This document shows, piece after piece, positions 1 to 64,000 of a DNA stretch of 64,000 nt. Where the stretch lies: NCBI GenBank assembly GCA_945893365.1, contig CAMDED010000019.1, forward strand, positions 1 through 64,000. Reading direction: 5' to 3'. Source of the DNA: Candidatus Sulfopaludibacter sp. SbA3. Lineage in GTDB: Bacteria > Acidobacteriota > Terriglobia > Bryobacterales > Bryobacteraceae. Below the pieces are notes generated by a model. It was not told where the DNA came from. It searched no databases and was given only the letters and a program-made list of their open reading frames with translations. Position 1 is the stretch's first letter. Each line of letters begins with the position of its first letter. A program made the position numbers and the translations under genes.

Positions 1-427
1 TAAGGGACTGGCCACATCGAGGAGTGGTTCCCAATGGGAGCACGGGTCCGAAAGCCAGCTATGAGGTCCAATCTCCGCTTTTTCAGAAAACGCGTTTTCC
101 TTTCCTATCCGGTCTCCTCGCACTTACATTCGGGAAACCGTAAGTCTCCCGTGAACGGAAGACGCGGAAAGCACCTTAAACGATGTTTTACCCGGCCGGG
201 ATTTATGCATCGATGACGGACGCGGCCGTAAACGCCGCGCAAGCCGTTCCGGTGAGGAACCGCTTCTTGATTGCAGTCTACAACGCGGTCGAACCGCCGC
301 TGGCGTAGATTTGCTGTAAGTGATTGAAAACCCGGGTTAAACTTTTTCTGCAAATCTGTGAATGGAAAAGGCGGCTTCAACCGGCGGTGGATAAGCGCCC
401 TGTTCCGCAACGGCGGCGGAGCGCTCC
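1..427. other. Gene-free left edge
   Basis: No convincing gene is visible before the glcF stop. Short open frames here (for example a 60-codon frame from position 34) have no recognisable motif and no good ribosome binding site. An 8-bp perfect inverted repeat, AGATTTGC at 307-314 and GCAAATCT at 350-357, encloses a smaller palindrome AACCCGGGTT at 329-338. It lies 70 bases downstream of the glcF stop, so it could be an mRNA 3' structure, but it has no clean U-tract. Confidence 0.5.
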
Positions 428-1723
428 TTAATCGGCGCTATAGTTCCTGTAAGCCTCGTCGAGCATTTCGACGACGTGCGCGACACGCTGGCCGGAGCCA
501 TGCTGGCGCGCGCCCGCTTCGAGCTGCAGCATGCAGCCGGGATTCGCCGTCACAATCACGCGCGCTTTGGTCGCGTTGACGCTCGCCATTTTGCTTTCGA
601 GAACGTCCATCGCCATTTCGTTCTGAAGAACGTTGTAAATGCCCGCGCTGCCGCAACAGATGTCGGCAAGCGGCATCTCCGTGAATTGAAGTCCGGGAAT
701 CGCGGCGAGCAGCTTGCGCGGCTGCACCTTTATCTTCTGACCGTGCGCCAAATGGCAGGAATCCTGATAGGTCGCCGTAACCGGCAGTCGACCCATCGCC
801 GGATTGAGCTCGATGGACGCCAGGAACTCGGTAACGTCCTTCATCAGCCCCACGAACTGCTTTGCACGGGCGTGATATCCGGTGTCGTCCTCGAGCAGCT
901 CATCGTATTCCTTGAGGGTAGAGCCGCAGCCAGCCGCGTTGGTAATGATGGCGTCGAACTTACCATCGAGCACCGCGTCGATATTGCGGCGCGCGAGCTT
1001 GCGGGCCTCCGTGCGAATACCGGCGTGGACGTGCAACGCGCCACAGCAGGTCTGATCGCGAGGCAGGACCACTTCACATCCATTCTTCCGCAACACGCGC
1101 ACCGTCGCTTCGTTGAGCCTGGCGAATGAAACGTTCGCGATGCAGCCGGCCATCATGGCGACGCGGTAACGCTGTTTGCCCTCGGCCGGGAAGGTCTCCC
1201 CGATCTTGTTGAAGAAGAACGGAGGCGCGGCGGGAGGCGTCAGGGCTTCGAGCGCGCCAAGCCGGCCAAAGGCGTTCAACACGCCCGAAGCGCGAACCAG
1301 CCGCTGCAGGCCGCTGGCTTCGTAGAGGTAAAGCGCGGCGCCCATCGCGCTTAGCGTCCGGGGCGACTGGAGAAGATGGCCGAAGACGAAGCGGCGGACG
1401 ATTCGCTTGAGCCATGGCTGCGGCGCTCGGGTCTCGATATCGGCGCGCGCGGCTTCGACGAGCCTGCCGTAGGGGACCCCCGATGGGCAGGCCGTCTCGC
1501 AGGCGCGGCAGGCGAGACAAAGCTCGATGTGCTCGATATAGGAGGGCGTGATGGGCGCGCCCGCCTTCACCTGAACCATCTGGTAGATGCGGCCGCGCGG
1601 CGAATCCATCTCCACGCCGAGCTCGCGGTACGTGGGACAGGCGTTCAGGCAGAGTCCGCAGTGGACGCAACGATCGAGATCGGCCTGCTTGGGGCCTTCA
1701 GATACGGCGGTAGAGTCGGTCAC
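428..1723 (-). CDS. glcF: Glycolate oxidase iron-sulfur subunit GlcF
   Basis: Electron-transfer subunit of glycolate oxidase, which oxidises glycolate to glyoxylate at the inner face of the membrane. The 431-residue product has two 4Fe-4S motifs near the N-terminus (C19-x2-C22-x2-C25-x3-C29 and C69-x2-C72-x2-C75-x3-C79), then two CCG-type domains with CCGALHVHAG and CCGSAGIY, as in GlcF and heterodisulfide-reductase-like subunits. The start is a GTG inside the 3' end of glcE, a 26-base overlap that implies translational coupling. Length is normal for GlcF. GlcD, the flavin catalytic subunit, is not next to it. A related lactate or other 2-hydroxyacid oxidase role remains possible. Confidence 0.88.
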   Translation of the reverse strand: MTDSTAVSEGPKQADLDRCVHCGLCLNACPTYRELGVEMDSPRGRIYQMVQVKAGAPITPSYIEHIELCLACRACETACPSGVPYGRLVEAARADIETRAPQPWLKRIVRRFVFGHLLQSPRTLSAMGAALYLYEASGLQRLVRASGVLNAFGRLGALEALTPPAAPPFFFNKIGETFPAEGKQRYRVAMMAGCIANVSFARLNEATVRVLRKNGCEVVLPRDQTCCGALHVHAGIRTEARKLARRNIDAVLDGKFDAIITNAAGCGSTLKEYDELLEDDTGYHARAKQFVGLMKDVTEFLASIELNPAMGRLPVTATYQDSCHLAHGQKIKVQPRKLLAAIPGLQFTEMPLADICCGSAGIYNVLQNEMAMDVLESKMASVNATKARVIVTANPGCMLQLEAGARQHGSGQRVAHVVEMLDEAYRNYSAD

Positions 1724-2849
1724 GGTTTAGGAGGCGGTCAGGGTCGAACATTCGTTTAACCCGAGTCATCGTTTCGAAGCCCGGCCCAGGAGAAGGCCAC
1801 AGATCGAGCGTATCCTTTTCGCTTTCGGGAGCGGACTCCATTATAGTCCGGTAGCCCTTCCGGTCCGCTTCCTCCATCCAGGCGGAGGCTGCGGCGGATT
1901 CATCGAAAGCGGCGTAGCAGACGCCGGAACCCGCGCGGGCAAGTAGCGGCGCGGACGTGGATTCGAGAACATCCCGGATTTGCGCCAGGCGGCACGAAAC
2001 CCGGACGATGCAGCCCGCGGGGCGGGCGGCGAACTCCCCGATGGAGCGCCAGAAGGCGTCCTGCGCCTCGCCTTCAAGCGTCGAACAGGTAGCGCCCAGC
2101 TGCCGCAGCTCCGATTCGTAGCGGGCGACGACGGCGGCGTTTCCCCCGGCCTGAACGGCGAGCAGATAGTGGCTTGCCGCGGTGTTTGCGGCAGCGGCGG
2201 CAGGAGAAAGGATATCGATGGCGGACGGCTGAAGCACGCTCTTGAGAATGCGGTCGCGCGCAGCGACTGCCTCGGCGGCGGTCTCGAACGGCAGCAGGAA
2301 AGAGCGCTCGATCACGGGTACGGGCGTCAGCTTGAAATTGACCGTGGCGATGGCCGCGAGCGTCCCGTAGGAGCCGATCATCAGCTTCGCCATGTCCAGG
2401 CCCGCGACGTTCTTGACGACCATGCCTCCGGACTGAACGATCTTGCCTTCGAGCGTTACGAACTTCATGCCTATGACAAGGTCGCGCGCCGTGCCATAGA
2501 GCCTGCGCCGCGGACCGCTGCCATTCGTGGCGAGGATGCCGCCGATCGTGGCGGATTCGGAAAAAGGGGGATCGAGCGGGACCATTTGCCGGTTCTCGGC
2601 GAGGATGCGCTTCAGGTCCGCGTAACGCATGCCGGCCTCGACGCCGATCGTGAGGTCCTGGGGCTCGTAAAGCAGCAGGCGATTGAGACCGGCAGTACCG
2701 ATGACGACATCGGCATCGCGGCGAGGCCCGCCCATCCGCACTTTCGAAGATGCGCCCTCAATGGCGACGCGATGATTCCGGATTCCGGCGTCGCGCAGCG
2801 CGGAGGCGAGCTCCACGGGAGTGTCCGGGCGTAGTTCCTTGAGAGGCAA
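1698..2849 (-). CDS. glcE: Glycolate oxidase FAD-binding subunit GlcE
   Basis: FAD-binding subunit of the glycolate oxidase complex. The 383-residue protein has the PCMH-type FAD fold: a PP-loop-like region with ATIGGILATNGSGPRRR at about residues 100-116, followed by VKNVAGLDMAKLMIGSYGTL, typical of GlcE. The N-terminus is degenerate compared with GlcD, as in other GlcE proteins. The start is probably TTG at 2849, with no ATG in the right place. It is the first gene of a two-gene unit with glcF. In many genomes glcD precedes it; here the upstream gene is an unrelated exported metallohydrolase. Confidence 0.85.
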   Translation of the reverse strand: MPLKELRPDTPVELASALRDAGIRNHRVAIEGASSKVRMGGPRRDADVVIGTAGLNRLLLYEPQDLTIGVEAGMRYADLKRILAENRQMVPLDPPFSESATIGGILATNGSGPRRRLYGTARDLVIGMKFVTLEGKIVQSGGMVVKNVAGLDMAKLMIGSYGTLAAIATVNFKLTPVPVIERSFLLPFETAAEAVAARDRILKSVLQPSAIDILSPAAAAANTAASHYLLAVQAGGNAAVVARYESELRQLGATCSTLEGEAQDAFWRSIGEFAARPAGCIVRVSCRLAQIRDVLESTSAPLLARAGSGVCYAAFDESAAASAWMEEADRKGYRTIMESAPESEKDTLDLWPSPGPGFETMTRVKRMFDPDRLLNRDRLYRRI

Positions 2850-2936
2850 CCCTCTACTCTACCCGGTCGGAATGGGTGTTTCAACATCGTGGCGGAGGCA
2901 ATCGGAGGCAATGGCGGGCGCATCGCGACAGCCGCG

Positions 2937-3701
2937 CTAGTCGAGCGTGACGACCTTGCCCGCTCCGGCAGTGTCGTAGTCCTTGCCGAAGGCCTTCTGA
3001 AACATCTGTTTCGCGAGGTCGCCCGAGCAGTGCGCGGGCATAACGGAGCTGACCCGAAGCGCCTGAAGCTTTGAAACGATAGGGGCGATCCGCGCCGCAT
3101 CCATGCGGAAGAGATGAAAACCACCCACGAGAAGGCGGATGCCGTTCCCGCCTCGCTGCCGTTCGGCCGCCTCCACCATTTTCACGATGCCGGGGTGGCT
3201 GCAGCCGGTGAGCATCACGATTCCCTTCGAGGTCTCGATGACGAGCGACTGTTCGGGCGGCTCGCCCTCGACGATACCTGTGGTGAAGACTCCCGGCGCG
3301 ATCTCGCGGGGACCCGTGACCCGCACCGGCTTCATGTGGACGGCTTCCGCCTCCGTGAAAGCGGCGGGTATGAACTTGTCGAGATAGAACACCGTCATCG
3401 AGGGATTCCGCGGATGCAAGAGGTGGATACCGCCGCGGTGGTCGGCGTGGTCGTGCGAGATGACGGCCGACTCAATCGACGCCGGGTCCACGCCCGCCTT
3501 CTTCAGATTCTCCATGAACAGGGGCGGCTTTGTACCCGAGTCGAACAGAACGCGGCGTCCCCGGAAAGTGACGACAGCGGCGTAACCCCAGTCCTCCGTC
3601 ATATCGGACCGCGCGGAAGTGTTGTCGTAGATCACGCGGATTTCGAGCTCCGCGGCCACGGACAGGGAAGCGAAAACAAGGACTAGCGCCGTGAGTTTCA
3701 T
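2937..3701 (-). CDS. Exported metallo-beta-lactamase-fold hydrolase
   Basis: A 254-residue protein with a Sec signal peptide (about residues 1-17, hydrophobic core ending VAA) and an MBL-fold core. The metal motif is H83-D-H-A-D87-H88, followed by a GCSHPG histidine near residue 167 and a C-terminal MPAHCSG histidine. The pattern resembles the family annotated as 7,8-dihydropterin-6-methyl-aminobenzene-phosphate synthase-like (COG1237). That name is inherited from an archaeal enzyme, so the substrate of this exported member is unknown. It lies upstream of glcE on the same strand with an 87-base gap. A link to glycolate metabolism is not supported. Confidence 0.75.
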   Translation of the reverse strand: MKLTALVLVFASLSVAAELEIRVIYDNTSARSDMTEDWGYAAVVTFRGRRVLFDSGTKPPLFMENLKKAGVDPASIESAVISHDHADHRGGIHLLHPRNPSMTVFYLDKFIPAAFTEAEAVHMKPVRVTGPREIAPGVFTTGIVEGEPPEQSLVIETSKGIVMLTGCSHPGIVKMVEAAERQRGGNGIRLLVGGFHLFRMDAARIAPIVSKLQALRVSSVMPAHCSGDLAKQMFQKAFGKDYDTAGAGKVVTLD

Positions 3702-3825
3702 TCGGGAAGGATAGCAGAGTGCGAGAATGGCTCGCCTTTAAGGTGTGACAAGGGAGCGACTGTGGCGAGAGAGGAACCGCGGCGGTGTCCGTGAGGGGTC
3801 CATTTTCGCCAGAGTCCTCGAAATC

Positions 3826-4050
3826 AACAGTTATAGTACTTTCGGTACTCTCTCGGTGTATCTCTGCTGGCGGCAGCTTACTTTCGCCTTAGTTTCGCCA
3901 TTTATATCTATATATTGTGGTGCATTGATTTTTAGTAGCCCTGCTTGTGCTGCATGTAACCCCCTCAAAAATCAACACTTCCAGCAATTGGGGCTTGCGA
4001 ACGGGGAAGACCTATGCCACAATCAATTGTGGCCAATAGGTGGCCAAAAA
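3826..4050 (+). promoter_or_regulatory. AT-rich leader of the dcw cluster
   Basis: This 225-base stretch is clearly AT-richer than its surroundings and precedes the first gene of a 16 kb wall and division cluster, so it should hold the main promoter. It contains an AGTAC-N5-GTACT inverted repeat (3835-3849) and an AT-rich block with TATATATT near 3910-3916. I could not fix a convincing -35/-10 pair. The frame of mraZ stays open upstream of the chosen start, but that part carries no MraZ homology. Confidence 0.5.
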
Positions 4051-4055
4051 GTGGC
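4029..4055 (+). promoter_or_regulatory. Putative MraZ box: three GTGGC direct repeats
   Basis: GTGGC occurs at 4029-4033, 4040-4044 and 4051-4055, exactly 11 bases apart; the first two extend to GTGGCCAAWA. MraZ proteins are known to bind short tandem G-rich repeats (TGGGN in E. coli, about one helical turn apart) upstream of their own operon. The array here overlaps the likely Shine-Dalgarno AGGTGG (4038-4043), and its last unit is the proposed GTG start. It could therefore control both transcription and translation initiation. Binding is inferred from position and periodicity only. Confidence 0.55.
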
Positions 4056-4539
4056 AGATCAAGTAGTCCCGACCATTCAAGAGCCCGTCGAGCCGCCGAA
4101 CGGGCTGTATAACGCCCGCGTCGACGAAAAAGGCAGGTTGAAGCTTCCGGCCGGATTCCAGGAGTTTTTTGGCGCTTTGCCGGAAAAGAAGTTGTACATA
4201 ACGACCGTGGACGAAGAAGTCGGCCAAATTTATCCTATATCAGTTTGGCGCGTCAATCGCAAGCTTTTTAACGAGTTGGACGATCCGGCGCGGGCTGCGA
4301 GGGTGTCCTTTCTGGCGGATGAGTACGGCGGCGATTCCGAAATGGACTCCCAGGGGCGCATCCTGCTACCGGTTGAACTCAGGCGGCTCCTTGAAGTTGA
4401 AAGCCGGAACGTGAAGCTTCGCGCCTTTAAGGGTCACATCGAGATCCTGAACGAAAAGGTTTACCTGAGCCGTAAGAACGATCCCGCGAGAAACGCGAAA
4501 GAGGACGCCAATGCTCTGTTCAAAGCCGGAATGCAGTAG
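4051..4539 (+). CDS. mraZ: Transcriptional regulator MraZ
   Basis: DNA-binding autoregulator of the division and cell wall cluster. Two SpoVT/AbrB-like half-domains are visible, each with the MraZ signature: D25-x2-G28-R29-L around residues 25-33, and D99-x2-G102-R103 around residues 99-107. The start chosen is GTG at 4051, with AGGTGG seven bases upstream, giving 162 residues. The open frame continues upstream as far as position 3745, but that part would add about 100 residues with no similarity to the family. The protein carries a short extension before the first domain. It is two bases upstream of rsmH, the conserved partner. Confidence 0.88.
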   Translation: MADQVVPTIQEPVEPPNGLYNARVDEKGRLKLPAGFQEFFGALPEKKLYITTVDEEVGQIYPISVWRVNRKLFNELDDPARAARVSFLADEYGGDSEMDSQGRILLPVELRRLLEVESRNVKLRAFKGHIEILNEKVYLSRKNDPARNAKEDANALFKAGMQ

Positions 4540-4541
4540 CC

Positions 4542-5411
4542 ATGGCCGAACCTGTCAGGCACGTGCCCGTAATGACGGCCGAAGTGCTGGAGTATCTCGC
4601 CATCCGTCCCGAAGGGCTCTACGTGGACGCGACCGCGGGAATGGGCGGCCATTCGGGGGAGATTGCGCGGAGGCTGGAGACCGGCGAACTGATATCGAAC
4701 GACCGCGACCGGGAGTCTCTGGCGCTGGCGGAGGCGAACACCGCGGAGTGGGCTTCACGTATAAGGTACACGCAGTACGAATTTTCAAGACTCGCGAAAG
4801 CGCTCGAAGCGGGCGAAAAAGCGGACGGATTGCTTGCGGATCTGGGAGTGAGCCGCTATCAGTTGACGGAGCCTTCGCGAGGCTTCTCGATTTTGACCGA
4901 TGGACCCGTTGACATGAGGATGGATCAAACCACCGGAACGACCGCGGGCGAACTGGTCAATTTTAGCGATGAAAAGGAGCTTGCCAACCTGATCTACAGG
5001 CTCGGTGAGGAAAGGAGGTCGAGGAAGATAGCCAGAGCAATCGTACGGGCACGTCCCATCCGGAGCACACTGCATCTAGCCGGTGTAGTGGAGATGGCCG
5101 TGCCCCGTACGGGCCGCCTGCACCCTGCCACCCAGACCTTCATGGCGCTGAGGATGGCCGTCAATCAGGAGCAGGAGGAGTTGGACAGTTTACTGGAGAA
5201 TGGACCGGGGATGCTGAAGGCGGGCGGGCGGATGGTGGTGATCAGCTTCATGTCGCTCGAAGACAGGAAGGTGAAGGAGCGGTTCCGGGAGCTTGAGCGG
5301 CAGGGGCGGGGGACGATTCTGACAAAGCGTCCATTGCAGCCGTCCGAAGCGGAGATCAATTTGAATACGGCTTCGAGAAGCGCGAAGCTGAGGGCGTTCG
5401 AAGTAGTCTAA
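4542..5411 (+). CDS. rsmH: 16S rRNA m4C1402 methyltransferase RsmH
   Basis: Methylates N4 of C1402 in 16S rRNA using S-adenosylmethionine. The 289-residue product has the N-terminal RHVPVM segment, the SAM-binding motif YVDATAGMGGHSGEI at about residues 27-41, the DGLLADLGVSRYQL region, and the C-terminal LRAFEVV-type ending expected of RsmH/MraW. Length is slightly below the usual 300-315. The ATG follows the mraZ stop by two bases. Conserved second gene of the dcw cluster. Confidence 0.95.
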   Translation: MAEPVRHVPVMTAEVLEYLAIRPEGLYVDATAGMGGHSGEIARRLETGELISNDRDRESLALAEANTAEWASRIRYTQYEFSRLAKALEAGEKADGLLADLGVSRYQLTEPSRGFSILTDGPVDMRMDQTTGTTAGELVNFSDEKELANLIYRLGEERRSRKIARAIVRARPIRSTLHLAGVVEMAVPRTGRLHPATQTFMALRMAVNQEQEELDSLLENGPGMLKAGGRMVVISFMSLEDRKVKERFRELERQGRGTILTKRPLQPSEAEINLNTASRSAKLRAFEVV

Positions 5412-5433
5412 ATCGGGGGAAGGAATAGAGAAT

Positions 5434-5922
5434 ATGGCAACGATATCGGGGATCAGGGGATGGGGGTTACTGCAGGCGCAGACCGCGCAGGAAGCTCCGC
5501 GCGCGATAATAGTGAAAAGGCAGAACCCGAACCGCTTGCGGGCAATGCCGAACGAAGATCTGTACTTGTTCAGGAAGCGAATCGACAACAGCCGCGTCGT
5601 CCGGCAGGCCGATCCGGAAGCGAGAGGCCGGTGCTGGTCGGCGATCGGCGCGGCGTGCGTTCTCACGGTAGCGCTGGTGAGCATGCTCGCGCCCAGCGTG
5701 GCTACGATTCTGGCGGGATATCAGATTCAATCGCTCAAGGGCGAGCAGCAGAGGCTGCTCGACGATCGGCGGCGCCTGGAAGTGGAAGAGGCCGCGCTGG
5801 TCAGTCCGGCCCGCCTGGAAGTCTTGGCGCGGGAGCGTGCGATGCAGCAGCCGACGGCCGGCCAAGTGGTTCACATGGACGACGGGCCCGGCGCATCGGT
5901 GGCTCTGAATCGGGCGAAGTAA
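5434..5922 (+). CDS. ftsL: Cell division protein FtsL-like
   Basis: Small bitopic division protein of the FtsQLB/FtsLB complex that activates FtsWI. The 162-residue product has a long cytoplasmic N-terminus, one membrane segment around residues 70-92 (AACVLTVALVSMLAPSVATI) and a periplasmic coiled coil (SLKGEQQRLLDDRRRLEVEEAAL) ending in a short conserved-type LARERAMQQP stretch. FtsL is weakly conserved, so the call rests on topology, size and its place between rsmH and ftsI. A ribosome binding site GGGAAGGA lies upstream of the ATG. The N-terminus is longer than in E. coli. Confidence 0.75.
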   Translation: MATISGIRGWGLLQAQTAQEAPRAIIVKRQNPNRLRAMPNEDLYLFRKRIDNSRVVRQADPEARGRCWSAIGAACVLTVALVSMLAPSVATILAGYQIQSLKGEQQRLLDDRRRLEVEEAALVSPARLEVLARERAMQQPTAGQVVHMDDGPGASVALNRAK

Positions 5923-5939
5923 CGGAGGAGACAGCCGGC

Positions 5940-7949
5940 GTGGAGCGTCCGACTCGGGTATATCCGATCCCAGCCAGAGCCGAAGCGATCCGGCGGATGA
6001 CCTGGCTTGCCCTTGTCCTGCTCGTCTGGGCTGGAATCATCTTCGCCAGGATCGTCAAACTGCAGGTGATTTCCCACGAAAAGTACGCGGCGCTCGCCGC
6101 GCGCCAGCAAAGGCGTCTGGTGACGCTTCCCGCGCCAAGAGGATCGCTGTGGGACCGCAACGGGCAGCCGCTCGCCATGAGCGCGCCGGTCGATTCCGTT
6201 TTCGTCAATCCCCTTCGGCTCCCCGACATTCAGATCGCCGCCGATATTCTGGCGCCGATCCTCAGTCTCGACCGGGCGGAAACCTTCGAGAAACTTCAGA
6301 ACGCGCTCGACAATGAGCGCGGCTTTCTCTGGATCAAGCGTAAGATCAGCCGCACCGAATCGGAACGGCTGCGCAGCCTGCGTTTGGAGTGGATTGAATT
6401 TCAGACCGAATCTCAGCGCTATTACCCGAAAGGCTCGCTTGCGGCCCACGTGCTGGGAGCGGTGGACCACGAAGAAAAAGGCAACGCCGGTATCGAAATG
6501 GCTCTTGAAAAAGACCTCCATGGACGCGCCGGCATAGCGCGATTGTTGACGGACGTGCAGCGGCGCGGCATCGAATCCGAGACGTCGTCCGAGCCTGTCG
6601 CCGGGCAAGACCTGACTCTGACGATCGACGAGCGAATTCAATTCGCCGCCGAAAGGGATTTGAAGGACGCCGTCGAAGCGCACCGCTGTACCTCGGGCAG
6701 CGTCGTCGTGATGGATCCGCAGACGGGTGAGGTTCTGGCGCTGGCCAGTTATCCGGCGTTCGATCCGTCGAAACCGCCGGAGCCCTGGATGGATGGCACG
6801 GAACGCTTCAACCACGCGGTATCGGTGCCGTTCGAGCCCGGATCGGTATTCAAGGTGATCACCCTGGCCGCGGCGCTTGAAACCACAGCGCTGACGCCTG
6901 AGACGCCGATTAATTGCGGAGGAGGAATCCTGAGGCTGCCCGGGCGCGTGATTCATGAAGCGAAGAACGGTTATGGCTCGCTGACGATGTCGCAGGTGCT
7001 GGAGAAATCGAGCAACATCGGCGCGATCCAGATCGGCATGAAGGTGGGCCGGGAGAATCTGCTCGAATACGTCAAGCGATTTGGATTCGGAACGCAGTCG
7101 GGGCTGCCGCTGCCGGCGGAGTCGGGCGGAGTCGTACGGCCCATCAAGCGCTGGGGCACGACATCCCTGGCTTCGATCGCCATGGGGCATGAAGTGAGCG
7201 CGACGACCGTGCAGCTGGCGCAGGCGGTGTCGGTGGTCGCAAACGGCGGCCTGCTGATCAAGCCTCGATTGGTGTTGCGGCGCGCGCGGGGCGGAAAGCC
7301 CGTGGCGGATCGTTCCGCCAATCCCCCCAAGCGGGCTCTCAAGGCCGAGACGGCCATCGCGATGCGGCGGATGATGGAACGCGTCGTCCTGCACGGAACC
7401 GGCTCAAAGGCCCGGCTGGACGGCTGGACCAGCGGCGGGAAGACCGGGTCGGCCCAGATCTTCGACCTGGCGTCGAAGCGGTACACGCACAAATACAACG
7501 CATCGTTCATGGGTTTCGCTCCGGTGACGAATCCCGCGATTGCAGTGGTCGTGACGCTGAACGGCGCGGCGGAATTCGGCGGCAAACTGGCGGCCCCGGT
7601 ATTTCGATCCGTTGCCATGGAAGCGTTGCGGGTGCTCGATACTCCGAAGGATCTGCCTGAGCAACCGGAAGGAGAGGCGAAAGAGAGCATCGAAGCGGAA
7701 GAGAACATCGAGGACGACTTGGCTATCGCCGGCCTCGGCGCAGGCGCCTCCGTGCTCGAGGATGGAGTCGAAGACGGACCGCGGGTTCCAAATTTCCGGG
7801 GCAAGTCGATGCGCGCCGTTGTGGAGGAGGCCGCGGCGCTCGGGTTGCCGGTTCTATTCGACGGCAGCGGTACAGCGCGCGTGCAGGCGCCGGTCCCCGG
7901 CAGCGTGCTGCGTCCGGGAGAGCGAATACGAGTGGAGTTCAAGCGATAG
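5940..7949 (+). CDS. ftsI: Septal transpeptidase FtsI (PBP2b/3-like) with PASTA domain
   Basis: Class B penicillin-binding protein that cross-links septal peptidoglycan. From the GTG start at 5940 (GGAGGAG nine bases upstream) it has 669 residues: a membrane segment at about 20-42, a pedestal domain, and a transpeptidase domain with the three active-site motifs S302-V-F-K, S357-S-N and K501-T-G. A C-terminal PASTA-like domain (about 615-669, starting RVPNFRGKSM) follows an acidic linker rich in Glu. The open frame extends upstream through ftsL, but that part is out-of-frame shadow. PASTA-bearing FtsI is usual in Gram-positives and some other phyla and absent from E. coli FtsI. Confidence 0.92.
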   Translation: MERPTRVYPIPARAEAIRRMTWLALVLLVWAGIIFARIVKLQVISHEKYAALAARQQRRLVTLPAPRGSLWDRNGQPLAMSAPVDSVFVNPLRLPDIQIAADILAPILSLDRAETFEKLQNALDNERGFLWIKRKISRTESERLRSLRLEWIEFQTESQRYYPKGSLAAHVLGAVDHEEKGNAGIEMALEKDLHGRAGIARLLTDVQRRGIESETSSEPVAGQDLTLTIDERIQFAAERDLKDAVEAHRCTSGSVVVMDPQTGEVLALASYPAFDPSKPPEPWMDGTERFNHAVSVPFEPGSVFKVITLAAALETTALTPETPINCGGGILRLPGRVIHEAKNGYGSLTMSQVLEKSSNIGAIQIGMKVGRENLLEYVKRFGFGTQSGLPLPAESGGVVRPIKRWGTTSLASIAMGHEVSATTVQLAQAVSVVANGGLLIKPRLVLRRARGGKPVADRSANPPKRALKAETAIAMRRMMERVVLHGTGSKARLDGWTSGGKTGSAQIFDLASKRYTHKYNASFMGFAPVTNPAIAVVVTLNGAAEFGGKLAAPVFRSVAMEALRVLDTPKDLPEQPEGEAKESIEAEENIEDDLAIAGLGAGASVLEDGVEDGPRVPNFRGKSMRAVVEEAAALGLPVLFDGSGTARVQAPVPGSVLRPGERIRVEFKR

Positions 7950-7953
7950 ATAG

Positions 7954-9435
7954 ATGACTGTCTCCCAGATCTTCGCCGGGTGTCCGCTCAAGGCGCCTCT
8001 GACGCCTGGGTTGGCGGAGATGGGCGTCTCCGGTCTCGAATACGATTCGCGGCGCGTGGAGCCGGGGCACTTGTTTTTCGCGTTCCCCGGACAACACGCG
8101 GACGGACGGCGGTTCGCCGCGGACGCGATGTCGCGGGGCGCTCTGGCGATCGTGAGCGAGTCCGCGCGTCCCGACGGTTTCGACGGACCTTGGGTGGAAG
8201 TGGAGCACGGGCGGCGAAGCCTCGCCTTGGCGGGGAGGCGCTTTTACGGCGAACCGGACGAGCGCGTGGCGATTACGGGTATCACAGGAACCAACGGAAA
8301 AACGACTACGTCCCACGTCCTCGATTCGATCTTTCGCGCCGCCGGGAAGACGACGTTGATGATCGGGACCATTGAATACAGGCTTGCCGGACGCACCCTG
8401 CCCGCGGCGAATACGACGCCCGAATCTCTCGATATTTTCCGCCTGCTCGGACGGCTTGAGGCCGAAGGCGGCACGCACGCGACCATGGAAGTTTCCTCGC
8501 ATGCTTTGTCCCTGGGCCGCGTGTCCGGCATGCAGCTTCAGGCCGCGGTGTTCACAAATCTGACTCGCGATCATCTGGATTTCCACGGCGGCATGCAGGA
8601 ATACTTCGACGCCAAGCAGTCGCTGTTTCGCTCCGGCCCGGCGCCGCGATTTGCAGTCGTCAACCAGGACGACGAGTGGGGGCGGAAGATCGGGATTCTT
8701 CCGGAAACCGAAGCGATTATCTACGGACTAGGACCGGATGCGGGCCTTCGGGCGTCGCACGTATCGAGCACGGAGCGGCGATTGCGCTTCGTCGTGCGCC
8801 ATAAGAAGGAGCGGTTCGCGGTGGAGTCGCGGCTTCTGGGCCGCATCAATGTGTACAACATCCTGGCCGCGTGCGGAGCCGCAATCGCGAACGGTTTCGA
8901 TCCCCAGGCGATTGTCGCAGGGATCGAGCGCTGCACCGCGGTACCGGGGCGTTTTGAGCGTGTCGACGAGGGGCAGCCGTTCCTGGTAGTCGTGGACTAT
9001 GCACACACAGACGACGCCCTGAGGAATACGATTGCGGTGGCTCGCGGGCTTTCGCCGCGCCGCGTCATCACTTTATTCGGATGCGGGGGAGACCGGGACA
9101 GGGCAAAGCGGCCGCTCATGGCCCAAGCCGCCGCGGAGCTGAGCGATTTCGTCGTGTTGACGAGCGACAATCCGCGTTCGGAAGACCCGATCGGCATCAT
9201 GAACGATGCGCTTGTGGGGCTGCGCCGCAGCGATGTGCCTCACGCGATTGAGCCCGATCGTGCGAAGGCCATCCGGCGCGCGATCGAAGAGGCCCGCCCC
9301 GGAGACCTGGTGCTGCTTGCCGGTAAGGGCCACGAAACGTATCGGGTATTGAACGGCCGGACGATTCACTTCGACGACCGGGAAACCGCTCGCGAGGCGC
9401 TCCAGGAATTCGGTTATTCGCGGAGGGCGTCTTGA
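7954..9435 (+). CDS. murE: UDP-MurNAc-tripeptide synthetase MurE
   Basis: Adds the third amino acid to UDP-MurNAc-L-Ala-D-Glu in the cytoplasm. The 493-residue protein has the N-terminal UDP-binding domain, the ATP loop GITGTNGKTTTSH at about 109-121, and the C-terminal domain with SDNPRSEDP. The DNPR tetrad is the known signature of enzymes that add meso-diaminopimelate instead of lysine, so a DAP-type wall is predicted. Starts four bases after ftsI and overlaps murF by four bases (TTGA). Confidence 0.95.
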   Translation: MTVSQIFAGCPLKAPLTPGLAEMGVSGLEYDSRRVEPGHLFFAFPGQHADGRRFAADAMSRGALAIVSESARPDGFDGPWVEVEHGRRSLALAGRRFYGEPDERVAITGITGTNGKTTTSHVLDSIFRAAGKTTLMIGTIEYRLAGRTLPAANTTPESLDIFRLLGRLEAEGGTHATMEVSSHALSLGRVSGMQLQAAVFTNLTRDHLDFHGGMQEYFDAKQSLFRSGPAPRFAVVNQDDEWGRKIGILPETEAIIYGLGPDAGLRASHVSSTERRLRFVVRHKKERFAVESRLLGRINVYNILAACGAAIANGFDPQAIVAGIERCTAVPGRFERVDEGQPFLVVVDYAHTDDALRNTIAVARGLSPRRVITLFGCGGDRDRAKRPLMAQAAAELSDFVVLTSDNPRSEDPIGIMNDALVGLRRSDVPHAIEPDRAKAIRRAIEEARPGDLVLLAGKGHETYRVLNGRTIHFDDRETAREALQEFGYSRRAS

Positions 9436-10883
9436 AGTTCACTCTTCGAGAGGCGGCGGAAGCCATGGGCGCGTGCGGTGAGAAAGGGAAGGACGCGTCA
9501 TGCCGGGGCGCCATGGGGACATCGGGCGGGCGCGGCGAAGTCGCGGAGCGGCGCGAAGACGCCGTCGTCACGGGCTGGAGCGTCGACACGCGCACGCTTG
9601 AGTCCGGCGATCTGTACTTTGCGCTCCGCGGGCCCAAACATGACGGACACGAATACGCCGGGCGTGCGATGGCGCAGGGCGCGGCGGGTGTGGTGACGGA
9701 GCGTCCGATGGACGGCGCGCTCGTCGTAAGCGACACGCTTCGCGCTTTGCAGAGGCTTGCCGGAAGTGCCAGAGCCCGATGGGCCGGGACCGTCGTCGGG
9801 GTAACCGGGAGCGCCGGCAAGACTTCGACGAAAGACGCGATTGCGCATCTGCTCGGCGCGGTCTTTCCAGTGGGCAAGACCGTGGGCAATCTCAACAATC
9901 ACGTCGGCGTGCCTCTCTCGATTCTGCGTCTGCCGGAAGAAGCGGGGGTCGCCGTGCTTGAAATGGGGATGAACCACGCGGGCGAAATTCGCGAGTTGTG
10001 CGCGATCGCGAGGCCGGACGTGGGCGTGGTAACGAACGTGGGGTGGGCGCATGCCGAGAACTTCGCGCCGAGCGATGACGGCAGGGCTCTCGCGATCGAC
10101 GGCATCGCTCTCGCGAAACGGGAGTTGATCGAGTCGCTGCCCGCGGGCGGCACCGCGATTCTGAATGCCGACGACGAGCGCGTGGCGCGCTTCGCGGAAG
10201 TGCACGCGGGTCCGAAGGTGACGTTCGGGATTCTAAAGCCGGCCGAAGTCCGCGGCGAAGACGTCGAGCTGAGCGTTTCAGGCGTCAGGTTCAAGGCGTG
10301 CGGAATCGAATTTGAAAGTCAGGTCGCCGGAAGGCACGGGGTGATGAATATTCTGGCGGGCATTGCGGCCGCGCGCGTCTTCGGCGTGCCCGCGGCGCGC
10401 CTTGTGGAAGCCGTAAGGAGTCTCACGCCTGGAACGATGCGCGGCGAACAGCTTGTCCGCGAGGGCGTACGAATTTTGAACGATTGCTATAACTCAAACC
10501 CGGAGGCGGCGCGCGCAATGGTCGACGTGCTACAAGCAACGCCCGCGCGGCGCAGAATCGCCGTTCTGGGGGAGATGCTCGAACTCGGCCGCTTGGCCGA
10601 GCCCTTACACCGCGAGGTAGGCAGCTACGTCGCGGGGCGCGGGATTGATGTGCTCATTGGGATACGCGGCGCCGCACGCCACATGGTCGACGAGGCCATA
10701 CTGGCGGGATTGCCGGGCGGCGCCGCGTACTTTTTTGAGGACCCCGCGGAGGCTGGAGATTTCGCCGGCGGACTGGCGGAACCCGGTGATGCGGTGCTGT
10801 TCAAGGGCTCGCGCGGCGTACAGGTGGAGAAGGCGATGGAACGGCTTCTGGAGAAGCTGCCGCCGCCGCCCGTGAAATTTTAG
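9432..10883 (+). CDS. murF: UDP-MurNAc-tripeptide:D-Ala-D-Ala ligase MurF
   Basis: Adds D-Ala-D-Ala to complete the UDP-MurNAc-pentapeptide. The 483-residue product has the ATP loop GVTGSAGKTSTKD around 117-129, the NLNNHVGVPL and EMGMNHAGEI motifs, and the YNSNPEAARA segment typical of MurF. It starts with TTG inside the murE stop (TTGA), so it is coupled to murE. Oddly, about 20 extra Gly/Arg/Lys-rich residues (roughly 14-37) separate the first helix from the VVTGWSVDTRTL strand where most MurF proteins have a short link. This may be an insertion or low-complexity expansion. Confidence 0.94.
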   Translation: MKFTLREAAEAMGACGEKGKDASCRGAMGTSGGRGEVAERREDAVVTGWSVDTRTLESGDLYFALRGPKHDGHEYAGRAMAQGAAGVVTERPMDGALVVSDTLRALQRLAGSARARWAGTVVGVTGSAGKTSTKDAIAHLLGAVFPVGKTVGNLNNHVGVPLSILRLPEEAGVAVLEMGMNHAGEIRELCAIARPDVGVVTNVGWAHAENFAPSDDGRALAIDGIALAKRELIESLPAGGTAILNADDERVARFAEVHAGPKVTFGILKPAEVRGEDVELSVSGVRFKACGIEFESQVAGRHGVMNILAGIAAARVFGVPAARLVEAVRSLTPGTMRGEQLVREGVRILNDCYNSNPEAARAMVDVLQATPARRRIAVLGEMLELGRLAEPLHREVGSYVAGRGIDVLIGIRGAARHMVDEAILAGLPGGAAYFFEDPAEAGDFAGGLAEPGDAVLFKGSRGVQVEKAMERLLEKLPPPPVKF

Positions 10884-12017
10884 ATGCTTTATTACTTGCT
10901 TTTCGAGAAGCTCTACTCGGTCTGGAGTCCGTTGCGCGTCTTTCGTTACGTCACCATCCGCACCGCGTTCGCCAGTCTCACGGCGCTGTTTCTGTGCGTC
11001 GTGCTCGGACCATGGCTGATCGGAAAACTGCGGGAGTTTCAAATCGGACAGTATATCCGCGAGGAAGGTCCGAAGGGGCATCGGAAGAAGGCCGGAACGC
11101 CGACGATGGGCGGCATCCTCATCATCGTTTCGATTGTCATTCCGACTCTGCTTTGGGCGGACCTTAGCAACGTGAACGTGTGGATCGCGATGCTTTCGCT
11201 GATCGCCTTCGGCGCCATCGGGTTCGTTGACGATTTGATGAAAGTGCGCAGGAAGAGCAATCTCGGTCTTGCGGGGAGGTGGAAATTCGCGTGGCAGGTG
11301 GTGCTCGCGGCCCTGTTCATGGTGTGCCTGTTCGTCATGCGCGCGCGCGGTAGCTACTCGACGGAAATCAACGTGCCGTTCTTCAAGCAATTCAAGCCGG
11401 ACCTGATTATCAATTCGCTTCAGGACAATCCCTGGACGTACCCGCTCGCGTTCCTGCCCTTCTTTCTGTTTCTGGTCCTGGTGCTGGTCGGATCGACGAA
11501 CGCCGTCAACCTGACCGACGGCCTGGACGGCCTCGCTATCGGCTTGATGATTATTTCGGCCGGCGCGCTGACGGTGCTGACCTATACCGGCGGGCATGCG
11601 GAGCTGGCCAGCTACCTTCAGATCGCCCGCAATCCCCGCACTTCCGAGTTGACGATCTTCTGCGGCTCCGTCACAGGCGCGAGCCTTGGATTTCTCTGGT
11701 ACAATGCGCACCCGGCCGAAGTATTCATGGGCGACGTGGGGTCGCTCTCGCTCGGCGCGAGCATGGGCGTGATCGCGGTTCTGATCAAACAGGAAGTACT
11801 GTTGTTGTTTATCGGCGGAGTATTTGCGGTTGAGGCGATGTCGGTCATCCTGCAGGTGGCAAGTTTCAAGCTGCGGGGCAAACGCATCTTCAAGATGGCG
11901 CCGCTGCATCACCACTTCGAGGCGCTGGGCTGGCAGGAGTCGAAGATTATCGCGAGATTCTGGATCGCGGGGCTGGTGATGGCCTTGTTCGCGCTAACGA
12001 CGCTCAAGTTGAGGTAG
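10884..12017 (+). CDS. mraY: Phospho-MurNAc-pentapeptide translocase MraY
   Basis: Integral membrane enzyme that transfers phospho-MurNAc-pentapeptide to undecaprenyl phosphate, making lipid I. The 377-residue protein has about ten membrane segments, the family motifs GTPTMGG near residue 71, FVDDLMKVRR near 113, NAVNLTDGLDGLA near 207 and the PLHHHFE loop near 340. Its ATG follows the murF stop directly, without a gap. Confidence 0.96.
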   Translation: MLYYLLFEKLYSVWSPLRVFRYVTIRTAFASLTALFLCVVLGPWLIGKLREFQIGQYIREEGPKGHRKKAGTPTMGGILIIVSIVIPTLLWADLSNVNVWIAMLSLIAFGAIGFVDDLMKVRRKSNLGLAGRWKFAWQVVLAALFMVCLFVMRARGSYSTEINVPFFKQFKPDLIINSLQDNPWTYPLAFLPFFLFLVLVLVGSTNAVNLTDGLDGLAIGLMIISAGALTVLTYTGGHAELASYLQIARNPRTSELTIFCGSVTGASLGFLWYNAHPAEVFMGDVGSLSLGASMGVIAVLIKQEVLLLFIGGVFAVEAMSVILQVASFKLRGKRIFKMAPLHHHFEALGWQESKIIARFWIAGLVMALFALTTLKLR

Positions 12018-12051
12018 GGGCCGGTAAACCACGGCATCGGGAAAGCACGGA

Positions 12052-13383
12052 ATGCATCTGAGCGGGGTAAGAACGCTGGTGGTCGGCATGGCGAGGTCCG
12101 GTCTCGCCTGCGTGGAGCTGCTGCGCTCACAGGGCGCGCTCGTCCGCGCGACGGATGCGAAGCCCGAGGCAGGCGCGCCGCTCGAAGCACTAGGGGTCCC
12201 GTTCGCCGCGCAGTGCCCCGCCGTCTTCAACGATTGCGACTTGATTGTGGTCTCTCCCGGCGTTCCGTATGACTTGCCGGAACTCGAGGCGGCGCGCGGG
12301 CGCGGAGTGCGCGTCACAGGTGAGGTGGAGCTGGCGGGCGCATTTCTGAAAGGCCCGGTAATCGGCGTCACGGGATCGAACGGCAAGACCACGACCACCG
12401 CCTTGACCGGACACATTCTGCGGGAGGCCGGAATTCCGGTCCAGGTCGGCGGCAATATCGGCGTGGCGGTATCAGCCATGGTTGCGGCGTCGCGCGACGA
12501 TCAGTGGAACGTTCTGGAGCTGTCGAGCTTTCAGCTTGAGACCATGGCGGAATTCCGCGCCGGTATCGGCGTGGCCCTCAACGTAACGCCGGACCACCTG
12601 GACCGGCACAAGACGATGGCCGCTTACTCGGCGGCGAAAGCGCGGCTTTTCGAAACGCAGCGCGCCGGGGACTTTGCGGTGCTTAACGCGGACGACGCGG
12701 AATGCGTCGGGTACGCCTCCCGCACGGCGGCATCGCCACTTTGGTTCAGCGCCTCGCGCGCCATCACGCCGGGTGTATGGATCGAGGACGGCGCCTTATG
12801 GTTCGACGGCGAGCGCGTGATGACGCTCTCCGAAATTCCGCTGAGAGGAATGCACAACGCCGAGAACACGATGGCCGCGGCGGCGGCGGCGAGACTCGCG
12901 GGAGCGAGCATCCCCGCGATTGCATCCGCCGTGCGCAGCTTTCAGGGCGTGGAACACCGCCTCGAATTCGTGCGCAACCTGCGCGGCGTGAACTATTACA
13001 ACGACTCGAAAGCCACGAACGTGGATGCAACCATGAAAGCGCTGGACGCTTTCGAAGGCCGTCTTTTTGTGATTCTCGGGGGCAAGGACAAGGGCAGCGA
13101 TTACACGGCGCTGCGAGCGGTTCTTGAAAGGAAAGCCCGCGCAGTGCTGCTAATCGGCGCGGCCGCCCCGAAGATTCGGGAGCAGCTGGCGGCGGCTCTC
13201 GGTCCGCGGCTGAAGGACTGCGAAACGCTGGGCAACGCCGTCGCGGAGGCGCATCGGGAAGCCTCCGAAGGCGATACGATTCTGCTCGCTCCCGCCTGCG
13301 CGAGCTTCGATCAGTTCGACAATTTCGAGCATCGCGGGCGCGTCTTCAAGGAACTGGTGAATCGATTGGAGTCCAGGGGATAG
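12052..13383 (+). CDS. murD: UDP-MurNAc-L-Ala:D-Glu ligase MurD
   Basis: Cytoplasmic ligase that adds D-glutamate to UDP-MurNAc-L-Ala. The 443-residue product shows the N-terminal Rossmann-like domain (VVGMARSGLA), the ATP loop GVTGSNGKTTTTAL at about 104-117, NVTPDHLDRH and the C-terminal YYNDSKATN motif that is diagnostic of MurD. Spaced 34 bases after mraY and two bases before ftsW. Confidence 0.95.
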   Translation: MHLSGVRTLVVGMARSGLACVELLRSQGALVRATDAKPEAGAPLEALGVPFAAQCPAVFNDCDLIVVSPGVPYDLPELEAARGRGVRVTGEVELAGAFLKGPVIGVTGSNGKTTTTALTGHILREAGIPVQVGGNIGVAVSAMVAASRDDQWNVLELSSFQLETMAEFRAGIGVALNVTPDHLDRHKTMAAYSAAKARLFETQRAGDFAVLNADDAECVGYASRTAASPLWFSASRAITPGVWIEDGALWFDGERVMTLSEIPLRGMHNAENTMAAAAAARLAGASIPAIASAVRSFQGVEHRLEFVRNLRGVNYYNDSKATNVDATMKALDAFEGRLFVILGGKDKGSDYTALRAVLERKARAVLLIGAAAPKIREQLAAALGPRLKDCETLGNAVAEAHREASEGDTILLAPACASFDQFDNFEHRGRVFKELVNRLESRG

Positions 13384-13384
13384 C

Positions 13385-14524
13385 ATGCCGCAGCGCCTGA
13401 AGACCGACTGGATACTGTTCTTCGCCATCCTGTCCATGGTGTTCTTCGGACTGCTGATGATGTATAGCGCGTCGTCCGTCATGGCCGAGCTGAAGTTCAA
13501 GTCGACCTATCATTTCGCCCTCCGGCAGCTTGCCTGGATTCTGGTTTCCATCAGCCTGATGATGCTCCTGAAGAAGACGCACTACCGAAGGCTCGCGGAA
13601 TCGCAGGTCGCCTTCACGGGCATCGGACTCGTCCTGGCGCTGCTGCTCGCGGTGTACTTCATCGACGGCGAGCATCATCGCTGGCTCCGGCTGGGAGGTC
13701 TGGGATTCCAGCCGTCGGAACTGGCGAAGCCGGCGTTAATCGTGTTTCTGGCGTTCTTCGTCTCCATGCGTCAGCGGGCCATCAACGACCGTCATACGCT
13801 GCTCCCGGCCGCGATCACCGTGGGGCTCGTCACGTTTGGCGTTGTGGTCGCCGACTTGGGGACGGCGGTGGTACTCGCGGCGACGGCAACTGTCGTGTTC
13901 TTCGTTGCGGGGCTTGAATGGCGCTACTGTTTCGTCGCGCTGGGCGTGGCGCTGCTAGGCGTGGTCTTTTTCGTAGCCTCGAAGCCGTACCGGCTGGCGC
14001 GGATCGTCGGATTCATCGATCCGCAATACAAGATCATCGACAAGTTCGATCCGCGGGGGAACATAAAGGCGCAAGTCCGGAAATCGCTCGTGTCGCGCGA
14101 CACGAAGTATCAGGCGCAGCAGAGCAAGATTGCGGTTGGCGCCGGCGGACCCGCGGGGCTCGGACTCATGCAGGGGAAACAGAAGCTGTTGTACCTGCCG
14201 GAGGCGCATACCGATTTCGTCTACGCGGTGGTCTGCGAGGAACTCGGCCTTCTGGGGTCCTTGGGCGTGCTGACCGGGTTTATGGTCATCCTGTGGCGAG
14301 GTCTTCGAACCACCGTTGTCGCGCAGGACGATTTCGGCCGCTATCTGGCGCTCGGAGTGACTACGGCGCTGGCTGTGCAAGCGTTTATGAACATGAGCGT
14401 CGTGCTCGATCTGATGCCGACGAAAGGCATCCCGCTGCCGATGATCAGTTTCGGCGGCAGCTCCATGTTGAGCACGCTCATGTCGCTCGGCCTCTTGCTT
14501 AATGTGAGCGAACATGGCGGTTGA
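13385..14524 (+). CDS. ftsW: Septal peptidoglycan polymerase FtsW
   Basis: SEDS-family glycosyltransferase that polymerises lipid II at the septum together with FtsI. The 379-residue protein has about ten membrane segments, the GFQPSELAKPA motif after the GLGGLR-like stretch, a periplasmic loop with the EAHTDFVYAV segment, and the C-terminal GIPLPMISFGGSSM signature. RodA has a similar fold; the position between murD and murG fixes the call as FtsW. The 3' end overlaps murG by 11 bases. Confidence 0.94.
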   Translation: MPQRLKTDWILFFAILSMVFFGLLMMYSASSVMAELKFKSTYHFALRQLAWILVSISLMMLLKKTHYRRLAESQVAFTGIGLVLALLLAVYFIDGEHHRWLRLGGLGFQPSELAKPALIVFLAFFVSMRQRAINDRHTLLPAAITVGLVTFGVVVADLGTAVVLAATATVVFFVAGLEWRYCFVALGVALLGVVFFVASKPYRLARIVGFIDPQYKIIDKFDPRGNIKAQVRKSLVSRDTKYQAQQSKIAVGAGGPAGLGLMQGKQKLLYLPEAHTDFVYAVVCEELGLLGSLGVLTGFMVILWRGLRTTVVAQDDFGRYLALGVTTALAVQAFMNMSVVLDLMPTKGIPLPMISFGGSSMLSTLMSLGLLLNVSEHGG

Positions 14525-15596
14525 AGGACCCTTCGTGATGGCGGCGGGCGGTACGGGAGGCCATGTGATTCCGGCGCTGGCCGTGGCGCGGGAGCTTCGC
14601 GATCGCGGCCGGGAGGTGATTTTCTGGGGGACGCGCGGCGGGGTCGAGGCGCGGCTGGCGCCGGCCGGCGGCTTCCCCATCGAGTGGATCGAAATCGGCG
14701 GACTGAAGAATCTGGGGGTTGCGCGGCAGGTCCAATCGCTGTTGCAATTGGGGCGCGCGACGTTGCAGTTGCGCCGCGAGATCGAGAAGCGTCGTCCGGC
14801 CGCGGTTTTCAGCATGGGGGGATATGTGGCGGGGCCATCCGTGATCGCGGCGATACTTGCGAACATTCCAGTCGTCGCCATGGAGCCGAACGCGGTGCCG
14901 GGTCTGACGAACCGGGCCGTGGGGCGGAGGATCGTGCGCGCGCTGACGGGCTTCGAAGAGACCATGCGGTATTTTCCGGCGGGCAGAGCCGAGCGAACGG
15001 GCGTGCCGGTGCGGCCCGAGTTCTTCGCCATCGAGGCTAAGCCGCGAACCGGTGTGTTTCACGTTCTAGTGACCGGCGGGAGCCAGGGCTCGCGCACGCT
15101 CAACCGCGCGGCGCGCGACAGTTGGCCGCTGTTTCGCCGTGAGGGATTCGCGATTCGGATGACCCTGCAATGCGGACGCAACGATTCCGCGAGCGATCTG
15201 CGGGCGCAATTTGAGAGCGCGGGAATGGAAGGCGCGGTTGAGGAATTCGTCGACGACATGCCGGCAGCCTTCGCGGAGGTGGACATGATCGTCTCCCGAT
15301 CGGGCGCCGGATGCTGCGCCGAGCTCGCGGCGGCCGGAAAGCCGGCCATACTGGTGCCCTTTCCCTTCGCGGCCGGTCAGCACCAGCTGCGGAACGCCGC
15401 GGCCATCGAGCGCGCCGGAGCCGCGCGCATGGTCCGCGATTCCGAGATGACGGGCCGGAAGCTGTTTGAGATGGTGACTTCGTTTGCCGCGGACGATGCG
15501 GGGCTGCGGCGGATGGGAGATGCCGCGCGGTCGCTGGCGATGCCGGGCGCGGCCAGACGAGCGGCGGATGTTCTCGAGGAAGCGGCGCGGCGGTGA
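14514..15596 (+). CDS. murG: Lipid II synthase MurG
   Basis: Peripheral membrane GT28 glycosyltransferase that adds GlcNAc to lipid I. The 360-residue product has the N-terminal donor loop AAGGTGGHVIPALAVA at about 10-25, the GGSQGSRTLN loop near 180 and the SRSGAGCCAELAAAGKPAILVPFPFA region near 260 that binds UDP-GlcNAc. It overlaps ftsW by 11 bases, so translation is probably coupled. Confidence 0.95.
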   Translation: MAVEGPFVMAAGGTGGHVIPALAVARELRDRGREVIFWGTRGGVEARLAPAGGFPIEWIEIGGLKNLGVARQVQSLLQLGRATLQLRREIEKRRPAAVFSMGGYVAGPSVIAAILANIPVVAMEPNAVPGLTNRAVGRRIVRALTGFEETMRYFPAGRAERTGVPVRPEFFAIEAKPRTGVFHVLVTGGSQGSRTLNRAARDSWPLFRREGFAIRMTLQCGRNDSASDLRAQFESAGMEGAVEEFVDDMPAAFAEVDMIVSRSGAGCCAELAAAGKPAILVPFPFAAGQHQLRNAAAIERAGAARMVRDSEMTGRKLFEMVTSFAADDAGLRRMGDAARSLAMPGAARRAADVLEEAARR

Positions 15597-15653
15597 AAGA
15601 ACTTAAATTCATGTTGACATCGGGCGGGCCACTAGGAACAATAGACAAAGGAA

Positions 15654-17045
15654 ATGTTTTTTAAGCCCCAGCACGTGCATTTCACCGGTATCGGCGGCAG
15701 CGGCATGAGCGGCATCGCCGAGGTGCTGGTGAATCTCGGCTACGGGATCAGCGGGTCCGATCTCAAACTCACGCCCGTGACGGATCGCCTGGCGGGGATG
15801 GGTGTTCGCGTCTTCGAAGGGCACGCCGCGGCGAACATCGCGGGCGCGAAGGCCGTGGTGGTGAGTTCGGCCGTGGATCAGGCGAACCCCGAAGTAGTGG
15901 AAGCGCGCCGAATGCAGATCCCCGTGATTCCCCGGGGCGAATTGCTGGCCGAGCTCATGCGGCTCAAGTACGGAGTGGCCGTGGCCGGCAGTCACGGCAA
16001 GACGACCACCACGTCCATGACGGCGACGATTCTCAACGGCGTCGGCCTCGATCCCACGGTGGTAGTGGGCGGCCGCGTCGCCTCCATGGGCGGATCGAAC
16101 GCGCGTCTGGGGCGCAGCGACTTCCTGGTGGTGGAAGCCGACGAGAGCGACCGCTCGTTCCTGAAACTGGCGCCGATCCTCGCCGTCGTCACGAACATCG
16201 ACCGGGAGCATCTGGATTGCTACGCGGACCTGGAAGACATACGCGCGGCGTTCATCGAGTTCGTGAACAAGGTTCCGTTTTACGGAGCCGCGATCCTCTC
16301 GCTTGACGATCTGAACGTGAAGAGCATCCTGCCCGCCGTGAAGCGCCGGACAATCACGTTCGGCACAAGCGCTCAAGCCGATATTCAGGCGACGGAGATC
16401 GAGTGCGCCCATTTTTCGTCGAATTTCCGGCTGCGGTTCCGCAAGGACGATCTGGGAAAGTTTCACCTCCGCATTCCAGGCGAGCACAACGTGCATAACG
16501 CCATGGCCGCGGTTGCCGTCGCGCTCGAACTTGACGTGAAGCCTTCGGCGATCTCGGCAGCGCTCGCGGCGTTCAGCGGCGTGGACAGGCGATTTCAGCT
16601 TCGCGGAGAGGAACGCGGCATCGCCGTGATCGACGACTACGGCCATCATCCGACGGAGGTCGCGGCCACGCTCGCCGCGGCGCGGAACTGCAGCTACAAG
16701 CGCGTGCTGGTGCTGTTTCAGCCGCATCGTTACACGCGCACGCAGTACCTTTTGGACGATTTCGCGCGGGCGTTCCATCACGCCGACCGCGTGTTCCTGC
16801 TCGACATCTACGCGGCGTCCGAGAAACCGATTGACGGCGTTTCTTCGCAGGTCCTCTGCGAAAGAATGAACGCCTTCGGACATCGCGGAGCGGAGTGGGT
16901 GGGAACGATCGGGCGCGGCGTGGAAGCGATTCTGGATGCGGTGAAAGAGGGGGACATGGTCCTTACTCTTGGGGCGGGCAACGTATGGCAGGCCGGAGAT
17001 CAAATACTAGAGGGACTGAGGGCGGGCGGACCGGAAGCGTCGTGA
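15654..17045 (+). CDS. murC: UDP-MurNAc:L-Ala ligase MurC
   Basis: First amino acid ligase of the pathway, joining L-Ala to UDP-MurNAc. The 463-residue protein has the [14 protein letters not shown] dinucleotide-like loop at about 10-23, the ATP loop [12 protein letters not shown] near 110 and the [10 protein letters not shown] motif near 327, both typical of MurC. A 57-base gap with AAAGGA upstream precedes the ATG. The stop is shared with the ftsQ start (GTGA). murB, which often follows murC, is absent here. Confidence 0.95.
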
Positions 17046-17809
17046 AACCGGGCGGCGGATGGCGGTTTTGGGTCGGTGTCCTGGCGTGGACGCTGGCGTT
17101 TGTTTCGACCGCGGTGGCCGGCTACCGCGTGCACCAGTACGTGAAGACGGACGCGCGTTTCCTCGTGCCCGGCTCGCCCGCGCCCGGTGAAGCGCCTCCG
17201 GCGCTATCGATCGCAGGCGCCACGCACGTTTTGCGCGCCCGTATTGAAACAGTCTTTGCCAACGACTTCGGACGAAGCCTGCTCCTGCTGCCCCTGGACG
17301 CCCGGCGCAAGCAGCTTCTGGCGATCGACTGGGTCGAAGACGCCTCCGTGACGCGTCTCTGGCCGAATCGCATCGTGGTTCGCATCAAAGAAAGAACCCC
17401 CGTGGCGTTTACCGGTCTGAGCGGCGCGCGGGCCCGCACCGCTCTGATCGACGCCCATGGCGTGATCCTCGAAGCGCCGGGGCGGGCTCGATTTTCCCTC
17501 CCGGTTCTGCGCGGCGTGGATGAAGCGCAGAGCGAGCGCCAGCGCGCCGAACGCGTTCGCCACATGATGCGCCTGCTAAAGGAACTCGGCAGCGCGGCGA
17601 AAGATATCTCGGAGATCGACGCCTCCTCCACCGATTCGTTGACCGTGACGTGGCAGGGCGGAGGCCGCGTGGTCCGCCTGACCATGGGCGACCGCAATTT
17701 CCGCGCCCGTTTCGACAACTTTGTGACCATGTATCCGGAGATTCGCAAGCGTTCGGAGTCGCTTTCCGCGTTCGACCTGCGGCTGGACGACCGCATTACC
17801 GCCAAATAA
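17042..17809 (+). CDS. ftsQ: Cell division protein FtsQ
   Basis: Bitopic division protein that scaffolds FtsB/FtsL. From GTG at 17042, overlapping the murC stop by four bases, it has 255 residues: a short cytoplasmic tail, one membrane segment at about 10-30, a POTRA-like region with [20 protein letters not shown], and the FtsQ/DivIB beta domain with a LIDAHGVIL strand. The frame is open upstream for another 49 codons inside murC, but that part shows no family similarity. The product is short of the 270-300 usual for the family. Confidence 0.86.
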
Positions 17810-17812
17810 ATC

Positions 17813-19018
17813 ATGCCGCATAAACTTCAACTTGCAGTGGGACTGGACGCGGGGAGCAGCCGCACGCGGTGCGTCATCGGCACCGTGGAAGACGAATGCC
17901 TGCGCCTCCTTGGCTTTGGCGAGACCAAGTCGGAAGGATGGACCAAGTCGCGTATCGCCGACCAGACGGCGGTTGCAAATTCCATGAGACGGGCGCTCGA
18001 AGAGGCGGAACGTATGTCCGGCGTGTCGGCCGAGTCCTGCGTTCTCGGCGTGGGCGGCGCGACCGTGCGCGGCTCGAACGCGCGAAGCGAAATCGAAATT
18101 GGACGCCCGCGCGAGATCGACCACCGAGACGTCTCGCGCGCTGTCGACCGCGTGTCGCGCGTGCAGCTTCAGGACGACCGCATGTTTCTTCAGGTGCTGT
18201 TGCAGGACTTTGTGGTGGACGATCACCCCGGTCATCGCGATCCCCGACGCATGGTGGCGGCGCGAATTGAAGCGAACGCCCATCTCATCACGGTTTCCGA
18301 ACGCGAGCATAATCATCTGGTGGCGGCGGCCAATCAGGCGCATGTCGCCGTCGAGGAAACGGTCTTTGAGGCCTTCGCCGCGGGGCATTCCGTGGTGCTG
18401 CCGGAGGAGCGCAAGGAGGGGGTGGCCGTGGTGGACATCGGCGCGCATTCCACCGATCTGGTGGTGTATCACGGCGATGCCGTGCAGCTTGCGGCGAGCC
18501 TTCCCATTTGTGGCGACCACTTGACTCGCGACGTGGCGCGCGGCCTCTGCCTCAGTTTCGACGATGCCGCCTGCCTCAAGGAAGAGTACGGCTGCGCGAC
18601 CGTTGGACGCACGCCGGATAACAGCTTTATCGAAGTGCCGGCGCTCGCTTCCGAAGGCCGGGAGCCTCGCCAAGTGCAGCGCAAGATGCTCAACCAGATC
18701 ATTGAGGCGCGAGCCGACGAGTTGTTCCGCCATATCCTGCGCGAGCTGGAACGAGTGGGAATGGAACGGGCGCTGTTGGGGGGGATCGTCTTGACGGGCG
18801 GCACGGCGCGGCTTCACGAAGTCTGCGACGCGGCTGAGCGCGTCTTGCGGTGCGAGGCGCGCAAGGGCCTGACGGCGGGAATCGAGGACTGGCCCGAGGA
18901 GTTGTCGGAACCCGCCTGGAGCACCGCCGCGGGGCTTGCGATGTACTCGGGCAGGTTGAAGATGCGCGAAGAAATCGAGAACCGGGCATCCGGTCTTCTC
19001 GGCTGGATATTCGGGTAA
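17813..19018 (+). CDS. ftsA: Cell division protein FtsA
   Basis: Actin-like ATPase that tethers FtsZ to the membrane. The 401-residue protein has the phosphate-1 motif GLDAGSSRTRCVIG near the N-terminus, the 1C (SHS2) subdomain in the middle, phosphate-2 VVDIGAHSTDLVVY near 205, the adenosine motif ILTGGTARL near 325 and a C-terminal amphipathic helix (GLLGWIFG). Three bases separate it from ftsQ. Confidence 0.93.
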   Translation: MPHKLQLAVGLDAGSSRTRCVIGTVEDECLRLLGFGETKSEGWTKSRIADQTAVANSMRRALEEAERMSGVSAESCVLGVGGATVRGSNARSEIEIGRPREIDHRDVSRAVDRVSRVQLQDDRMFLQVLLQDFVVDDHPGHRDPRRMVAARIEANAHLITVSEREHNHLVAAANQAHVAVEETVFEAFAAGHSVVLPEERKEGVAVVDIGAHSTDLVVYHGDAVQLAASLPICGDHLTRDVARGLCLSFDDAACLKEEYGCATVGRTPDNSFIEVPALASEGREPRQVQRKMLNQIIEARADELFRHILRELERVGMERALLGGIVLTGGTARLHEVCDAAERVLRCEARKGLTAGIEDWPEELSEPAWSTAAGLAMYSGRLKMREEIENRASGLLGWIFG

Positions 19019-19042
19019 CGATCGAGGGGAAGGAGAGTTCCA

Positions 19043-20227
19043 ATGGAACTGATGATTTCGGATTCGCTGAAGTATGAGCTCGAAGAGGAAGTGTCTCGCG
19101 GGGCGCGGATCAAAGTGATCGGCGTCGGCGGCGGCGGATCGAACGCCGTCACGAGAATGCTCGACGAAGGCCTGGGCCGCGTGGAGTTCCACATCGTCAA
19201 CACGGACGCGCAAGCGCTTCGATCCTCCCGGGTGCCGAACAAGCTGCAAATCGGCAAACGCATCACTGGCGGGCTTGGCGTCGGCGCCGATCCCGCGATC
19301 GGGAAACAGGCGGCGCTCGAGGACACCGACGCGATCCTCGAGATGCTGCATGGAGCCGACATGGTGTTCGTCACGGCCGGCCTCGGCGGCGGAACCGGAA
19401 CCGGCGCCGCGCCCGTGGTGGCGGCGCTCGCGAAGCAGGTCGACGCGCTCACGATCGCCGTCGTCACGAAGCCGTTCGGTTTCGAAGGTCCGCGCCGCAT
19501 GCGTTTGGCCAATCGCGGTCTTGAGGAACTGGCGGCGACGGTCGATACCGTAATCGCAATTCCGAACGACCGTCTCCTCGCCCTCGTGCCGCGCGGCACA
19601 AGTCTCCTCGATTCCTTCAAAGTGGCGGACGATATTCTACGGCAGTCGGTTCGGGGCATGAGCGACATCATGACCACGCCCGGCATCATCAATCGCGATT
19701 TCTCCGATATCAAGGCCACCATGCAGGGCATGGGCTACGCGATGATGGGCACGGCGGTCGGGCACGGCGAGAACGCCGCGGTCGACGCAGCGCGGCAGGC
19801 CATCGAATGTCCTCTCTTCGTGGACTCGCGCATCGCGGGTTCGCGCGGGGTCCTGATCAACATCACCGGTTCGAGCCGGCTCGGACTGCATGAAGTGAAC
19901 GAAGCCTGCGCCATTATCCGCCAGGCCGCCGATTGCGACGATGTGCAGATCAACTTCGGCGTCAGTCTCGACGAAACGATGGGCGACGCGGTCAAGGTCA
20001 CGGTGATCGCGACCGGATTCCAGCCCGAGAACTCTCCCATGGTCGTGCGCCGCGCGCCGGTTTCCGAATGGGAAGCCGTGCCGGTCGAGCAGCCCGTCTT
20101 TGGGGAAGCCGCTTCCATCGCGCAGCCCGAATTCAATGGAGCGGGACCGGCGGAAATCACGTCCGCATTCGATTCGGACGATTTGGATACACCGGCGTAT
20201 CTGCGGCAAGGCAAGTTGCTGAATTGA
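19043..20227 (+). CDS. ftsZ: Cell division GTPase FtsZ
   Basis: Tubulin homologue that forms the Z-ring. The 394-residue product has VIGVGGGGSNAV near residue 26, the tubulin loop GGGTGTGAAPVVA near 115, the synergy-loop region NFGVSLDE and a linker ending in DLDTPAYLRQ, which matches the conserved C-terminal peptide that contacts FtsA. The linker is about 60 residues. A good ribosome binding site (AAGGAGAG) precedes the ATG. Last gene of the dcw block. Confidence 0.97.
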   Translation: MELMISDSLKYELEEEVSRGARIKVIGVGGGGSNAVTRMLDEGLGRVEFHIVNTDAQALRSSRVPNKLQIGKRITGGLGVGADPAIGKQAALEDTDAILEMLHGADMVFVTAGLGGGTGTGAAPVVAALAKQVDALTIAVVTKPFGFEGPRRMRLANRGLEELAATVDTVIAIPNDRLLALVPRGTSLLDSFKVADDILRQSVRGMSDIMTTPGIINRDFSDIKATMQGMGYAMMGTAVGHGENAAVDAARQAIECPLFVDSRIAGSRGVLINITGSSRLGLHEVNEACAIIRQAADCDDVQINFGVSLDETMGDAVKVTVIATGFQPENSPMVVRRAPVSEWEAVPVEQPVFGEAASIAQPEFNGAGPAEITSAFDSDDLDTPAYLRQGKLLN

Positions 20228-20253
20228 CCGGCGCGCCTATGATTCCGCGCCGG
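20228..20253. terminator. Hairpin between convergent ftsZ and DUF72 gene
   Basis: A perfect 8-bp stem, CCGGCGCG (20228-20235) and CGCGCCGG (20246-20253), starts directly after the ftsZ stop, with a 10-base loop. It overlaps the last codons of the opposing DUF72 gene. The position suits termination from both sides, but neither strand shows a strong U-tract, so intrinsic termination is only a possibility. Confidence 0.4.
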
Positions 20254-21208
20254 CATCGTTCACAACGGCGTCGATCGTGAACGGAGAATTTCCCTCAAGA
20301 CGGTTGTTCACGTAGATGTAAGCGGCTCTGCGATCGGCGCGCGCCCCCTCGATCATCTCGCGCAGGGACGATCGCACCTCCGGATTTGGATCGCGGATTT
20401 CGCTATAGGGTGAGAAGTCCCGCACGGCGTTCTCGTAACTTCTGCCATAGCGCAGCAGAGCGCGGCAAACGGAAAAGCCGGCCGTGCGCGCTTGGGGGAT
20501 CGCGAGCTGATCGCGCAACTCCGGCATGCGCGTCCACGCGTTGTAAACGTGCGCGACGCCGTGTCCGCGCAGGCACTCGAAGTAGGCGGGGTCCAGGAAT
20601 TCGCGATTGCGAATCTCAACCGCGTAGCGGAAGTCCGCGGGCAGCGCGGCGAGAAACGGGTCCAGACGCTCCGCAAATTCGCCCGCGCCGGAGAACGTCC
20701 CTTTCGGGAACGTTCCAAACTCGAAGATGAGCACGCCGGTCTTCGTCCGATAGGGAAGCAGAGCCCGCAGAAACAGGTCGCGGAGCATCCCGGCATCGAG
20801 GAACGCGGCGTTCTCCGCGCCCCCTTGCGCGCCGTACCTCGGATGGCTTGGAAACACTTTGCACGTAATCTGTTCCGGCACCTTGAACGAGAACTGGAAC
20901 CCTTCGGGGGTTTGTGCGAACAGCCGCCGCCAGAAGTCTTCGGTTGGAAATTGATAGAACGCGAAGTCGCCGCAAACGGTGGAGAAGACTCCGGCGTACT
21001 CCCGGAGGCAGTTCCGCTCAAACTCGCTCTTCGAACACTTTCCCCGGACCAGATAGTTCGACCGCTGGTAAATCTGCCCCAGCCAGCCTTCATATTTCCA
21101 GGAACTGCCGCCGACGAAGACCTTGTCCAGGGCAAGCGAAGCCAGCCTGTCTCGAAGCCGATCGCGATCGAACGAGCCTGTGTCTTCAAGCTCGAAAAGC
21201 GTGTCCAT
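20237..21208 (-). CDS. DUF72 family protein
   Basis: A 323-residue protein with the DUF72 (YecE-like) TIM-barrel pattern: FVGGSSWKYEGWLGQIY near residue 33, FYQFPTEDFWRRL near 102, a FKVPEQIT strand, the LRALLPYRTKTGVLIFEFGTF strand, AVEIRNREFL, and a C-terminal YIYVNNRLEGNSP that matches the usual YVYFNNHYEG signature. The biochemical role of DUF72 is not established. It converges on ftsZ and is upstream of ggt in transcription order only by strand; no functional link is evident. Confidence 0.85.
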   Translation of the reverse strand: MDTLFELEDTGSFDRDRLRDRLASLALDKVFVGGSSWKYEGWLGQIYQRSNYLVRGKCSKSEFERNCLREYAGVFSTVCGDFAFYQFPTEDFWRRLFAQTPEGFQFSFKVPEQITCKVFPSHPRYGAQGGAENAAFLDAGMLRDLFLRALLPYRTKTGVLIFEFGTFPKGTFSGAGEFAERLDPFLAALPADFRYAVEIRNREFLDPAYFECLRGHGVAHVYNAWTRMPELRDQLAIPQARTAGFSVCRALLRYGRSYENAVRDFSPYSEIRDPNPEVRSSLREMIEGARADRRAAYIYVNNRLEGNSPFTIDAVVNDAGAES

Positions 21209-21234
21209 CTTGTGAACCAGAGGCTGCTTCGGTC

Positions 21235-23067
21235 CTACCAGGCTTGCGCCACGCGATAGCCGTAAGGATCGGCGCCCGCCTCGATCACGCCATTGGAGAG
21301 TGCACGAATCATCACCGGCGCGGCGCCGTTTGCCCAGCGCGAGCGGACTCCCACCTTGTGCCGGCGCGCGGCGAGTTCGGCCCCTGCCGCGGGCGAAATG
21401 CGTTCGTCAAGCAGTAAATCGCCCGGGTTCATCGCGTGGTTGTCGAAGCTCGAAACCAGGTGCCGCGTCTGGAAGCGAGGCGCTTCGATCGCCGACTGCG
21501 GGTTCATGCCGAACTCGATCACGTTGAGCAGCATCTGAAGCAGCGACTGATCCTGATTGTCGCCGCCGGGGGTCGAGAGCGCAAGATAGGGTTTGCCGTC
21601 GCGCGTCACGAGCGTCGGACTCAGCGTGACCCGCGGCCGTTTCCCGCCTTCAAGTTCGTTCGGATGACCGGCGACCAGCAGAAAACTTTGTGCGCGCTGC
21701 GTGAGCGGAATACCGGTGTCCCCGGCGATCACGGAGGGCAGCCATGCGCCCGACGGCGTGGCCGAAAACATGACGCCGTTCCGGTCGACCGCATCCACGC
21801 ACGTGGTATCGCGCGCCAGCAGGGCATCGTCGATGCCGACACGCTGCGGCCCCTCAGATTCGGAAGGGTGCAAACGCCGCTTGCCGTCCATCGCGCCGGG
21901 CCGGAATTCGAGCGAAGCGGCCTCGCCGATCAGCTTGCGCCGCTCGGCGGCGTAGGTCTTCGAGAGCAGTTGAGCGGCGTCCACCTTGGAATATTTCGGG
22001 TCGGCGTAGTACGTGTCGCGGTCGGCGTAGGCAAGCTTCAACGCCTCAACCAGCGTGTGGATGTACTCGATGGAATTGAGGCGCATCGCGCGCAGGTCGT
22101 AGCCTTCGAGGATGTTTAGCGCTTGGAGCAACGAGGGCCCCTGGCTCCAGAAGCCCGGCTTCGAAACCTCGTAACCGCGATAGGAAACGGTGAGCGGTTC
22201 CTCCGGTTCGAGGCGGAATGCGGCCATGTCCTCGTATCGCAGCAACCCGCGGTTGTCGCGGCTAAACGCATCGATCTTGCGCGCGATTTCGCCGCGGTAG
22301 AAAAAGTCGCGCACCGCATCGATTGCGGCGGTCCGTGAAGCGCCGGAAGCCAGAGCTTTCTTTTCCGTGGAGGCCATGGAACGGATTGTGCGCGCGAGAT
22401 CCGGCTGACGAAACATCTCTCCGGGAAGAGGCGTTCGTCCCTCCGGCATGAAAACGCGGCGGGAGGCGGGCCAGAGGTCGAAGAAGCGGCGGCCGCGCTC
22501 GATGGTGCTGGCGCGCTGTTCGTCCATGGGAGCGCCGTCGGCGAGTTCAATGGCGGGCGCCGCCACCTCCGCGAAGGACTTCGTCCCATAGGCGCGCAAC
22601 GCCACCATCGCGGCCTCCGGCATGCCTGGGACAAGCGCCGGCATGAGTCCGGCGACCGGAACCATTCCTTTGAGCCCCATCGGCTCAGGCGCGGAAGTGA
22701 TCTCGCCCGGAAGCATGCGGCGCTGGCGGAAGAACTCGGCGGTGGCGATCTTCGGCATGGTTCCCACACCCGCGATGGCGTGCACTTTGCCGTCGGCCGT
22801 GCGAATCAGAATCGGCGCTTCACCGCCGAATCCGAAGTGCGAATACTCGACAATGGACGCGGCGAGCATGGCTGCGACGCCCGCATCGACGGCGTTGCCG
22901 CCCGCGTGGAATAGGCGCATTCCGGCTTCGGCTGCCGCGTCGGTTCCGGCGCCCACCGCGCCGCGCGTGCCGCGAACCGCCTGCCGCGCCGGGCGCTCGT
23001 ACTCTTTCCGCTGGGCCGGAAGAATCCCGGCGAGGCACATCAGAAGGACCGCGCATGCTTTCTTCAT
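21235..23067 (-). CDS. ggt: Gamma-glutamyltransferase, exported
   Basis: Periplasmic N-terminal nucleophile hydrolase that cleaves gamma-glutamyl bonds of glutathione and related peptides. From the ATG at 23067 it has 610 residues: a signal peptide (MKKACAVLLMCLAGILPAQ), the large subunit with GGNAVDAGVAAML, and the autocleavage site with nucleophile T421 in DTTCVDAVDRNG, followed by the STPGGDNQDQ loop of the small subunit. An open frame continues 50 codons further upstream, but the signal peptide favours the later ATG. Length is normal for the family. Confidence 0.9.
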   Translation of the reverse strand: MKKACAVLLMCLAGILPAQRKEYERPARQAVRGTRGAVGAGTDAAAEAGMRLFHAGGNAVDAGVAAMLAASIVEYSHFGFGGEAPILIRTADGKVHAIAGVGTMPKIATAEFFRQRRMLPGEITSAPEPMGLKGMVPVAGLMPALVPGMPEAAMVALRAYGTKSFAEVAAPAIELADGAPMDEQRASTIERGRRFFDLWPASRRVFMPEGRTPLPGEMFRQPDLARTIRSMASTEKKALASGASRTAAIDAVRDFFYRGEIARKIDAFSRDNRGLLRYEDMAAFRLEPEEPLTVSYRGYEVSKPGFWSQGPSLLQALNILEGYDLRAMRLNSIEYIHTLVEALKLAYADRDTYYADPKYSKVDAAQLLSKTYAAERRKLIGEAASLEFRPGAMDGKRRLHPSESEGPQRVGIDDALLARDTTCVDAVDRNGVMFSATPSGAWLPSVIAGDTGIPLTQRAQSFLLVAGHPNELEGGKRPRVTLSPTLVTRDGKPYLALSTPGGDNQDQSLLQMLLNVIEFGMNPQSAIEAPRFQTRHLVSSFDNHAMNPGDLLLDERISPAAGAELAARRHKVGVRSRWANGAAPVMIRALSNGVIEAGADPYGYRVAQAW

Positions 23068-23210
23068 AATGTTGTCTTCATAACGACGCCCGAACGTTAC
23101 CTTGATTATATGCCTGTTGGGCGCGGATTTCGGCGGTGCATGACAAGCCGGCAAGCGGATAGCGCTTTCGATGCGCGCCGTGCGAGGATAACCTGAGGAG
23201 GAACCTACCC

Positions 23211-24188
23211 TTGCCACTTCCCACTGACGAGAGAATCATCGCGCTGAGCGAGGACCTGATTCGGCAGTTCGACACGATCTTCGGAGTACACCCCGGCTTT
23301 CGGCCGGCCCATGCCAAAGGCGCCATGCTGAAGGGAACGTTTACGCCTTCGCCGGACGCGGCTTCGCTCACAAGCGCGCCTCACCTGAATCGGAAATCAA
23401 CGCCGGTGACGGTGCGCTTCTCAAACTCGACCGGCATTCCCCTGATGCCCGACAACGACGCCAGGGCGAATCCGCGCGGACTTTCGATTCGTTTCCACCT
23501 GGGCGAACGCATTCACACCGATATTATCAGCCATTCGACCGATCGATTTCCGACAAGGACAGGCCAGGAGTTCTTAGAGTTCTTGCGCGCAGCCGCCGCG
23601 AGCGATCCGTCAAAGCCCTCACCCACTCCGATCGAGTTATTCCTCGGCGCTCATCCGAAGGCGCTCGCATTCGTGCAGACGCCTAAGCCCACGCCCTCCA
23701 GCTTTGCCCGGGAATCGTACTTCGGCGTCACCGCCATGCGCTTCACGAACACGGACGGCGTCAGCCGCCATGGACGCTACCGGGTCGTCCCGGACCTCGG
23801 CAACGATCATCTGCCCGATGCCATCACCGCCGCCACAAGTGCAAACTTCCTGTTCAATGAACTCGCGGAAAGAATTGCCAAGGGTCCGATCGGATTCCGC
23901 CTCCTGGTTCAGATCGCAAACGATGAAGATACGGTGGACGACGCCACGATCCATTGGCCGGAGGACCGGACTTTGTTGGATCTCGGCGCAATCGCTTTGA
24001 CCGAGCCTGTGGCGGACGACGCTCACGATCAGAAGCACATTATCTTCGATCCTATTCCGCGAGTCGAAGGGATCGATCCCTCCCAGGATCCTCTGCTTGA
24101 GTTGCGCGCAGCCGTCTATTTGTTAAGTGGGCGCCGGCGCCGTGCAGCCGCGGCTGGCGAAGATCTGCACAGGGAGCAGACAGCGTAA
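23211..24188 (+). CDS. Catalase-fold heme protein
   Basis: A 325-residue protein with the compact catalase-related fold. Visible signature pieces are HAKGAML near residue 33 (distal His), VTVRFSNSTGIPLMPD with the conserved Asn, NPRGLSIRF, and near the C-terminus RAAVY, matching the R-x3-Y proximal heme ligand motif. It is shorter than monofunctional catalases (about 480+) and resembles SrpA-like catalase-family peroxidases. Start is TTG at 23211 with a strong AGGAGGAA eight bases upstream. It is divergent from ggt across 143 bases. Peroxidase rather than catalase activity is possible. Confidence 0.8.
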   Translation: MPLPTDERIIALSEDLIRQFDTIFGVHPGFRPAHAKGAMLKGTFTPSPDAASLTSAPHLNRKSTPVTVRFSNSTGIPLMPDNDARANPRGLSIRFHLGERIHTDIISHSTDRFPTRTGQEFLEFLRAAAASDPSKPSPTPIELFLGAHPKALAFVQTPKPTPSSFARESYFGVTAMRFTNTDGVSRHGRYRVVPDLGNDHLPDAITAATSANFLFNELAERIAKGPIGFRLLVQIANDEDTVDDATIHWPEDRTLLDLGAIALTEPVADDAHDQKHIIFDPIPRVEGIDPSQDPLLELRAAVYLLSGRRRRAAAAGEDLHREQTA

Positions 24189-24471
24189 CGAAAACGATCC
24201 TCAAACCGCGTCGAGGCGCTTCGGCGGAGGGCTCGCGTTGATCGGCCGAGCCCCGGTGCGCCTCAGGGGTCCATTTCGCTTCCCCTATCGCATCCGAAAA
24301 AACCACGCGCGGATTGTGGAGTATGGAGGTAATTTGCAGCTTGGCCCACAGTGTATCGGGATGTCCTACGCTTTTTTCCGAGGCGCCCTACCAGGCATCG
24401 GTTCCTCGCAGCGTTCGCAACGCCATTTGAACCAGCGAGTATTTTGGGGCGGCATTTTAAAAAGCCGCGAC

Positions 24472-25800
24472 CTAGCGCGTGGCAACCTTCTCCGCAAGCG
24501 GAACCGCGGCCGGCTGCATTCCCGCTTTCGCCAGGATCGCGTAGACGGCGAAACCGGCAATGAAACTGTAGACCGCCGCCGGCTGCGAATACTTCCGCAC
24601 CTCCGGCGAAACAGGCAGGAACGGAAGAATTCCGACCCCAAAACCGATAGCCCATGCCCCGTACCCGGCCCAGTTTACGCCTCCGCGCGGACCCGCCCAC
24701 TTCCTGCCCGTCAGGAGGTAATCGGCCGCCATTGCGCCGCAGATCGGGCCGAACGACGCACCGACGATGGAAAAGAATCCGATCAGGTTTGCCGCCACAC
24801 CGGTGATCGCCAAAACGATCGCGACCGTGACGCCGGCCATGGTCGATGAGATGCGAGGCACGCCCGGTATCATCGTCGAAAAGCTATTGCCCGCGATGAA
24901 CGCGCAGAAGCACGCGGGCGGAATCGAAGCGATCGCGAACAGGAAGAACATCGCCGTCGCCAGGCCGCCGCCGATCGCGCCGATCACAACGTCGTATCCG
25001 AACTCCTGAATGTGGAACAGGGACCGCGCGCCGGCTACCGACAACAGAGGCAGCCCAGCGGCGTACATTACGGCCAGAGAGATGCCGACCAGCCCTCCCA
25101 GCTTGACGTCGCGTGCATTCCTGCTGTTCATGCCGAAGTCGGCGCCCGCCGCGCCGGCCGTCGCGAAGAATCCGATGACGCCCTGAATCAGCAGCGTGAA
25201 GCCGACGAAGGGCTGCGGATCCGTCACCACATGCCCTCCGATCCCTGCGCTTGTCTTAAGGAACACAACCAGGATCATCACCAGCGGGATTGCATTGATG
25301 AAGAGCGACAACTTCGCCACGTACTGGATGCCCATCACGCCGATGTACGCCATCGAGTAGCCCCACGCAACGGCTATCGCGCCAAAAAGCAAGCTGCCCG
25401 GCTTCGCGTCGGATCCAATACCGCTCAAGATGTACTGCGTGGAAAAGAACGTGCCCACCGCGAACCAGCCGATCTGAAGTACGCCCATCAGCAATCCGGG
25501 CATGAGGTAGCCGCCCGCCGTGCCGAAAGTCGAACTGCCCACGACGTATAGAGGGTATCCGGTCTTCATCCCCAGCATGGCGGGAACGTAGCAGAACAGT
25601 CCATAGCTCAAGAGTCCGGCGACGGCGAGCGCGAGCAGGCAGAGACCGAGATCCGCGCGTGTGATCGTATCTTTGGCGATGAATTGGTAAAAAGCTACCC
25701 ATAGAAAAATTCCGGCGTAGCTCGGAGCCGTATTGGCATACCAAGGTGCACGGTTGGTCGCGGGATTGGGAACAGCCTTCGAAATGTAGCCTGGCAGCAT
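24472..25800 (-). CDS. NCS1-family permease (cytosine/purine or hydantoin type)
   Basis: A 442-residue integral membrane protein with about 12 hydrophobic segments. The N-terminus (NRAPWYANTAPSYAGIFLWV) and the following GYPLYVVGSSTFGTAGG stretch match CodB-like NCS1 transporters, which import cytosine, purines, thiamine precursors or hydantoins with Na+ or H+. The ATG has GAGGAGA upstream. No deaminase or hydantoinase gene is adjacent, so the substrate cannot be deduced from context. Confidence 0.8.
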   Translation of the reverse strand: MLPGYISKAVPNPATNRAPWYANTAPSYAGIFLWVAFYQFIAKDTITRADLGLCLLALAVAGLLSYGLFCYVPAMLGMKTGYPLYVVGSSTFGTAGGYLMPGLLMGVLQIGWFAVGTFFSTQYILSGIGSDAKPGSLLFGAIAVAWGYSMAYIGVMGIQYVAKLSLFINAIPLVMILVVFLKTSAGIGGHVVTDPQPFVGFTLLIQGVIGFFATAGAAGADFGMNSRNARDVKLGGLVGISLAVMYAAGLPLLSVAGARSLFHIQEFGYDVVIGAIGGGLATAMFFLFAIASIPPACFCAFIAGNSFSTMIPGVPRISSTMAGVTVAIVLAITGVAANLIGFFSIVGASFGPICGAMAADYLLTGRKWAGPRGGVNWAGYGAWAIGFGVGILPFLPVSPEVRKYSQPAAVYSFIAGFAVYAILAKAGMQPAAVPLAEKVATR

Positions 25801-25924
25801 ATCGTCTCCTCATTCTCAAATGCAGCGGCCAGTATAGTGCCAAACGCGCGGCCGGAGCAAGCGGCCGGACGGATGGGGGTGCGCGGCGTCAAAAGAAGGA
25901 TGATCTGTGGATTTTCTTTTTTGA

Positions 25925-26259
25925 GGCCTTCTTCCGGAAGTAACATATACCCAGCTTGCGCCCGACTATAAGCGCCAGGGGAAAACGGTAGCCGAAGCTC
26001 TTTCGAGGCCAGCGGCCGTGCGCAAAGCCGGGCGGGAAGCCGCCGAGTTCCGGAACCTTTAGGAAATCAGTCGCGAGCTCGTCGAAGTGAATGAGAAGAT
26101 CCGCCGGCTACGGCCATGCGAAGAGGCTTCGATTTCAACGCAGGGAAAAAAACGGCAGCCGAGATCCGGAAGGAAATCGCGCGCGAAGTAGACCAAGTGC
26201 TGGTGGTCGTCTTCAAGAGCCGCCGCGGGACGGGATCGCCTGCCGCGACACCCCAGTAA
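25925..26259 (+). pseudogene. Decayed small gene with stop and frameshift
   Basis: In the frame of position 25955 the sequence reads as a continuous Lys/Arg/Glu-rich helical protein (APDYKRQGKTVAEAL ... GREAAEFRNL), then hits TAG at 26060-26062. It continues in frame as EISRELVEVNEKIRRLRP and, after an A7 run (26046 to 26052 numbering shifted by 100: 26146-26152), must change frame to read KKTAAEIRKEIAREVDQVL up to TAA at 26257-26259. One stop plus one frameshift indicate a dead gene. The charged heptad-like tail resembles small DUF6788-type proteins that accompany transposases; that comparison is from memory and uncertain. Confidence 0.55.
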
Positions 26260-26307
26260 CCTTCGTTACAACGGAGACGCCCCTTCGGCCCATCGCAAGA
26301 CAGTTCC

Positions 26308-26727
26308 TTAGTCGTTCTTTTTCGATCCTGAAGCCGCCGAGAGTTCTTCCCACATGCCGGCCTGGGGCGTCCATTCAGGCGGCTCGTGACCGGAAATCTG
26401 CACCTCTTCCACGTTCAACCGCCCGTGGCCGTAAATGCAGATGTATTCCGTGCGCGGGCGTCCAAGGAGCAACATTCTACTCCACGATCCGGTTTCGATG
26501 GGCATCCGAAGGCGCCGTAAGCACACCCGGCAACGATAGCGCTGGTCGAGAACGCAAAGGTAGAACAAGCCGCTGCAAATCAGGAAGCAAGCGCCCGCGG
26601 CCGTGGTGTAACCCAAATCCCGGGCAAGAGCTCTGCCAGGCCACAGCGTGCCTAGACCGGCGTACAATCCGCGCGATATCGCTGCCGCCACGAGCAGTTT
26701 CGCACCGAAATAGGACCAGAACCGCAT
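26308..26727 (-). CDS. Small membrane protein with Cys pair, unknown function
   Basis: About 139 residues from the ATG at 26727 (an upstream frame start at 26763 is possible). Two hydrophobic segments (about 8-25 and 42-62) are followed by a cytoplasmic-type tail with YRCRVCLRRL, a single C-x2-C pair, and a second partner is not obvious (YICIYGHG gives one Cys and one His). I do not recognise the family. It is the last gene after rmuC on the same strand with a 38-base gap, so it may be cotranscribed. Confidence 0.55.
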   Translation of the reverse strand: MRFWSYFGAKLLVAAAISRGLYAGLGTLWPGRALARDLGYTTAAGACFLICSGLFYLCVLDQRYRCRVCLRRLRMPIETGSWSRMLLLGRPRTEYICIYGHGRLNVEEVQISGHEPPEWTPQAGMWEELSAASGSKKND

Positions 26728-26765
26728 AATGATTGGACTCCGCTCAGGGGTAAAACGTTGCAAGC

Positions 26766-27782
26766 CTACGACGCGGAGTCCGGCTCGCGCGGCACGCGGT
26801 CGACCGGATTCAACGCCGCAGGCTCAGCGGCCGCCGTCGCACCCATTTCCTTAAACTTCCGAAGTGCAGGCATGAGCCTCGTATCGATGGAGCCAACCGA
26901 GCGGTTGTACGCTTCGACCGTCTTCTCAAGAGTACGGCCCGTGGCCCGCAAGTGTTCCACGAATCCGGACGCCCTCTCGAATAGCTCCCGCGCCAGCCGC
27001 CGGATCTCCTCCGTGTTCTCGGCCATACGCTCCTGCCGCCAGCCAAACCCGACGCCTTTGAGTATCGCGATCAGCGTGGATGGGGTTGCCAGTAAGATCC
27101 CCCGCTCGATCGCTTCTTCAAGCAGCCGTTCGTTGTGCTCCAGGGCGGCGGAAAGGAACTGATCGCCAGGCAGAAACAAGACGACGAATTCCGGCGCGGG
27201 CTGAAACTGCGCCCAGTACGATTTGTCGCTCAACTGCTCCACGTGCTTCGAAACCTGGCGGCTGTGGCGGGCCAGATGGGCGCGCCGCCCGGCCTCGTCG
27301 CCCGCCGAAAGCGCATCGAGGTACGCGGTAAGGGCTACCTTTGCATCCACGATCACGGTCCGCCCGCCGGGAAGCCTTACGACCATGTCGGGGCGGATGC
27401 GGCCGCCCTCGGCCGTGCTGAGCGTTCCCTGTTCGAAGAAATCGCAGCGATCCACCATGCCCGCAAGCTCCGCGACGCGGCGCAGGGTCAACTCCCCCCA
27501 GCGGCCGCGTACATGCGGCGTGCGCAGCGCCGTGACCAGCGCTCCCGTCTCTTTCTGCAACTGGGTAGTGCCTTGGGAGACGTATCGCAACTGCTGTTCG
27601 ATTCCGCCGAAAGCGCGCTCCCGGGCCGCTTCCATCGAGCGCATGGCGGTGTCGAAGCGTGAAAGCGATTCGGCGAGCGGACGCACCGCGCTATCCACGA
27701 AATCGTTGCGGCGCCGCAGAATTAGAAGCGCCAGCAGCGCGCCGAGGCCGGCGCCCGCCGCGAAAGCAAGGACAAGGTACAC
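26766..27782 (-). CDS. rmuC: DNA recombination protein RmuC
   Basis: RmuC-family protein, linked genetically to limiting DNA inversions at short repeats. The 338-residue product begins with a membrane anchor (YLVLAFAAGAGLGALLALLIL), then a coiled coil (about 30-80), then the nuclease-like RmuC core with GRWGELTLRRVAELAGM, RPDMVVRLPGGRTVIVDAK and EFVVLFLPGDQFLSAAL. These are the hallmark segments of the family. It is shorter than E. coli RmuC because the coiled coil is brief. Four bases downstream of the phzF-like gene, so in one operon. Confidence 0.9.
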   Translation of the reverse strand: MYLVLAFAAGAGLGALLALLILRRRNDFVDSAVRPLAESLSRFDTAMRSMEAARERAFGGIEQQLRYVSQGTTQLQKETGALVTALRTPHVRGRWGELTLRRVAELAGMVDRCDFFEQGTLSTAEGGRIRPDMVVRLPGGRTVIVDAKVALTAYLDALSAGDEAGRRAHLARHSRQVSKHVEQLSDKSYWAQFQPAPEFVVLFLPGDQFLSAALEHNERLLEEAIERGILLATPSTLIAILKGVGFGWRQERMAENTEEIRRLARELFERASGFVEHLRATGRTLEKTVEAYNRSVGSIDTRLMPALRKFKEMGATAAAEPAALNPVDRVPREPDSAS

Positions 27783-27786
27783 GAAG

Positions 27787-28566
27787 TCAGGCCAACTCGC
27801 CGCGCAGAACCGTCACGGCCTGCCCGCCGAGCAAGACGCGGTCGCCCTTCACACTAACGCGGACCGTTCCTCCGCGCGCCGAAGCCTGAAAGGCGAGGAG
27901 CTCGGTCTTGTTCAACCGCTCGCCCCAGAAGGGTCCAAGGCAGCAGTGCGCCGATCCCGTAACCGGATCCTCGTCAATGCCCGCGCCGGGCGCGAAGAAA
28001 CGTGAAACGAAATCGAAACCGTTCTCGCCGCGCGCCGTGACGATGACTCCACGCGCGCCGATCCCCCTAAGGAGTGCGAAATCCGGCTTCAACGCCCGCA
28101 CTTCGGCGGCCGATCCCACCTCCACCAGATAATCGAATTGGCTCCGTCCAACAAACTTCGCCTGACATGCGAGCGCATCCAACATTCCTGGAGGAGCCTC
28201 GGCGGTAACGGCGATCGTGGCTGGAAAATTAAGCTCAATCCATTCGCCGCGCTGGTCCGCGGTCAGCCGGCCCGAGCGCGTGTGGAACACCGCTTGCACT
28301 CCCTGGGAAAGATGTCCGTCCTCCCAGAGCACGTGCGCGGAGGCAAGGGTTGCATGGCCGCACAGATCCACTTCGACCGCGGGAGTGAGCCAGCGGAGCC
28401 GGAACCCGCCGACCTCCGGGAAGAGGAACGCCGTCTCCGCGAGATTCATTTCGCGCGCGACATCGCGCATCCACTCCTCATCGGCCGCCGCGCCCAGAAT
28501 GCAAACGGCGGCCGGGTTGCCCGCAAACCGACGGGCCGTAAACGCGTCCACCGTTACGATCCGCAT
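27787..28566 (-). CDS. PhzF-family isomerase-like protein
   Basis: A 259-residue protein of the PhzF/diaminopimelate-epimerase fold. It shows VDAFTARRFAGNPAAV at the N-terminus, the EMNLAETAFLF motif with the catalytic Glu near 45, DLCGHATLASAHVL, and DPVTGSAHCCLGPFW near the C-terminus. Most family members are isomerases of unknown substrate, so phenazine synthesis should not be assumed; no other phz genes are nearby. Five bases after the ridA-like gene and four before rmuC. Confidence 0.85.
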   Translation of the reverse strand: MRIVTVDAFTARRFAGNPAAVCILGAAADEEWMRDVAREMNLAETAFLFPEVGGFRLRWLTPAVEVDLCGHATLASAHVLWEDGHLSQGVQAVFHTRSGRLTADQRGEWIELNFPATIAVTAEAPPGMLDALACQAKFVGRSQFDYLVEVGSAAEVRALKPDFALLRGIGARGVIVTARGENGFDFVSRFFAPGAGIDEDPVTGSAHCCLGPFWGERLNKTELLAFQASARGGTVRVSVKGDRVLLGGQAVTVLRGELA

Positions 28567-28571
28567 TCCTA

Positions 28572-29000
28572 TTACTTGTGCGCGGTAACAGTGATTTCGA
28601 TCTTTGCCGTACCCACGAGTTTCGCTATGCCCACCGTGGTGCGCGCCGGACGCTGCGCTTTGAAATAGGTCGTATACACCGCGTTCATCCGCTGAAACAA
28701 CTCCATGTCCGTAAGGAAGACGCTTACCGTGACGGCATCCTCGAAGCCCATCCCCGCTTCTTTCAGCACGAGTCCGATATTATCGAGCGTCTGTTTCACT
28801 TCAGCTTCAAAGTTGTCCGGAATCTTGCCGGTCTTCAGATCCTGTCCGGTTTGTCCGGCCACGTAGAGGGTGCCGCCGGCCAGAATTCCGGGACTGAAGG
28901 GCCGCCCCTGCGGGAACTCCTTGGGGTGAATCACTTTACGATCGGCCAGCAGAGCAGCCGCGAACAGGAAACCAGTGAGGAGAATTCGTCGTGTACGCAT
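28572..29000 (-). CDS. RidA-like protein with signal peptide
   Basis: RidA/YjgF family, whose cytosolic members hydrolyse reactive enamine and imine intermediates. From the ATG at 29000 it has 142 residues: a Sec-type signal (MRTRRILLTGFLFAAALLA) and a full RidA domain with PFSPGILAGGTLYVAGQTG, the LDNIGLVLKEAG helix, and PARTTVGIAKL containing the family's catalytic Arg. Export is unusual for this family. First gene of a minus-strand unit with phzF and rmuC, divergent from the enolase-superfamily gene 61 bases away. The open frame extends 86 codons upstream into that gene, without homology. Confidence 0.82.
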   Translation of the reverse strand: MRTRRILLTGFLFAAALLADRKVIHPKEFPQGRPFSPGILAGGTLYVAGQTGQDLKTGKIPDNFEAEVKQTLDNIGLVLKEAGMGFEDAVTVSVFLTDMELFQRMNAVYTTYFKAQRPARTTVGIAKLVGTAKIEITVTAHK

Positions 29001-29061
29001 AGTGTCTATCGTACAACCAAACGGCCGCCGCGGAGCGGACCAAGTGCGGGAATCTGATACC

Positions 29062-30327
29062 ATGCCCCTCATGAACTCTGTAAACCGCCGCGATTTCCTG
29101 CGAGCGCTGGGTCTTGGCGCGGTTACGCTGCCGCTCCACACGCTCTCCGCCGCCCTGAAGAAAAAGGTGAAGATCACGGACGTGAAATGCATGATCGTGC
29201 GCGGAACGTGGGACTGGAACCTGATCAAAATTGAAACCGATTCGGGCGTGTACGGCATCGGGGAGGCCTACTGGGGTCCTGGAGTTAAGGATCTGGTTCT
29301 GACGCAGTTGAAGCCGCTCCTCATTGGTGAGGACCCGCTGAACGTGGACAAGCTCTACACCAAGATGCTGATGAGGAGCGCGGGAGCCGGAGCGATCGCC
29401 GGCGTGACCGTGACCGCGGCAAGCGGCCTCGAGATTGCGCTCTGGGACCTGGCCGGCCGGATTCTCGAAACACCCGTTTGCAACCTGCTCGGCGGGCGTT
29501 TCCGCGACCGTGTCCGTTTCTACCGTACGATGCAGGTGCCACGCCGCGTCAATGATCATTCGTCCTGGCGCGAGATGGTGCACGAGGCTCGTTCCGAGAA
29601 GTTCGGCTGGACGGCGTTCAAGTTCCAGGGAGACGGCGTTCCACCAGCGGCGGACCCCGAATATCGCGAACCCGGCCACGACCCCTATGCGAGGATCCTC
29701 ACGCACAAGGATATCCGGCGGATCGTGTGGGGCATGGAGATCATCCGCGAAGAGTTGGGGCCGGACGCCGACTTCGGCATCGAAGCGCACTGGCGCTACG
29801 ACGTGCGCGACGTTATTACGCTGGCAAAGGCGCTCGAACCGGTCAAGCCGATGTGGCTCGAAGATCCGGTGCCGCCCGATAACGTGGAAGCGATGGCCCG
29901 CGTCACGCATTCCGTCGACATCCCCATCCTGACGGGAGAAAACCTGTATGGACGCCACGGATTCCGGAAGCTGGTGGAACTACAGGCCTGCGACGCGGTG
30001 CACATCGACATTCCGAAGTCCGGAGGCCTGCTCGAGAGCAAGCGGATTTCAGATCACGCAGATCTCTATTACATCTGGACGGCGGCGCACAATCCGGCCA
30101 GCCCGCTTGGGACCATCGCTTCGGCGCATGCGGCGGCATCCATGCGCACATTCCGCGTCCACGAACTGGCGAAGTATGTGGATTGGTGGCAAGACCTGGT
30201 TATCCACGAAGGGCCAATCATCAAGGACGGATACCTCACCATACAGGATAAGCCGGGATACGGAGTCGAGATCAATCCCGACGTCGCCAAGGCGCATCTG
30301 GCTCCGGGCGAAGTCTGGTGGGGATGA
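29062..30327 (+). CDS. Enolase-superfamily dehydratase with Tat leader
   Basis: A mandelate racemase/muconate lactonizing enzyme-like protein of about 421 residues (ATG at 29062; 29071 also possible). A twin-arginine leader (NRRDFLRALGLGAVTLP) precedes the capping domain. The barrel carries FKFQGDG, metal-ligand positions in FGIEAHW, LEDPVPP and TGENLYG, and the catalytic-His stretch TAAHNPASPLG, like galactonate/gluconate-type acid sugar dehydratases. Tat-tagged enolase-superfamily enzymes are common in Acidobacteria and Planctomycetes. Substrate unknown. Confidence 0.82.
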   Translation: MPLMNSVNRRDFLRALGLGAVTLPLHTLSAALKKKVKITDVKCMIVRGTWDWNLIKIETDSGVYGIGEAYWGPGVKDLVLTQLKPLLIGEDPLNVDKLYTKMLMRSAGAGAIAGVTVTAASGLEIALWDLAGRILETPVCNLLGGRFRDRVRFYRTMQVPRRVNDHSSWREMVHEARSEKFGWTAFKFQGDGVPPAADPEYREPGHDPYARILTHKDIRRIVWGMEIIREELGPDADFGIEAHWRYDVRDVITLAKALEPVKPMWLEDPVPPDNVEAMARVTHSVDIPILTGENLYGRHGFRKLVELQACDAVHIDIPKSGGLLESKRISDHADLYYIWTAAHNPASPLGTIASAHAAASMRTFRVHELAKYVDWWQDLVIHEGPIIKDGYLTIQDKPGYGVEINPDVAKAHLAPGEVWWG

Positions 30328-30408
30328 GGAGCGCTTTATCGGGCGAGGCGTTTCTCGAAGCGCCGACACGCTGGCCGCGCGATTGAGCGGTCTATCCGTG
30401 CTCCTTAT

Positions 30409-30441
30409 AACGGGCCTATCGTATTGTAACGGGCCTATCGT
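30409..30441 (+). repeat. Two 14-bp direct repeats upstream of the APC permease
   Basis: AACGGGCCTATCGT occurs at 30409-30422 and again at 30428-30441, separated by five bases (19-base period). A TTGTAA (30424-30429) and GCTAAT (30447-30452) pair with 17-base spacing overlaps the second copy and may be a weak promoter. If so, the permease transcript would begin close to its TTG start. The repeats could be an operator or a simple local duplication. Confidence 0.5.
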
Positions 30442-30455
30442 GATACGCTAATTTC

Positions 30456-31865
30456 TTGCCCGCTTCCACCCTTCCAAGAAGGCGCTTGGGGTTGCTCGAC
30501 GCCACCATGATAATCATGGGTTCGATGATCGGAAGCGGCGTTTTTCTTGCGCCTGCCCTCATCGCAGGGATCGCGATCGAGTCAAAGATCGGCGCCGGCA
30601 GTTTCGTCTTCATCTGGATAGTGGGCGGCATGCTCACCCTGTGCGCCGCCCTTTCGTTCAGCGAGCTGGCCGCGGCCTTCCCCAAGACTGGCGGGCAGTA
30701 CGTCTATCTCAAGGAAGCGTTCTCGCCGTTCTGGGGATTTCTTTACGGCTGGACCCTCTTTACCGTCATCCAAAGCGGGTTCATTGCTGCGGTCGCAGTC
30801 GCCTTCGGGAACTATCTTGGCGTATTCGCTCCATGGGTGAGCCAGTCGACCACGGCGCTTGCGGCCGGATCGCTCCGCGTTTCGGCTGTTCAGTTGGTAG
30901 CGATCGCTCTGGTGGCGATGCTCACCTGGATCAACTCATATGGATTGAAGGCCGCGTCCACGGTGCAGAATCTGCTGTCGTTCGCCAAGATCGCGGCGCT
31001 CGCGGGGCTCATCCTGTTCGGTATCGCCAGCGGAAAGGGAGACTGGTCGCACTTCCAGCCGCTCGCGCCCGAAACCCTGAACATGGCGGTAATCACCGGC
31101 TTCGCGGTGGCGATGTCGAAAGCTTTGTTCGCCTATGATTCCTGGAACGTGGTGACCTTCGTCTCGGAGGAAACGCGCGACCCCGTCAAGACTCTGCCGA
31201 GAGCGCTCTTCCTAGGAACGCTGGGGGTGACGCTCATATACGCGCTGACGAGCATCGCGTACCTGCACATTCTCCCCCTGAGTGCGGCAGCTAACGCGCC
31301 CGATCAGAGGATCGCGGCCGAGGTTGCCCGCATTGTCCTCGGACCGGCTGGGCTGGGCGTGATCGCGGGCGCGATACTCATCTCAACGGCGGGCTGCGTA
31401 AACGGTTTGATCCTGTCGGGCCCCTGGTTGTACCTAGCGATGGCCCGCGACAGGCTGTTCTTCCGCAAAGCGGCGCTGATCGACGCGAAAAGTCACGCTC
31501 CACTCACTTCACTGAAGTATCAGGCAATCTGGTCGATCGCGCTGATCCTCTCCGGGAGCCTTGGCGCGCGCGGCGCCCAACTTTACAGCGATCTGCTCAC
31601 ATTCACCGCCTTTGCCTCTCTGCTATTCAACGCACTGACGGTTTACGGACTGTTCGTCCTCAGACGAAAGCGTCCGGAGCTACTGCGTCCGTACCGGGTG
31701 GTGGCCTATCCGCTCGTCCCCGCGCTCTACCTGGCCGTGGCGATGTTCTTTCTGATTTTCATCGCCGTAGGCGACCCCAGGAACTCCGGCTTTGGCGCGT
31801 TGGTGATCTTAAGCGGCGTTCCTCTCTACATGTTCTGGCGGCGGAAGCCGGAACGATCAACGTAA
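30456..31865 (+). CDS. APC-family amino acid permease
   Basis: A 469-residue transporter of the amino acid-polyamine-organocation superfamily with 12 predicted membrane segments. TM1 carries the substrate-binding motif GSMIGSGVFLAP, TM2-3 the GGMLTLCAALSFSELAAAFPKTGGQYVYLKEA-type region (split here), and TM6 FAYDSWN, as in LAT-like and related exchangers. The start is probably TTG at 30456, without a clear ribosome binding site. Its 3' two thirds is repeated as a broken copy about 1.7 kb downstream. Confidence 0.85.
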   Translation: MPASTLPRRRLGLLDATMIIMGSMIGSGVFLAPALIAGIAIESKIGAGSFVFIWIVGGMLTLCAALSFSELAAAFPKTGGQYVYLKEAFSPFWGFLYGWTLFTVIQSGFIAAVAVAFGNYLGVFAPWVSQSTTALAAGSLRVSAVQLVAIALVAMLTWINSYGLKAASTVQNLLSFAKIAALAGLILFGIASGKGDWSHFQPLAPETLNMAVITGFAVAMSKALFAYDSWNVVTFVSEETRDPVKTLPRALFLGTLGVTLIYALTSIAYLHILPLSAAANAPDQRIAAEVARIVLGPAGLGVIAGAILISTAGCVNGLILSGPWLYLAMARDRLFFRKAALIDAKSHAPLTSLKYQAIWSIALILSGSLGARGAQLYSDLLTFTAFASLLFNALTVYGLFVLRRKRPELLRPYRVVAYPLVPALYLAVAMFFLIFIAVGDPRNSGFGALVILSGVPLYMFWRRKPERST

Positions 31866-31903
31866 GGCGGAGTGTTCTCTTCGAGAAGCAGGGACCGGGA
31901 AGG

Positions 31904-32638
31904 CTACAGTCCGGCTCGCCGCCTCGCGGGCCAAGAGCGAGCAATGCCAAGCAGACCCGCCAGTCCGGCCGTGAATGACAGGACGGTGGACGGTTCCGGC
32001 ACTACCGTGGCGGCTATACTCACATTATCGACGCCCTGATTGAAGAAAAATTGGTTATCGACCTCGGCGAAGCGAATCTGGTAAACTTCGCCAGGGACTA
32101 CCAAAGCGGTGATGTCGAAGAGGTAGCCGATGTAAGGATGGGGGAACACTCCGGCGTACGTGCCCAGGTAGAAATTGGCTAGCACACCGGCCCCGGTGTC
32201 GAAGGGCGCCGCCAAGCCTGTGAGCAGATCCACTCTGGCATGCTGGTTAGGACCGGCGGTGTGATCTAAACCGGCGGGATTTACAATTGGGCCCAAGCCG
32301 CTCTGATCGTTTACGAACATATCGTAACTGAGAATGACGGACGTCGACCCGAACGGAACCAGGAACGCCTGGGTCAGCGCATGCGTGCCGGGACTATTCT
32401 GGTCGGAGAGGGCATAAAGCAACCCTGTAGCCGGACCGACTGTTGGGTAATCGGATATGGGCGTTCGCCCGACCGGCATCGCGAACCACGTTCCGTCGCT
32501 TCCGGCCAGATTCGTAACAGTCCAGCCAGCCAGCCCGGCCTCAAAACCCCCGTTAGAAATTAATTCCGCACCGCGCGCCGTAGGAGGAAGCCAGACGACC
32601 GCAGCTAGCAAATACAGCCCCACCACGGACCTAAACAT
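31904..32638 (-). CDS. PEP-CTERM sorted secreted protein
   Basis: A 244-residue protein with a signal peptide (about residues 1-23, ending ARG-A) and an NGGFEAGLAGWTV start typical of carbohydrate-binding-like jelly-roll exoproteins. The C-terminus has VVPEPST, a hydrophobic segment and an Arg-rich tail (ARRRAG), the PEP-CTERM sorting signal cleaved by exosortase. No exosortase is in the window. The gene sits in opposite orientation between the intact and broken copies of the APC permease. Confidence 0.88.
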   Translation of the reverse strand: MFRSVVGLYLLAAVVWLPPTARGAELISNGGFEAGLAGWTVTNLAGSDGTWFAMPVGRTPISDYPTVGPATGLLYALSDQNSPGTHALTQAFLVPFGSTSVILSYDMFVNDQSGLGPIVNPAGLDHTAGPNQHARVDLLTGLAAPFDTGAGVLANFYLGTYAGVFPHPYIGYLFDITALVVPGEVYQIRFAEVDNQFFFNQGVDNVSIAATVVPEPSTVLSFTAGLAGLLGIARSWPARRRAGL

Positions 32639-32753
32639 TCCGTCTACCTCCTGCCGACGTTTTTTGTTCAGAACAACCGCGCTTCCGATACGCTTCGATT
32701 GTCGGTCGAAGCAGGGTACGTGTCAAGCGTGTTAAGAGCGAGGAGAGTTCGTT

Positions 32754-33594
32754 CGCCAGCGGAAAGGGAGACTGGTCGCACTTCCAGCCGCTTCGCGCCC
32801 GAAACCATGAACATGGCGGTAATTACTGGCTTCGCAGTGGCGATGTCGAAGGCTCTGTTCGCGTACGATTCCTGGAACGTGGTGACCTTTGTCTCGGAGG
32901 AAACGCGCGACAACGTCAAGACTCTGCCGAGTCCGCTCTTCCTAGGAACGCTGGGGGTGACGCTCATATACGCGCTGACGAGCATCGCGTACCTGCACAT
33001 TCTCCCCCTGAGTGCGGCAGCTAACGCGCCCGATCAAAGGATCGCGGCCGAGGTTGCCCGCATTGTGCTCGGACCGGCGGGGCTGGGCGTGATCGCGGGC
33101 GCGATACTCATCTCAACGGCGGGCTGCGTAAACGGTTTGATCCTGTCGGGCCCCTGGTTGTACTTAGCGATGGCCCGCGATAGGCTGTTCTTCCGCAAAG
33201 CGGCACTGATCGACGCGAAAAGTCACGTTCCACTCACTTCACTGAAGTATCAGGCAATCTGGTCGATCACGCTGATCCTCTCCGGGAGCCTTGGCGCGCG
33301 CGGCGCCCAACTTTACAGCGATCTGCTCACATTCACCGCCTTTGCCTCTCTGCTATTCAACGCACTGACGGTTTACGGACTGTTCGTCCTCAGAAACGAA
33401 AGCGTCCGGAGCTACTGCGTCCGTACCGGGTGGTGGCCTATCCGCTCGTCCCCGCGCTCTACCTGGCCGTGGCGATGTTCTTTCCGATTTTCATCGCCGT
33501 GGGCGACCCCAGGAACTCCGGCTTTGGCGCGCTGGTAATTTTAAGCCGCGTTCCTCTCTACCTGTTCTGGCGCCAGCAGGCGATTCGCGGATGA
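32754..33594 (+). pseudogene. Truncated, frameshifted second copy of the APC permease
   Basis: Bases from 32754 repeat the permease from 31025 onward at about 96% identity by eye, with roughly 28 substitutions over 800 bases. The first third of the gene (TM1-5) is missing. A one-base insertion (CCGCTTCGCG against CCGCTCGCG) near 32791 and a two-base insertion (CAGAAACGAAAG against CAGACGAAAG) near 33393 break the frame. The stretch matching 31561-31740 is nearly identical, which suggests a recent duplication or gene conversion. The copy ends with its own divergent tail and TGA at 33592-33594. Confidence 0.88.
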
Positions 33595-33603
33595 GATGAG
33601 AGA

Positions 33604-33977
33604 TCAGCGGCCGGCATCGCGGCTGATAGGTCGAACCCGAATCCGCGTCCGGTTCCGGCTGACTACGCAGAAGAACCCGCGAAGATCCGGTTGAGACGCT
33701 ACGAGCGCCAAGGCCGCATCCGTAATCTCCTCGGGCGCCTGCGGCGTAAAGCGGAATAGGACAACCCCACTGCCCGCCGACCGCCTGTGGTGGAAAATGA
33801 GTTCACCGAAATCCTTGTCGAACGTCAGGAGGATTCTCTCCCGATCCGAGCAGAGAACGCGATGTGCTCATCCGAAACGCCGGGACACTCTTCGGCGATC
33901 GAGCGGATGTCCCACCCGGCCTTTCGGAGGGTCTCCAGAGCCGGCCGCGGAAAATTCTCGTCGACCAGAAACTTCAT
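33604..33977 (-). pseudogene. DUF5615 PIN-like toxin, frameshifted
   Basis: Reading from ATG at 33977 gives MKFLVDENFPRPALETL and continues to EHIAFSARIG, then meets a stop. Restoring one base in the CCC run at 33840-33842 recovers ERILLTFDKDFGELIFHHRR, VVLFRFTPQAPEEI and a normal end at TGA 33604-33606. The DEN and DKDFGEL motifs and length (about 124 codons) match the DUF5615 PIN-like family, the usual partner of DUF433 antitoxins. Its ATG overlaps the antitoxin stop (ATGA). The frameshift is in a homopolymer, so a sequencing error cannot be excluded. Confidence 0.78.
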
Positions 33978-34216
33978 GCGGTCGGTAGGGGCCCGACGGG
34001 ATAATCCTTCACTTCATGAAGAAGCTCGCTCGCATAGCCAAGACAAGCTCTGATATCCTCCTCGGTGAGGTGCGGATAGCTTTCCAGAATCCGTGCATGG
34101 CTCCAACCGGCGGCGAGCAGGTCCACTATAAACTCGACCGCGATACGCGTGCCCCGAATGACCGGCTTTCCAACCAAGATCTTAGGGTCGAGGATAATGC
34201 GATCGGAAAAGTCCAT
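33974..34216 (-). CDS. DUF433 antitoxin-like protein
   Basis: An 80-residue protein from the ATG at 34216, with GGAGGA upstream on the minus strand. It has the DUF433 pattern: DPKILVGKPVIRGTRIAVEFIVDLLAAGW followed by the ILESYPHLTEEDIRACLGYA helix-turn-helix-like segment (quoted here in parts). DUF433 proteins pair with DUF5615 PIN-like toxins and are thought to bind DNA and the toxin. The pair overlaps by four bases, toxin second, and is divergent from dnaG. Confidence 0.85.
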   Translation of the reverse strand: MDFSDRIILDPKILVGKPVIRGTRIAVEFIVDLLAAGWSHARILESYPHLTEEDIRACLGYASELLHEVKDYPVGPLPTA

Positions 34217-34347
34217 GGAAAGTCCTCCGTTACCAGTATGGCCTACGTGCGATGCTGAACGGAAGGAAGCGCAAACGCAAGCCGCGTGCGGGAGCGGCGA
34301 GTGGTTCTGTCCGCTACGCGATTGTCGCATAATGAAGCAAGCCCGCC

Positions 34348-36075
34348 ATGGACTTTGTCGCACAGCTCAAGTCTTCGCTCGATATCGTCAAGGTGATCGG
34401 CGAGTACGTCCGCTTGAAGAAAGCGAGCGCATCCCGCTACGTCGGCTTGTGTCCGTTCCACTCCGAGAAGACCGGTTCGTTCTCCGTCCATCAGGGACAT
34501 CAATTCTATAAGTGTTTCGGCTGCGACGCCAAAGGCGACGTGCTCAAGTTCGTGATGGAGATCGAGCGTATCAGCTTCTATGAAGCCCTCAAACTGCTCG
34601 CCGAGCGCAATGGCATCGAGATGCCGAAGCGCACCGAGTATTCGGATCCCGATACCAAACTTCGCGCCGCCATCCACGCGATGCATGAGATCGCGGAGAG
34701 GGTGTTTCGGGAGAACCTGTCCTCGCAGGCCGGGGCCGCGGCGCGAGCCTACATGGAAAAGCGCGGTGTGAGCCGCGCCACCGCGGAACAATTCGGACTT
34801 GGCTATTCCGGCCGCGGCGCGCTGACAAGCATCTTCGAAAAGCAAGGCTTCACCGCGGAGCAGATTGAGGCCTCGGGGCTCCTGCTGAAGCGTCAGGACA
34901 GCGGCGGATACTACGACCGCTTCCGGAATCGCCTCATGTTCCCCATCCACAGCGAGTCCGGAAAGACGATCGCTTTCGGCGGCCGCGCGCTCGATGCCGC
35001 GGACGAGGCAAAATATCTGAACTCGCCCGAAACGCCCATCTACCGCAAGAGCCTTGTGCTATACAATCTGCACCGCGCGAAGGACGGCATCCGTAAGAGC
35101 GATCGCGCGGTTCTGGTGGAAGGGTATATGGACGCGATCGGCGTCTACGCCTCCGGTGTCACGGAGGTCGTCGCCAGCTGCGGCACGGCGCTCACGCCGC
35201 AACAGGTGCAGACCATCCGCCGCCACTCTTCGCGCGTCGTCGTCAATTTCGACCCCGACAACGCGGGGTCGAACGCAGCCGAACGCTCGATCCAACTGCT
35301 GCTTGCCGAGGGTCTTCTCGTGAGGATCCTGCAGCTTGACGGCGGGCTTGATCCGGACGAGTACTGTTTGCGGAAGGGCGGAGACGCCTATCGGGAAAAG
35401 CTGGAAAAAGCCGGCGGCTACTTCCACTGGCTCGCGGACCGCGCCCGCGTGAAGTACGACATGCGGTCCGCCGAGGGCCGGGTCGCCGCGTTTCAGTTCC
35501 TGCTCCCGGCGATACAAGGGCTCGCAGGCAAGATCGAGCGCATGGCGGTCGCAAACGACGTCGCCGGCTACCTTGGCATCGACGCGGGCCTTGTCCTTGA
35601 GAACTTCCGCAAGGCCGCCGCGGAACGAAGGGAGACGGTGATGCGCGCCGCACCGCCCGAGCCCGTGCGCCCCGTCGAGAGAATTCTCATCAATCTCCTT
35701 CTGTCGAATCCCGCCGCGCGAGAACGGATGGTGCCCGCGCTACGCTCACTGCCCGCGGTGAGCCAGTTCCCGACGGGACGAATCTTTCACTCTCTGTTCG
35801 CGCTCTACGATGCGAATCCCGCCTTCGTGTTCGCCGATCTGGACGCGAGGCTCGATGAAAGAGATCATCCCATCCTCCACGCGGCCCTGCACGACGAAGC
35901 GAACGCGGAGGAGCTTTCCATCGAGCAAGGACTGGCGTGTCTGCGGAACCTGGAATCCGCGGAACGGGAAGTACGCCGCGCGGAATTGAAAACGAAGGTG
36001 AAGGAAGCCGAGCGTTCGGGAGACATCGTGGAAGCGATGAGGCTCGCGCAGGAACTCTCGCGCGCCAGCCGTTAG
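34348..36075 (+). CDS. dnaG: DNA primase DnaG
   Basis: Synthesises RNA primers at the replication fork. The 575-residue protein has the CHC2 zinc finger (CPFHSEK ... YKCFGCDAKGDV, about residues 32-56), the RNA polymerase basic domain with ESGKTIAFGGRALD, the TOPRIM domain with LVEGYMDA (E and the DPDNAG acidic pair near 300-310), and a variable C-terminal helicase-binding region. Length is near the usual 580-600. It leads directly into rpoD, the classic macromolecular synthesis pairing. Confidence 0.95.
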   Translation: MDFVAQLKSSLDIVKVIGEYVRLKKASASRYVGLCPFHSEKTGSFSVHQGHQFYKCFGCDAKGDVLKFVMEIERISFYEALKLLAERNGIEMPKRTEYSDPDTKLRAAIHAMHEIAERVFRENLSSQAGAAARAYMEKRGVSRATAEQFGLGYSGRGALTSIFEKQGFTAEQIEASGLLLKRQDSGGYYDRFRNRLMFPIHSESGKTIAFGGRALDAADEAKYLNSPETPIYRKSLVLYNLHRAKDGIRKSDRAVLVEGYMDAIGVYASGVTEVVASCGTALTPQQVQTIRRHSSRVVVNFDPDNAGSNAAERSIQLLLAEGLLVRILQLDGGLDPDEYCLRKGGDAYREKLEKAGGYFHWLADRARVKYDMRSAEGRVAAFQFLLPAIQGLAGKIERMAVANDVAGYLGIDAGLVLENFRKAAAERRETVMRAAPPEPVRPVERILINLLLSNPAARERMVPALRSLPAVSQFPTGRIFHSLFALYDANPAFVFADLDARLDERDHPILHAALHDEANAEELSIEQGLACLRNLESAEREVRRAELKTKVKEAERSGDIVEAMRLAQELSRASR

Positions 36076-36139
36076 TTTCGCGGTTTAGTACAATTAACTG
36101 AGTGTCTCCTTCCTCTGTTCCATAGGAGCGTGTGTTCGG

Positions 36140-37822
36140 GTGGCTATCGAAGACAAGTTTGATCGAGTCAGTCGGCTGATTGATATCGGGAAGACAAAGG
36201 GCTACGTCCTCTACGATGAGGTAAGCGACGTCCTGCCGCCCGGCCTGCATGGCGGCGCGGACCTTGACGACATCCTCACAAGCCTCGATGGCGCGGGCAT
36301 CGAAATCCTCGAAGAGCCTAAGGCGGAGTTCGACAAGAAATCCGAGGAATCCGACGAGCTGCTCGATATCGAGCTGCCGGCCGGCCTCGGCGACCGCACC
36401 AACGATCCCGTTCGCATGTACCTGCGCGAGATGGGCAGCGTGGCGCTGCTCACGCGCGACGGTGAAGTGGAGATTGCCCGGCGCATCGAGCGCGGACGCA
36501 ACGCGGTGCTCAAAGCGCTCTCGCGATGCCCTCTCGTGATTCAGCAGGTGCTCGCGGTCGGCAAAGAGATTGAAACGGGCCAGCGCGACGCGCGCGATCT
36601 GATTTCCGTTCCCGAGCCGATGAATGCGGAAGAGGCGCCGGATATCGCGCTCGGCGAGGCGGCTGCCTTGATCGAAGAAGCGGGGAAAAATTACCGCAAG
36701 AGCCAGCAACTCCGCCAGAAGCTGCTTTCAGTGCCTCGCGGCATGAAGCCGAAGCAGTACCGCCGCCTGCGCTGGGAACTGGGGCGCGTGGCCGTGAAGA
36801 CTTCGCGCCTGGTCCGGCAGATCCGGTTCAATACTTCGATCGTCCGGCAATTGATTGAATCCGTCCGCAGATCCGCGGAAGAGCTGCGGCCGCTTGAGCG
36901 GGAGATCGCGCGCCTGCAGCGGGAGATCGAAACCGCCCCGCCGGACGCCGTGCGCGAGCTCAGGAAAGAGCAGCGGGCTCAGAGCCAGCGGCTGCAGCAA
37001 CTCGAGGAATTGTACGGGTCGCCGGCGAGCGATTTGCGCCGCACGCTGCACGTCATCACAAGAGGCGACGAGGAGGGAGAGAGCGCGAAGGGCGAGCTTA
37101 TCGAAGCCAACCTGCGTCTGGTGGTCAGCATCGCCAAGCGTTACACAAATCGCGGCTTGCAATTCCTCGACCTGATCCAGGAAGGAAACATCGGTCTGAT
37201 GAAGGCCGTCGACAAGTTCGAATACAGGCGCGGCTACAAGTTCTCCACCTACGCCACATGGTGGGTGCGTCAGGCCATCACGCGGGCCATCGCCGATCAG
37301 GCGCGGACCATCCGCATCCCGGTTCACATGATCGAAACGATCAACAAGCTGATCCGCATCTCCCGCAAGCTGATTCAGGAGCTCGGGCGTGAACCGACCA
37401 CCGAGGAGCTCGCCGTCAAACTCGAGCTGCCCGTCGCGAAAGTTCGCAAGGTGTTGCGCATCGCGCAGGAGCCGATTTCGCTCGAAACGCCGATCGGCGA
37501 AGAAGACGAGTCGCATCTGGGGGATTTCATTATCGACCACGCCGGCTTGTCGCCCTCGGAGGCCGTCATCAATTTGAACTTGCAGGAGCAGACGGCGCAG
37601 GTGCTGAAGACGCTCTCGCCGCGCGAGGAAAAGATCATCAAGATGCGCTTCGGACTCGACGACGGAGGCCACGAACACACGCTCGAAGAGGTGGGCCAGA
37701 ACTTCGCCGTCACGCGCGAGCGCATCCGGCAGATAGAGGCGAAGGCGCTGCGCAAACTGCGCCATCCGAGCCGCAGTCACCGCCTGCGCACCTTTCTCGA
37801 CACATCCGGCATGGGAGAATAG
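36140..37822 (+). CDS. rpoD: Primary sigma factor RpoD
   Basis: Housekeeping sigma-70. The 560-residue product has an N-terminal region 1.1-like part, region 1.2 ([22 protein letters not shown]), a non-conserved insert rich in Arg/Glu, region 2 with [19 protein letters not shown] and [15 protein letters not shown], region 3, and region 4.2 [21 protein letters not shown]. Start GTG at 36140 with AGGAG 11 bases upstream. It follows dnaG by 64 bases. A TACAAT at 36089-36094 in that gap could be part of a promoter, but no good -35 box is present. Confidence 0.96.
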
Positions 37823-37827
37823 CCGGA

Positions 37828-38403
37828 ATGGTTCTGTCCGATGTCGATATCAAGCGTTACATCGCCGCTGGAAAGATAAAGATATCGCCCGAACTTCCTC
37901 CGGAGCAGTTCGGCAGTTGCTCGGTCGATTTCCGTCTCGGCGCCGAGTTCAGCGTCTTCGAGTACAGCCGTCATCCCTACATCGATCTCAAGGAGAAGGG
38001 GAGCGTGCAGGACATCATGCGGTCGATCGTCGTCAAGCCCGGCGAGCCGTTCGTGCTTCAACCCCGCGACTTTGTCCTGGCCATTACCGAGGAGACGCTC
38101 GAGCTCGATACCGAAACGCTTGGGCGGCTCGAAGGGCGTTCGAGCCTGGGGCGCATCGGGATCATCGTCCACGGCACCGCGGGCCTTTTCGACCCGGGCT
38201 GGATCGGCAAAGCGACTCTCGAACTGAGCAATCTGAGCCGCATGGCTGTGGCGCTCTATCCCGGCATGCGGATTTGCTCATTCACCTTCGAGCAGCTTTC
38301 TTCGCCGGTCGCGGTTTCGTACCGAAACAAAGTTGGTAACAAGTACGCCGGGCAGACTAGCCCGCTTGCCAGCAAACTCGTTTCGGAAGTCAGCGGAACC
38401 TGA
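37828..38403 (+). CDS. dcd: dCTP deaminase
   Basis: Converts dCTP to dUTP for thymidylate synthesis; bifunctional versions also release pyrophosphate. The 191-residue protein has GSCSVDFRLG near residue 30, the catalytic LEGRSSLGRIGI segment near 106 and HGTAGLFDPGWIGKATLELSN near 118. It starts five bases after rpoD and is probably cotranscribed. Deaminase versus bifunctional activity cannot be decided from sequence by eye. Confidence 0.93.
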   Translation: MVLSDVDIKRYIAAGKIKISPELPPEQFGSCSVDFRLGAEFSVFEYSRHPYIDLKEKGSVQDIMRSIVVKPGEPFVLQPRDFVLAITEETLELDTETLGRLEGRSSLGRIGIIVHGTAGLFDPGWIGKATLELSNLSRMAVALYPGMRICSFTFEQLSSPVAVSYRNKVGNKYAGQTSPLASKLVSEVSGT

Positions 38404-38480
38404 CGGCTTCTCCCACTGGGTCGAGTTTTCCTATAGAATGTCAGACCAGTAGTCCGGCAGGTACAAGGAGGTTCTAAATT

Positions 38481-38822
38481 ATGATTCGGATGCTCAGTGT
38501 CGCGTTGCTTCTCGCTGCCACGATGGCGGCGGCGGACGTGTCCGGCAAATGGACAGGTCAGATGCCGTCCCGGGGCGACGTGGCGGCCGCGACGTTCACC
38601 TTCAAGGTTGAGGGCGCCAAGCTGACCGGGACCCTAACCTCGGCACAAGGAGAGACCACAATAGAGGACGGAAAAGTCGCTGGCGATCAGATCTCGTTCA
38701 GCGCGGCTGGCGGAAACGCCAAGATCCTCTTTCAGGGCTCTGTTTCCGGCGATCAGATCAAGATGACCCGGACACGCGAGGGCGGCCAGGCTCGCGAGTT
38801 CACGCTCAAGCGTGTTCCTTAG
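38481..38822 (+). CDS. Small secreted beta-rich protein, unknown function
   Basis: A 113-residue protein with a signal peptide (MIRMLSVALLLAATMAAA) and a mature part made of alternating strands: DVSGKWTGQM, FTFKVEGAKLTGTLTS, GETTIEDGKVAGDQISF. This looks like the small beta-barrel or lipocalin-like proteins frequent in Acidobacteria next to larger secreted enzymes. A strong AAGGAGG at 38467-38473 precedes the ATG. It is nine bases upstream of the PQQ-propeller gene and probably cotranscribed with it. Confidence 0.65.
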   Translation: MIRMLSVALLLAATMAAADVSGKWTGQMPSRGDVAAATFTFKVEGAKLTGTLTSAQGETTIEDGKVAGDQISFSAAGGNAKILFQGSVSGDQIKMTRTREGGQAREFTLKRVP

Positions 38823-38831
38823 CCTTTGACT

Positions 38832-40265
38832 ATGCCGGCCTTCGCCGCAAGGATCACGGGCTTTGCGCTATTGGTGCTTACAGCCGTGCCGTGTCTGCCG
38901 TCGGACTGGCCGCAATTCCGCGGTCAAAACGCTTCAGGCGTCTCGGGCGACACGAACCTTCCATTGGAATTCGGGCCGGAAAAGAACGTCGTTTGGAAGA
39001 CGGCCCTTCCGCCCGGAAATTCCTCGCCAGCCATTGCGGGCGCCAGAATCTTTCTGACGGCTTTCGAAAACGAAAAGCTTCTCACGATCTCGCTCGACCG
39101 CGCCACCGGGCGGATCCTCTGGCGGCGCGAAGCCCCTCGGCCCCGCAAACAGGTGATCGAGCGGCCGGCCAACAGCCCGGTTTCCGCCACGCCGGCCACA
39201 GACGGCGCCAATGCCTACGCCTTCTTTCAGGATTTTGGCCTTCTCGCGTACGGCCCCGATGGCAATGAGCTATGGCGCATACCGCTGGGACCGTTTAACA
39301 ATCCGTTCGGCCATGGCGCTTCACCCATTCTCGCCGGCGACACGCTCCTTATGGTTTGCGACCAGGATACGGGGTCGTTCCTCCTCGCCGTGGATAAGAA
39401 GAGCGGCCGAACGTTGTGGCGCACCGCGCGGCCGCACGCCCAGCGCGGTTATGCAACTCCCATTCTCTACCGGAGTTCCGATGGCTCGCAGCAGGTGATC
39501 GTCGCGGGCTCTTTCCGGGTTTCCGGCTACGATCTGAAAACCGGAAGCGAGGTGTGGTGGATACGCCGCCTTCCGTGGCAGGTGAAGCCCACGCCAGTGG
39601 TCGAGAATCATACCCTGTACTTCGTGACTTATTCGGCTGAATCGGAGCCGGGCCAGCAGGAGATTGTCCCTCCTTTCGCCGAAGCGCTGACCAAACTGGA
39701 TGGGAACAAGGACGGCAAGCTGTCGAAGGACGAAATCGTCGACACGCGCGTGAAAAACCGGTTCGAAGAATATCTGGATCTGGACAATAGCGGATTCCTC
39801 GAAGAGCGCGACTGGACTCAGCTTCAGGAGCGCAGGCTCGGCGAAAGCGGGCTGCGGGCCTACCGCTTGGGCGGGGTTGGCGACCTTACCGAAAGCGGTT
39901 TCCTGTGGAAGCATAGCAAGTCGCTGCCCAACGTTCCATCTCCGCTGGTTTACCGCGGCGTCTTGTACACGCTCAAGGAGGGAGGGATTTTCACCTCGTT
40001 CGATCCGGCCACGGGCGAAGTTCTGAAACAGGCGCGGATCACCGGCGCGCTCGGCGACTATTTCGCATCGCCGGTTGCGGCCGATGGCAACATCTATCTG
40101 ACCGGTGAAAACGGAAAGGCAACCGTGATTCAGGCGGGCGCGCAATGGGAAGTGCGGCGCGTCAACGATTTGAACGACGGCTCGAAATCCACGCCAGCCA
40201 TCGTTGACGGGAAGATGTATTTCCGCACCTACGGCGCGCTCTACTGCTTCGCGAAGAAAGACTGA
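38832..40265 (+). CDS. Secreted PQQ-type beta-propeller with EF-hand pair
   Basis: About 477 residues from the ATG at 38832. After a signal peptide (hydrophobic stretch to about residue 22) it starts with DWPQFRGQNASGVSG, the entry motif of the outer-membrane-assembly-like PQQ repeat family, then shows repeated W-x6-G blade motifs. Two canonical EF-hand loops lie inside the propeller: D290-GNKDGKLSKD-E301 and D316-LDNSGFLEER-D327, with a short helix between. Calcium binding is likely. Catalytic dehydrogenase residues are not evident, so a structural or sensing role is possible. A paralogue without EF-hands is at 48437. Confidence 0.8.
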   Translation: MPAFAARITGFALLVLTAVPCLPSDWPQFRGQNASGVSGDTNLPLEFGPEKNVVWKTALPPGNSSPAIAGARIFLTAFENEKLLTISLDRATGRILWRREAPRPRKQVIERPANSPVSATPATDGANAYAFFQDFGLLAYGPDGNELWRIPLGPFNNPFGHGASPILAGDTLLMVCDQDTGSFLLAVDKKSGRTLWRTARPHAQRGYATPILYRSSDGSQQVIVAGSFRVSGYDLKTGSEVWWIRRLPWQVKPTPVVENHTLYFVTYSAESEPGQQEIVPPFAEALTKLDGNKDGKLSKDEIVDTRVKNRFEEYLDLDNSGFLEERDWTQLQERRLGESGLRAYRLGGVGDLTESGFLWKHSKSLPNVPSPLVYRGVLYTLKEGGIFTSFDPATGEVLKQARITGALGDYFASPVAADGNIYLTGENGKATVIQAGAQWEVRRVNDLNDGSKSTPAIVDGKMYFRTYGALYCFAKKD

Positions 40266-40272
40266 ACTGGAT

Positions 40273-40938
40273 TTACGGCCGCGTGTCAGGCCCCGCGCCC
40301 GCGCCCCGCGCGACTTCCTTCAGCTCGTAGACCAGACGATAAGCGCCGCTGGTGCCAGCGGGCGTCGCGTCGATCTTCTCGAACTTCCACTCCTTGACGG
40401 AATTTCGCAACGGCTCGGTGACCAGAATGTCCCAAGCCTTGGCGGTCTCCTCGCCCAGTTTGCAGGCGGCGTTAACCTCCGCGCCGAACACGTCGGTATC
40501 TCCGATGCGCAGGATCTTGCCGCTGCCGATGCCCACGCAGAGAAGAATTTTCTCCGATTCGATTCGATCGCGATTATGCCGCTGGCACGCGGCCTGCATC
40601 GCGACCGCGCATTCGATCGCCTTATGCGGATTCCGAAAGATGGTCAGCATGCTGTCCCCCTCCATCTTCAGCAGAATGCCATCGTGGTTTTCGACCACCG
40701 GAATCAGCAGCTTCTTCGATTCGTGGATCACCTGCAGAAAGTGGATGATGCCGAATTCCGCAACGTGGCGGGAAAAGCCGGATAGATCCGTGTAGAGCAC
40801 CGTCCACTCTTCACCGAGCAGATCCCAGATGCGTTTGTCGAGAGCTGCCTTATCGGCGCCAGGCGCCAGACGGGCCTCGATCAGCTTTTCGAGCCGGTCT
40901 TCGGATGCGCCGGAGGAGATGATTCGCGTGAAAGCCAT
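40273..40938 (-). CDS. Class III adenylate/guanylate cyclase-domain protein
   Basis: A 221-residue soluble protein that is mostly one class III cyclase domain. VLYTDLSGFSRH (about 47-58) holds the first metal Asp, and KMEGDSMLTIF (about 91-101) the second. DVFGAEVNAACKLGE (about 149-163) aligns with the G-x-x-VN-x-A-x-x region. There, the usual catalytic Arg position reads Lys, so activity is uncertain. A short N-terminal helical part precedes the domain. No sensor domain is fused. It converges on the PQQ-propeller gene. Confidence 0.75.
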   Translation of the reverse strand: MAFTRIISSGASEDRLEKLIEARLAPGADKAALDKRIWDLLGEEWTVLYTDLSGFSRHVAEFGIIHFLQVIHESKKLLIPVVENHDGILLKMEGDSMLTIFRNPHKAIECAVAMQAACQRHNRDRIESEKILLCVGIGSGKILRIGDTDVFGAEVNAACKLGEETAKAWDILVTEPLRNSVKEWKFEKIDATPAGTSGAYRLVYELKEVARGAGAGPDTRP

Positions 40939-40980
40939 CGTTTTCAGATGCCAGCAGAGCCGGAGGCTCGCGGGGTCCCT

Positions 40981-42219
40981 CTAAACCGAGTATACTCGCC
41001 CTCGATGCAGGCCTAACAAGATCTGCACCAGCCGATGCGCAATCAGCTCGTGCAGAGTGAGCAGCTCTTTGTTGGCTTCAAAGATCGCAACCGCGTCGTG
41101 ACCGGACACCGCAGGACCGCCCGCTTTCAGCGCATCCGTCGCTTCTTTGATAATCGGGTCTTCCATCACCTCGCCGGCCATCTCCCACAATGTAATGAAG
41201 CGGTCGACAGCCGTCGGGAAACTCACCGCGAACACGCCGTGGTTACTCGTCGTGCGTGGCGGTTTGTAATCGAGATTGAACGGACCGTTATAGCCGTGGC
41301 TGCGCAATAGCACCAGCACGTTCAGCCAGTCAAGCGGATTTACCAACCCCACCGCGATATCGACGTCGTGCTTCAGACGGTAGCCGTCGTTGATATCGAA
41401 GTGCCACAGCTTGCCGGCCAGCAGCGCGCGGGCAAGCGCGGCGCGCGGCGCTGCGCCCCACATCAACTCATGCAGGTATTCGGGGTTAAGGCCCACCATC
41501 TCGGGGTGCTTCAGCAAACCGGAGCCGATCCATGCCAGCATCGCGTCGCTCGTCGGCAGCAGGATCTCGGCCTGCGGCTCGAACGGCTTGGCTTCCATGC
41601 AGTGCTTAAGCGTTGGCCGGCCGTACTTCGCCGCGGTCTCGATATCCGTTTCGCAGGCCGCGTTCATTGCCTCCGCGTACCACTTCAACGTCTGTGTTTC
41701 TTCGACTGCGCCCTGCACGTAGTAACCGAGCGATCCCGGCCAGTACACCGCGAACTCCGCGCCCAGCTCGTGTCCGACACGCACCGTGTTGCTTACCCGG
41801 AAAGCCGCGTACTCGCGAACCTGCGGCGATTCGGCGGCCGGGCTCGCCGACCACACAGCATGGTGGAAGGTTTCCGTTGTGACCATCGAACACGCGACGC
41901 CGTTGTCCGCAAGCGCCTTCTTGATCCCCGCGACAATCTCCGCCTGACGGTCCGTGCCGATCGCCTCGGTGGGAATTACGTCGGTATCGTGCGTCGCCCA
42001 GTGGGCGATGCCGATCCTGCCATACTGGCGGATCGCCTCTTCGTAGCCGACCTCCGCGCGCGTCGGCGCATGGAACAACGCCTGCCCCTGGTACGCGGCC
42101 GCCCATTGTGGGCCTGAGATGTAATATTTCCGGCGCGTTGCCGGACTGTAGGAGCCGCCACAGGCCTTCATGAGCCGTTCGACAAGGGACTGCTGCTGGG
42201 TGACAGGAACCGGGTTCAT
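40981..42219 (-). CDS. xylA: Xylose isomerase-like protein
   Basis: TIM-barrel aldose-ketose isomerase, about 412 residues from ATG 42219 (42243 also possible). The active-site map of class I xylose isomerases is intact by eye: HDTD (catalytic His and Asp), VYWPGSLG (Trp), EAKPFEPQ (Glu, Lys), GLNPEYLHEL (Glu, His), HFDIN, KHDVDI (metal Asp pair) and NLDYKPPRT. Sequence between motifs differs from well-studied Streptomyces enzymes, so another sugar may be the substrate. It is divergent from a zinc alcohol dehydrogenase 38 bases away; no xylulokinase is nearby. Confidence 0.8.
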   Translation of the reverse strand: MNPVPVTQQQSLVERLMKACGGSYSPATRRKYYISGPQWAAAYQGQALFHAPTRAEVGYEEAIRQYGRIGIAHWATHDTDVIPTEAIGTDRQAEIVAGIKKALADNGVACSMVTTETFHHAVWSASPAAESPQVREYAAFRVSNTVRVGHELGAEFAVYWPGSLGYYVQGAVEETQTLKWYAEAMNAACETDIETAAKYGRPTLKHCMEAKPFEPQAEILLPTSDAMLAWIGSGLLKHPEMVGLNPEYLHELMWGAAPRAALARALLAGKLWHFDINDGYRLKHDVDIAVGLVNPLDWLNVLVLLRSHGYNGPFNLDYKPPRTTSNHGVFAVSFPTAVDRFITLWEMAGEVMEDPIIKEATDALKAGGPAVSGHDAVAIFEANKELLTLHELIAHRLVQILLGLHRGRVYSV

Positions 42220-42257
42220 TGACTTATCATGATACACCGCCATGCTACACTGCTCGC

Positions 42258-43283
42258 GTGAGCCGCAACACCCAAGCCGCGGTGCTTTCCGCGCCCAGGT
42301 CCGAAGTCGCCATCGCCCCGGTTTCGATCCCCGACCCGCAGCCCGGCGAAGCGTTGATCAAGCTCGAAGCCTGCGGCATTTGCCATTCCGACCTCTTCGT
42401 CGCGGGCTTGGAGAAACTCCCTCTGCTACCGCTGATTCTGGGACACGAAGGCATCGGCCGAATCGAAGCCCTGGGTGAGCGGGAGGGCCAAGACGGAACC
42501 CCGTTTCATGCAGGCGACCGCGTCGGCATTACTTTTCTCGCGTCGGCGTGCGGCTCCTGCGATTGGTGCGTCTCGGGGCGCGAGCGATTCTGTCCGAAGC
42601 AATTGAACTCCGGCTACACTCGCCACGGCGCCCTCTCTGGATACGCAGTCGCGGACGTGCGCCAGCTTGCGCGCATCCCCGATGGCCTCGCCGCCGAACA
42701 AGCCGCGCCCTTATGCTGCGCCGGCTGGACAGCCTATGCCGCGGTTCGCGAAGCCGGCGTCGCCTCAGGCGGCACACTCGCCATTTTCGGCATGGGCGGA
42801 CTCGGACATCTTGCACTGCAATACGCGAAGCGCGGAGGCGCTCGAATCGCCGCCGTGGACGTCTCGGAAGAGAAACTGGAAATGGCGCGTTCGCTTGGGG
42901 CTGAAATTACCGTACTCGCCGAAAACGCCGGGCGTACCTTGACGAAAGAGCACGGCGGCGTGGACGCGGCGGTCGTGCTGACCGCTTCTCCCGCTGCGAT
43001 TCAACAGGCATTTCGAGCGCTGAAGCGCAACGGAACGCTCATCCTGGTGGGTCTCTCGACCAACACTTACGAACTTCCCATCGTGGACACGGTGCTCAAG
43101 GGAATTACGATTCGAGGCAGCTTCTTAGGCACGAAGCGGGATCTCGAAGAGGCGCTTCAACTCGGAGCCCAAGGCGCTGTCACGGCGCACGTCGAAACGC
43201 ACGCGCTTTCCGAAACTCCGGCGCTGCTCGAGCGCCTGCGACACGGCCGGGTCCCGGGCCGCGCCGTTATTTCTTTTCCGTGA
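42258..43283 (+). CDS. Zinc-dependent alcohol dehydrogenase
   Basis: MDR-family NAD(P)H-dependent dehydrogenase of 341 residues, starting with GTG at 42258. Catalytic zinc ligands are in CGICHSD, GHEGIGRIE and the LCCAGWTAY cysteine; the structural zinc lobe is CGSCDWCVSGRERFC. The NAD loop is FGMGGLGHLALQYAK. The pattern resembles AdhP/AdhA propanol-preferring enzymes. It overlaps the convergent M19 peptidase gene by 17 bases at the 3' ends. It shares its upstream region with the xylose isomerase-like gene. Confidence 0.87.
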   Translation: MSRNTQAAVLSAPRSEVAIAPVSIPDPQPGEALIKLEACGICHSDLFVAGLEKLPLLPLILGHEGIGRIEALGEREGQDGTPFHAGDRVGITFLASACGSCDWCVSGRERFCPKQLNSGYTRHGALSGYAVADVRQLARIPDGLAAEQAAPLCCAGWTAYAAVREAGVASGGTLAIFGMGGLGHLALQYAKRGGARIAAVDVSEEKLEMARSLGAEITVLAENAGRTLTKEHGGVDAAVVLTASPAAIQQAFRALKRNGTLILVGLSTNTYELPIVDTVLKGITIRGSFLGTKRDLEEALQLGAQGAVTAHVETHALSETPALLERLRHGRVPGRAVISFP

Positions 43284-44454
43284 CCTTGCGGAATACACCC
43301 AACAAGTTGCCTCCCATGAACTTCCGGATACGTGGTTCGGAATAGCCTTTTCGAAGCATGGCATCGGTAATCATGGGGAGGTCGCGGATGTCGCGCATTC
43401 CGCGCGGGAGGGTCGGGCCGCCGTCGAAATCCGTCCCAAGCATCACGTGGTCCTCACCCACCAGTTGAATCGCCCGGTCCACCACGTTGACCCATTCATC
43501 CACCGACATCAGCAACTCGTCCGGCGCATTCAACCCCACCATGGGAAACGTCGGACCGACAATCCTGTCGATAGCCTCGATCTGCATCTGCGATTCCTTG
43601 CTGCCGATCTCGCGCGTATCCCAGAATGCCTTGCCCGCGAGCTTCGTGCGGTAGTCGAACATCTTGACGTTGTGGAATTCATTTCCGATCTGAAACCCCA
43701 TGACCCCGCCTTTAGCAGCGAGCTTCTTCAGGAGATGATCTGGCATTGTGCGCGGAATATTATTGAAACTGCGCAGGCCGTGGTGCGTGGCAAGAATGGG
43801 GTCCTTGCTGAGGTCGATCGCCTGGGCGATGGTTTCGTCGGAGCCGTGCGACACGTTGATCAACATTCCGAGGCGGTTCATCTCCGCGATCACGGCCCGC
43901 CCTCGCTCGTTGATGCCCTTCCATTTCGGCGGCGAGCAGCAGGAGTCGGCGAAATTGTTGGTCCAGTTGTGCGCCACAAGCTGCGCGGACCGCAGCCCCA
44001 GCCGGTATAGATCGCGCAGCACGCCTAAGTCGCCGTCCAAGTCGAAGCCGCCTTCGAGATCGAGCACCGCCGCAATCTTGCCCTGCTTGTTGATCCGCTC
44101 GATGTCGGACGCCTTGAGCGCGAGCTCTATCGCCGCCCGGTTCTTCTCAAGCTGGGTCAACGCCAGATCGACCAGCCTTAAGGCCTGCTTCGCTTCGAAA
44201 CGCGCCGGGTAGTACTGCTCGGTGATGAAGAGCGAGAACAGCATTGCGTCAAGGCCGCCTTCGCGCGCCCGCGGCAGGTCGAACTGGCCGTCGCTCACGC
44301 GCTCGCCCATGTCGCCGCCCTTGTAGAACTGGCGGTTGATGACGTGGACGTGAGCGTCGAACACCAGCGCATCCTTATGCACCTTGCGTGCCCGTTCGGA
44401 AACCTCGGCCGCAAGCGGCAGCAGCAAAGTGAAAAACAAGATGAGGCGCTTCAT
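43267..44454 (-). CDS. Exported membrane dipeptidase (peptidase M19)
   Basis: Renal-dipeptidase-like zinc peptidase of 395 residues. It has a signal peptide (MKRLILFFTLLLPLAAE), the first metal motif VFDAHVHVI near residue 32, DLEGGFDLDGD in the middle, LINVSHGSDETI, ATHHGLRS and a GTDFDGG motif near 330. Family members cleave dipeptides, including those with D-residues, in the periplasm. Fits the window's theme of exported peptide-degrading enzymes with ggt, M14 and M81 proteins. Confidence 0.87.
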   Translation of the reverse strand: MKRLILFFTLLLPLAAEVSERARKVHKDALVFDAHVHVINRQFYKGGDMGERVSDGQFDLPRAREGGLDAMLFSLFITEQYYPARFEAKQALRLVDLALTQLEKNRAAIELALKASDIERINKQGKIAAVLDLEGGFDLDGDLGVLRDLYRLGLRSAQLVAHNWTNNFADSCCSPPKWKGINERGRAVIAEMNRLGMLINVSHGSDETIAQAIDLSKDPILATHHGLRSFNNIPRTMPDHLLKKLAAKGGVMGFQIGNEFHNVKMFDYRTKLAGKAFWDTREIGSKESQMQIEAIDRIVGPTFPMVGLNAPDELLMSVDEWVNVVDRAIQLVGEDHVMLGTDFDGGPTLPRGMRDIRDLPMITDAMLRKGYSEPRIRKFMGGNLLGVFRKVTEKK

Positions 44455-44511
44455 TTGAGTGTCACTTCATTTTAGGCACGAACCCCCAACCGCCGCAGGC
44501 TATAATTTGCC

Positions 44512-45144
44512 ATGCGGATACTGCTTTTTTCCGGGCTCCTTCTTGCCGCCATCCTGCTGCCGTTCTTTCTGTGGGAGGGACCGATGAACGAGCTGGCGGC
44601 GAAGGTTCTCTCGAAGCAAGTCCCGGCGCTCGCGGTCGGCGGTGGAGTCGTCGCGCTGCTTGTGGCGGATGTCGTCCTGCCGATTCCATCTTCGATCGTC
44701 TCCACCTCCGCAGGCGCTCTCCTTGGATTTTGGGCGGGATTCGCCGCCGTTTGGACCGGCATGACGCTCGGCTGCATCGCCGGTTATCTTCTGGGCCGCT
44801 TCGCGCATGCGTTTGTGCGAAAGCACATTCTCGACGCGGCGGACATCGCCCGCATTCGTGAGTCCTTCGAACGCTCGGGAGGCTGGGTAATTGTTTCGAG
44901 CAGACCTCTTCCCGTTCTCGCGGAAACCGTCACCCTGATGGCGGGTGTGATCAAAGCGCCGTTTGGAACTTTCATCGCCTTGAGTGCGGCTACGAACCTT
45001 GCGCTTGCGGCCGTGTACGCCGCGGCTGGCGCTGCCGCTTATTCGGGCGAGTCGATCACATTATGGATTGCCGCCGGGTTGGGGATCCCCTGGGTGGCGC
45101 GAGCGGTCCACCGGAGAGTCGCGCGCAAGCGCGCGGCGGGTTAA
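44512..45144 (+). CDS. VTT/SNARE-associated domain membrane protein (DedA-like)
   Basis: A 210-residue integral membrane protein with four to five hydrophobic segments. The VTT core is recognisable: ADVVLPIPSSIVSTSAGALLGFWAG near residue 55, GYLLGRFAHAFV, and SSRPLPVLAETVTLMAGVIKAPFGTF near 125, with the conserved Arg-Pro-x-Pro. Family members act in membrane homeostasis and undecaprenyl or phospholipid flipping. The role here is not predictable. It overlaps no gene and ends 23 bases before the M81 gene. Confidence 0.8.
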   Translation: MRILLFSGLLLAAILLPFFLWEGPMNELAAKVLSKQVPALAVGGGVVALLVADVVLPIPSSIVSTSAGALLGFWAGFAAVWTGMTLGCIAGYLLGRFAHAFVRKHILDAADIARIRESFERSGGWVIVSSRPLPVLAETVTLMAGVIKAPFGTFIALSAATNLALAAVYAAAGAAAYSGESITLWIAAGLGIPWVARAVHRRVARKRAAG

Positions 45145-45167
45145 GCGACCGCGATACAATCGAACCC

Positions 45168-46700
45168 ATGCGAAGCGTTCTCATATTCCTGATTACCATC
45201 GAAGCCCTTTCGGCGCAGGCCTCCCGGCCGCGCATTGCCATCGCCGGCATCGCGCACGAATCGAACTCCTTCAGCCCCACGCCCACGACGCTCAAGGACT
45301 TCATGATCCGCCGCGGCGATGAGATCGTTCGCGAGTGGGCCGAGAGCAACCATGAAATCGCGGGCTACATCGCAGGCGCGAAATTGTATGATTTCGAAAT
45401 CTACCCAACGCTGATGTCACAGGCCATTCCGGCCGGCCCGGTCACCAATGAAGCGCTGGACAAGATCACGGGCGAGATCATAGACCGCCTGAAGAAGGCT
45501 CCAAAGCTCGATGGACTGCTCCTCGCCCTCCACGGCGCAATGGTTACCGAAACCTATCCGCACGGCGATCCCGAAGTGATGAAGCGTCTGCGCGCGGCGC
45601 TTGGAAAGGATTTTCCGATCGTCGTGACCCACGATTTTCATGCCAATATCGCACCCGATATGTGGAAGCTGTCAACGGCGCTGATTACGTACAAAGAAGT
45701 CCCGCACGTGGATCAGAAGAACCGCGGCCTGAAGGCGGCGGAGATCATGTCCGGAATCGCCCGCGGAAAGTTCAAGCCTACTCAGGCCGGCGTGAAGCCG
45801 GCGATGATCTACAACATCCGCTACCACCACACGAGTTCGGAACCGCTTCTGCCCATCGTTGCCGAGACCAAGCGCATGGAAAAGCAGCCGAAGATTCTCG
45901 CCGCCAGTGTGTCCGGCGGCTATCAGTACGCGGACGTCGAGTGGGTCGGCCCGACTGCCGTGGTCGTGACGGATAACGATCCGGAACTCGCGCAGCGCGA
46001 AGCGCAACGCCTCTCCGATATGCTTTGGGCCACCCGCGACAAGCTCACCAAACAACTTCCGGAAGCGCCGGCGGCCGTGAAGGCGGCGATCGCCGAGCGG
46101 AAGTTCCCGGTCGTCCTCGTCGAAATGGGCGACAACATCGGTGGCGGATCGGCCGGCGACAGCACGTTCATGCTGGCCGAATTGCTCAAACAGAAGGCGA
46201 AGGGTTGGGTCGAAGCCGTTGCCGATCCGGCGGCTGTGTCGATTGCGTCGCGAGCCGGCGTCGGCGCTCCGTTCAACGAGCTTGTCGGCGGTAAAATCGA
46301 CGGCCTGCATGGCGCTCCCGTAAGAGTGAAGGGCGTGGTGAAGTCGCTGCACAACGGCAAGTACATCGAGACGGAGGCGAGGCACGGAGGCGCGCGATAT
46401 CACGATCAGGGCCTCACCGCGGTGATTGAAGTCGAGGGCTCGACCCTCGATCTGCCTACGCTGCTGATGCTCACGACCAGGCGTCAGGTGCCGTTCAGCC
46501 TGCATCAGCTCATCAGTTGCGGGATTTACCCGGAAAAGCAGAAGATTCTTGTCGTAAAAGCGGCGATTGCTTTCCGCGCGGCCTACGAGCCGATCGCCGC
46601 CCGCATCATTGAAGTCGACACAGGCGGCCTGACCGCCGTGAATCCCGCTCGTTTCAAGTACGTCCGCGCGCGCAAGGGTCTGTTCGGACTCGACAAGTAG
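45168..46700 (+). CDS. M81-family metallopeptidase (MlrC-like), exported
   Basis: A 510-residue protein from ATG 45168 with a short signal-like N-terminus (MRSVLIFLITIEALSAQA). RIAIAGIAHESNSFSP at the start, LLLALHGAMVTE, THDFHANIAP and YKEVPHVD with the metal ligands are typical of the DUF1485/M81 family. MlrC is the microcystin-linearising protein's partner that degrades peptide products, but most members have unknown substrates. A C-terminal MlrC domain follows. The open frame starts 35 codons earlier, inside the VTT gene, without homology. Confidence 0.85.
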   Translation: MRSVLIFLITIEALSAQASRPRIAIAGIAHESNSFSPTPTTLKDFMIRRGDEIVREWAESNHEIAGYIAGAKLYDFEIYPTLMSQAIPAGPVTNEALDKITGEIIDRLKKAPKLDGLLLALHGAMVTETYPHGDPEVMKRLRAALGKDFPIVVTHDFHANIAPDMWKLSTALITYKEVPHVDQKNRGLKAAEIMSGIARGKFKPTQAGVKPAMIYNIRYHHTSSEPLLPIVAETKRMEKQPKILAASVSGGYQYADVEWVGPTAVVVTDNDPELAQREAQRLSDMLWATRDKLTKQLPEAPAAVKAAIAERKFPVVLVEMGDNIGGGSAGDSTFMLAELLKQKAKGWVEAVADPAAVSIASRAGVGAPFNELVGGKIDGLHGAPVRVKGVVKSLHNGKYIETEARHGGARYHDQGLTAVIEVEGSTLDLPTLLMLTTRRQVPFSLHQLISCGIYPEKQKILVVKAAIAFRAAYEPIAARIIEVDTGGLTAVNPARFKYVRARKGLFGLDK

Positions 46701-46746
46701 CGGCACCGGCGGGTGTCTTCGTAAGAGGGCTGTCGTAAACTGGTAT

Positions 46747-48165
46747 TTGCCTTCCTCTTCGGATTCACTTACCATCGTCATTCTCGCGGCCGGTTTCGGC
46801 ACGCGGATGAAAAGCCGCACGCCCAAGGTGCTGCATCGCGCCGGTGGACGCGCTCTCGTCGAACACGTCGTGGATACGGCTGTCGCGCTAACCACTCCCG
46901 ATCGGGTATTCGTCGTCACCGGTCACATGGGCGAGAAGGTTCGCGAGACGCTCGCCCCTCGCGGCGTCGCTTTCATCGATCAGGCGGAACCGAAGGGGAC
47001 CGGACACGCCGTCATGGTGGGCCGCGGCGTCCTTTCAGGGCTCGATGGCAGTCTGGTGGTCCTCTACGGGGACTGCCCCATGATTTCCGCCGCGACCTTG
47101 CGGGAATTGGTTCGCCGCCGCCGTGAGTCGGGCGCGGCCGCCACGCTGGTCAGCACTGTCCTTCCCGATCCGCCGGCCTGGGGACGGGTGATCCACGACG
47201 CCCGCGGCAACGTGTGCGCCATAGTCGAAGTAAGAGCCGCCACGCCCGAACAGCTTGCTATTAAGGAGTTGAATGCCGGCATCTACTGTTTCGACGCGCC
47301 GCTTTTCTGGAAGCATGCCGATGAGATTCAGACGGACAATCCAGCGGGCGAATACTACCTCACCGATATGGTCGGAATCCTTCATCGCGCCGGCCACGCG
47401 ATCGAGTCGATGCGTATCGACGATCCAAACGAAGTTTTCGGCATCAACGACCGCGTCGAGCTTGCTGTCGCCGACCGCCTGATCCGCGAACGGAAAGCAC
47501 GCGAGTTAATGCTCGACGGCGTGACGATAGAGAAGCCCGAAACGGTTTCGATCGACGCCCAGGTGAAGATCGGCATGGACACCGTCATCGAGCCGTTTGT
47601 CCGTATCCTTGGCGATACGGTTGTCGGCGAAGCCTGCCACATCGGCGCGGGCGCGATTATTGTCGATTCCGAACTTGGCGATCGCGTGCAGGTAGGCTCC
47701 TACACACTAATCGGCACGTCAAAGCTTGAGGACGATGTGCAGGCCGGCCCCTTCGCGCGGCTCCGCATGGCGAACCTTGTGGAGAAGGATGCGCGAATCG
47801 GCAACTTCGTCGAATTGAAGAAGACGCGCCTCGGTCCCGGATCGAAGGCGATGCACCTGGCGTACTTGGGCGACTCGACGCTCGGCGCGGGGGTGAACGT
47901 CGGCGCGGGAACTATCACCTGCAACTACGATGGGCGGCTCAAGCATCAAACAATCATTGGTTCGGGCGCTTTCATCGGAAGCAATTCGACGATTGTGGCG
48001 CCCGCTCAAATCGGCTGTGACGCCTACCTCGCCGCCGGCTCCGTGATCACGGAGCCCGTTCCGCCGGACGCCTTGGCTGTGGGCCGCGCCCGGCAGGTGA
48101 ATAAGCCGGGCTGGGCGAAAAAGAGGCTCGCGAAAGCCAAAGAGGTCACGCCGGTTTCGAGCTAG
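46747..48165 (+). CDS. glmU: Bifunctional GlmU: N-acetylglucosamine-1-P uridyltransferase / acetyltransferase
   Basis: Makes UDP-GlcNAc, the precursor of peptidoglycan and lipopolysaccharide. The 472-residue product has the pyrophosphorylase domain with ILAAGFGTRMKSRTPKVLH near the N-terminus and LYGDCPMIS, then a left-handed beta-helix of hexapeptide repeats. The acetyltransferase active region includes KAMHLAYLGDS and NVGAGTITCNYDG. Start is TTG at 46747, because no ATG lies between the upstream stop and the first strand. Functionally it feeds the dcw pathway at 4-20 kb. Confidence 0.94.
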   Translation: MPSSSDSLTIVILAAGFGTRMKSRTPKVLHRAGGRALVEHVVDTAVALTTPDRVFVVTGHMGEKVRETLAPRGVAFIDQAEPKGTGHAVMVGRGVLSGLDGSLVVLYGDCPMISAATLRELVRRRRESGAAATLVSTVLPDPPAWGRVIHDARGNVCAIVEVRAATPEQLAIKELNAGIYCFDAPLFWKHADEIQTDNPAGEYYLTDMVGILHRAGHAIESMRIDDPNEVFGINDRVELAVADRLIRERKARELMLDGVTIEKPETVSIDAQVKIGMDTVIEPFVRILGDTVVGEACHIGAGAIIVDSELGDRVQVGSYTLIGTSKLEDDVQAGPFARLRMANLVEKDARIGNFVELKKTRLGPGSKAMHLAYLGDSTLGAGVNVGAGTITCNYDGRLKHQTIIGSGAFIGSNSTIVAPAQIGCDAYLAAGSVITEPVPPDALAVGRARQVNKPGWAKKRLAKAKEVTPVSS

Positions 48166-48197
48166 CGGCAATACCGGTCACTCGAAAAGTGACATTG

Positions 48198-48244
48198 GGC
48201 CGGGAGGCCTGTCTTACTGGCATGTCCACAGCCTCGTCAGAGGC
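48198..48244. repeat. Intergenic double-hairpin repeat, copy 1
   Basis: GGCC-GGGA-GGCC (48198-48209) continues into TGTC, and GCCTC-GTCA-GAGGC (48231-48244) forms a second small hairpin. The two modules resemble those at 53736-53775 in sequence and order (GGCCTGTC, then GCCTCGTC-GAGGCC). A family of dispersed palindromic repeats is the likely explanation. Between glmU and the PQQ-propeller gene. Confidence 0.55.
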
Positions 48245-48436
48245 CAGGCGCACCTTCCGGGGAACTCTTTCGCGCTCCTGTGTCGCCGCCGGCGATCCAC
48301 TGCCACCGAGGTCCGAGTGTCGCGAACGCGCCGCCAGCGGCGTGAATCGCCCGGGCAGCCCGCCAAATTAGCCCAGGTACCGGGCTTTTTCCAGATATCG
48401 TGGGAACATTTCTCATTCCAAAGCGTCTTAAAGCAA

Positions 48437-49669
48437 ATGACGCGCAGAGAGTGCCTGCTTCTCGCCGCAGCCGCCGCGCAGGCGCAACAGAAGCCCGCGG
48501 GCTGGCGCCAATGGGGCGGCCCCCACGGAAATTTTCAGATTCCCGACGGCCCGCCCATCCAATCGCAATGGCCCGCGTCCGGCCCGAAAGTGGTCTGGAA
48601 GCGTCCACTCGGCGACGGCTATAGCTCGCCTTCAATCGATAACGGCGTCCTCTACACCTTGTACGGCAGCTCCGGCGCGGAGACAACAATCGCAGCCGAC
48701 GCAGCCACCGGCAAGACCATCTGGGAGCAAACGGCGCGCCACAACTTTCGCTCCGAGGCGCCCGACATGGGCCACGGCCCCTACGCCACGCCGCTCGTGG
48801 CCGCGGACCGAATCTTTACCGCGGGCGTCACCGGCCGAATCGAGTGCCGCGCCCGCAAGGACGGCGCTTTGCTGTGGAAGCAGGAGCTTTGGAGCGATCA
48901 CAAAGGCACCCGCCTCCCTTACGGCTACGCGTCGAGTCCCATCGCCTTCCGCGACACGATCATCGTGCCCTGCGGCGGTAGAGGCAAATCGCTCATCGCC
49001 TTCCGCCAGTCCGACGGCGCGGTGGCCTGGGCCGCGAACGACTATCCGAACGTCTACTCCTCACCGGTATTCATCAACGTCGACGGTCTCGAACAGCTTA
49101 CCGCCGTCATGGACGGCTACGTCTTCGCCGTGAATCCCCACAATGGCGACCCGCAGTGGCGCATCCCTTTCCAGGCGAGCTACAGCATCGCGGTGGCCTC
49201 GCCCGTTTGGACGACGGGCAACCTCCTTTTCGTCTCATCGGAATACGACGCCGGCGCCAAGGCGATCAAATTGGAACGGAACGGCCTGAAGACTGAGGCC
49301 AAGGAAGTGTGGTCGTCCAACAGGCTTCGCCTTCACCACGGAAACGCCATCTGCATTGACGGAACGATCTACTTTTCGAGCGGGGGCAAAGGGTCCGTCG
49401 CCGTCCTATCCGCGGTCGACGCCGCGACAGGCAGGATCCTCTGGCAGGAGCGTACCGTCTCGAAAGCGACGTTCGTCTGGGCCGACCGGAAGCTGATCAC
49501 GCTCAATCAGGATGGCAGCCTGATGCTCGTCCAACCCGGACCGCAAGGCTTCAAGGTATTGGCGAAGGCCGAACTTCTTACGAGCATCGCGTGGACTCCG
49601 CCCGTTCTCGTGGGCACCCGCCTGTACCTCCGCGACCGCAAATCTCTGATGGCCGTCGAGCTCGGCTGA
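48437..49669 (+). CDS. Secreted PQQ-type beta-propeller protein
   Basis: About 410 residues from ATG 48437, with a short signal peptide (MTRRECLLLAAAAAQAQQ) and the entry motif GWRQWGGPHGNFQ. Repeated blade motifs include TLYGSSGAETTIAADAATGKTIWEQ (in parts) and AATGRILWQE. It is the EF-hand-free relative of the protein at 38832. Family members include quinoprotein dehydrogenase-like and BamB-like proteins; the catalytic Asp/calcium site of true PQQ dehydrogenases is not apparent. The frame is open upstream to 48317, but that part lacks homology. Confidence 0.78.
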   Translation: MTRRECLLLAAAAAQAQQKPAGWRQWGGPHGNFQIPDGPPIQSQWPASGPKVVWKRPLGDGYSSPSIDNGVLYTLYGSSGAETTIAADAATGKTIWEQTARHNFRSEAPDMGHGPYATPLVAADRIFTAGVTGRIECRARKDGALLWKQELWSDHKGTRLPYGYASSPIAFRDTIIVPCGGRGKSLIAFRQSDGAVAWAANDYPNVYSSPVFINVDGLEQLTAVMDGYVFAVNPHNGDPQWRIPFQASYSIAVASPVWTTGNLLFVSSEYDAGAKAIKLERNGLKTEAKEVWSSNRLRLHHGNAICIDGTIYFSSGGKGSVAVLSAVDAATGRILWQERTVSKATFVWADRKLITLNQDGSLMLVQPGPQGFKVLAKAELLTSIAWTPPVLVGTRLYLRDRKSLMAVELG

Positions 49670-49988
49670 GTACACGCATTCGCCTTCAAAGCGTCTCCAC
49701 CGCCTCTTCGCGTAACGCGCACCCGTCATTTCGCCTGGTCGATTACCCGGAAGGTCCACGATGATTTGGCGGCCATGAAACTTGCTTACCTGAAGCCGAA
49801 CCAGAGCATCGACAAACACCTTATCCCTCAACGAAGCGGTCGGCGAGTTATATGGATTATCGGCGTCATTTCGCGCCATGGAAGCGGCGCCCGGCTTGAA
49901 GACGCACTTCTTCAATATGATCCCCTCACTGTGCGCGCCCGAATGAGCGGAACATCGGCCTGAAATTGGAGAGCCGGCTCTCCACGCA
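49670..49988. other. Gene-free gap downstream of the PQQ protein
   Basis: This 319-base gap between convergent genes has short open frames on both strands (65 codons on plus from 49766; a longer minus frame running antisense into the PQQ gene). None shows a motif I recognise. It may hold decayed sequence at the edge of the AT-richer island that follows. Confidence 0.4.
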
Positions 49989-50633
49989 TTACGAAGGGCG
50001 AAACCCGAGTTTCCGTATGGATGACCGGCCTGTCGCGGCCGGGGAGTTTGTAGCGATCGCTTTGGCATGGATACGCTCGCCCTGTGTCCAGGCGATCCAC
50101 CCGGAGCCGAGCGCGACCCGGTCTCCGCCGGAGGACTGAACTTCGTGTGGGGCCGAGTCCGCAGGGTCGATCCAAAAGACGGTGGAGTTCGTGGCGACGG
50201 CGAGTAGAGAGCCGTCCACGGCGCAATCCTGCACCCGGCCCTTGAGTGGATACGAAGCTCCGTTAAGATCCATAATGTCATCCGGCCGATTGGGTGGGGA
50301 ACGCACCGAAGGGTTGCCGGGAAGACCGCTACAGGCGGTGTTGCCCTCTTCTTTCCTAGGGCAGGCGGCTTTGATAGGACGCTCAATCCCGGTCGTCAGA
50401 TCGAAAGCATGCGCACCCTCGTTGTCGCAGAAGGTGAGCGCATCGCCGGCAAGGCGCAGAGCGTAAGCCTCGCCTCGAGACGGAGCGTCGATACTTTTTT
50501 TCGCTGGGGCGGTTGAGGCTTGAGGAGACGTTTTGGTGGGAATGGATTCGCCATCGGTGGGCTTAGACGATCTGCCATACGGCGACGGGCAAGCGCAAAG
50601 TGCAAGGGTGATCGACACGAGGAGATAGCGCAC
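49989..50633 (-). CDS. Putative lipoprotein with propeller-like strands
   Basis: A 214-residue protein beginning MRYLLVSITLALCACPSPYG, a short signal with a lipobox-like LCAC. A Ser/Thr/Pro-rich linker (to about 55) is followed by two Cys-containing strands and blade-like repeats such as GSLLAVATNSTVFWIDPADSA and RVALGSGWIAWTQGERIHA. I do not recognise a named family; similar lipoproteins occur in Myxococcota, from memory. It lies 172 bases downstream of the muramidase on the same strand and shares its lower GC, suggesting the two travelled together. Confidence 0.6.
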   Translation of the reverse strand: MRYLLVSITLALCACPSPYGRSSKPTDGESIPTKTSPQASTAPAKKSIDAPSRGEAYALRLAGDALTFCDNEGAHAFDLTTGIERPIKAACPRKEEGNTACSGLPGNPSVRSPPNRPDDIMDLNGASYPLKGRVQDCAVDGSLLAVATNSTVFWIDPADSAPHEVQSSGGDRVALGSGWIAWTQGERIHAKAIATNSPAATGRSSIRKLGFRPS

Positions 50634-50805
50634 GATGTTACCTTTGCCGGCGTTAGGTTCGGCGGCTCATCATTGGCATACAGACACTGTGGATCGGAAG
50701 CCGGGACCAATCTCGACACCTCCCGCGAAGCAGCCCCATTCGCGGCGGGCGGCGGAGCGTGGCCGAAACTCGAACCTTGACGCTCTTACGCAGATCCCGG
50801 TCCGA

Positions 50806-51684
50806 TCAGACGGCGAAAGCGGCATCGATCTTCTTCTTCTGGGCAGTCATGCTTTTAGCATAATCGGCCTCCGCACCAGTGTAGTAGCCGGCTTCCTTCA
50901 AGCTCTTGGCGACGCCGGCACAGTTTCCGCCGTTGACCTCGGTAACGTAATTGGGATTTTTGTTCGCGATCTTCTTGTGGTGTTCCAACCATATCTGGAC
51001 GCCCTCCGTGAGGGAGGGATACGCGCGAAATCGGCATTGGCGGTGCGGCGGTTGAAAGACAACCACCTTTTTCCCCGCAGGGCAGGACCAGCCCTTTTCC
51101 CTGATTTCTTCGTCGGTGGCAAATCGGGCAAGACCGGCGGATTTGGCGATTTGGTCGTCGGCCTCTTTGGGGGAATCGCATTCCCAAACGTTCTTGAGGT
51201 ACATGTGCAGCTTATCCTCTCCCGCCTTAACGTTACCCAGATTCCAATTGAAGCAGTACCTGCCTCCACCGGTTTCGTGCATGAATTGAGCGGTGAGGGT
51301 TCGCGCGCCGGTTTCAGTCAGGTCCTTCCAATCCGTCTTTAGCGCATCGACTACTTCGCCAGGGTTTGGAATGGTATTCTTTGTGGGCACTTCGTTGGGG
51401 CTAGAGGTAAACTTCTTGCCTGGACCGGAGGACGCGCTCGCATTTAGAGCTTTGAGCGTCGGGCCGCCAGGATCGATGCGGCCGTCGGGCGATTCCGATT
51501 TGAGTACGCGGCGTTGGAAATCCTCAATGACTTCGATGGTGAGACCATCGCAAACGCCGGTAACGGGCAGAGGATCGTGTGGGGTGAGGTGGCCAACGCA
51601 CGCGTTGAGGAGCGTTTGAATGACGTTCACATCGGCCTGGCGATTGACACCGCCTTTGCCGACCGATGCTTCAATGTTGTGCAT
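50806..51684 (-). CDS. Peptidoglycan-binding and glucosaminidase/muramidase-like protein
   Basis: A 292-residue protein without a signal peptide. Residues about 1-85 form a peptidoglycan-binding-1-like domain (GKGGVNRQADVNVIQTLLN, then IEVIEDFQRRVLK). A linker leads to a lysozyme/FlgJ-like domain with AQFMHETGGG (candidate catalytic Glu near 137), CFNWNLGNVKAG and RAYPSLTEGVQIWL. The GxGGxNxxxDVxxVQ-type entry is frequent in phage-like and secretion-system wall hydrolases that lack a Sec signal. GC is visibly lower than its neighbours. Paired with the lipoprotein at 49989. Confidence 0.72.
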   Translation of the reverse strand: MHNIEASVGKGGVNRQADVNVIQTLLNACVGHLTPHDPLPVTGVCDGLTIEVIEDFQRRVLKSESPDGRIDPGGPTLKALNASASSGPGKKFTSSPNEVPTKNTIPNPGEVVDALKTDWKDLTETGARTLTAQFMHETGGGRYCFNWNLGNVKAGEDKLHMYLKNVWECDSPKEADDQIAKSAGLARFATDEEIREKGWSCPAGKKVVVFQPPHRQCRFRAYPSLTEGVQIWLEHHKKIANKNPNYVTEVNGGNCAGVAKSLKEAGYYTGAEADYAKSMTAQKKKIDAAFAV

Positions 51685-52131
51685 AAATCAACTCTCCCGA
51701 ATTCGGAGCATACTATCTTTCAGGTAAGCGTGCAACGGCAAGGGGAATAGCGCTAAGGCGGTTATTAACTTGACCAGGCCACAAGACCTGAGCGAACTCG
51801 CGTCATGGTTTCGAACGGAGCAAGAGTGCCGGACTACCTGTTTCGTCTGCTTGGCCAATAGCGCCGAGCGACGCTGAGCCCGGGGTGAGATCGGCTGAGG
51901 GGATGAGTGGAATTCGATGAGACATACTTGGGGACTTGGAAAAGGAGAACCGGGCCGCAAGACGGGGGGTAAGTGCTTGATCGCCGCTCAGATCGCCATC
52001 GCCGCCCCCCGCTGTCATCCGGAGGGTTTTTCGATGCTGCCTTCCACCGCGCATGCGGCAGGCCGCAAACGACGATGGCCTGCCCCAGCGTTCACAATAG
52101 TCAGCGTCGAAACTGACTTTACGCAACGCCG
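51685..52131. other. Gene-free region with a hairpin
   Basis: The 447 bases between the muramidase start and the aldolase stop hold no frame I can support. A perfect 8-bp hairpin, GGCAGGCC (52057-52064) and GGCCTGCC (52077-52084), lies 48 bases downstream of the aldolase stop and may end the ABC operon transcript. A nearby segment (about 52010-52035) resembles the widespread TGTCATCC-type dispersed repeats. The muramidase promoter should be near 51700. Confidence 0.45.
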
Positions 52132-52911
52132 TTACTTCACCGTCGTCTTGCGGAACTCCGCGACCGCCGCGGTTAGCGCGTTCCGGTAAACTCCAATATC
52201 GACGCCCCACGAGAATACGTTGTATCCCAGCGCAAGCCATTCCGAGGCCTGCGCCGCGGATTGCGGCTGAATGCCCGCGAGCTTGTGGCGCTTCCGCGTC
52301 GCATCGACCACCGCCCGCATGGCTTCGAGGAACCGGGGATGCTGGAACTGACCGGGAATTCCCATCGACTGCGTGAGATCCCAGTGCCCCACCCAGAGCA
52401 CGTCCACGCCCTCGGTCGAGGCGATCGCCTCCAGATTCTCCACGCCCTTCACGGATTCAATCTGGCAGATCACCGTCGTGTTCCGATTCGCGTACTCGAA
52501 ATACTCCACCGCGTTCGGCGCGACGTAGTCGTTATGCGCCGTCCCCAGTCCAAGCCCGCGGTGCCCCATCGGCGCGAACTTGACGGCGTTGACGATCGAG
52601 CGGGCCTGCTCGCCGCTTTCGACGTTCGCCACCATCACGCCGAGCGCGCCCGCATCCATGGTGCGGGCGAGGAAATGGTAGAGCCCCTGCGGCACCCGCA
52701 CAAACGGCGCGACCGGAGTGGCCTTGAACCACGCAACCAGGTCCGCCACGTTGCTTGGGTCGAAACCGGTGTGCTCCATGTCGATCAGGACGAAGTCCAC
52801 GTTCGCGGCTTCGAGAATCTTCGCGATGCCGCGCGTGCCGAACTCCATGATCATGTGGCCGACCGGCACCCGACCCGCGTCAACAACCTGTTTAAATCGA
52901 TTTAGTTTCAT
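52132..52911 (-). CDS. HpcH/HpaI-type aldolase
   Basis: Class II pyruvate aldolase-like protein of 259 residues from ATG 52911. It has GHMIMEFGTRGIAKILEAANVDFVLIDMEHTGFD (in parts) with the Glu/Asp metal ligands, RVPQGLYHFLARTMDAGALGVMV and QIESVKGVENLEAIAS, which match the 2,4-dihydroxyhept-2-enedioate/2-keto-3-deoxy acid aldolase family. The start overlaps the permease stop by four bases (ATGA). The open frame extends much further upstream, antiparallel to nothing and overlapping the permease, but has no homology there. Confidence 0.87.
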   Translation of the reverse strand: MKLNRFKQVVDAGRVPVGHMIMEFGTRGIAKILEAANVDFVLIDMEHTGFDPSNVADLVAWFKATPVAPFVRVPQGLYHFLARTMDAGALGVMVANVESGEQARSIVNAVKFAPMGHRGLGLGTAHNDYVAPNAVEYFEYANRNTTVICQIESVKGVENLEAIASTEGVDVLWVGHWDLTQSMGIPGQFQHPRFLEAMRAVVDATRKRHKLAGIQPQSAAQASEWLALGYNVFSWGVDIGVYRNALTAAVAEFRKTTVK

Positions 52912-53705
52912 AAATCCCTCTCCCCCGCACGAATCGGGCTTTCCGGTTTCCAGCGCAGCAACCATCGCTCGAGCCGCTCGACGGCCGCGCCCACCATCAG
53001 CACGACCGCGGCGAGAACCGTCATTCCCGCGAACACGCCCGTCGTGTCGAACACTCCCTCGGCCTGTGAGATCACGTAGCCGACGCCTTTCGACGAGCCT
53101 AGATATTCTCCCACCACAACCGAGATCATGGCAAAGCCGATACTGATGTGGAGACTTGAGAAAATCCAGGTAAGCGCGCTTGGAACGAGAACGTGCCGGA
53201 TCAACTGGCTCTCGGAGGCGCCAAGCATGCGGGCGTTGTTGACGATGACGGGGTCCACTTCCTTCACACCACGGTACGTATTGAAAAACACGATGAAGAA
53301 CACGACGGTGACGCCGAGCGTGACCTTCGACCAGATGCCAAGTCCGAACCACAGCAGAAAAATGGGCGCAAGCACCACGCGCGGCAAGGCGTTGAACATA
53401 CGGATGTACGGTTCAAGCAGCACGGCCGCGGTGGGCGTCCTCGCCAGCAGGAATCCAAGCAGCACGCCCAGGAACACGCCGATCGTAAACGCCAGTAGCG
53501 CTTCGAGCAGCGTGACGCCAAGATGAGGCCAGATCGATCCGCTTGTCACCCACTGCCACACCCGCGCCGCTACGTCGCTGGGGCGGCTGAAAAAGAATTT
53601 GTCGAGCGTCCCCGCGCGTGCTCCCCATTCCCACAGGCCCAGCGCTGAGGCTCCGATCGCAGCCTGCCCGACCCAAATCCACGGGCTATGCTTAGGCGCG
53701 TTCAT
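52908..53705 (-). CDS. ABC transporter permease (SsuC/TauC type)
   Basis: A 265-residue permease with six membrane segments and the EAA-type loop (GVKEVDPVIVNNARMLGASESQLIRHVLVP, here in parts) near residue 165. It resembles permeases for nitrate, sulfonates, taurine and pyrimidine precursors. It sits between the ATPase (86-base gap containing a dispersed repeat) and the aldolase (four-base overlap). Confidence 0.88.
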   Translation of the reverse strand: MNAPKHSPWIWVGQAAIGASALGLWEWGARAGTLDKFFFSRPSDVAARVWQWVTSGSIWPHLGVTLLEALLAFTIGVFLGVLLGFLLARTPTAAVLLEPYIRMFNALPRVVLAPIFLLWFGLGIWSKVTLGVTVVFFIVFFNTYRGVKEVDPVIVNNARMLGASESQLIRHVLVPSALTWIFSSLHISIGFAMISVVVGEYLGSSKGVGYVISQAEGVFDTTGVFAGMTVLAAVVLMVGAAVERLERWLLRWKPESPIRAGERDL

Positions 53706-53735
53706 AGCTCTCGAAGAGCTGCTTGAGCCATGTGG

Positions 53736-53775
53736 GACAGGCCGGGCGGCCTGTCACCGGCCTCGTCGGAGGCCG
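53736..53775. repeat. Intergenic double-hairpin repeat, copy 2
   Basis: Two perfect hairpins in tandem: GACAGGCC-GGGC-GGCCTGTC (53736-53755) and CGGCCTC-GTCG-GAGGCCG (53758-53775). The element sits between the ATPase and permease genes of one operon, so in the transcript it would fold between two cistrons and could dampen downstream expression. A degenerate relative is at 48198-48244. Confidence 0.65.
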
Positions 53776-53791
53776 AGCGGCATCACCGCCG

Positions 53792-54613
53792 CTAACTTGC
53801 GTGGCGGCGTTCATAATCTGCGCGTTCATAACTCTTCAGAACTTCTTCGCGCAAGTCCGTCCAAATAGAGCGGTACAAGTCCGCGAACCGCGGCTCGGCC
53901 CGGATGTCGATCAGATTGCGCGGGCGCGGAAGATCCACCGGATACCGGCCCACGAGCCTGCCTGCCGGTCCCGCCGACAAAACGAGAACCTCATCGGACA
54001 GCGCGATAGCCTCTTCGAGATCATGCGTGACGAATAGTACGGTCTTGTTCGAGCCCGCCCACAGATTCAGAATCTCGCCTTCCATGCGCAGACGCGTGTG
54101 GATGTCGAGGGCGCTGAACGGTTCATCCATCAACAGGATATCGGGGCCGGCGATCCAGTTCTGCGCCATGGCGACGCGCTTCCGCATGCCGCCGCTCAAC
54201 TGGTAAGGGAAGCGGTCGGCGAATTCCTCCAATCCCACGCGTTTCAGCCAGAGCCGCCCCAGTTCTTCCGATTGTTTGCGTTCCCGCGGTTTGCGAAAAG
54301 TCAAACTCAAAGTCACGTTATCGAGCACCGTCTTCCATGGAAGCAGCGCCTCCTGCTGGAACATGCAGGTTGCCCGCCGGTTGATGCCGCGCAGGGGATC
54401 GCCGAAGATCCGCACGGTCCCCACGCTTGGCGCGAGCAGCCCGGCGGCCATATTCAACAGCGTCGACTTTCCGCAGCCGCTTGGACCCACCAGGGAAACA
54501 AACGCGCCCTCCGCCACATCGAGCGTAACGCCTTCTACCGCTGTGTACTCCGTGCCGCCTGGGCCCGCGAAACGGGCCGTAACAGCCTCCAGGCTGACGG
54601 CGGAAGGCGTCAA
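53792..54613 (-). CDS. ABC transporter ATP-binding protein (SsuB/TauB type)
   Basis: A 273-residue ATPase. Walker A GPSGCGKST, Q-loop FQQEALLPWKTV, signature LSGGMRKRVAMAQ, Walker B ILLMDEPFSALD and switch His VTHDLEEA are all present. The start is assigned to TTG at 54613, overlapping the dehydrogenase stop (TTGA) with GGAG upstream; the open frame runs on into the dehydrogenase gene without homology. Belongs to the nitrate/sulfonate/taurine importer class with the permease at 52908. Confidence 0.9.
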   Translation of the reverse strand: MTPSAVSLEAVTARFAGPGGTEYTAVEGVTLDVAEGAFVSLVGPSGCGKSTLLNMAAGLLAPSVGTVRIFGDPLRGINRRATCMFQQEALLPWKTVLDNVTLSLTFRKPRERKQSEELGRLWLKRVGLEEFADRFPYQLSGGMRKRVAMAQNWIAGPDILLMDEPFSALDIHTRLRMEGEILNLWAGSNKTVLFVTHDLEEAIALSDEVLVLSAGPAGRLVGRYPVDLPRPRNLIDIRAEPRFADLYRSIWTDLREEVLKSYERADYERRHAS

Positions 54614-55659
54614 GCCCGGCTCCGGTAGCGCGCGAGCTTCCTCTGAAACCCAGGTCTTTCCACGACCTCGCGATTCACGATGCCGCCCGGCAGCTCGCCG
54701 CGCGAAATCGCCAGCACGTTGCGCGAGGCTTCGTCTCCGTTGTCGCGCATAATCTCCTCCGTCCACGCCAGCGCGTGCGGCGTCACGATGCAGTTCTCAA
54801 GCTCGAACAAGGGGTCGTCTTTGGGCGGCGGCTCGATGGGGAAGACGTCGATGCCCGCGCCCGCAATCTTCTTCTCCCGCAGCGCGCGCACCAGAGCGTC
54901 ATGCTGCACGATCGGCCCGCGCGCGGTGTTGATGAAGAAGGCGGACGGCTTCATCAGATTGAACTCGCGGTCGCCCACCAACCCGCGAGTCTTGGTGTTG
55001 AGGAGCGTATTCACGGTGACGAAATCGCTTTCGCGAAACAGCGTATCGAAGTCCACCATCTCGACGCCCAGGTGCGCGACCTGGTCCTGAGTGACATAGG
55101 GATCGCAGGCGATCAGGCGGGTGAAGCCTAGCGGCGCGGCGAGGCGGAACAGTTCGCGCCCGATGTTGCCGCATCCGATCGACCCCAGCACATGACCGGG
55201 GATGTTGTGTCCAAGAGTCTTGAGATCGCCGCGCCAGCCGCCCGCGCGCGCCACGCGGTCTTGCTGGAACAGGTTCTTCAATAAAGCGAACACAAGCGCC
55301 AGGATGGCTTCGGCAACGGGGCGGCGGACGCCGTCCGGCGTGATGCACAACATCACGTCGTTTGCCGTCAGGGCATCCACGTCGATCATGTCGTAGCCAA
55401 CGCCCCAGCGCGCGACCATCGTGAGGCGGTCGACGCCCGTCAGGCTCTCCGGCGATATCTTGAGCGCCAAGGAAAAGATGGCATCGAACTGATTGAGCGC
55501 CTCCGGCGTGGCCGTCTTTCCGGGCTGCGGCGGCATGGCGACGGCTTCGACGCCGCTGTCGGGGCCAAAATGGCGCGCGACCACGGGCTCGAAACTGCCC
55601 TGTGCGTCTGTGTAAAAATCCGGCGTAATGCCGAGTCGAAAACCTGAAGTATTTGCCAT
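54610..55659 (-). CDS. D-isomer-specific 2-hydroxyacid dehydrogenase
   Basis: A 349-residue NAD-dependent dehydrogenase. It has GSIGCGNIGREL (NAD loop), NTARGPIVQHDALVRAL with the catalytic Arg, DVFPIEPPPKDDP with the Glu, and TPHALAWTEE with the His. Phosphoglycerate, glyoxylate or other 2-ketoacid reductases share this pattern. As first gene of the ABC/aldolase operon it probably acts on a 2-oxoacid linked to the imported compound, but this is inference. Confidence 0.87.
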   Translation of the reverse strand: MANTSGFRLGITPDFYTDAQGSFEPVVARHFGPDSGVEAVAMPPQPGKTATPEALNQFDAIFSLALKISPESLTGVDRLTMVARWGVGYDMIDVDALTANDVMLCITPDGVRRPVAEAILALVFALLKNLFQQDRVARAGGWRGDLKTLGHNIPGHVLGSIGCGNIGRELFRLAAPLGFTRLIACDPYVTQDQVAHLGVEMVDFDTLFRESDFVTVNTLLNTKTRGLVGDREFNLMKPSAFFINTARGPIVQHDALVRALREKKIAGAGIDVFPIEPPPKDDPLFELENCIVTPHALAWTEEIMRDNGDEASRNVLAISRGELPGGIVNREVVERPGFQRKLARYRSRA

Positions 55660-55709
55660 GAGTCAAATGAAAAATGCGTTTATGCGAAATGCCTTACTTG
55701 AATAATGCC

Positions 55710-58097
55710 CTACTGATAAATCGCGTTCAGCAACAGCCGGAAGGTCCCATGAGTCTGTCCCCTGAACTGCGGGCGGAACGCAAACAGCACCACGCGGCCT
55801 TTTCCGTACCTCGCTTCCACCATTGCGGATTTGCCCAGTACGGCCCGCTCTCCCGAGACCCATCCGCTGGCCAGCAAGTTCGCCGCGGCGAAGCGGACGA
55901 CGGTCCGAACCTCACGGTCTCCCTTATTGTACGCGGCTCCGATGTTGAGATCGAATGCGTGCCCGCCGCTCGAAAATGCGACGATGTCCTTCGGCATCCC
56001 GGCTGCGAGCGGATGCGCGGTGTCGACCGTCATGCGGAGAAGAGAGCCGGGCGAGTAGAACGGAACCGCCGCGTGGTTTTCCGCGCCAGCCGTGGCGGCC
56101 GCCGCGCGCGCGACGTTCCGCACCGGCAGAGGGAATAACTGAATCGGCAATTCGGTCGCGTCGTCCAGGGCAATCAGCGTGCCGCCATCCTGCACGAATT
56201 TCCGCAGCCGCGCCAGACCGGGCACGCCGATGCCTCCGGTGTATTGCGGACGCTGGACACTCACGGTCCTGATCCGGTCTTCCCCGGCGCGTCGCTCCGC
56301 GGCGAACTCGCCATCGCGCGTGCCATGGAGTATCGAAGACGCGGCCTGCGAGGCCAGAATCACCGTATCGAAGCCCGCAAGCGCCTTCTCCGCCGCGAAA
56401 TCGGCGTTGTGAAGCAGGGTGTACGGAACGCGGTAGCGGTCGAGTACCCACTGCGTCCACCCTTGATCCATGTTGGCTGTGAACGGTTCGTAGAGCGCAA
56501 TCTTCGGCTGGCGTCCGCCTGACTGCCCGGAATACTCGGGCGTTGGCGGCTTGATCGGAGCCTCACTGCGAAGGTTACCCTCAAAGGCCTCGTCCACACG
56601 TTCCACCGTGACTCCCATGCTCATCGGCAGTGTCCATCCGGCGATATCGTACGGGCGCTTCGTCGGTCCGGTGACTCCCGCCCTCAGTTCCGGATACTTC
56701 TGCGGTTCCATCAGATCGATCAGGTACGGCCGAAACGGCTGTCCGGCGGGCATCACGTGGGTCCCTTCGGGAAAGGTCTTCCCATTTGCCTGAAACGGCG
56801 CTTGCGCGCGCTGCACAACGATGCCCGCGTACTGCAATCGTTCGAGCATTTCGAGCGCCGCCGCACGATCGAACTGATCGGGCCGGACAACGTAGGCGTA
56901 AGGCTTTCCCCGTCCACCCGCCGCGATGGACGCCTGCGCGAGTTGGAAGCTCTTGAGCAGGTAATCGCCGCGCCGCTCGGCCGCGAGTTGCAGGATTGCG
57001 AAATCCGCGGTCAGCATATACTCGACCGCGTCGCGCGTTCCCCACTTGCCGCCCATCCACGGCCGCTGGTAAAAAACGGAAGGCTCATTCGTGGGGATGC
57101 CGTTTGTAAACGAGGGTGGAAGCTCCGCGGGGCTGTAGACGCGCGGAGTGCCGTAGGAGTTGAGCGCCGTTTCCGTAAGGATGCCGTGCATGTTGTGAAA
57201 AGCGGGCGCCGTCCGCAGCCCGCCATTCCACCAGGCGTCGTATCCGTGATACGACAGGACTCCCGGCTTCCCTTCCCTCGCGAAGCGCTCCTTGATTGCG
57301 CTTCCGATGAGATTGACGCCTTCCATTACGGCCGCTGGAATGTGCGGATTCAGCGGTTCCGCGTAAGGCGGGACAAAGATGCGCGCGGGGAACGGCGGCG
57401 CCTGATGCTGGTTGTAGACGATCTGCGGGAACCACTCCTGAAACAGCAGCCGCGTCGCGTTCCGCGTCTCCACCAGATTCAGCATGAACCAGTCGCGATT
57501 GTTGTCGTGCCCCGCGTATTTCTGATAGAGCCAAGGCAGAGGCGCGGATTCGTATGGCGTGCCCACGTTCTCGCGGTACCAGTGGACAATCCAATCGAGC
57601 CCGTCGGGATTGATCGCGGGAATCTGCATCAGGATCACGTTCCGCCGTATCGCTTCGAAAGCGGGCGTCTCATCCGTGAGCATGCGGTAGGCGAGTTCGG
57701 GTGAATGCTGCGCAGGCGCGACTTCGCTCGCGTGCAATCCCGAGTCGATCCAAACCACCGCTTTTCCCTCGTCCGAGAGGGCGCGGGCCTCGTCGGCGGA
57801 TGCCTGTCCAAGCGCCAGGCGGCGGCTGATATCGCGATAGCGGTCAAGTCTCTTCAGATTCTCCGCCGCTGAAATAAACGCCACATAGGTTGGCTTACCA
57901 AGAGCGCTTTTGCCGAACTCGACCAGCTTAATCCGGTCGCTCGATCGGGTCAGTTTCTGAAAATAGCCGGAGATCTGAGCGTAATCGGCGAGTTTGAAGT
58001 CGTCGCCGGGCGCGAAGCCCAGGTGTTCCTTTGGAGTGGGCACGGCCGCGAACGCCGCGCAGGTGAATACCGCTAAGCCATTCTTGGCGAATCGCAT
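55710..58097 (-). CDS. Exported M14-family zinc carboxypeptidase
   Basis: About 795 residues from ATG 58097 (an ATG at 58115 is also possible), with a signal peptide (MRFAKNGLAVFTCAAFAAV). The M14 domain carries the metal motif LHASE (His, Glu) near residue 127 and later AGHDNNRDWFML. After the catalytic part comes a long C-terminal region with Rossmann-like and beta-sandwich-type segments (FDTVILASQ, ALDDATELP). Length and layout match large secreted M14 peptidases common in Acidobacteria and Bacteroidetes. Divergent from aguB across 29 bases. Confidence 0.83.
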   Translation of the reverse strand: MRFAKNGLAVFTCAAFAAVPTPKEHLGFAPGDDFKLADYAQISGYFQKLTRSSDRIKLVEFGKSALGKPTYVAFISAAENLKRLDRYRDISRRLALGQASADEARALSDEGKAVVWIDSGLHASEVAPAQHSPELAYRMLTDETPAFEAIRRNVILMQIPAINPDGLDWIVHWYRENVGTPYESAPLPWLYQKYAGHDNNRDWFMLNLVETRNATRLLFQEWFPQIVYNQHQAPPFPARIFVPPYAEPLNPHIPAAVMEGVNLIGSAIKERFAREGKPGVLSYHGYDAWWNGGLRTAPAFHNMHGILTETALNSYGTPRVYSPAELPPSFTNGIPTNEPSVFYQRPWMGGKWGTRDAVEYMLTADFAILQLAAERRGDYLLKSFQLAQASIAAGGRGKPYAYVVRPDQFDRAAALEMLERLQYAGIVVQRAQAPFQANGKTFPEGTHVMPAGQPFRPYLIDLMEPQKYPELRAGVTGPTKRPYDIAGWTLPMSMGVTVERVDEAFEGNLRSEAPIKPPTPEYSGQSGGRQPKIALYEPFTANMDQGWTQWVLDRYRVPYTLLHNADFAAEKALAGFDTVILASQAASSILHGTRDGEFAAERRAGEDRIRTVSVQRPQYTGGIGVPGLARLRKFVQDGGTLIALDDATELPIQLFPLPVRNVARAAAATAGAENHAAVPFYSPGSLLRMTVDTAHPLAAGMPKDIVAFSSGGHAFDLNIGAAYNKGDREVRTVVRFAAANLLASGWVSGERAVLGKSAMVEARYGKGRVVLFAFRPQFRGQTHGTFRLLLNAIYQ

Positions 58098-58126
58098 GAA
58101 GAATAGAACGATCATACAATGGTCAA

Positions 58127-59011
58127 GTGAACGATACGAAGTTTCGCGTGGGTCTGGCTCAGATGTCCTGTTCCGCGGACCCCGCCGAAAACATGGCCCG
58201 CGCCGAAGCCTGCGTACGTGAAGCGGCATCTCTCGGCGCGCAGATCGTTTGCCTGCCGGAGCTTTTCCGTTCCCAGTACTTTTGCCGGGAGGAAGACGCG
58301 AAGCTTTTCGATCTCGCCGAGCCGATTCCAGGCCCGTCCACGGAGTTGTTTTGCCGCCTTGCGCGCGAACTTGGCGTCGTCATCGTCGCCTCGCTGTTCG
58401 AGCGCCGCGCCGCGGGCCTCTATCACAACACGGCGGCCGTGATCGACGCGGATGGCGAGCTGCTCGGCATCTACCGCAAGATGCATATTCCGGACGATCC
58501 GCTTTATTTCGAGAAATTCTACTTCACGCCCGGCGACTTGGGGTTCCGGAACTTCGACACGCGTTTCGCCCGGATCGGCATCCTGGTTTGCTGGGACCAG
58601 TGGTATCCCGAAGCGGCCCGCCTCACGGCGTTGGGCGGCGCGAATATCCTGTTCTACCCAACGGCCATCGGCTGGCATCCATCCGAGAAGGCGGAGTTCG
58701 GCGCGGCTCAGCACGACGCGTGGCGCACGATTCAGCGCTCGCACGCGATCGCCAACGGCGTCTACGTGGCGGCGATTAACCGCACCGGCTTTGAAGGTTC
58801 GCCCGCGAGCGGGCTCGAGTTCTGGGGCGCATCGTTCGCCGCCGATCCTTTTGGGCGCATGTTGGCTGAGGCCTCGCACTCGAGCGAAGAAGTGTTGATC
58901 GTCGAGTGCGATCCGCGTCACATCGAGGAAGTCCGCCGCAATTGGCCGTTCCTCCGCGACCGGCGCATCGATGCGTATTCGCCCATTACCAGCCGGTTTC
59001 TCGACCGATGA
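58127..59011 (+). CDS. aguB: N-carbamoylputrescine amidase
   Basis: Nitrilase-superfamily enzyme that hydrolyses N-carbamoylputrescine to putrescine, CO2 and ammonia. The 294-residue protein has the catalytic Glu in CLPELFRSQYF, Lys in YRKMHIPDDP and Cys in LVCWDQWYPEAAR, and the QYFCREED and FEKFYFTPGD stretches typical of AguB. Its stop overlaps the aguA start by four bases, giving the second half of the agmatine route to putrescine. Confidence 0.92.
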   Translation: MNDTKFRVGLAQMSCSADPAENMARAEACVREAASLGAQIVCLPELFRSQYFCREEDAKLFDLAEPIPGPSTELFCRLARELGVVIVASLFERRAAGLYHNTAAVIDADGELLGIYRKMHIPDDPLYFEKFYFTPGDLGFRNFDTRFARIGILVCWDQWYPEAARLTALGGANILFYPTAIGWHPSEKAEFGAAQHDAWRTIQRSHAIANGVYVAAINRTGFEGSPASGLEFWGASFAADPFGRMLAEASHSSEEVLIVECDPRHIEEVRRNWPFLRDRRIDAYSPITSRFLDR

Positions 59012-60069
59012 CGAAACCCGACCCGAATACGCCCCGGGCGCTGGGATTTCGCATGCCAGCCGAGTGGGAGCCGCACGAAGCCACCTGGATTGCGTGGCCG
59101 CACAACCGCGACGACTGGCCCGGAAAGTTCGCCGCCATTCCGTGGGTCTACGCGGAGATCGTGCGGAAGCTTTCGCAGGTCGAGCGCGTTCGCATTCTGG
59201 TCGACGATGAAACAGCCGAGCGCGCCGCACGCCGCATTCTCAAGCGGGCGGGAGCCGCGTTCGACGCCGTCGAGTTCTTTCGCCTGCCCACCGATCGTGT
59301 CTGGACTCGCGATTTCGGGCCGATCTTCGTCCGCAACAAGGCGGGGGAGATTGCGATCACCAACTGGATCTTCAACGCCTGGGCAAAGTACCCGGACTGG
59401 CGCAAGGACAACGAGATTCCCGGCGCGCTCGCCGAACTGCTGAAAATGCGGCAATGGCAATCGGGAATGGTGCTCGAAGGCGGCAGTATCGACGTGAACG
59501 GGCGCGGCGCGCTTCTCACGACCGAAGAGTGTCTGTTGAGTTTTGTACAGGCCCGCAATCCGGGGATGAGCCGCGCGGAGATCGAGCGGTCGCTAGCCGA
59601 TTACCTGGGAGCGGCGAAGGTCATCTGGCTGAAGAATGGTATCGCCGGCGACGACACGCACGGTCACGTCGACGATCTGGCGCGCTTCGTCGACGCCGGG
59701 ACTATCGTCGCATCCATCGAGCGCGATCGCGGCGACGCCAACTACGAGCCGTTGCGCGAGAACCTGCGGCTGCTGCGCCGCGAGGCATTCCGGGTGGTCA
59801 CGCTCCCGATGCCGGCGCCGGTCTTCTTCGACGGAATCCGTCTGCCTGCGAGCTACGCCAATTTCTATATCGCGAATCGCCTCGTCCTGGTTCCGACGTT
59901 CAACGATCCAAACGACCGCGTTGCGCTTGCGGCGCTCGCCCGTCTCTTCCCGGATCGCGAAGTTGCGGGCATTCACGCCGTCGACCTGGTCTGGGGTCTC
60001 GGCACGCTGCATTGCATGACGCAACAGCAGCCTGCGGGCCGCCCTAATAAGCCCAATGCCAAAGACTAG
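59008..60069 (+). CDS. aguA: Agmatine deiminase
   Basis: Peptidyl-arginine-deiminase-like enzyme that converts agmatine to N-carbamoylputrescine. From ATG 59008 (ATGA overlap with aguB) it has 353 residues: MPAEWEPHEATWIAWPHN at the start, RVWTRDFGPIFV, LEGGSIDVNG, DDTHGHVDDLARF and the nucleophile Cys in GLGTLHCMTQQQP near the C-terminus. The last 26 bases overlap the convergent fabH gene. The agmatine source (arginine decarboxylase) is not in the window. Confidence 0.92.
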   Translation: MTKPDPNTPRALGFRMPAEWEPHEATWIAWPHNRDDWPGKFAAIPWVYAEIVRKLSQVERVRILVDDETAERAARRILKRAGAAFDAVEFFRLPTDRVWTRDFGPIFVRNKAGEIAITNWIFNAWAKYPDWRKDNEIPGALAELLKMRQWQSGMVLEGGSIDVNGRGALLTTEECLLSFVQARNPGMSRAEIERSLADYLGAAKVIWLKNGIAGDDTHGHVDDLARFVDAGTIVASIERDRGDANYEPLRENLRLLRREAFRVVTLPMPAPVFFDGIRLPASYANFYIANRLVLVPTFNDPNDRVALAALARLFPDREVAGIHAVDLVWGLGTLHCMTQQQPAGRPNKPNAKD

Positions 60070-61036
60070 CGCCAACGGTGTAACCCGCGCCGACCGCGGC
60101 GAACAAGACGGTGTGTCCTTTTTTCAGCCTCCCGGATTCCAAGGCGTCGCGCGTCGCCAAAGGTATGGTTCCGGCCGTAGTATTTCCGTATTTGCCGATG
60201 TTGATCACCACGCGCTCGATCGGCAGCCCGAGCCTCTCCGCAGTTGCGCAAACGATCCGCCGGTTCGCCTGATGCGGAATGAGAAGATCGACTTCGGACG
60301 CGCTCAAGCCGTTGCGCTCCAGCAGCGTCTTGCAGATCTCGTGCATCTTTCTAACGGCGTACTTGAAAACCTGTTGGCCATCCTGATGGACGAAGTGCAT
60401 GCGGTTCGCGACGGTCTCGGCCGACGCGGGCATCCGGCTCCCCCCGGCGGGCATTTTCAGATAGTCGCCGCCCGACCCGTCTATTTCGCCGAGGAAGTCC
60501 ATGAAACCGGCCGGCTCGCCGTCTTCCGCCGCTTCGAGCAGCATGGCGCCCGCGCCGTCTCCGAATAGAACGCACGTGCCCCGGTCCGTATAGTCGATGA
60601 TCCGGCTCATCGTATCGGAACCTATCACTAGCACCTTCTTGTGGGAGCCGCAGGCGATGAGATGCGCTCCCGTGGTCAATCCGTAGAGAAATCCGGAACA
60701 GGCTGCGACAAGATCGAAACCCCATGCCTTCGTCGCCCCGATTCGATGCTGAACCAGGCATGCGGTCGCGGGAAACAGCATGTCCGGAGTGACCGTACAG
60801 ACCAGGATGGCGTCCAATTCGGCTGCGTCCACGCCTCGTTGCGCCAGCGCCGTCTTCGCGGCCTCAGCCGCCATGTCGGACGTTGCGATATCGGGCGGAG
60901 CGATATGGCGCTCCGAAATTCCCGTGCGATCGAGAATCCATTGATCGCTCGTCGACACCATCTGTTCCAAATCGTGATTCGTCAACACGCGCGGCGGCGT
61001 ATAGCAGCCAAGCGCGCTGATCTTCGCTCTTTTCAA
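60044..61036 (-). CDS. fabH: 3-oxoacyl-ACP synthase III FabH
   Basis: Starts fatty acid synthesis by condensing acetyl-CoA (or branched acyl-CoA) with malonyl-ACP. The 330-residue product has the nucleophile Cys in VAACSGFLYG near 113, His in LIPHQANRRI near 255, and Asn in NIGKYGNTTAGTIP near 285. Length is typical. It stands alone, without fabD or acpP nearby, and its 3' end overlaps aguA on the other strand. Confidence 0.93.
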   Translation of the reverse strand: MKRAKISALGCYTPPRVLTNHDLEQMVSTSDQWILDRTGISERHIAPPDIATSDMAAEAAKTALAQRGVDAAELDAILVCTVTPDMLFPATACLVQHRIGATKAWGFDLVAACSGFLYGLTTGAHLIACGSHKKVLVIGSDTMSRIIDYTDRGTCVLFGDGAGAMLLEAAEDGEPAGFMDFLGEIDGSGGDYLKMPAGGSRMPASAETVANRMHFVHQDGQQVFKYAVRKMHEICKTLLERNGLSASEVDLLIPHQANRRIVCATAERLGLPIERVVINIGKYGNTTAGTIPLATRDALESGRLKKGHTVLFAAVGAGYTVGASLWHWAY

Positions 61037-61080
61037 TCGTTCCCCCGATCTTACATTCTAAGACGGCAATCCTTCTTGAT

Positions 61081-61836
61081 ATGTTAAATTCGAGAGAAAT
61101 GCAAGAACGCGATGCCGGCTTCGCTCTGGTTGGGCTCGAAAGCTCTCTGTTTTTCGAGAGCCCGGAAGAGATCTACGCGCGCGTTTTTCAGGAACTGAAG
61201 CCTCGCGCGAAGGCGCCTCGGATTCGTGTGGAGTACTGCCGGTTCGCGAACGCCGATTGCTTTGTCCGGCTTGAAGATGGCGGACTGCACTTGCGGGTGT
61301 CGGATCTTTTTCAGGGCGCTCCGGCTCCCGTAGTGGAAGCGCTGGCGCATATTCTGCTGTGCAAGCTGTTTCGGCGGGAAGTGCCGAAGACATTCGCCCG
61401 GAGGTACAAGATGTACCTGAACCGGAAGGAAGTCCGGCGGCAGGCGCATCTCGTTCGGCAAATCCGCGGACGCAAATTCCTATCCGGTCCGCAAGGGGCG
61501 CACCACAATCTGGACGAACTCTTCGACCGCCTGAACATAACCTATTTCGACGGCCTCCTGGGGCGCCCCTCGCTCGGCTGGAGCCGCGGCGCGTCGCGCG
61601 CCATGCTGGGACATTTCGATCCCTCGCACAACGCGATCATTATCAGCCGGGTTTTCGATACGGAGACCGCACCGGCGCTGGCGCTTGAATACGTGATGTT
61701 CCACGAGATGCTGCATCTCAGGCATCCGGTCGATCACGCGGGCGTTCGCCGCCGGGTCCACACGCGCGAATTCCGGGAGGCGGAAAAGAACTTCCCACAC
61801 TACAAGGAAGCCAAGGAGCTACTGAAGCGGATCTAG
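61081..61836 (+). CDS. SprT-like zinc metalloprotein
   Basis: A 251-residue protein. The C-terminal half is SprT-like: LDELFDRLNITYFDGLLGRPSLGWS (in parts), then the zinc motif VMFHEMLHLRHPV near residue 215 with a third ligand candidate in VHTREFREAE. The N-terminal half has a folded domain of unknown kind (RVFQELKPRAKAPRI, PVVEALAHILL). SprT/Spartan-like proteins are proteases of DNA-protein crosslinks in eukaryotes; bacterial members are little characterised. Start ATG 61081, with 61099 as alternative. Confidence 0.75.
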   Translation: MLNSREMQERDAGFALVGLESSLFFESPEEIYARVFQELKPRAKAPRIRVEYCRFANADCFVRLEDGGLHLRVSDLFQGAPAPVVEALAHILLCKLFRREVPKTFARRYKMYLNRKEVRRQAHLVRQIRGRKFLSGPQGAHHNLDELFDRLNITYFDGLLGRPSLGWSRGASRAMLGHFDPSHNAIIISRVFDTETAPALALEYVMFHEMLHLRHPVDHAGVRRRVHTREFREAEKNFPHYKEAKELLKRI

Positions 61837-61865
61837 CGCCCGCATGCGGATCTTAGCCGTACACC

Positions 61866-62261
61866 TTGCCCCTCGCCGCCAGTCCGATGATCGCGCTCGT
61901 GTTCCTGGCGGCCGTCATCAACTTTCTCGACCGCCAGACGCTCTCCGCCGCCGCTTCGTCCTGCGCAATGTCGAATGTCACTTACTCGCGCGTCGTCCCG
62001 GTAGCGCTCGGCGCCATTAACCGCCGTCGCGTTTTTACCGGTGCCTGCGTCTATGCGCTGCCCTTCGGCACGGGGCGGTGCCTGAACCCCGGTAACGTTG
62101 TGGCGACAAGCCGACGGTCTTCATTTCCGCGGACTCGCCCACTTGCGGCTCCAGGCGAACGCGAGCTCGCCCGTCACCGCCTCACCGCCGCCCTCGAACT
62201 CCGCGAGCGCCTCGGCCACGGACGCGTCGAGGAAACCCGCCGCGCTTTGATCCAGCTATGA
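61866..62261 (+). pseudogene. Mosaic of gene relics (MFS transporter start and other pieces)
   Basis: The 131-codon open frame looks like fused remnants. ALVFLAAVINFLDRQTLSAAA is the first membrane segment of hexuronate/MFS transporters, and MSNVTYSRVV fits the segment that follows it in such proteins after a small deletion. The rest of the transporter is missing. In another frame at about 62105, DKPTVFISADSPTC resembles the start of DUF2293-type proteins (from memory). The final ERELARHRLTAALELRERLG reads like a TPR-type helix. The stop overlaps the next gene (ATGA), so the tail may be the true upstream partner of that gene. Confidence 0.5.
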
Positions 62262-63118
62262 CCTTAGGCCGAAGACAATTCCTCGCGACCATCGCAGGCG
62301 GCGCGCTTTCCGCCCAACAGCTCCCCGATATCCGCGCCGTACCCGCCGATTTGACGACCCCGGAAATGACCGGCGGCGAGCCCGCGCCAGGCAAGCGCGT
62401 CCGCCAAGCCGCGCCCGAGTATAAGAACACGGACGTACACCACGCTTTGTACCTTCCTACCGATTTCCGGCCCGGCCAGCGCTATCCGGTCATCGTTGAA
62501 TACGCCGGAAACGGCAACTACCTCAACGAGTACGGCGACGTCTCAACCGGACGCGTCGAGGGCAGCAACCTCGGCTACGGTCTCTCCGCCGGAAAGGGCT
62601 TCGTCTGGCTCTGCCTGCCCTACGTGAACAAGACCGAAGGGCGCAACGAGATTACCTGGTGGGGCGATATCGCCGCAACCGTCGAATACGCCAAGCGGGC
62701 CGTACCCGATGTCTGCGCGCGCTTCGGCGGCGACCCTCGAGCCGTGATCCTCGGCGGGTTCTCGCGCGGCGCGATCGGCTGCAATTTCATCGGACTCCAC
62801 GACGACGGGATCGCCCGGCTCTGGCGCGCCTTCTTCCCCTACAGCCATTACGACGGCGTTCGTGAGTGGCCCTATCCCGCAAGCGATCGCGCCTCCGCCC
62901 TCGCGAGACTGCGCAGGCTCGCCGGCAGACCGTCGTTCATTTCGCACGAGCGCTCCATCGACGCCACCCGCGACTATCTGAAGTCCACGGCCGTCGAAGC
63001 GCCGTTCACCTTCCAACCGCTCGCCTTCCGCAATCATAACGATGCCTGGGCGCTGCGCGACGTTCCCGAGCGCCGCGCCGCGCGCAAGTGGCTTGCCGCC
63101 GTCCTGCCGCGCGTTTGA
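62258..63118 (+). CDS. Secreted alpha/beta-hydrolase-fold protein
   Basis: A 286-residue protein with a leader GRRQFLATIAGGALSA (twin-Arg-like). It has a strand-turn FRPGQRYPVIVEYAGNGNY, a nucleophile-elbow motif GGFSRGAIG (Ser near 165) and a late His candidate in FRNHNDAWAL. This suits esterase or carbohydrate-esterase-like enzymes common in secreted Acidobacteria and Planctomycetes proteins. The acid residue is not certain. It overlaps the relic frame by four bases and is 18 bases before the sugar isomerase gene. Confidence 0.72.
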   Translation: MTLGRRQFLATIAGGALSAQQLPDIRAVPADLTTPEMTGGEPAPGKRVRQAAPEYKNTDVHHALYLPTDFRPGQRYPVIVEYAGNGNYLNEYGDVSTGRVEGSNLGYGLSAGKGFVWLCLPYVNKTEGRNEITWWGDIAATVEYAKRAVPDVCARFGGDPRAVILGGFSRGAIGCNFIGLHDDGIARLWRAFFPYSHYDGVREWPYPASDRASALARLRRLAGRPSFISHERSIDATRDYLKSTAVEAPFTFQPLAFRNHNDAWALRDVPERRAARKWLAAVLPRV

Positions 63119-63136
63119 CGATAGAATGGAGGGTTC

Positions 63137-64000
63137 ATGAGCCAGCTATTTCCCGTTGCAGCCATTACCGACGAATTTTCTTCCGACATTGAAACCGCGG
63201 CGAAATCCATGGCTTCGATCGGCATGACGGGCGCCGAGCTGCGCATGGTTTTCGGCAAGAATATTATCGATCTCAGTGACGACGAGCTCGACCAGGCGAA
63301 GGCCGTCTGCGCCGCTCATGGACTCGAGGTCATCGGCATCGCATCGCCGCTGCTCAAGTGCGTTCTTCCCAACGCGCCCGAGGTCGACGCCCGGTTTCAG
63401 CAGGACATGTTCGCCGCCAAGCACAACTTCGAGGATCAGCCGCGCCTCAATGCCCGCGCCTTCGAGATCGCGAAGAGAATGGGCGCGCGCATCGTCCGCG
63501 TGTTTTCCTATTGGCGCACCGTCGATCCGGACGCCTGCTTCGATCGCGTCATCGCCGCGCTCGGCAGCCTTGCCGGTCAGGCCGCCCAGCACGATTTGAT
63601 CATCGGTCTCGAGAACGAGCACGCCTGCAACATTGCAACCGCCGCGGAGACGGCGCGCGTTCTCGCCGCGCTCGACCATCCCAATCTCAAAATGGTCTGG
63701 GACCCTGCCAACGCCTTTGTATCCGGCGAAACTCCGTTCCCGGAAGGCTATCGAAAGCTGCCCGTCTCGCGCATCGCGCACGTCCATGCGAAGGACTGCA
63801 CCATAGAAGGGCACAAGCCAATCTGGGGAGCGCTCGGCGAATGCGGCGTCATCGACTGGAAGGGTCAGATCGCTGCGTTATACAATGACGGCTACCGCGG
63901 CTGGGTGAGCCTTGAAACGCACTGGCCTGGACCGGGCGGCAACAAGCACGAAGCGAGCATGATTTGCGGCCGGAACTTGAAATCGCTCGTGACGGTTTAG
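63137..64000 (+). CDS. Sugar phosphate isomerase/epimerase-like TIM barrel
   Basis: A 287-residue protein of the AP endonuclease 2-like TIM-barrel family, complete at the window edge (TAG at 63998-64000). It shows AITDEFSSDIETAAKSM at the start, LENEHACNIATAAET with a metal Glu, MVWDPANAF with metal Asp, IAHVHAKDC with metal His, and a final GWVSLETHWPG with the last metal Glu. Family members act on inositols, hydroxypyruvate or ketoses. GGAGG precedes the ATG. Probably in one unit with the hydrolase at 62258. Confidence 0.85.
   Translation: MSQLFPVAAITDEFSSDIETAAKSMASIGMTGAELRMVFGKNIIDLSDDELDQAKAVCAAHGLEVIGIASPLLKCVLPNAPEVDARFQQDMFAAKHNFEDQPRLNARAFEIAKRMGARIVRVFSYWRTVDPDACFDRVIAALGSLAGQAAQHDLIIGLENEHACNIATAAETARVLAALDHPNLKMVWDPANAFVSGETPFPEGYRKLPVSRIAHVHAKDCTIEGHKPIWGALGECGVIDWKGQIAALYNDGYRGWVSLETHWPGPGGNKHEASMICGRNLKSLVTV

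What the first reader, a model, noticed from the sequence alone, without database searches (positions are those of the whole stretch)
49989..51684. Wall hydrolase and lipoprotein island: possible effector and immunity pair
A signal-less peptidoglycan-binding muramidase-like protein is followed by a small lipoprotein, both of lower GC than all neighbours. Wall-degrading effectors of contact-dependent or phage-like secretion often lack Sec signals and are paired with a periplasmic or lipid-anchored immunity protein. No secretion genes are in the window, so this would be an orphan module. It is the best candidate here for an undescribed system.
Basis: inference. Interest (0 to 1): 0.6.

Follow-up and report, generated by a model that had tools for sequence, protein, structure and literature searches.

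The report
Cell-wall toxin and its lipoprotein antidote
A soil acidobacterium carries a wall-cutting enzyme next to a gene for a matching protective lipoprotein; relatives sit inside or beside the type VI secretion genes that bacteria use to stab rivals, yet no such weapon was found in this genome or in two less complete genomes of its genus, so how the toxin would leave the cell is an open question.

Summary
The two genes are exactly where stated. The hydrolase (50806-51684, -) has no signal peptide, a PG_binding_1-like N-terminus and a C-terminal GH73/FlgJ-type glucosaminidase fold with an invariant candidate catalytic Glu. The next gene (49989-50633, -) is a lipobox protein predicted to be a small beta-propeller. 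Only the hydrolase is low in GC. The C-terminal domain and the lipoprotein are inherited as a pair in every genome where both sides can be read (window, G050, G063, Methylosinus), even where the N-terminus is replaced by an unrelated module. In Methylosinus sp. Ce-a6 the pair lies directly after tssF-tssG-tssH. Two N-terminal modules and two toxin domains (GH73, VanY) occur in all four combinations, each toxin with its own partner. The N-terminal domain occurs in 46 of 237 family genomes, with toxin classes that map onto distinct secreted partners. I conclude it is a polymorphic type VI-type effector/immunity pair. TssC, TssF and Hcp were not found in this genus, so current delivery here is unexplained. 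Toxicity and protection were not tested.

The parts
50806..51684 (-). Candidate effector, 292 aa, no signal peptide: PG_binding_1-like N-terminal module plus GH73-type glucosaminidase domain
51421..51684 (-). N-terminal module (residues 1-88), shared by polymorphic relatives in 46 of 237 genomes of the bacterial family and by T6SS-linked proteins of Proteobacteria; candidate loading/trafficking domain
50806..51423 (-). C-terminal toxin domain (from residue 88), GH73/FlgJ-like fold; 69, 59 and 52% identical in G050, Methylosinus and G063
51274..51276 (-). Codon of Glu137 in AQFMHETGGG, invariant in the five homologues aligned; candidate catalytic acid (with the NLGNVK motif, residues 148-153)
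   Evidence: invariant columns; catalytic role inferred from the GH73 family
49989..50633 (-). Candidate immunity lipoprotein, 214 aa; homologues adjacent to the hydrolase in G050, G063 and Methylosinus
50589..50633 (-). Signal peptide and lipobox Cys15
50049..50501 (-). Mature domain (residues 45-195), predicted small beta-propeller with cysteines 69, 91, 101 and 137 invariant
50634..50805 (-). Intergenic gap of 172 nt between the two genes (24 nt in G050, a few nt in G063, 4-nt overlap in Methylosinus)

Best explanation
The two genes are an effector/immunity pair of the type VI secretion kind. The first gene encodes a cytoplasmic two-module protein: an N-terminal PG_binding_1-like module that serves loading or delivery (inferred), and a C-terminal GH73 N-acetylglucosaminidase that cuts the peptidoglycan of a cell receiving it in the periplasm (fold and motif shown by prediction, activity inferred). 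The second encodes a lipid-anchored beta-propeller protein in the producer's own periplasm that binds and blocks the enzyme, so that the cell survives attack by kin or leakage (pairing shown, binding inferred). The pair belongs to a modular set in this bacterial family in which N-terminal modules and toxin domains recombine while each toxin keeps its own secreted partner. No T6SS was found in the window's own genome or in two incomplete congeners, so here the pair is an orphan: either a leftover that still gives protection, or cargo of another route.
For: Module swap: the hydrolase domain with its lipoprotein occurs with two different N-termini: PGB-like in the window and G050, 'MANF' in G063 and Methylosinus. 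The same MANF module carries a VanY domain with the VanY-class partner in G130 (63% and 46% identity to the own-genome C98 pair). In Methylosinus, TssF, TssG and TssH (Pfam) are followed by hydrolase and lipoprotein homologue (40% over 189 aa, E 1e-35), overlapping by 4 nt. Toxin classes map onto distinct partner families: GH19 5/5, C70 protease 4/4, M15/VanY 4/5, a further class 4/4, GH73 2/2 of those with a readable close neighbour. A secreted/lipoprotein gene follows domain genes more often than background (13/52 against 29/363, p = 7e-4). On plasmids the domain lies in T6SS, VgrG, PAAR or Rhs contexts in 5 of 7 regions, with an exported-looking next gene in 6 of 7. An orphan lipoprotein without hydrolase occurs in G046. 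Fold: GH73 (4qdn Z 9.5, FlgJ Z 8.2-8.9). Lipoprotein is propeller-like, as Tsi1 is a partial propeller (PMC3391265).
Against: TssC, TssF and Hcp are absent from the window's genome (96.65% complete) and from two incomplete congeners. No T6SS gene was found within about 5 kb of any of 60 domain loci in the family. Presence of the domain and of TssC are only mildly correlated (37/46 against 119/191, p = 0.013). Several domain proteins have no conserved secreted partner. Nothing here shows enzyme activity, toxicity, binding or secretion. The hydrolase model is low in confidence (mean pLDDT 53) and its N-terminal module was not modelled confidently. Foldseek alone gave no good match for it.
Confidence: 0.86

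Rival explanations
1. The pair is a defensive leftover: the genus lost or never had a T6SS, the lipoprotein is kept because it protects against GH73 effectors of neighbours, and the hydrolase is hitch-hiking or decaying. (This rival concerns present use in this host; it accepts the effector/immunity origin.)
For: No TssC, TssF or Hcp in the genus. An orphan lipoprotein without hydrolase is kept in G046. In G065 the related locus has a truncated effector of 113 aa and no lipoprotein was found, so such loci do decay.
Against: The window hydrolase is intact with all aligned invariant residues. Substitutions against G050 are far more frequent at synonymous sites (pS 0.75, pN 0.19). In the VanY pair of the same genus the effector is as constrained (dN/dS 0.14-0.21) as its partner (0.18-0.25).
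Confidence: 0.35
2. [quoted passage not shown]
For: Three phage-sheath-type genes lie in one operon-like block at G000:C3:22658-29715, with tail-tube, baseplate and ATPase-like neighbours by eye. Hydrolase genes are intact although no T6SS was found.
Against: No protein with the N-terminal domain is encoded in the C3 region read. The two congeners that also carry the VanY pair gave no sheath match, though both are incomplete. No published link between this domain and eCIS was found.
Confidence: 0.12
3. Phage or prophage endolysin, or a programmed lysis cassette, with an unrelated lipoprotein downstream.
For: Signal-less wall hydrolases with PG_binding_1 domains are common in phages (own knowledge); a weak PHROG endolysin match (E 0.11).
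Against: No match in 50,697 phage records. Cognate, class-specific secreted partners and T6SS neighbours are not features of endolysins.
Confidence: 0.03
4. Effector of a bacteria-killing type IV secretion system (Xanthomonadales type), which also pairs wall hydrolases with lipoprotein immunity proteins.
For: Similar logic: toxic effector plus cognate immunity protein (PMC10933484 and PMC6759196, found, concern such T4SS effectors and immunity proteins).
Against: Those effectors carry a C-terminal XVIPCD signal (own knowledge); here homology to GH73 relatives runs to the C-terminus, leaving no room for it. Neighbours of relatives are T6SS genes.
Confidence: 0.03

Closest known systems
Tse1/Tsi1 of Pseudomonas aeruginosa (T6SS amidase effector and periplasmic immunity protein)
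   Same: Signal-less wall hydrolase with an adjacent exported inhibitor; the inhibitor is a partial beta-propeller with disulfides (PMC3391265), as the window lipoprotein is predicted to be propeller-like with four invariant cysteines.
   Different: Enzyme class differs (GH73 glycosidase against NlpC/P60 amidase). Tse1 is a single domain without an N-terminal module. The window host has no detected T6SS. No sequence match to solved structures was found for the lipoprotein.
WHIX, MIX, RIX and PIX polymorphic T6SS effector classes
   Same: N-terminal secretion module plus swappable C-terminal toxins; for WHIX these include FlgJ-like, GH19 and glucosaminidase domains (PMC12135965).
   Different: The N-terminal modules here are PG_binding_1-like or the unnamed 'MANF' module. 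Membership in WHIX or the others was not tested with a model.
PG_binding_1/LysM proteins of Hcp islands in Pantoea (PANA_2363, Pagg_2194)
   Same: PG_binding_1 proteins proposed as T6SS wall-degrading effectors (PMC3235180).
   Different: They carry LysM domains; the window protein has a GH73-type domain and no LysM match. Whether their PG_binding_1 domain is the same subfamily was not tested.
FlgJ/GH73 glucosaminidases
   Same: Fold of the toxin domain (Z 9.5 to 4qdn, 8.2-8.9 to FlgJ-type structures) and the Glu plus NLGNVK motif.
   Different: No flagellar context; the sequence is below the Pfam cut-off.

Membership tests
T6SS wall-hydrolase effector/immunity pairs | Effector without a signal peptide | tested here: met
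   Upstream stop directly before the ATG
T6SS wall-hydrolase effector/immunity pairs | Cognate exported immunity protein encoded next to the effector and conserved with the toxin domain | tested here: met
   Window, G050, G063 and Methylosinus
T6SS wall-hydrolase effector/immunity pairs | Homologous pair encoded with T6SS structural genes | tested here: met
   Methylosinus tssF-tssG-tssH directly upstream; not so in the window or in the Acidobacteriota loci read
T6SS wall-hydrolase effector/immunity pairs | A T6SS in the same genome to deliver it | tested here: not met
   TssC, TssF and Hcp not found in the window's genome; TssC is present in G046, G050, G062 and G063. It is therefore filed as a relative of such pairs, not as a working T6SS effector of this organism
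T6SS wall-hydrolase effector/immunity pairs | Periplasmic toxicity, neutralisation and T6SS-dependent export | not testable with these tools
   Needs bench work
Polymorphic toxin systems | Exchange of N-terminal modules while toxin and immunity stay together | tested here: met
   Two N-termini by two toxins, all four combinations
Polymorphic toxin systems | Each toxin class linked to its own immunity family | tested here: met
   Five toxin classes map onto five partner families; other classes show no conserved partner
GH73 glucosaminidase | Fold and active-site motif | tested here: met
   VIA Z 9.5 to 4qdn, 106 residues, rmsd 2.9, on a model of modest confidence; Glu137 and NLGNVK invariant
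GH73 glucosaminidase | Pfam PF01832 score above cut-off | tested here: inconclusive
   22.4 bits against 30.2
eCIS effector | Encoded in or beside the eCIS cluster | tested here: not met
   No domain protein in G000:C3:1-52000; the pair is on contig C19
Phage endolysin | Phage relatives or phage neighbourhood | tested here: not met
   No match in the phage collection; neighbours read as housekeeping genes
Xanthomonadales T4SS effector (X-Tfe) | C-terminal XVIPCD domain | tested here: not met
   GH73 homology runs to the C-terminus; definition from own knowledge
MIX, FIX, RIX, PIX, WHIX | Presence of the named N-terminal domain | not tested
   No models for these domains were at hand

The most novel reading that the evidence does not exclude
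The PG_binding_1-like module is a general loading domain for contractile injectors, and in this T6SS-free genus it feeds the eCIS or another unrecognised route, so that effector/immunity pairs move between machine types by swapping N-terminal modules.
Probability: 0.13. Interest if true: 0.78.

Novelty: new variant of a known kind. Interest (0 to 1): 0.55.

Why it matters
Interbacterial weapons of Acidobacteriota, abundant soil bacteria, are little described in the papers searched. This pair gives a concrete, testable set: an N-terminal module that predicts effectors in 46 of 237 family genomes, several toxin classes each with a candidate immunity family, and a natural swap series that separates delivery module from toxin. 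It also raises a clear question: why intact wall toxins persist in a genus with no detected T6SS.

Tried and rejected
T6SS genes near the domain proteins in the bacterial family: none found. Lipoprotein in the wider phylum: only the window's own hit among 396 genomes. Toxin domain in the Methylosinus family: only Methylosinus itself among 298. Toxin domain, lipoprotein and MANF module on plasmids: no match. Sequence search of solved structures: only chance matches or none. Foldseek with the hydrolase model: no good match, the model being weak. Considered and rejected: phage endolysin, killing T4SS effector, housekeeping FlgJ. The idea that low GC marks both genes as one island was dropped, since the lipoprotein has normal GC.

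Full report
What is there. Two minus-strand genes lie at the stated coordinates: a 292-aa protein at 50806-51684 and, 172 nt downstream, a 214-aa protein at 49989-50633. The first has no room for a signal peptide. Its residues 16-59 match PG_binding_1 and residues 204-281 match Glucosaminidase, both weakly. The second matches no Pfam, NCBIfam or PHROG family and satisfies the lipobox pattern at Cys15. The hydrolase has the lowest GC of the 23 genes called in the last 24 kb (0.561); the lipoprotein (0.614) does not stand out. Flanking genes read as ordinary chromosomal genes, for example a GlmU-like nucleotidyltransferase, a PQQ/BamB-type propeller protein, an aldolase-like protein and an ABC transporter (by eye, for the propeller).

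A polymorphic set. In the own genome the first 85 residues recur in a second protein, on contig C98, with a VanY/M15 C-terminus and its own exported partner. Across 237 genomes of the family the module occurs in 46, often in several copies, with GH19, M15/VanY, C70/C2 protease and glucosaminidase C-termini. Grouping C-termini and neighbouring genes independently gives a near one-to-one map: GH19 with a 'DCQPC' exported protein (5/5), C70 with another lipoprotein (4/4), VanY with a third (4/5), a further class with a fourth (4/4, with the partner gene in opposite orientation in three of them and still adjacent), and GH73 with the window's lipoprotein (2/2). A conservative test of 'next gene same strand within 150 nt, at most 300 aa, signal peptide or lipobox' gives 13/52 against 29/363 background (p = 7e-4); it leaves out the window pair (gap 172) and the inverted pairs. 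The signal-peptide rule is a crude one of my own. Other classes have no conserved partner, including a group with Gly/Lys-rich tails followed by SET-domain-like proteins.

Toxin and partner travel together. The GH73 domain was found in G050 (68% overall), in G063 and G062, and in Methylosinus sp. Ce-a6, an alphaproteobacterium. G050, G063 and Methylosinus have the lipoprotein homologue immediately downstream; G062 ends at a contig edge inside the gene. In G063, G062 and Methylosinus the N-terminus is not PGB-like but another module, here called MANF, 30% identical between the phyla. MANF is also joined to a VanY domain in G130, followed by the VanY-class partner (63% and 46% identity to the C98 pair). 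Thus two N-terminal modules and two toxins occur in all four combinations, and the partner always follows the toxin. G046 has the lipoprotein with no hydrolase match. G065 has a truncated 113-aa MANF remnant and no lipoprotein match.

Link to type VI secretion. In Methylosinus the order is TssF, TssG, TssH (Pfam E 3e-132, 1.5e-86 and ClpB-type AAA domains), hydrolase, lipoprotein, the last two overlapping by 4 nt. The window's N-terminal domain was found on plasmids of Sagittula (directly after a tssBC-hcp-tssEFGH cluster), Pantoea (beside a T6SS cluster) and three Pseudoalteromonas (Rhs, PAAR and in one case VgrG islands), and on two Sphingomonas plasmids without such neighbours. In six of these seven the next gene encodes an exported-looking protein of 129-242 aa.

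Folds. The lipoprotein model is confident over residues 45-195 and aligns to beta-propellers (Z about 13, 142 residues, rmsd 3.1). Because targets are about twice as long, it is a half-size or four-bladed propeller (inference). Tsi1, the immunity protein of the T6SS amidase Tse1, is likewise a partial propeller with disulfides (PMC3391265). The hydrolase model is weak (pLDDT 53) but residues 105-292 align best to GH73 and FlgJ structures, which agrees with the Pfam match and the conserved Glu and NLGNVK motif.

The unsolved part. TssC was found in 156 of 237 family genomes but in none of the three of the window's genus; TssF and Hcp are also absent there. The host genome is 96.65% complete; the other two are 86% and 73%. 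The VanY pair is nonetheless conserved in all three, with dN/dS 0.14-0.21 for the effector and 0.18-0.25 for the partner. The host does carry an eCIS-like cluster with three sheath genes, but it encodes no protein with this module. So I state the T6SS kinship with high confidence and the present route of delivery as open.

Shown: gene positions, domain architecture, pairing, module swapping, T6SS neighbourhood of relatives, absence of T6SS markers in available genus genomes. Predicted: folds and lipobox. Inferred: catalysis, toxicity, binding, periplasmic protection, and the role of the N-terminal module.

Noticed in passing
G000:C3:9876-29715 (loci L107, L108): eCIS-like cluster in the host genome with three phage-sheath-type genes close together plus tube, baseplate, spike and ATPase-like genes (the last four by eye).
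   Followed up: partly
G000:C98, L002:1495-3050: Second effector/partner pair of the host: PGB-like module plus VanY domain, followed with 4-nt overlap by a 274-aa exported protein; the pair is also in both congeners.
   Followed up: yes
L058, L076, L085, L086, L091, L096: Proteins with the same N-terminal module but mostly Gly/Lys-rich low-complexity tails, each followed at once by a SET-domain-like protein (by eye); role unknown.
   Followed up: no
L067, L070, L073, L075: Stand-alone 119-120-aa versions of the module in one genus, always beside an 800-aa exported protein.
   Followed up: no
L135:1501-1842 (G065): MANF-type effector truncated just at the start of the toxin domain, with the partner gene apparently lost too.
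   Followed up: partly
L056:4657-6126 (G008): Module embedded in a longer protein next to a large protein rich in Glu/Ala/Ser, in a genome with a phage-type sheath but no TssC match; a possible eCIS link worth reading.
   Followed up: no
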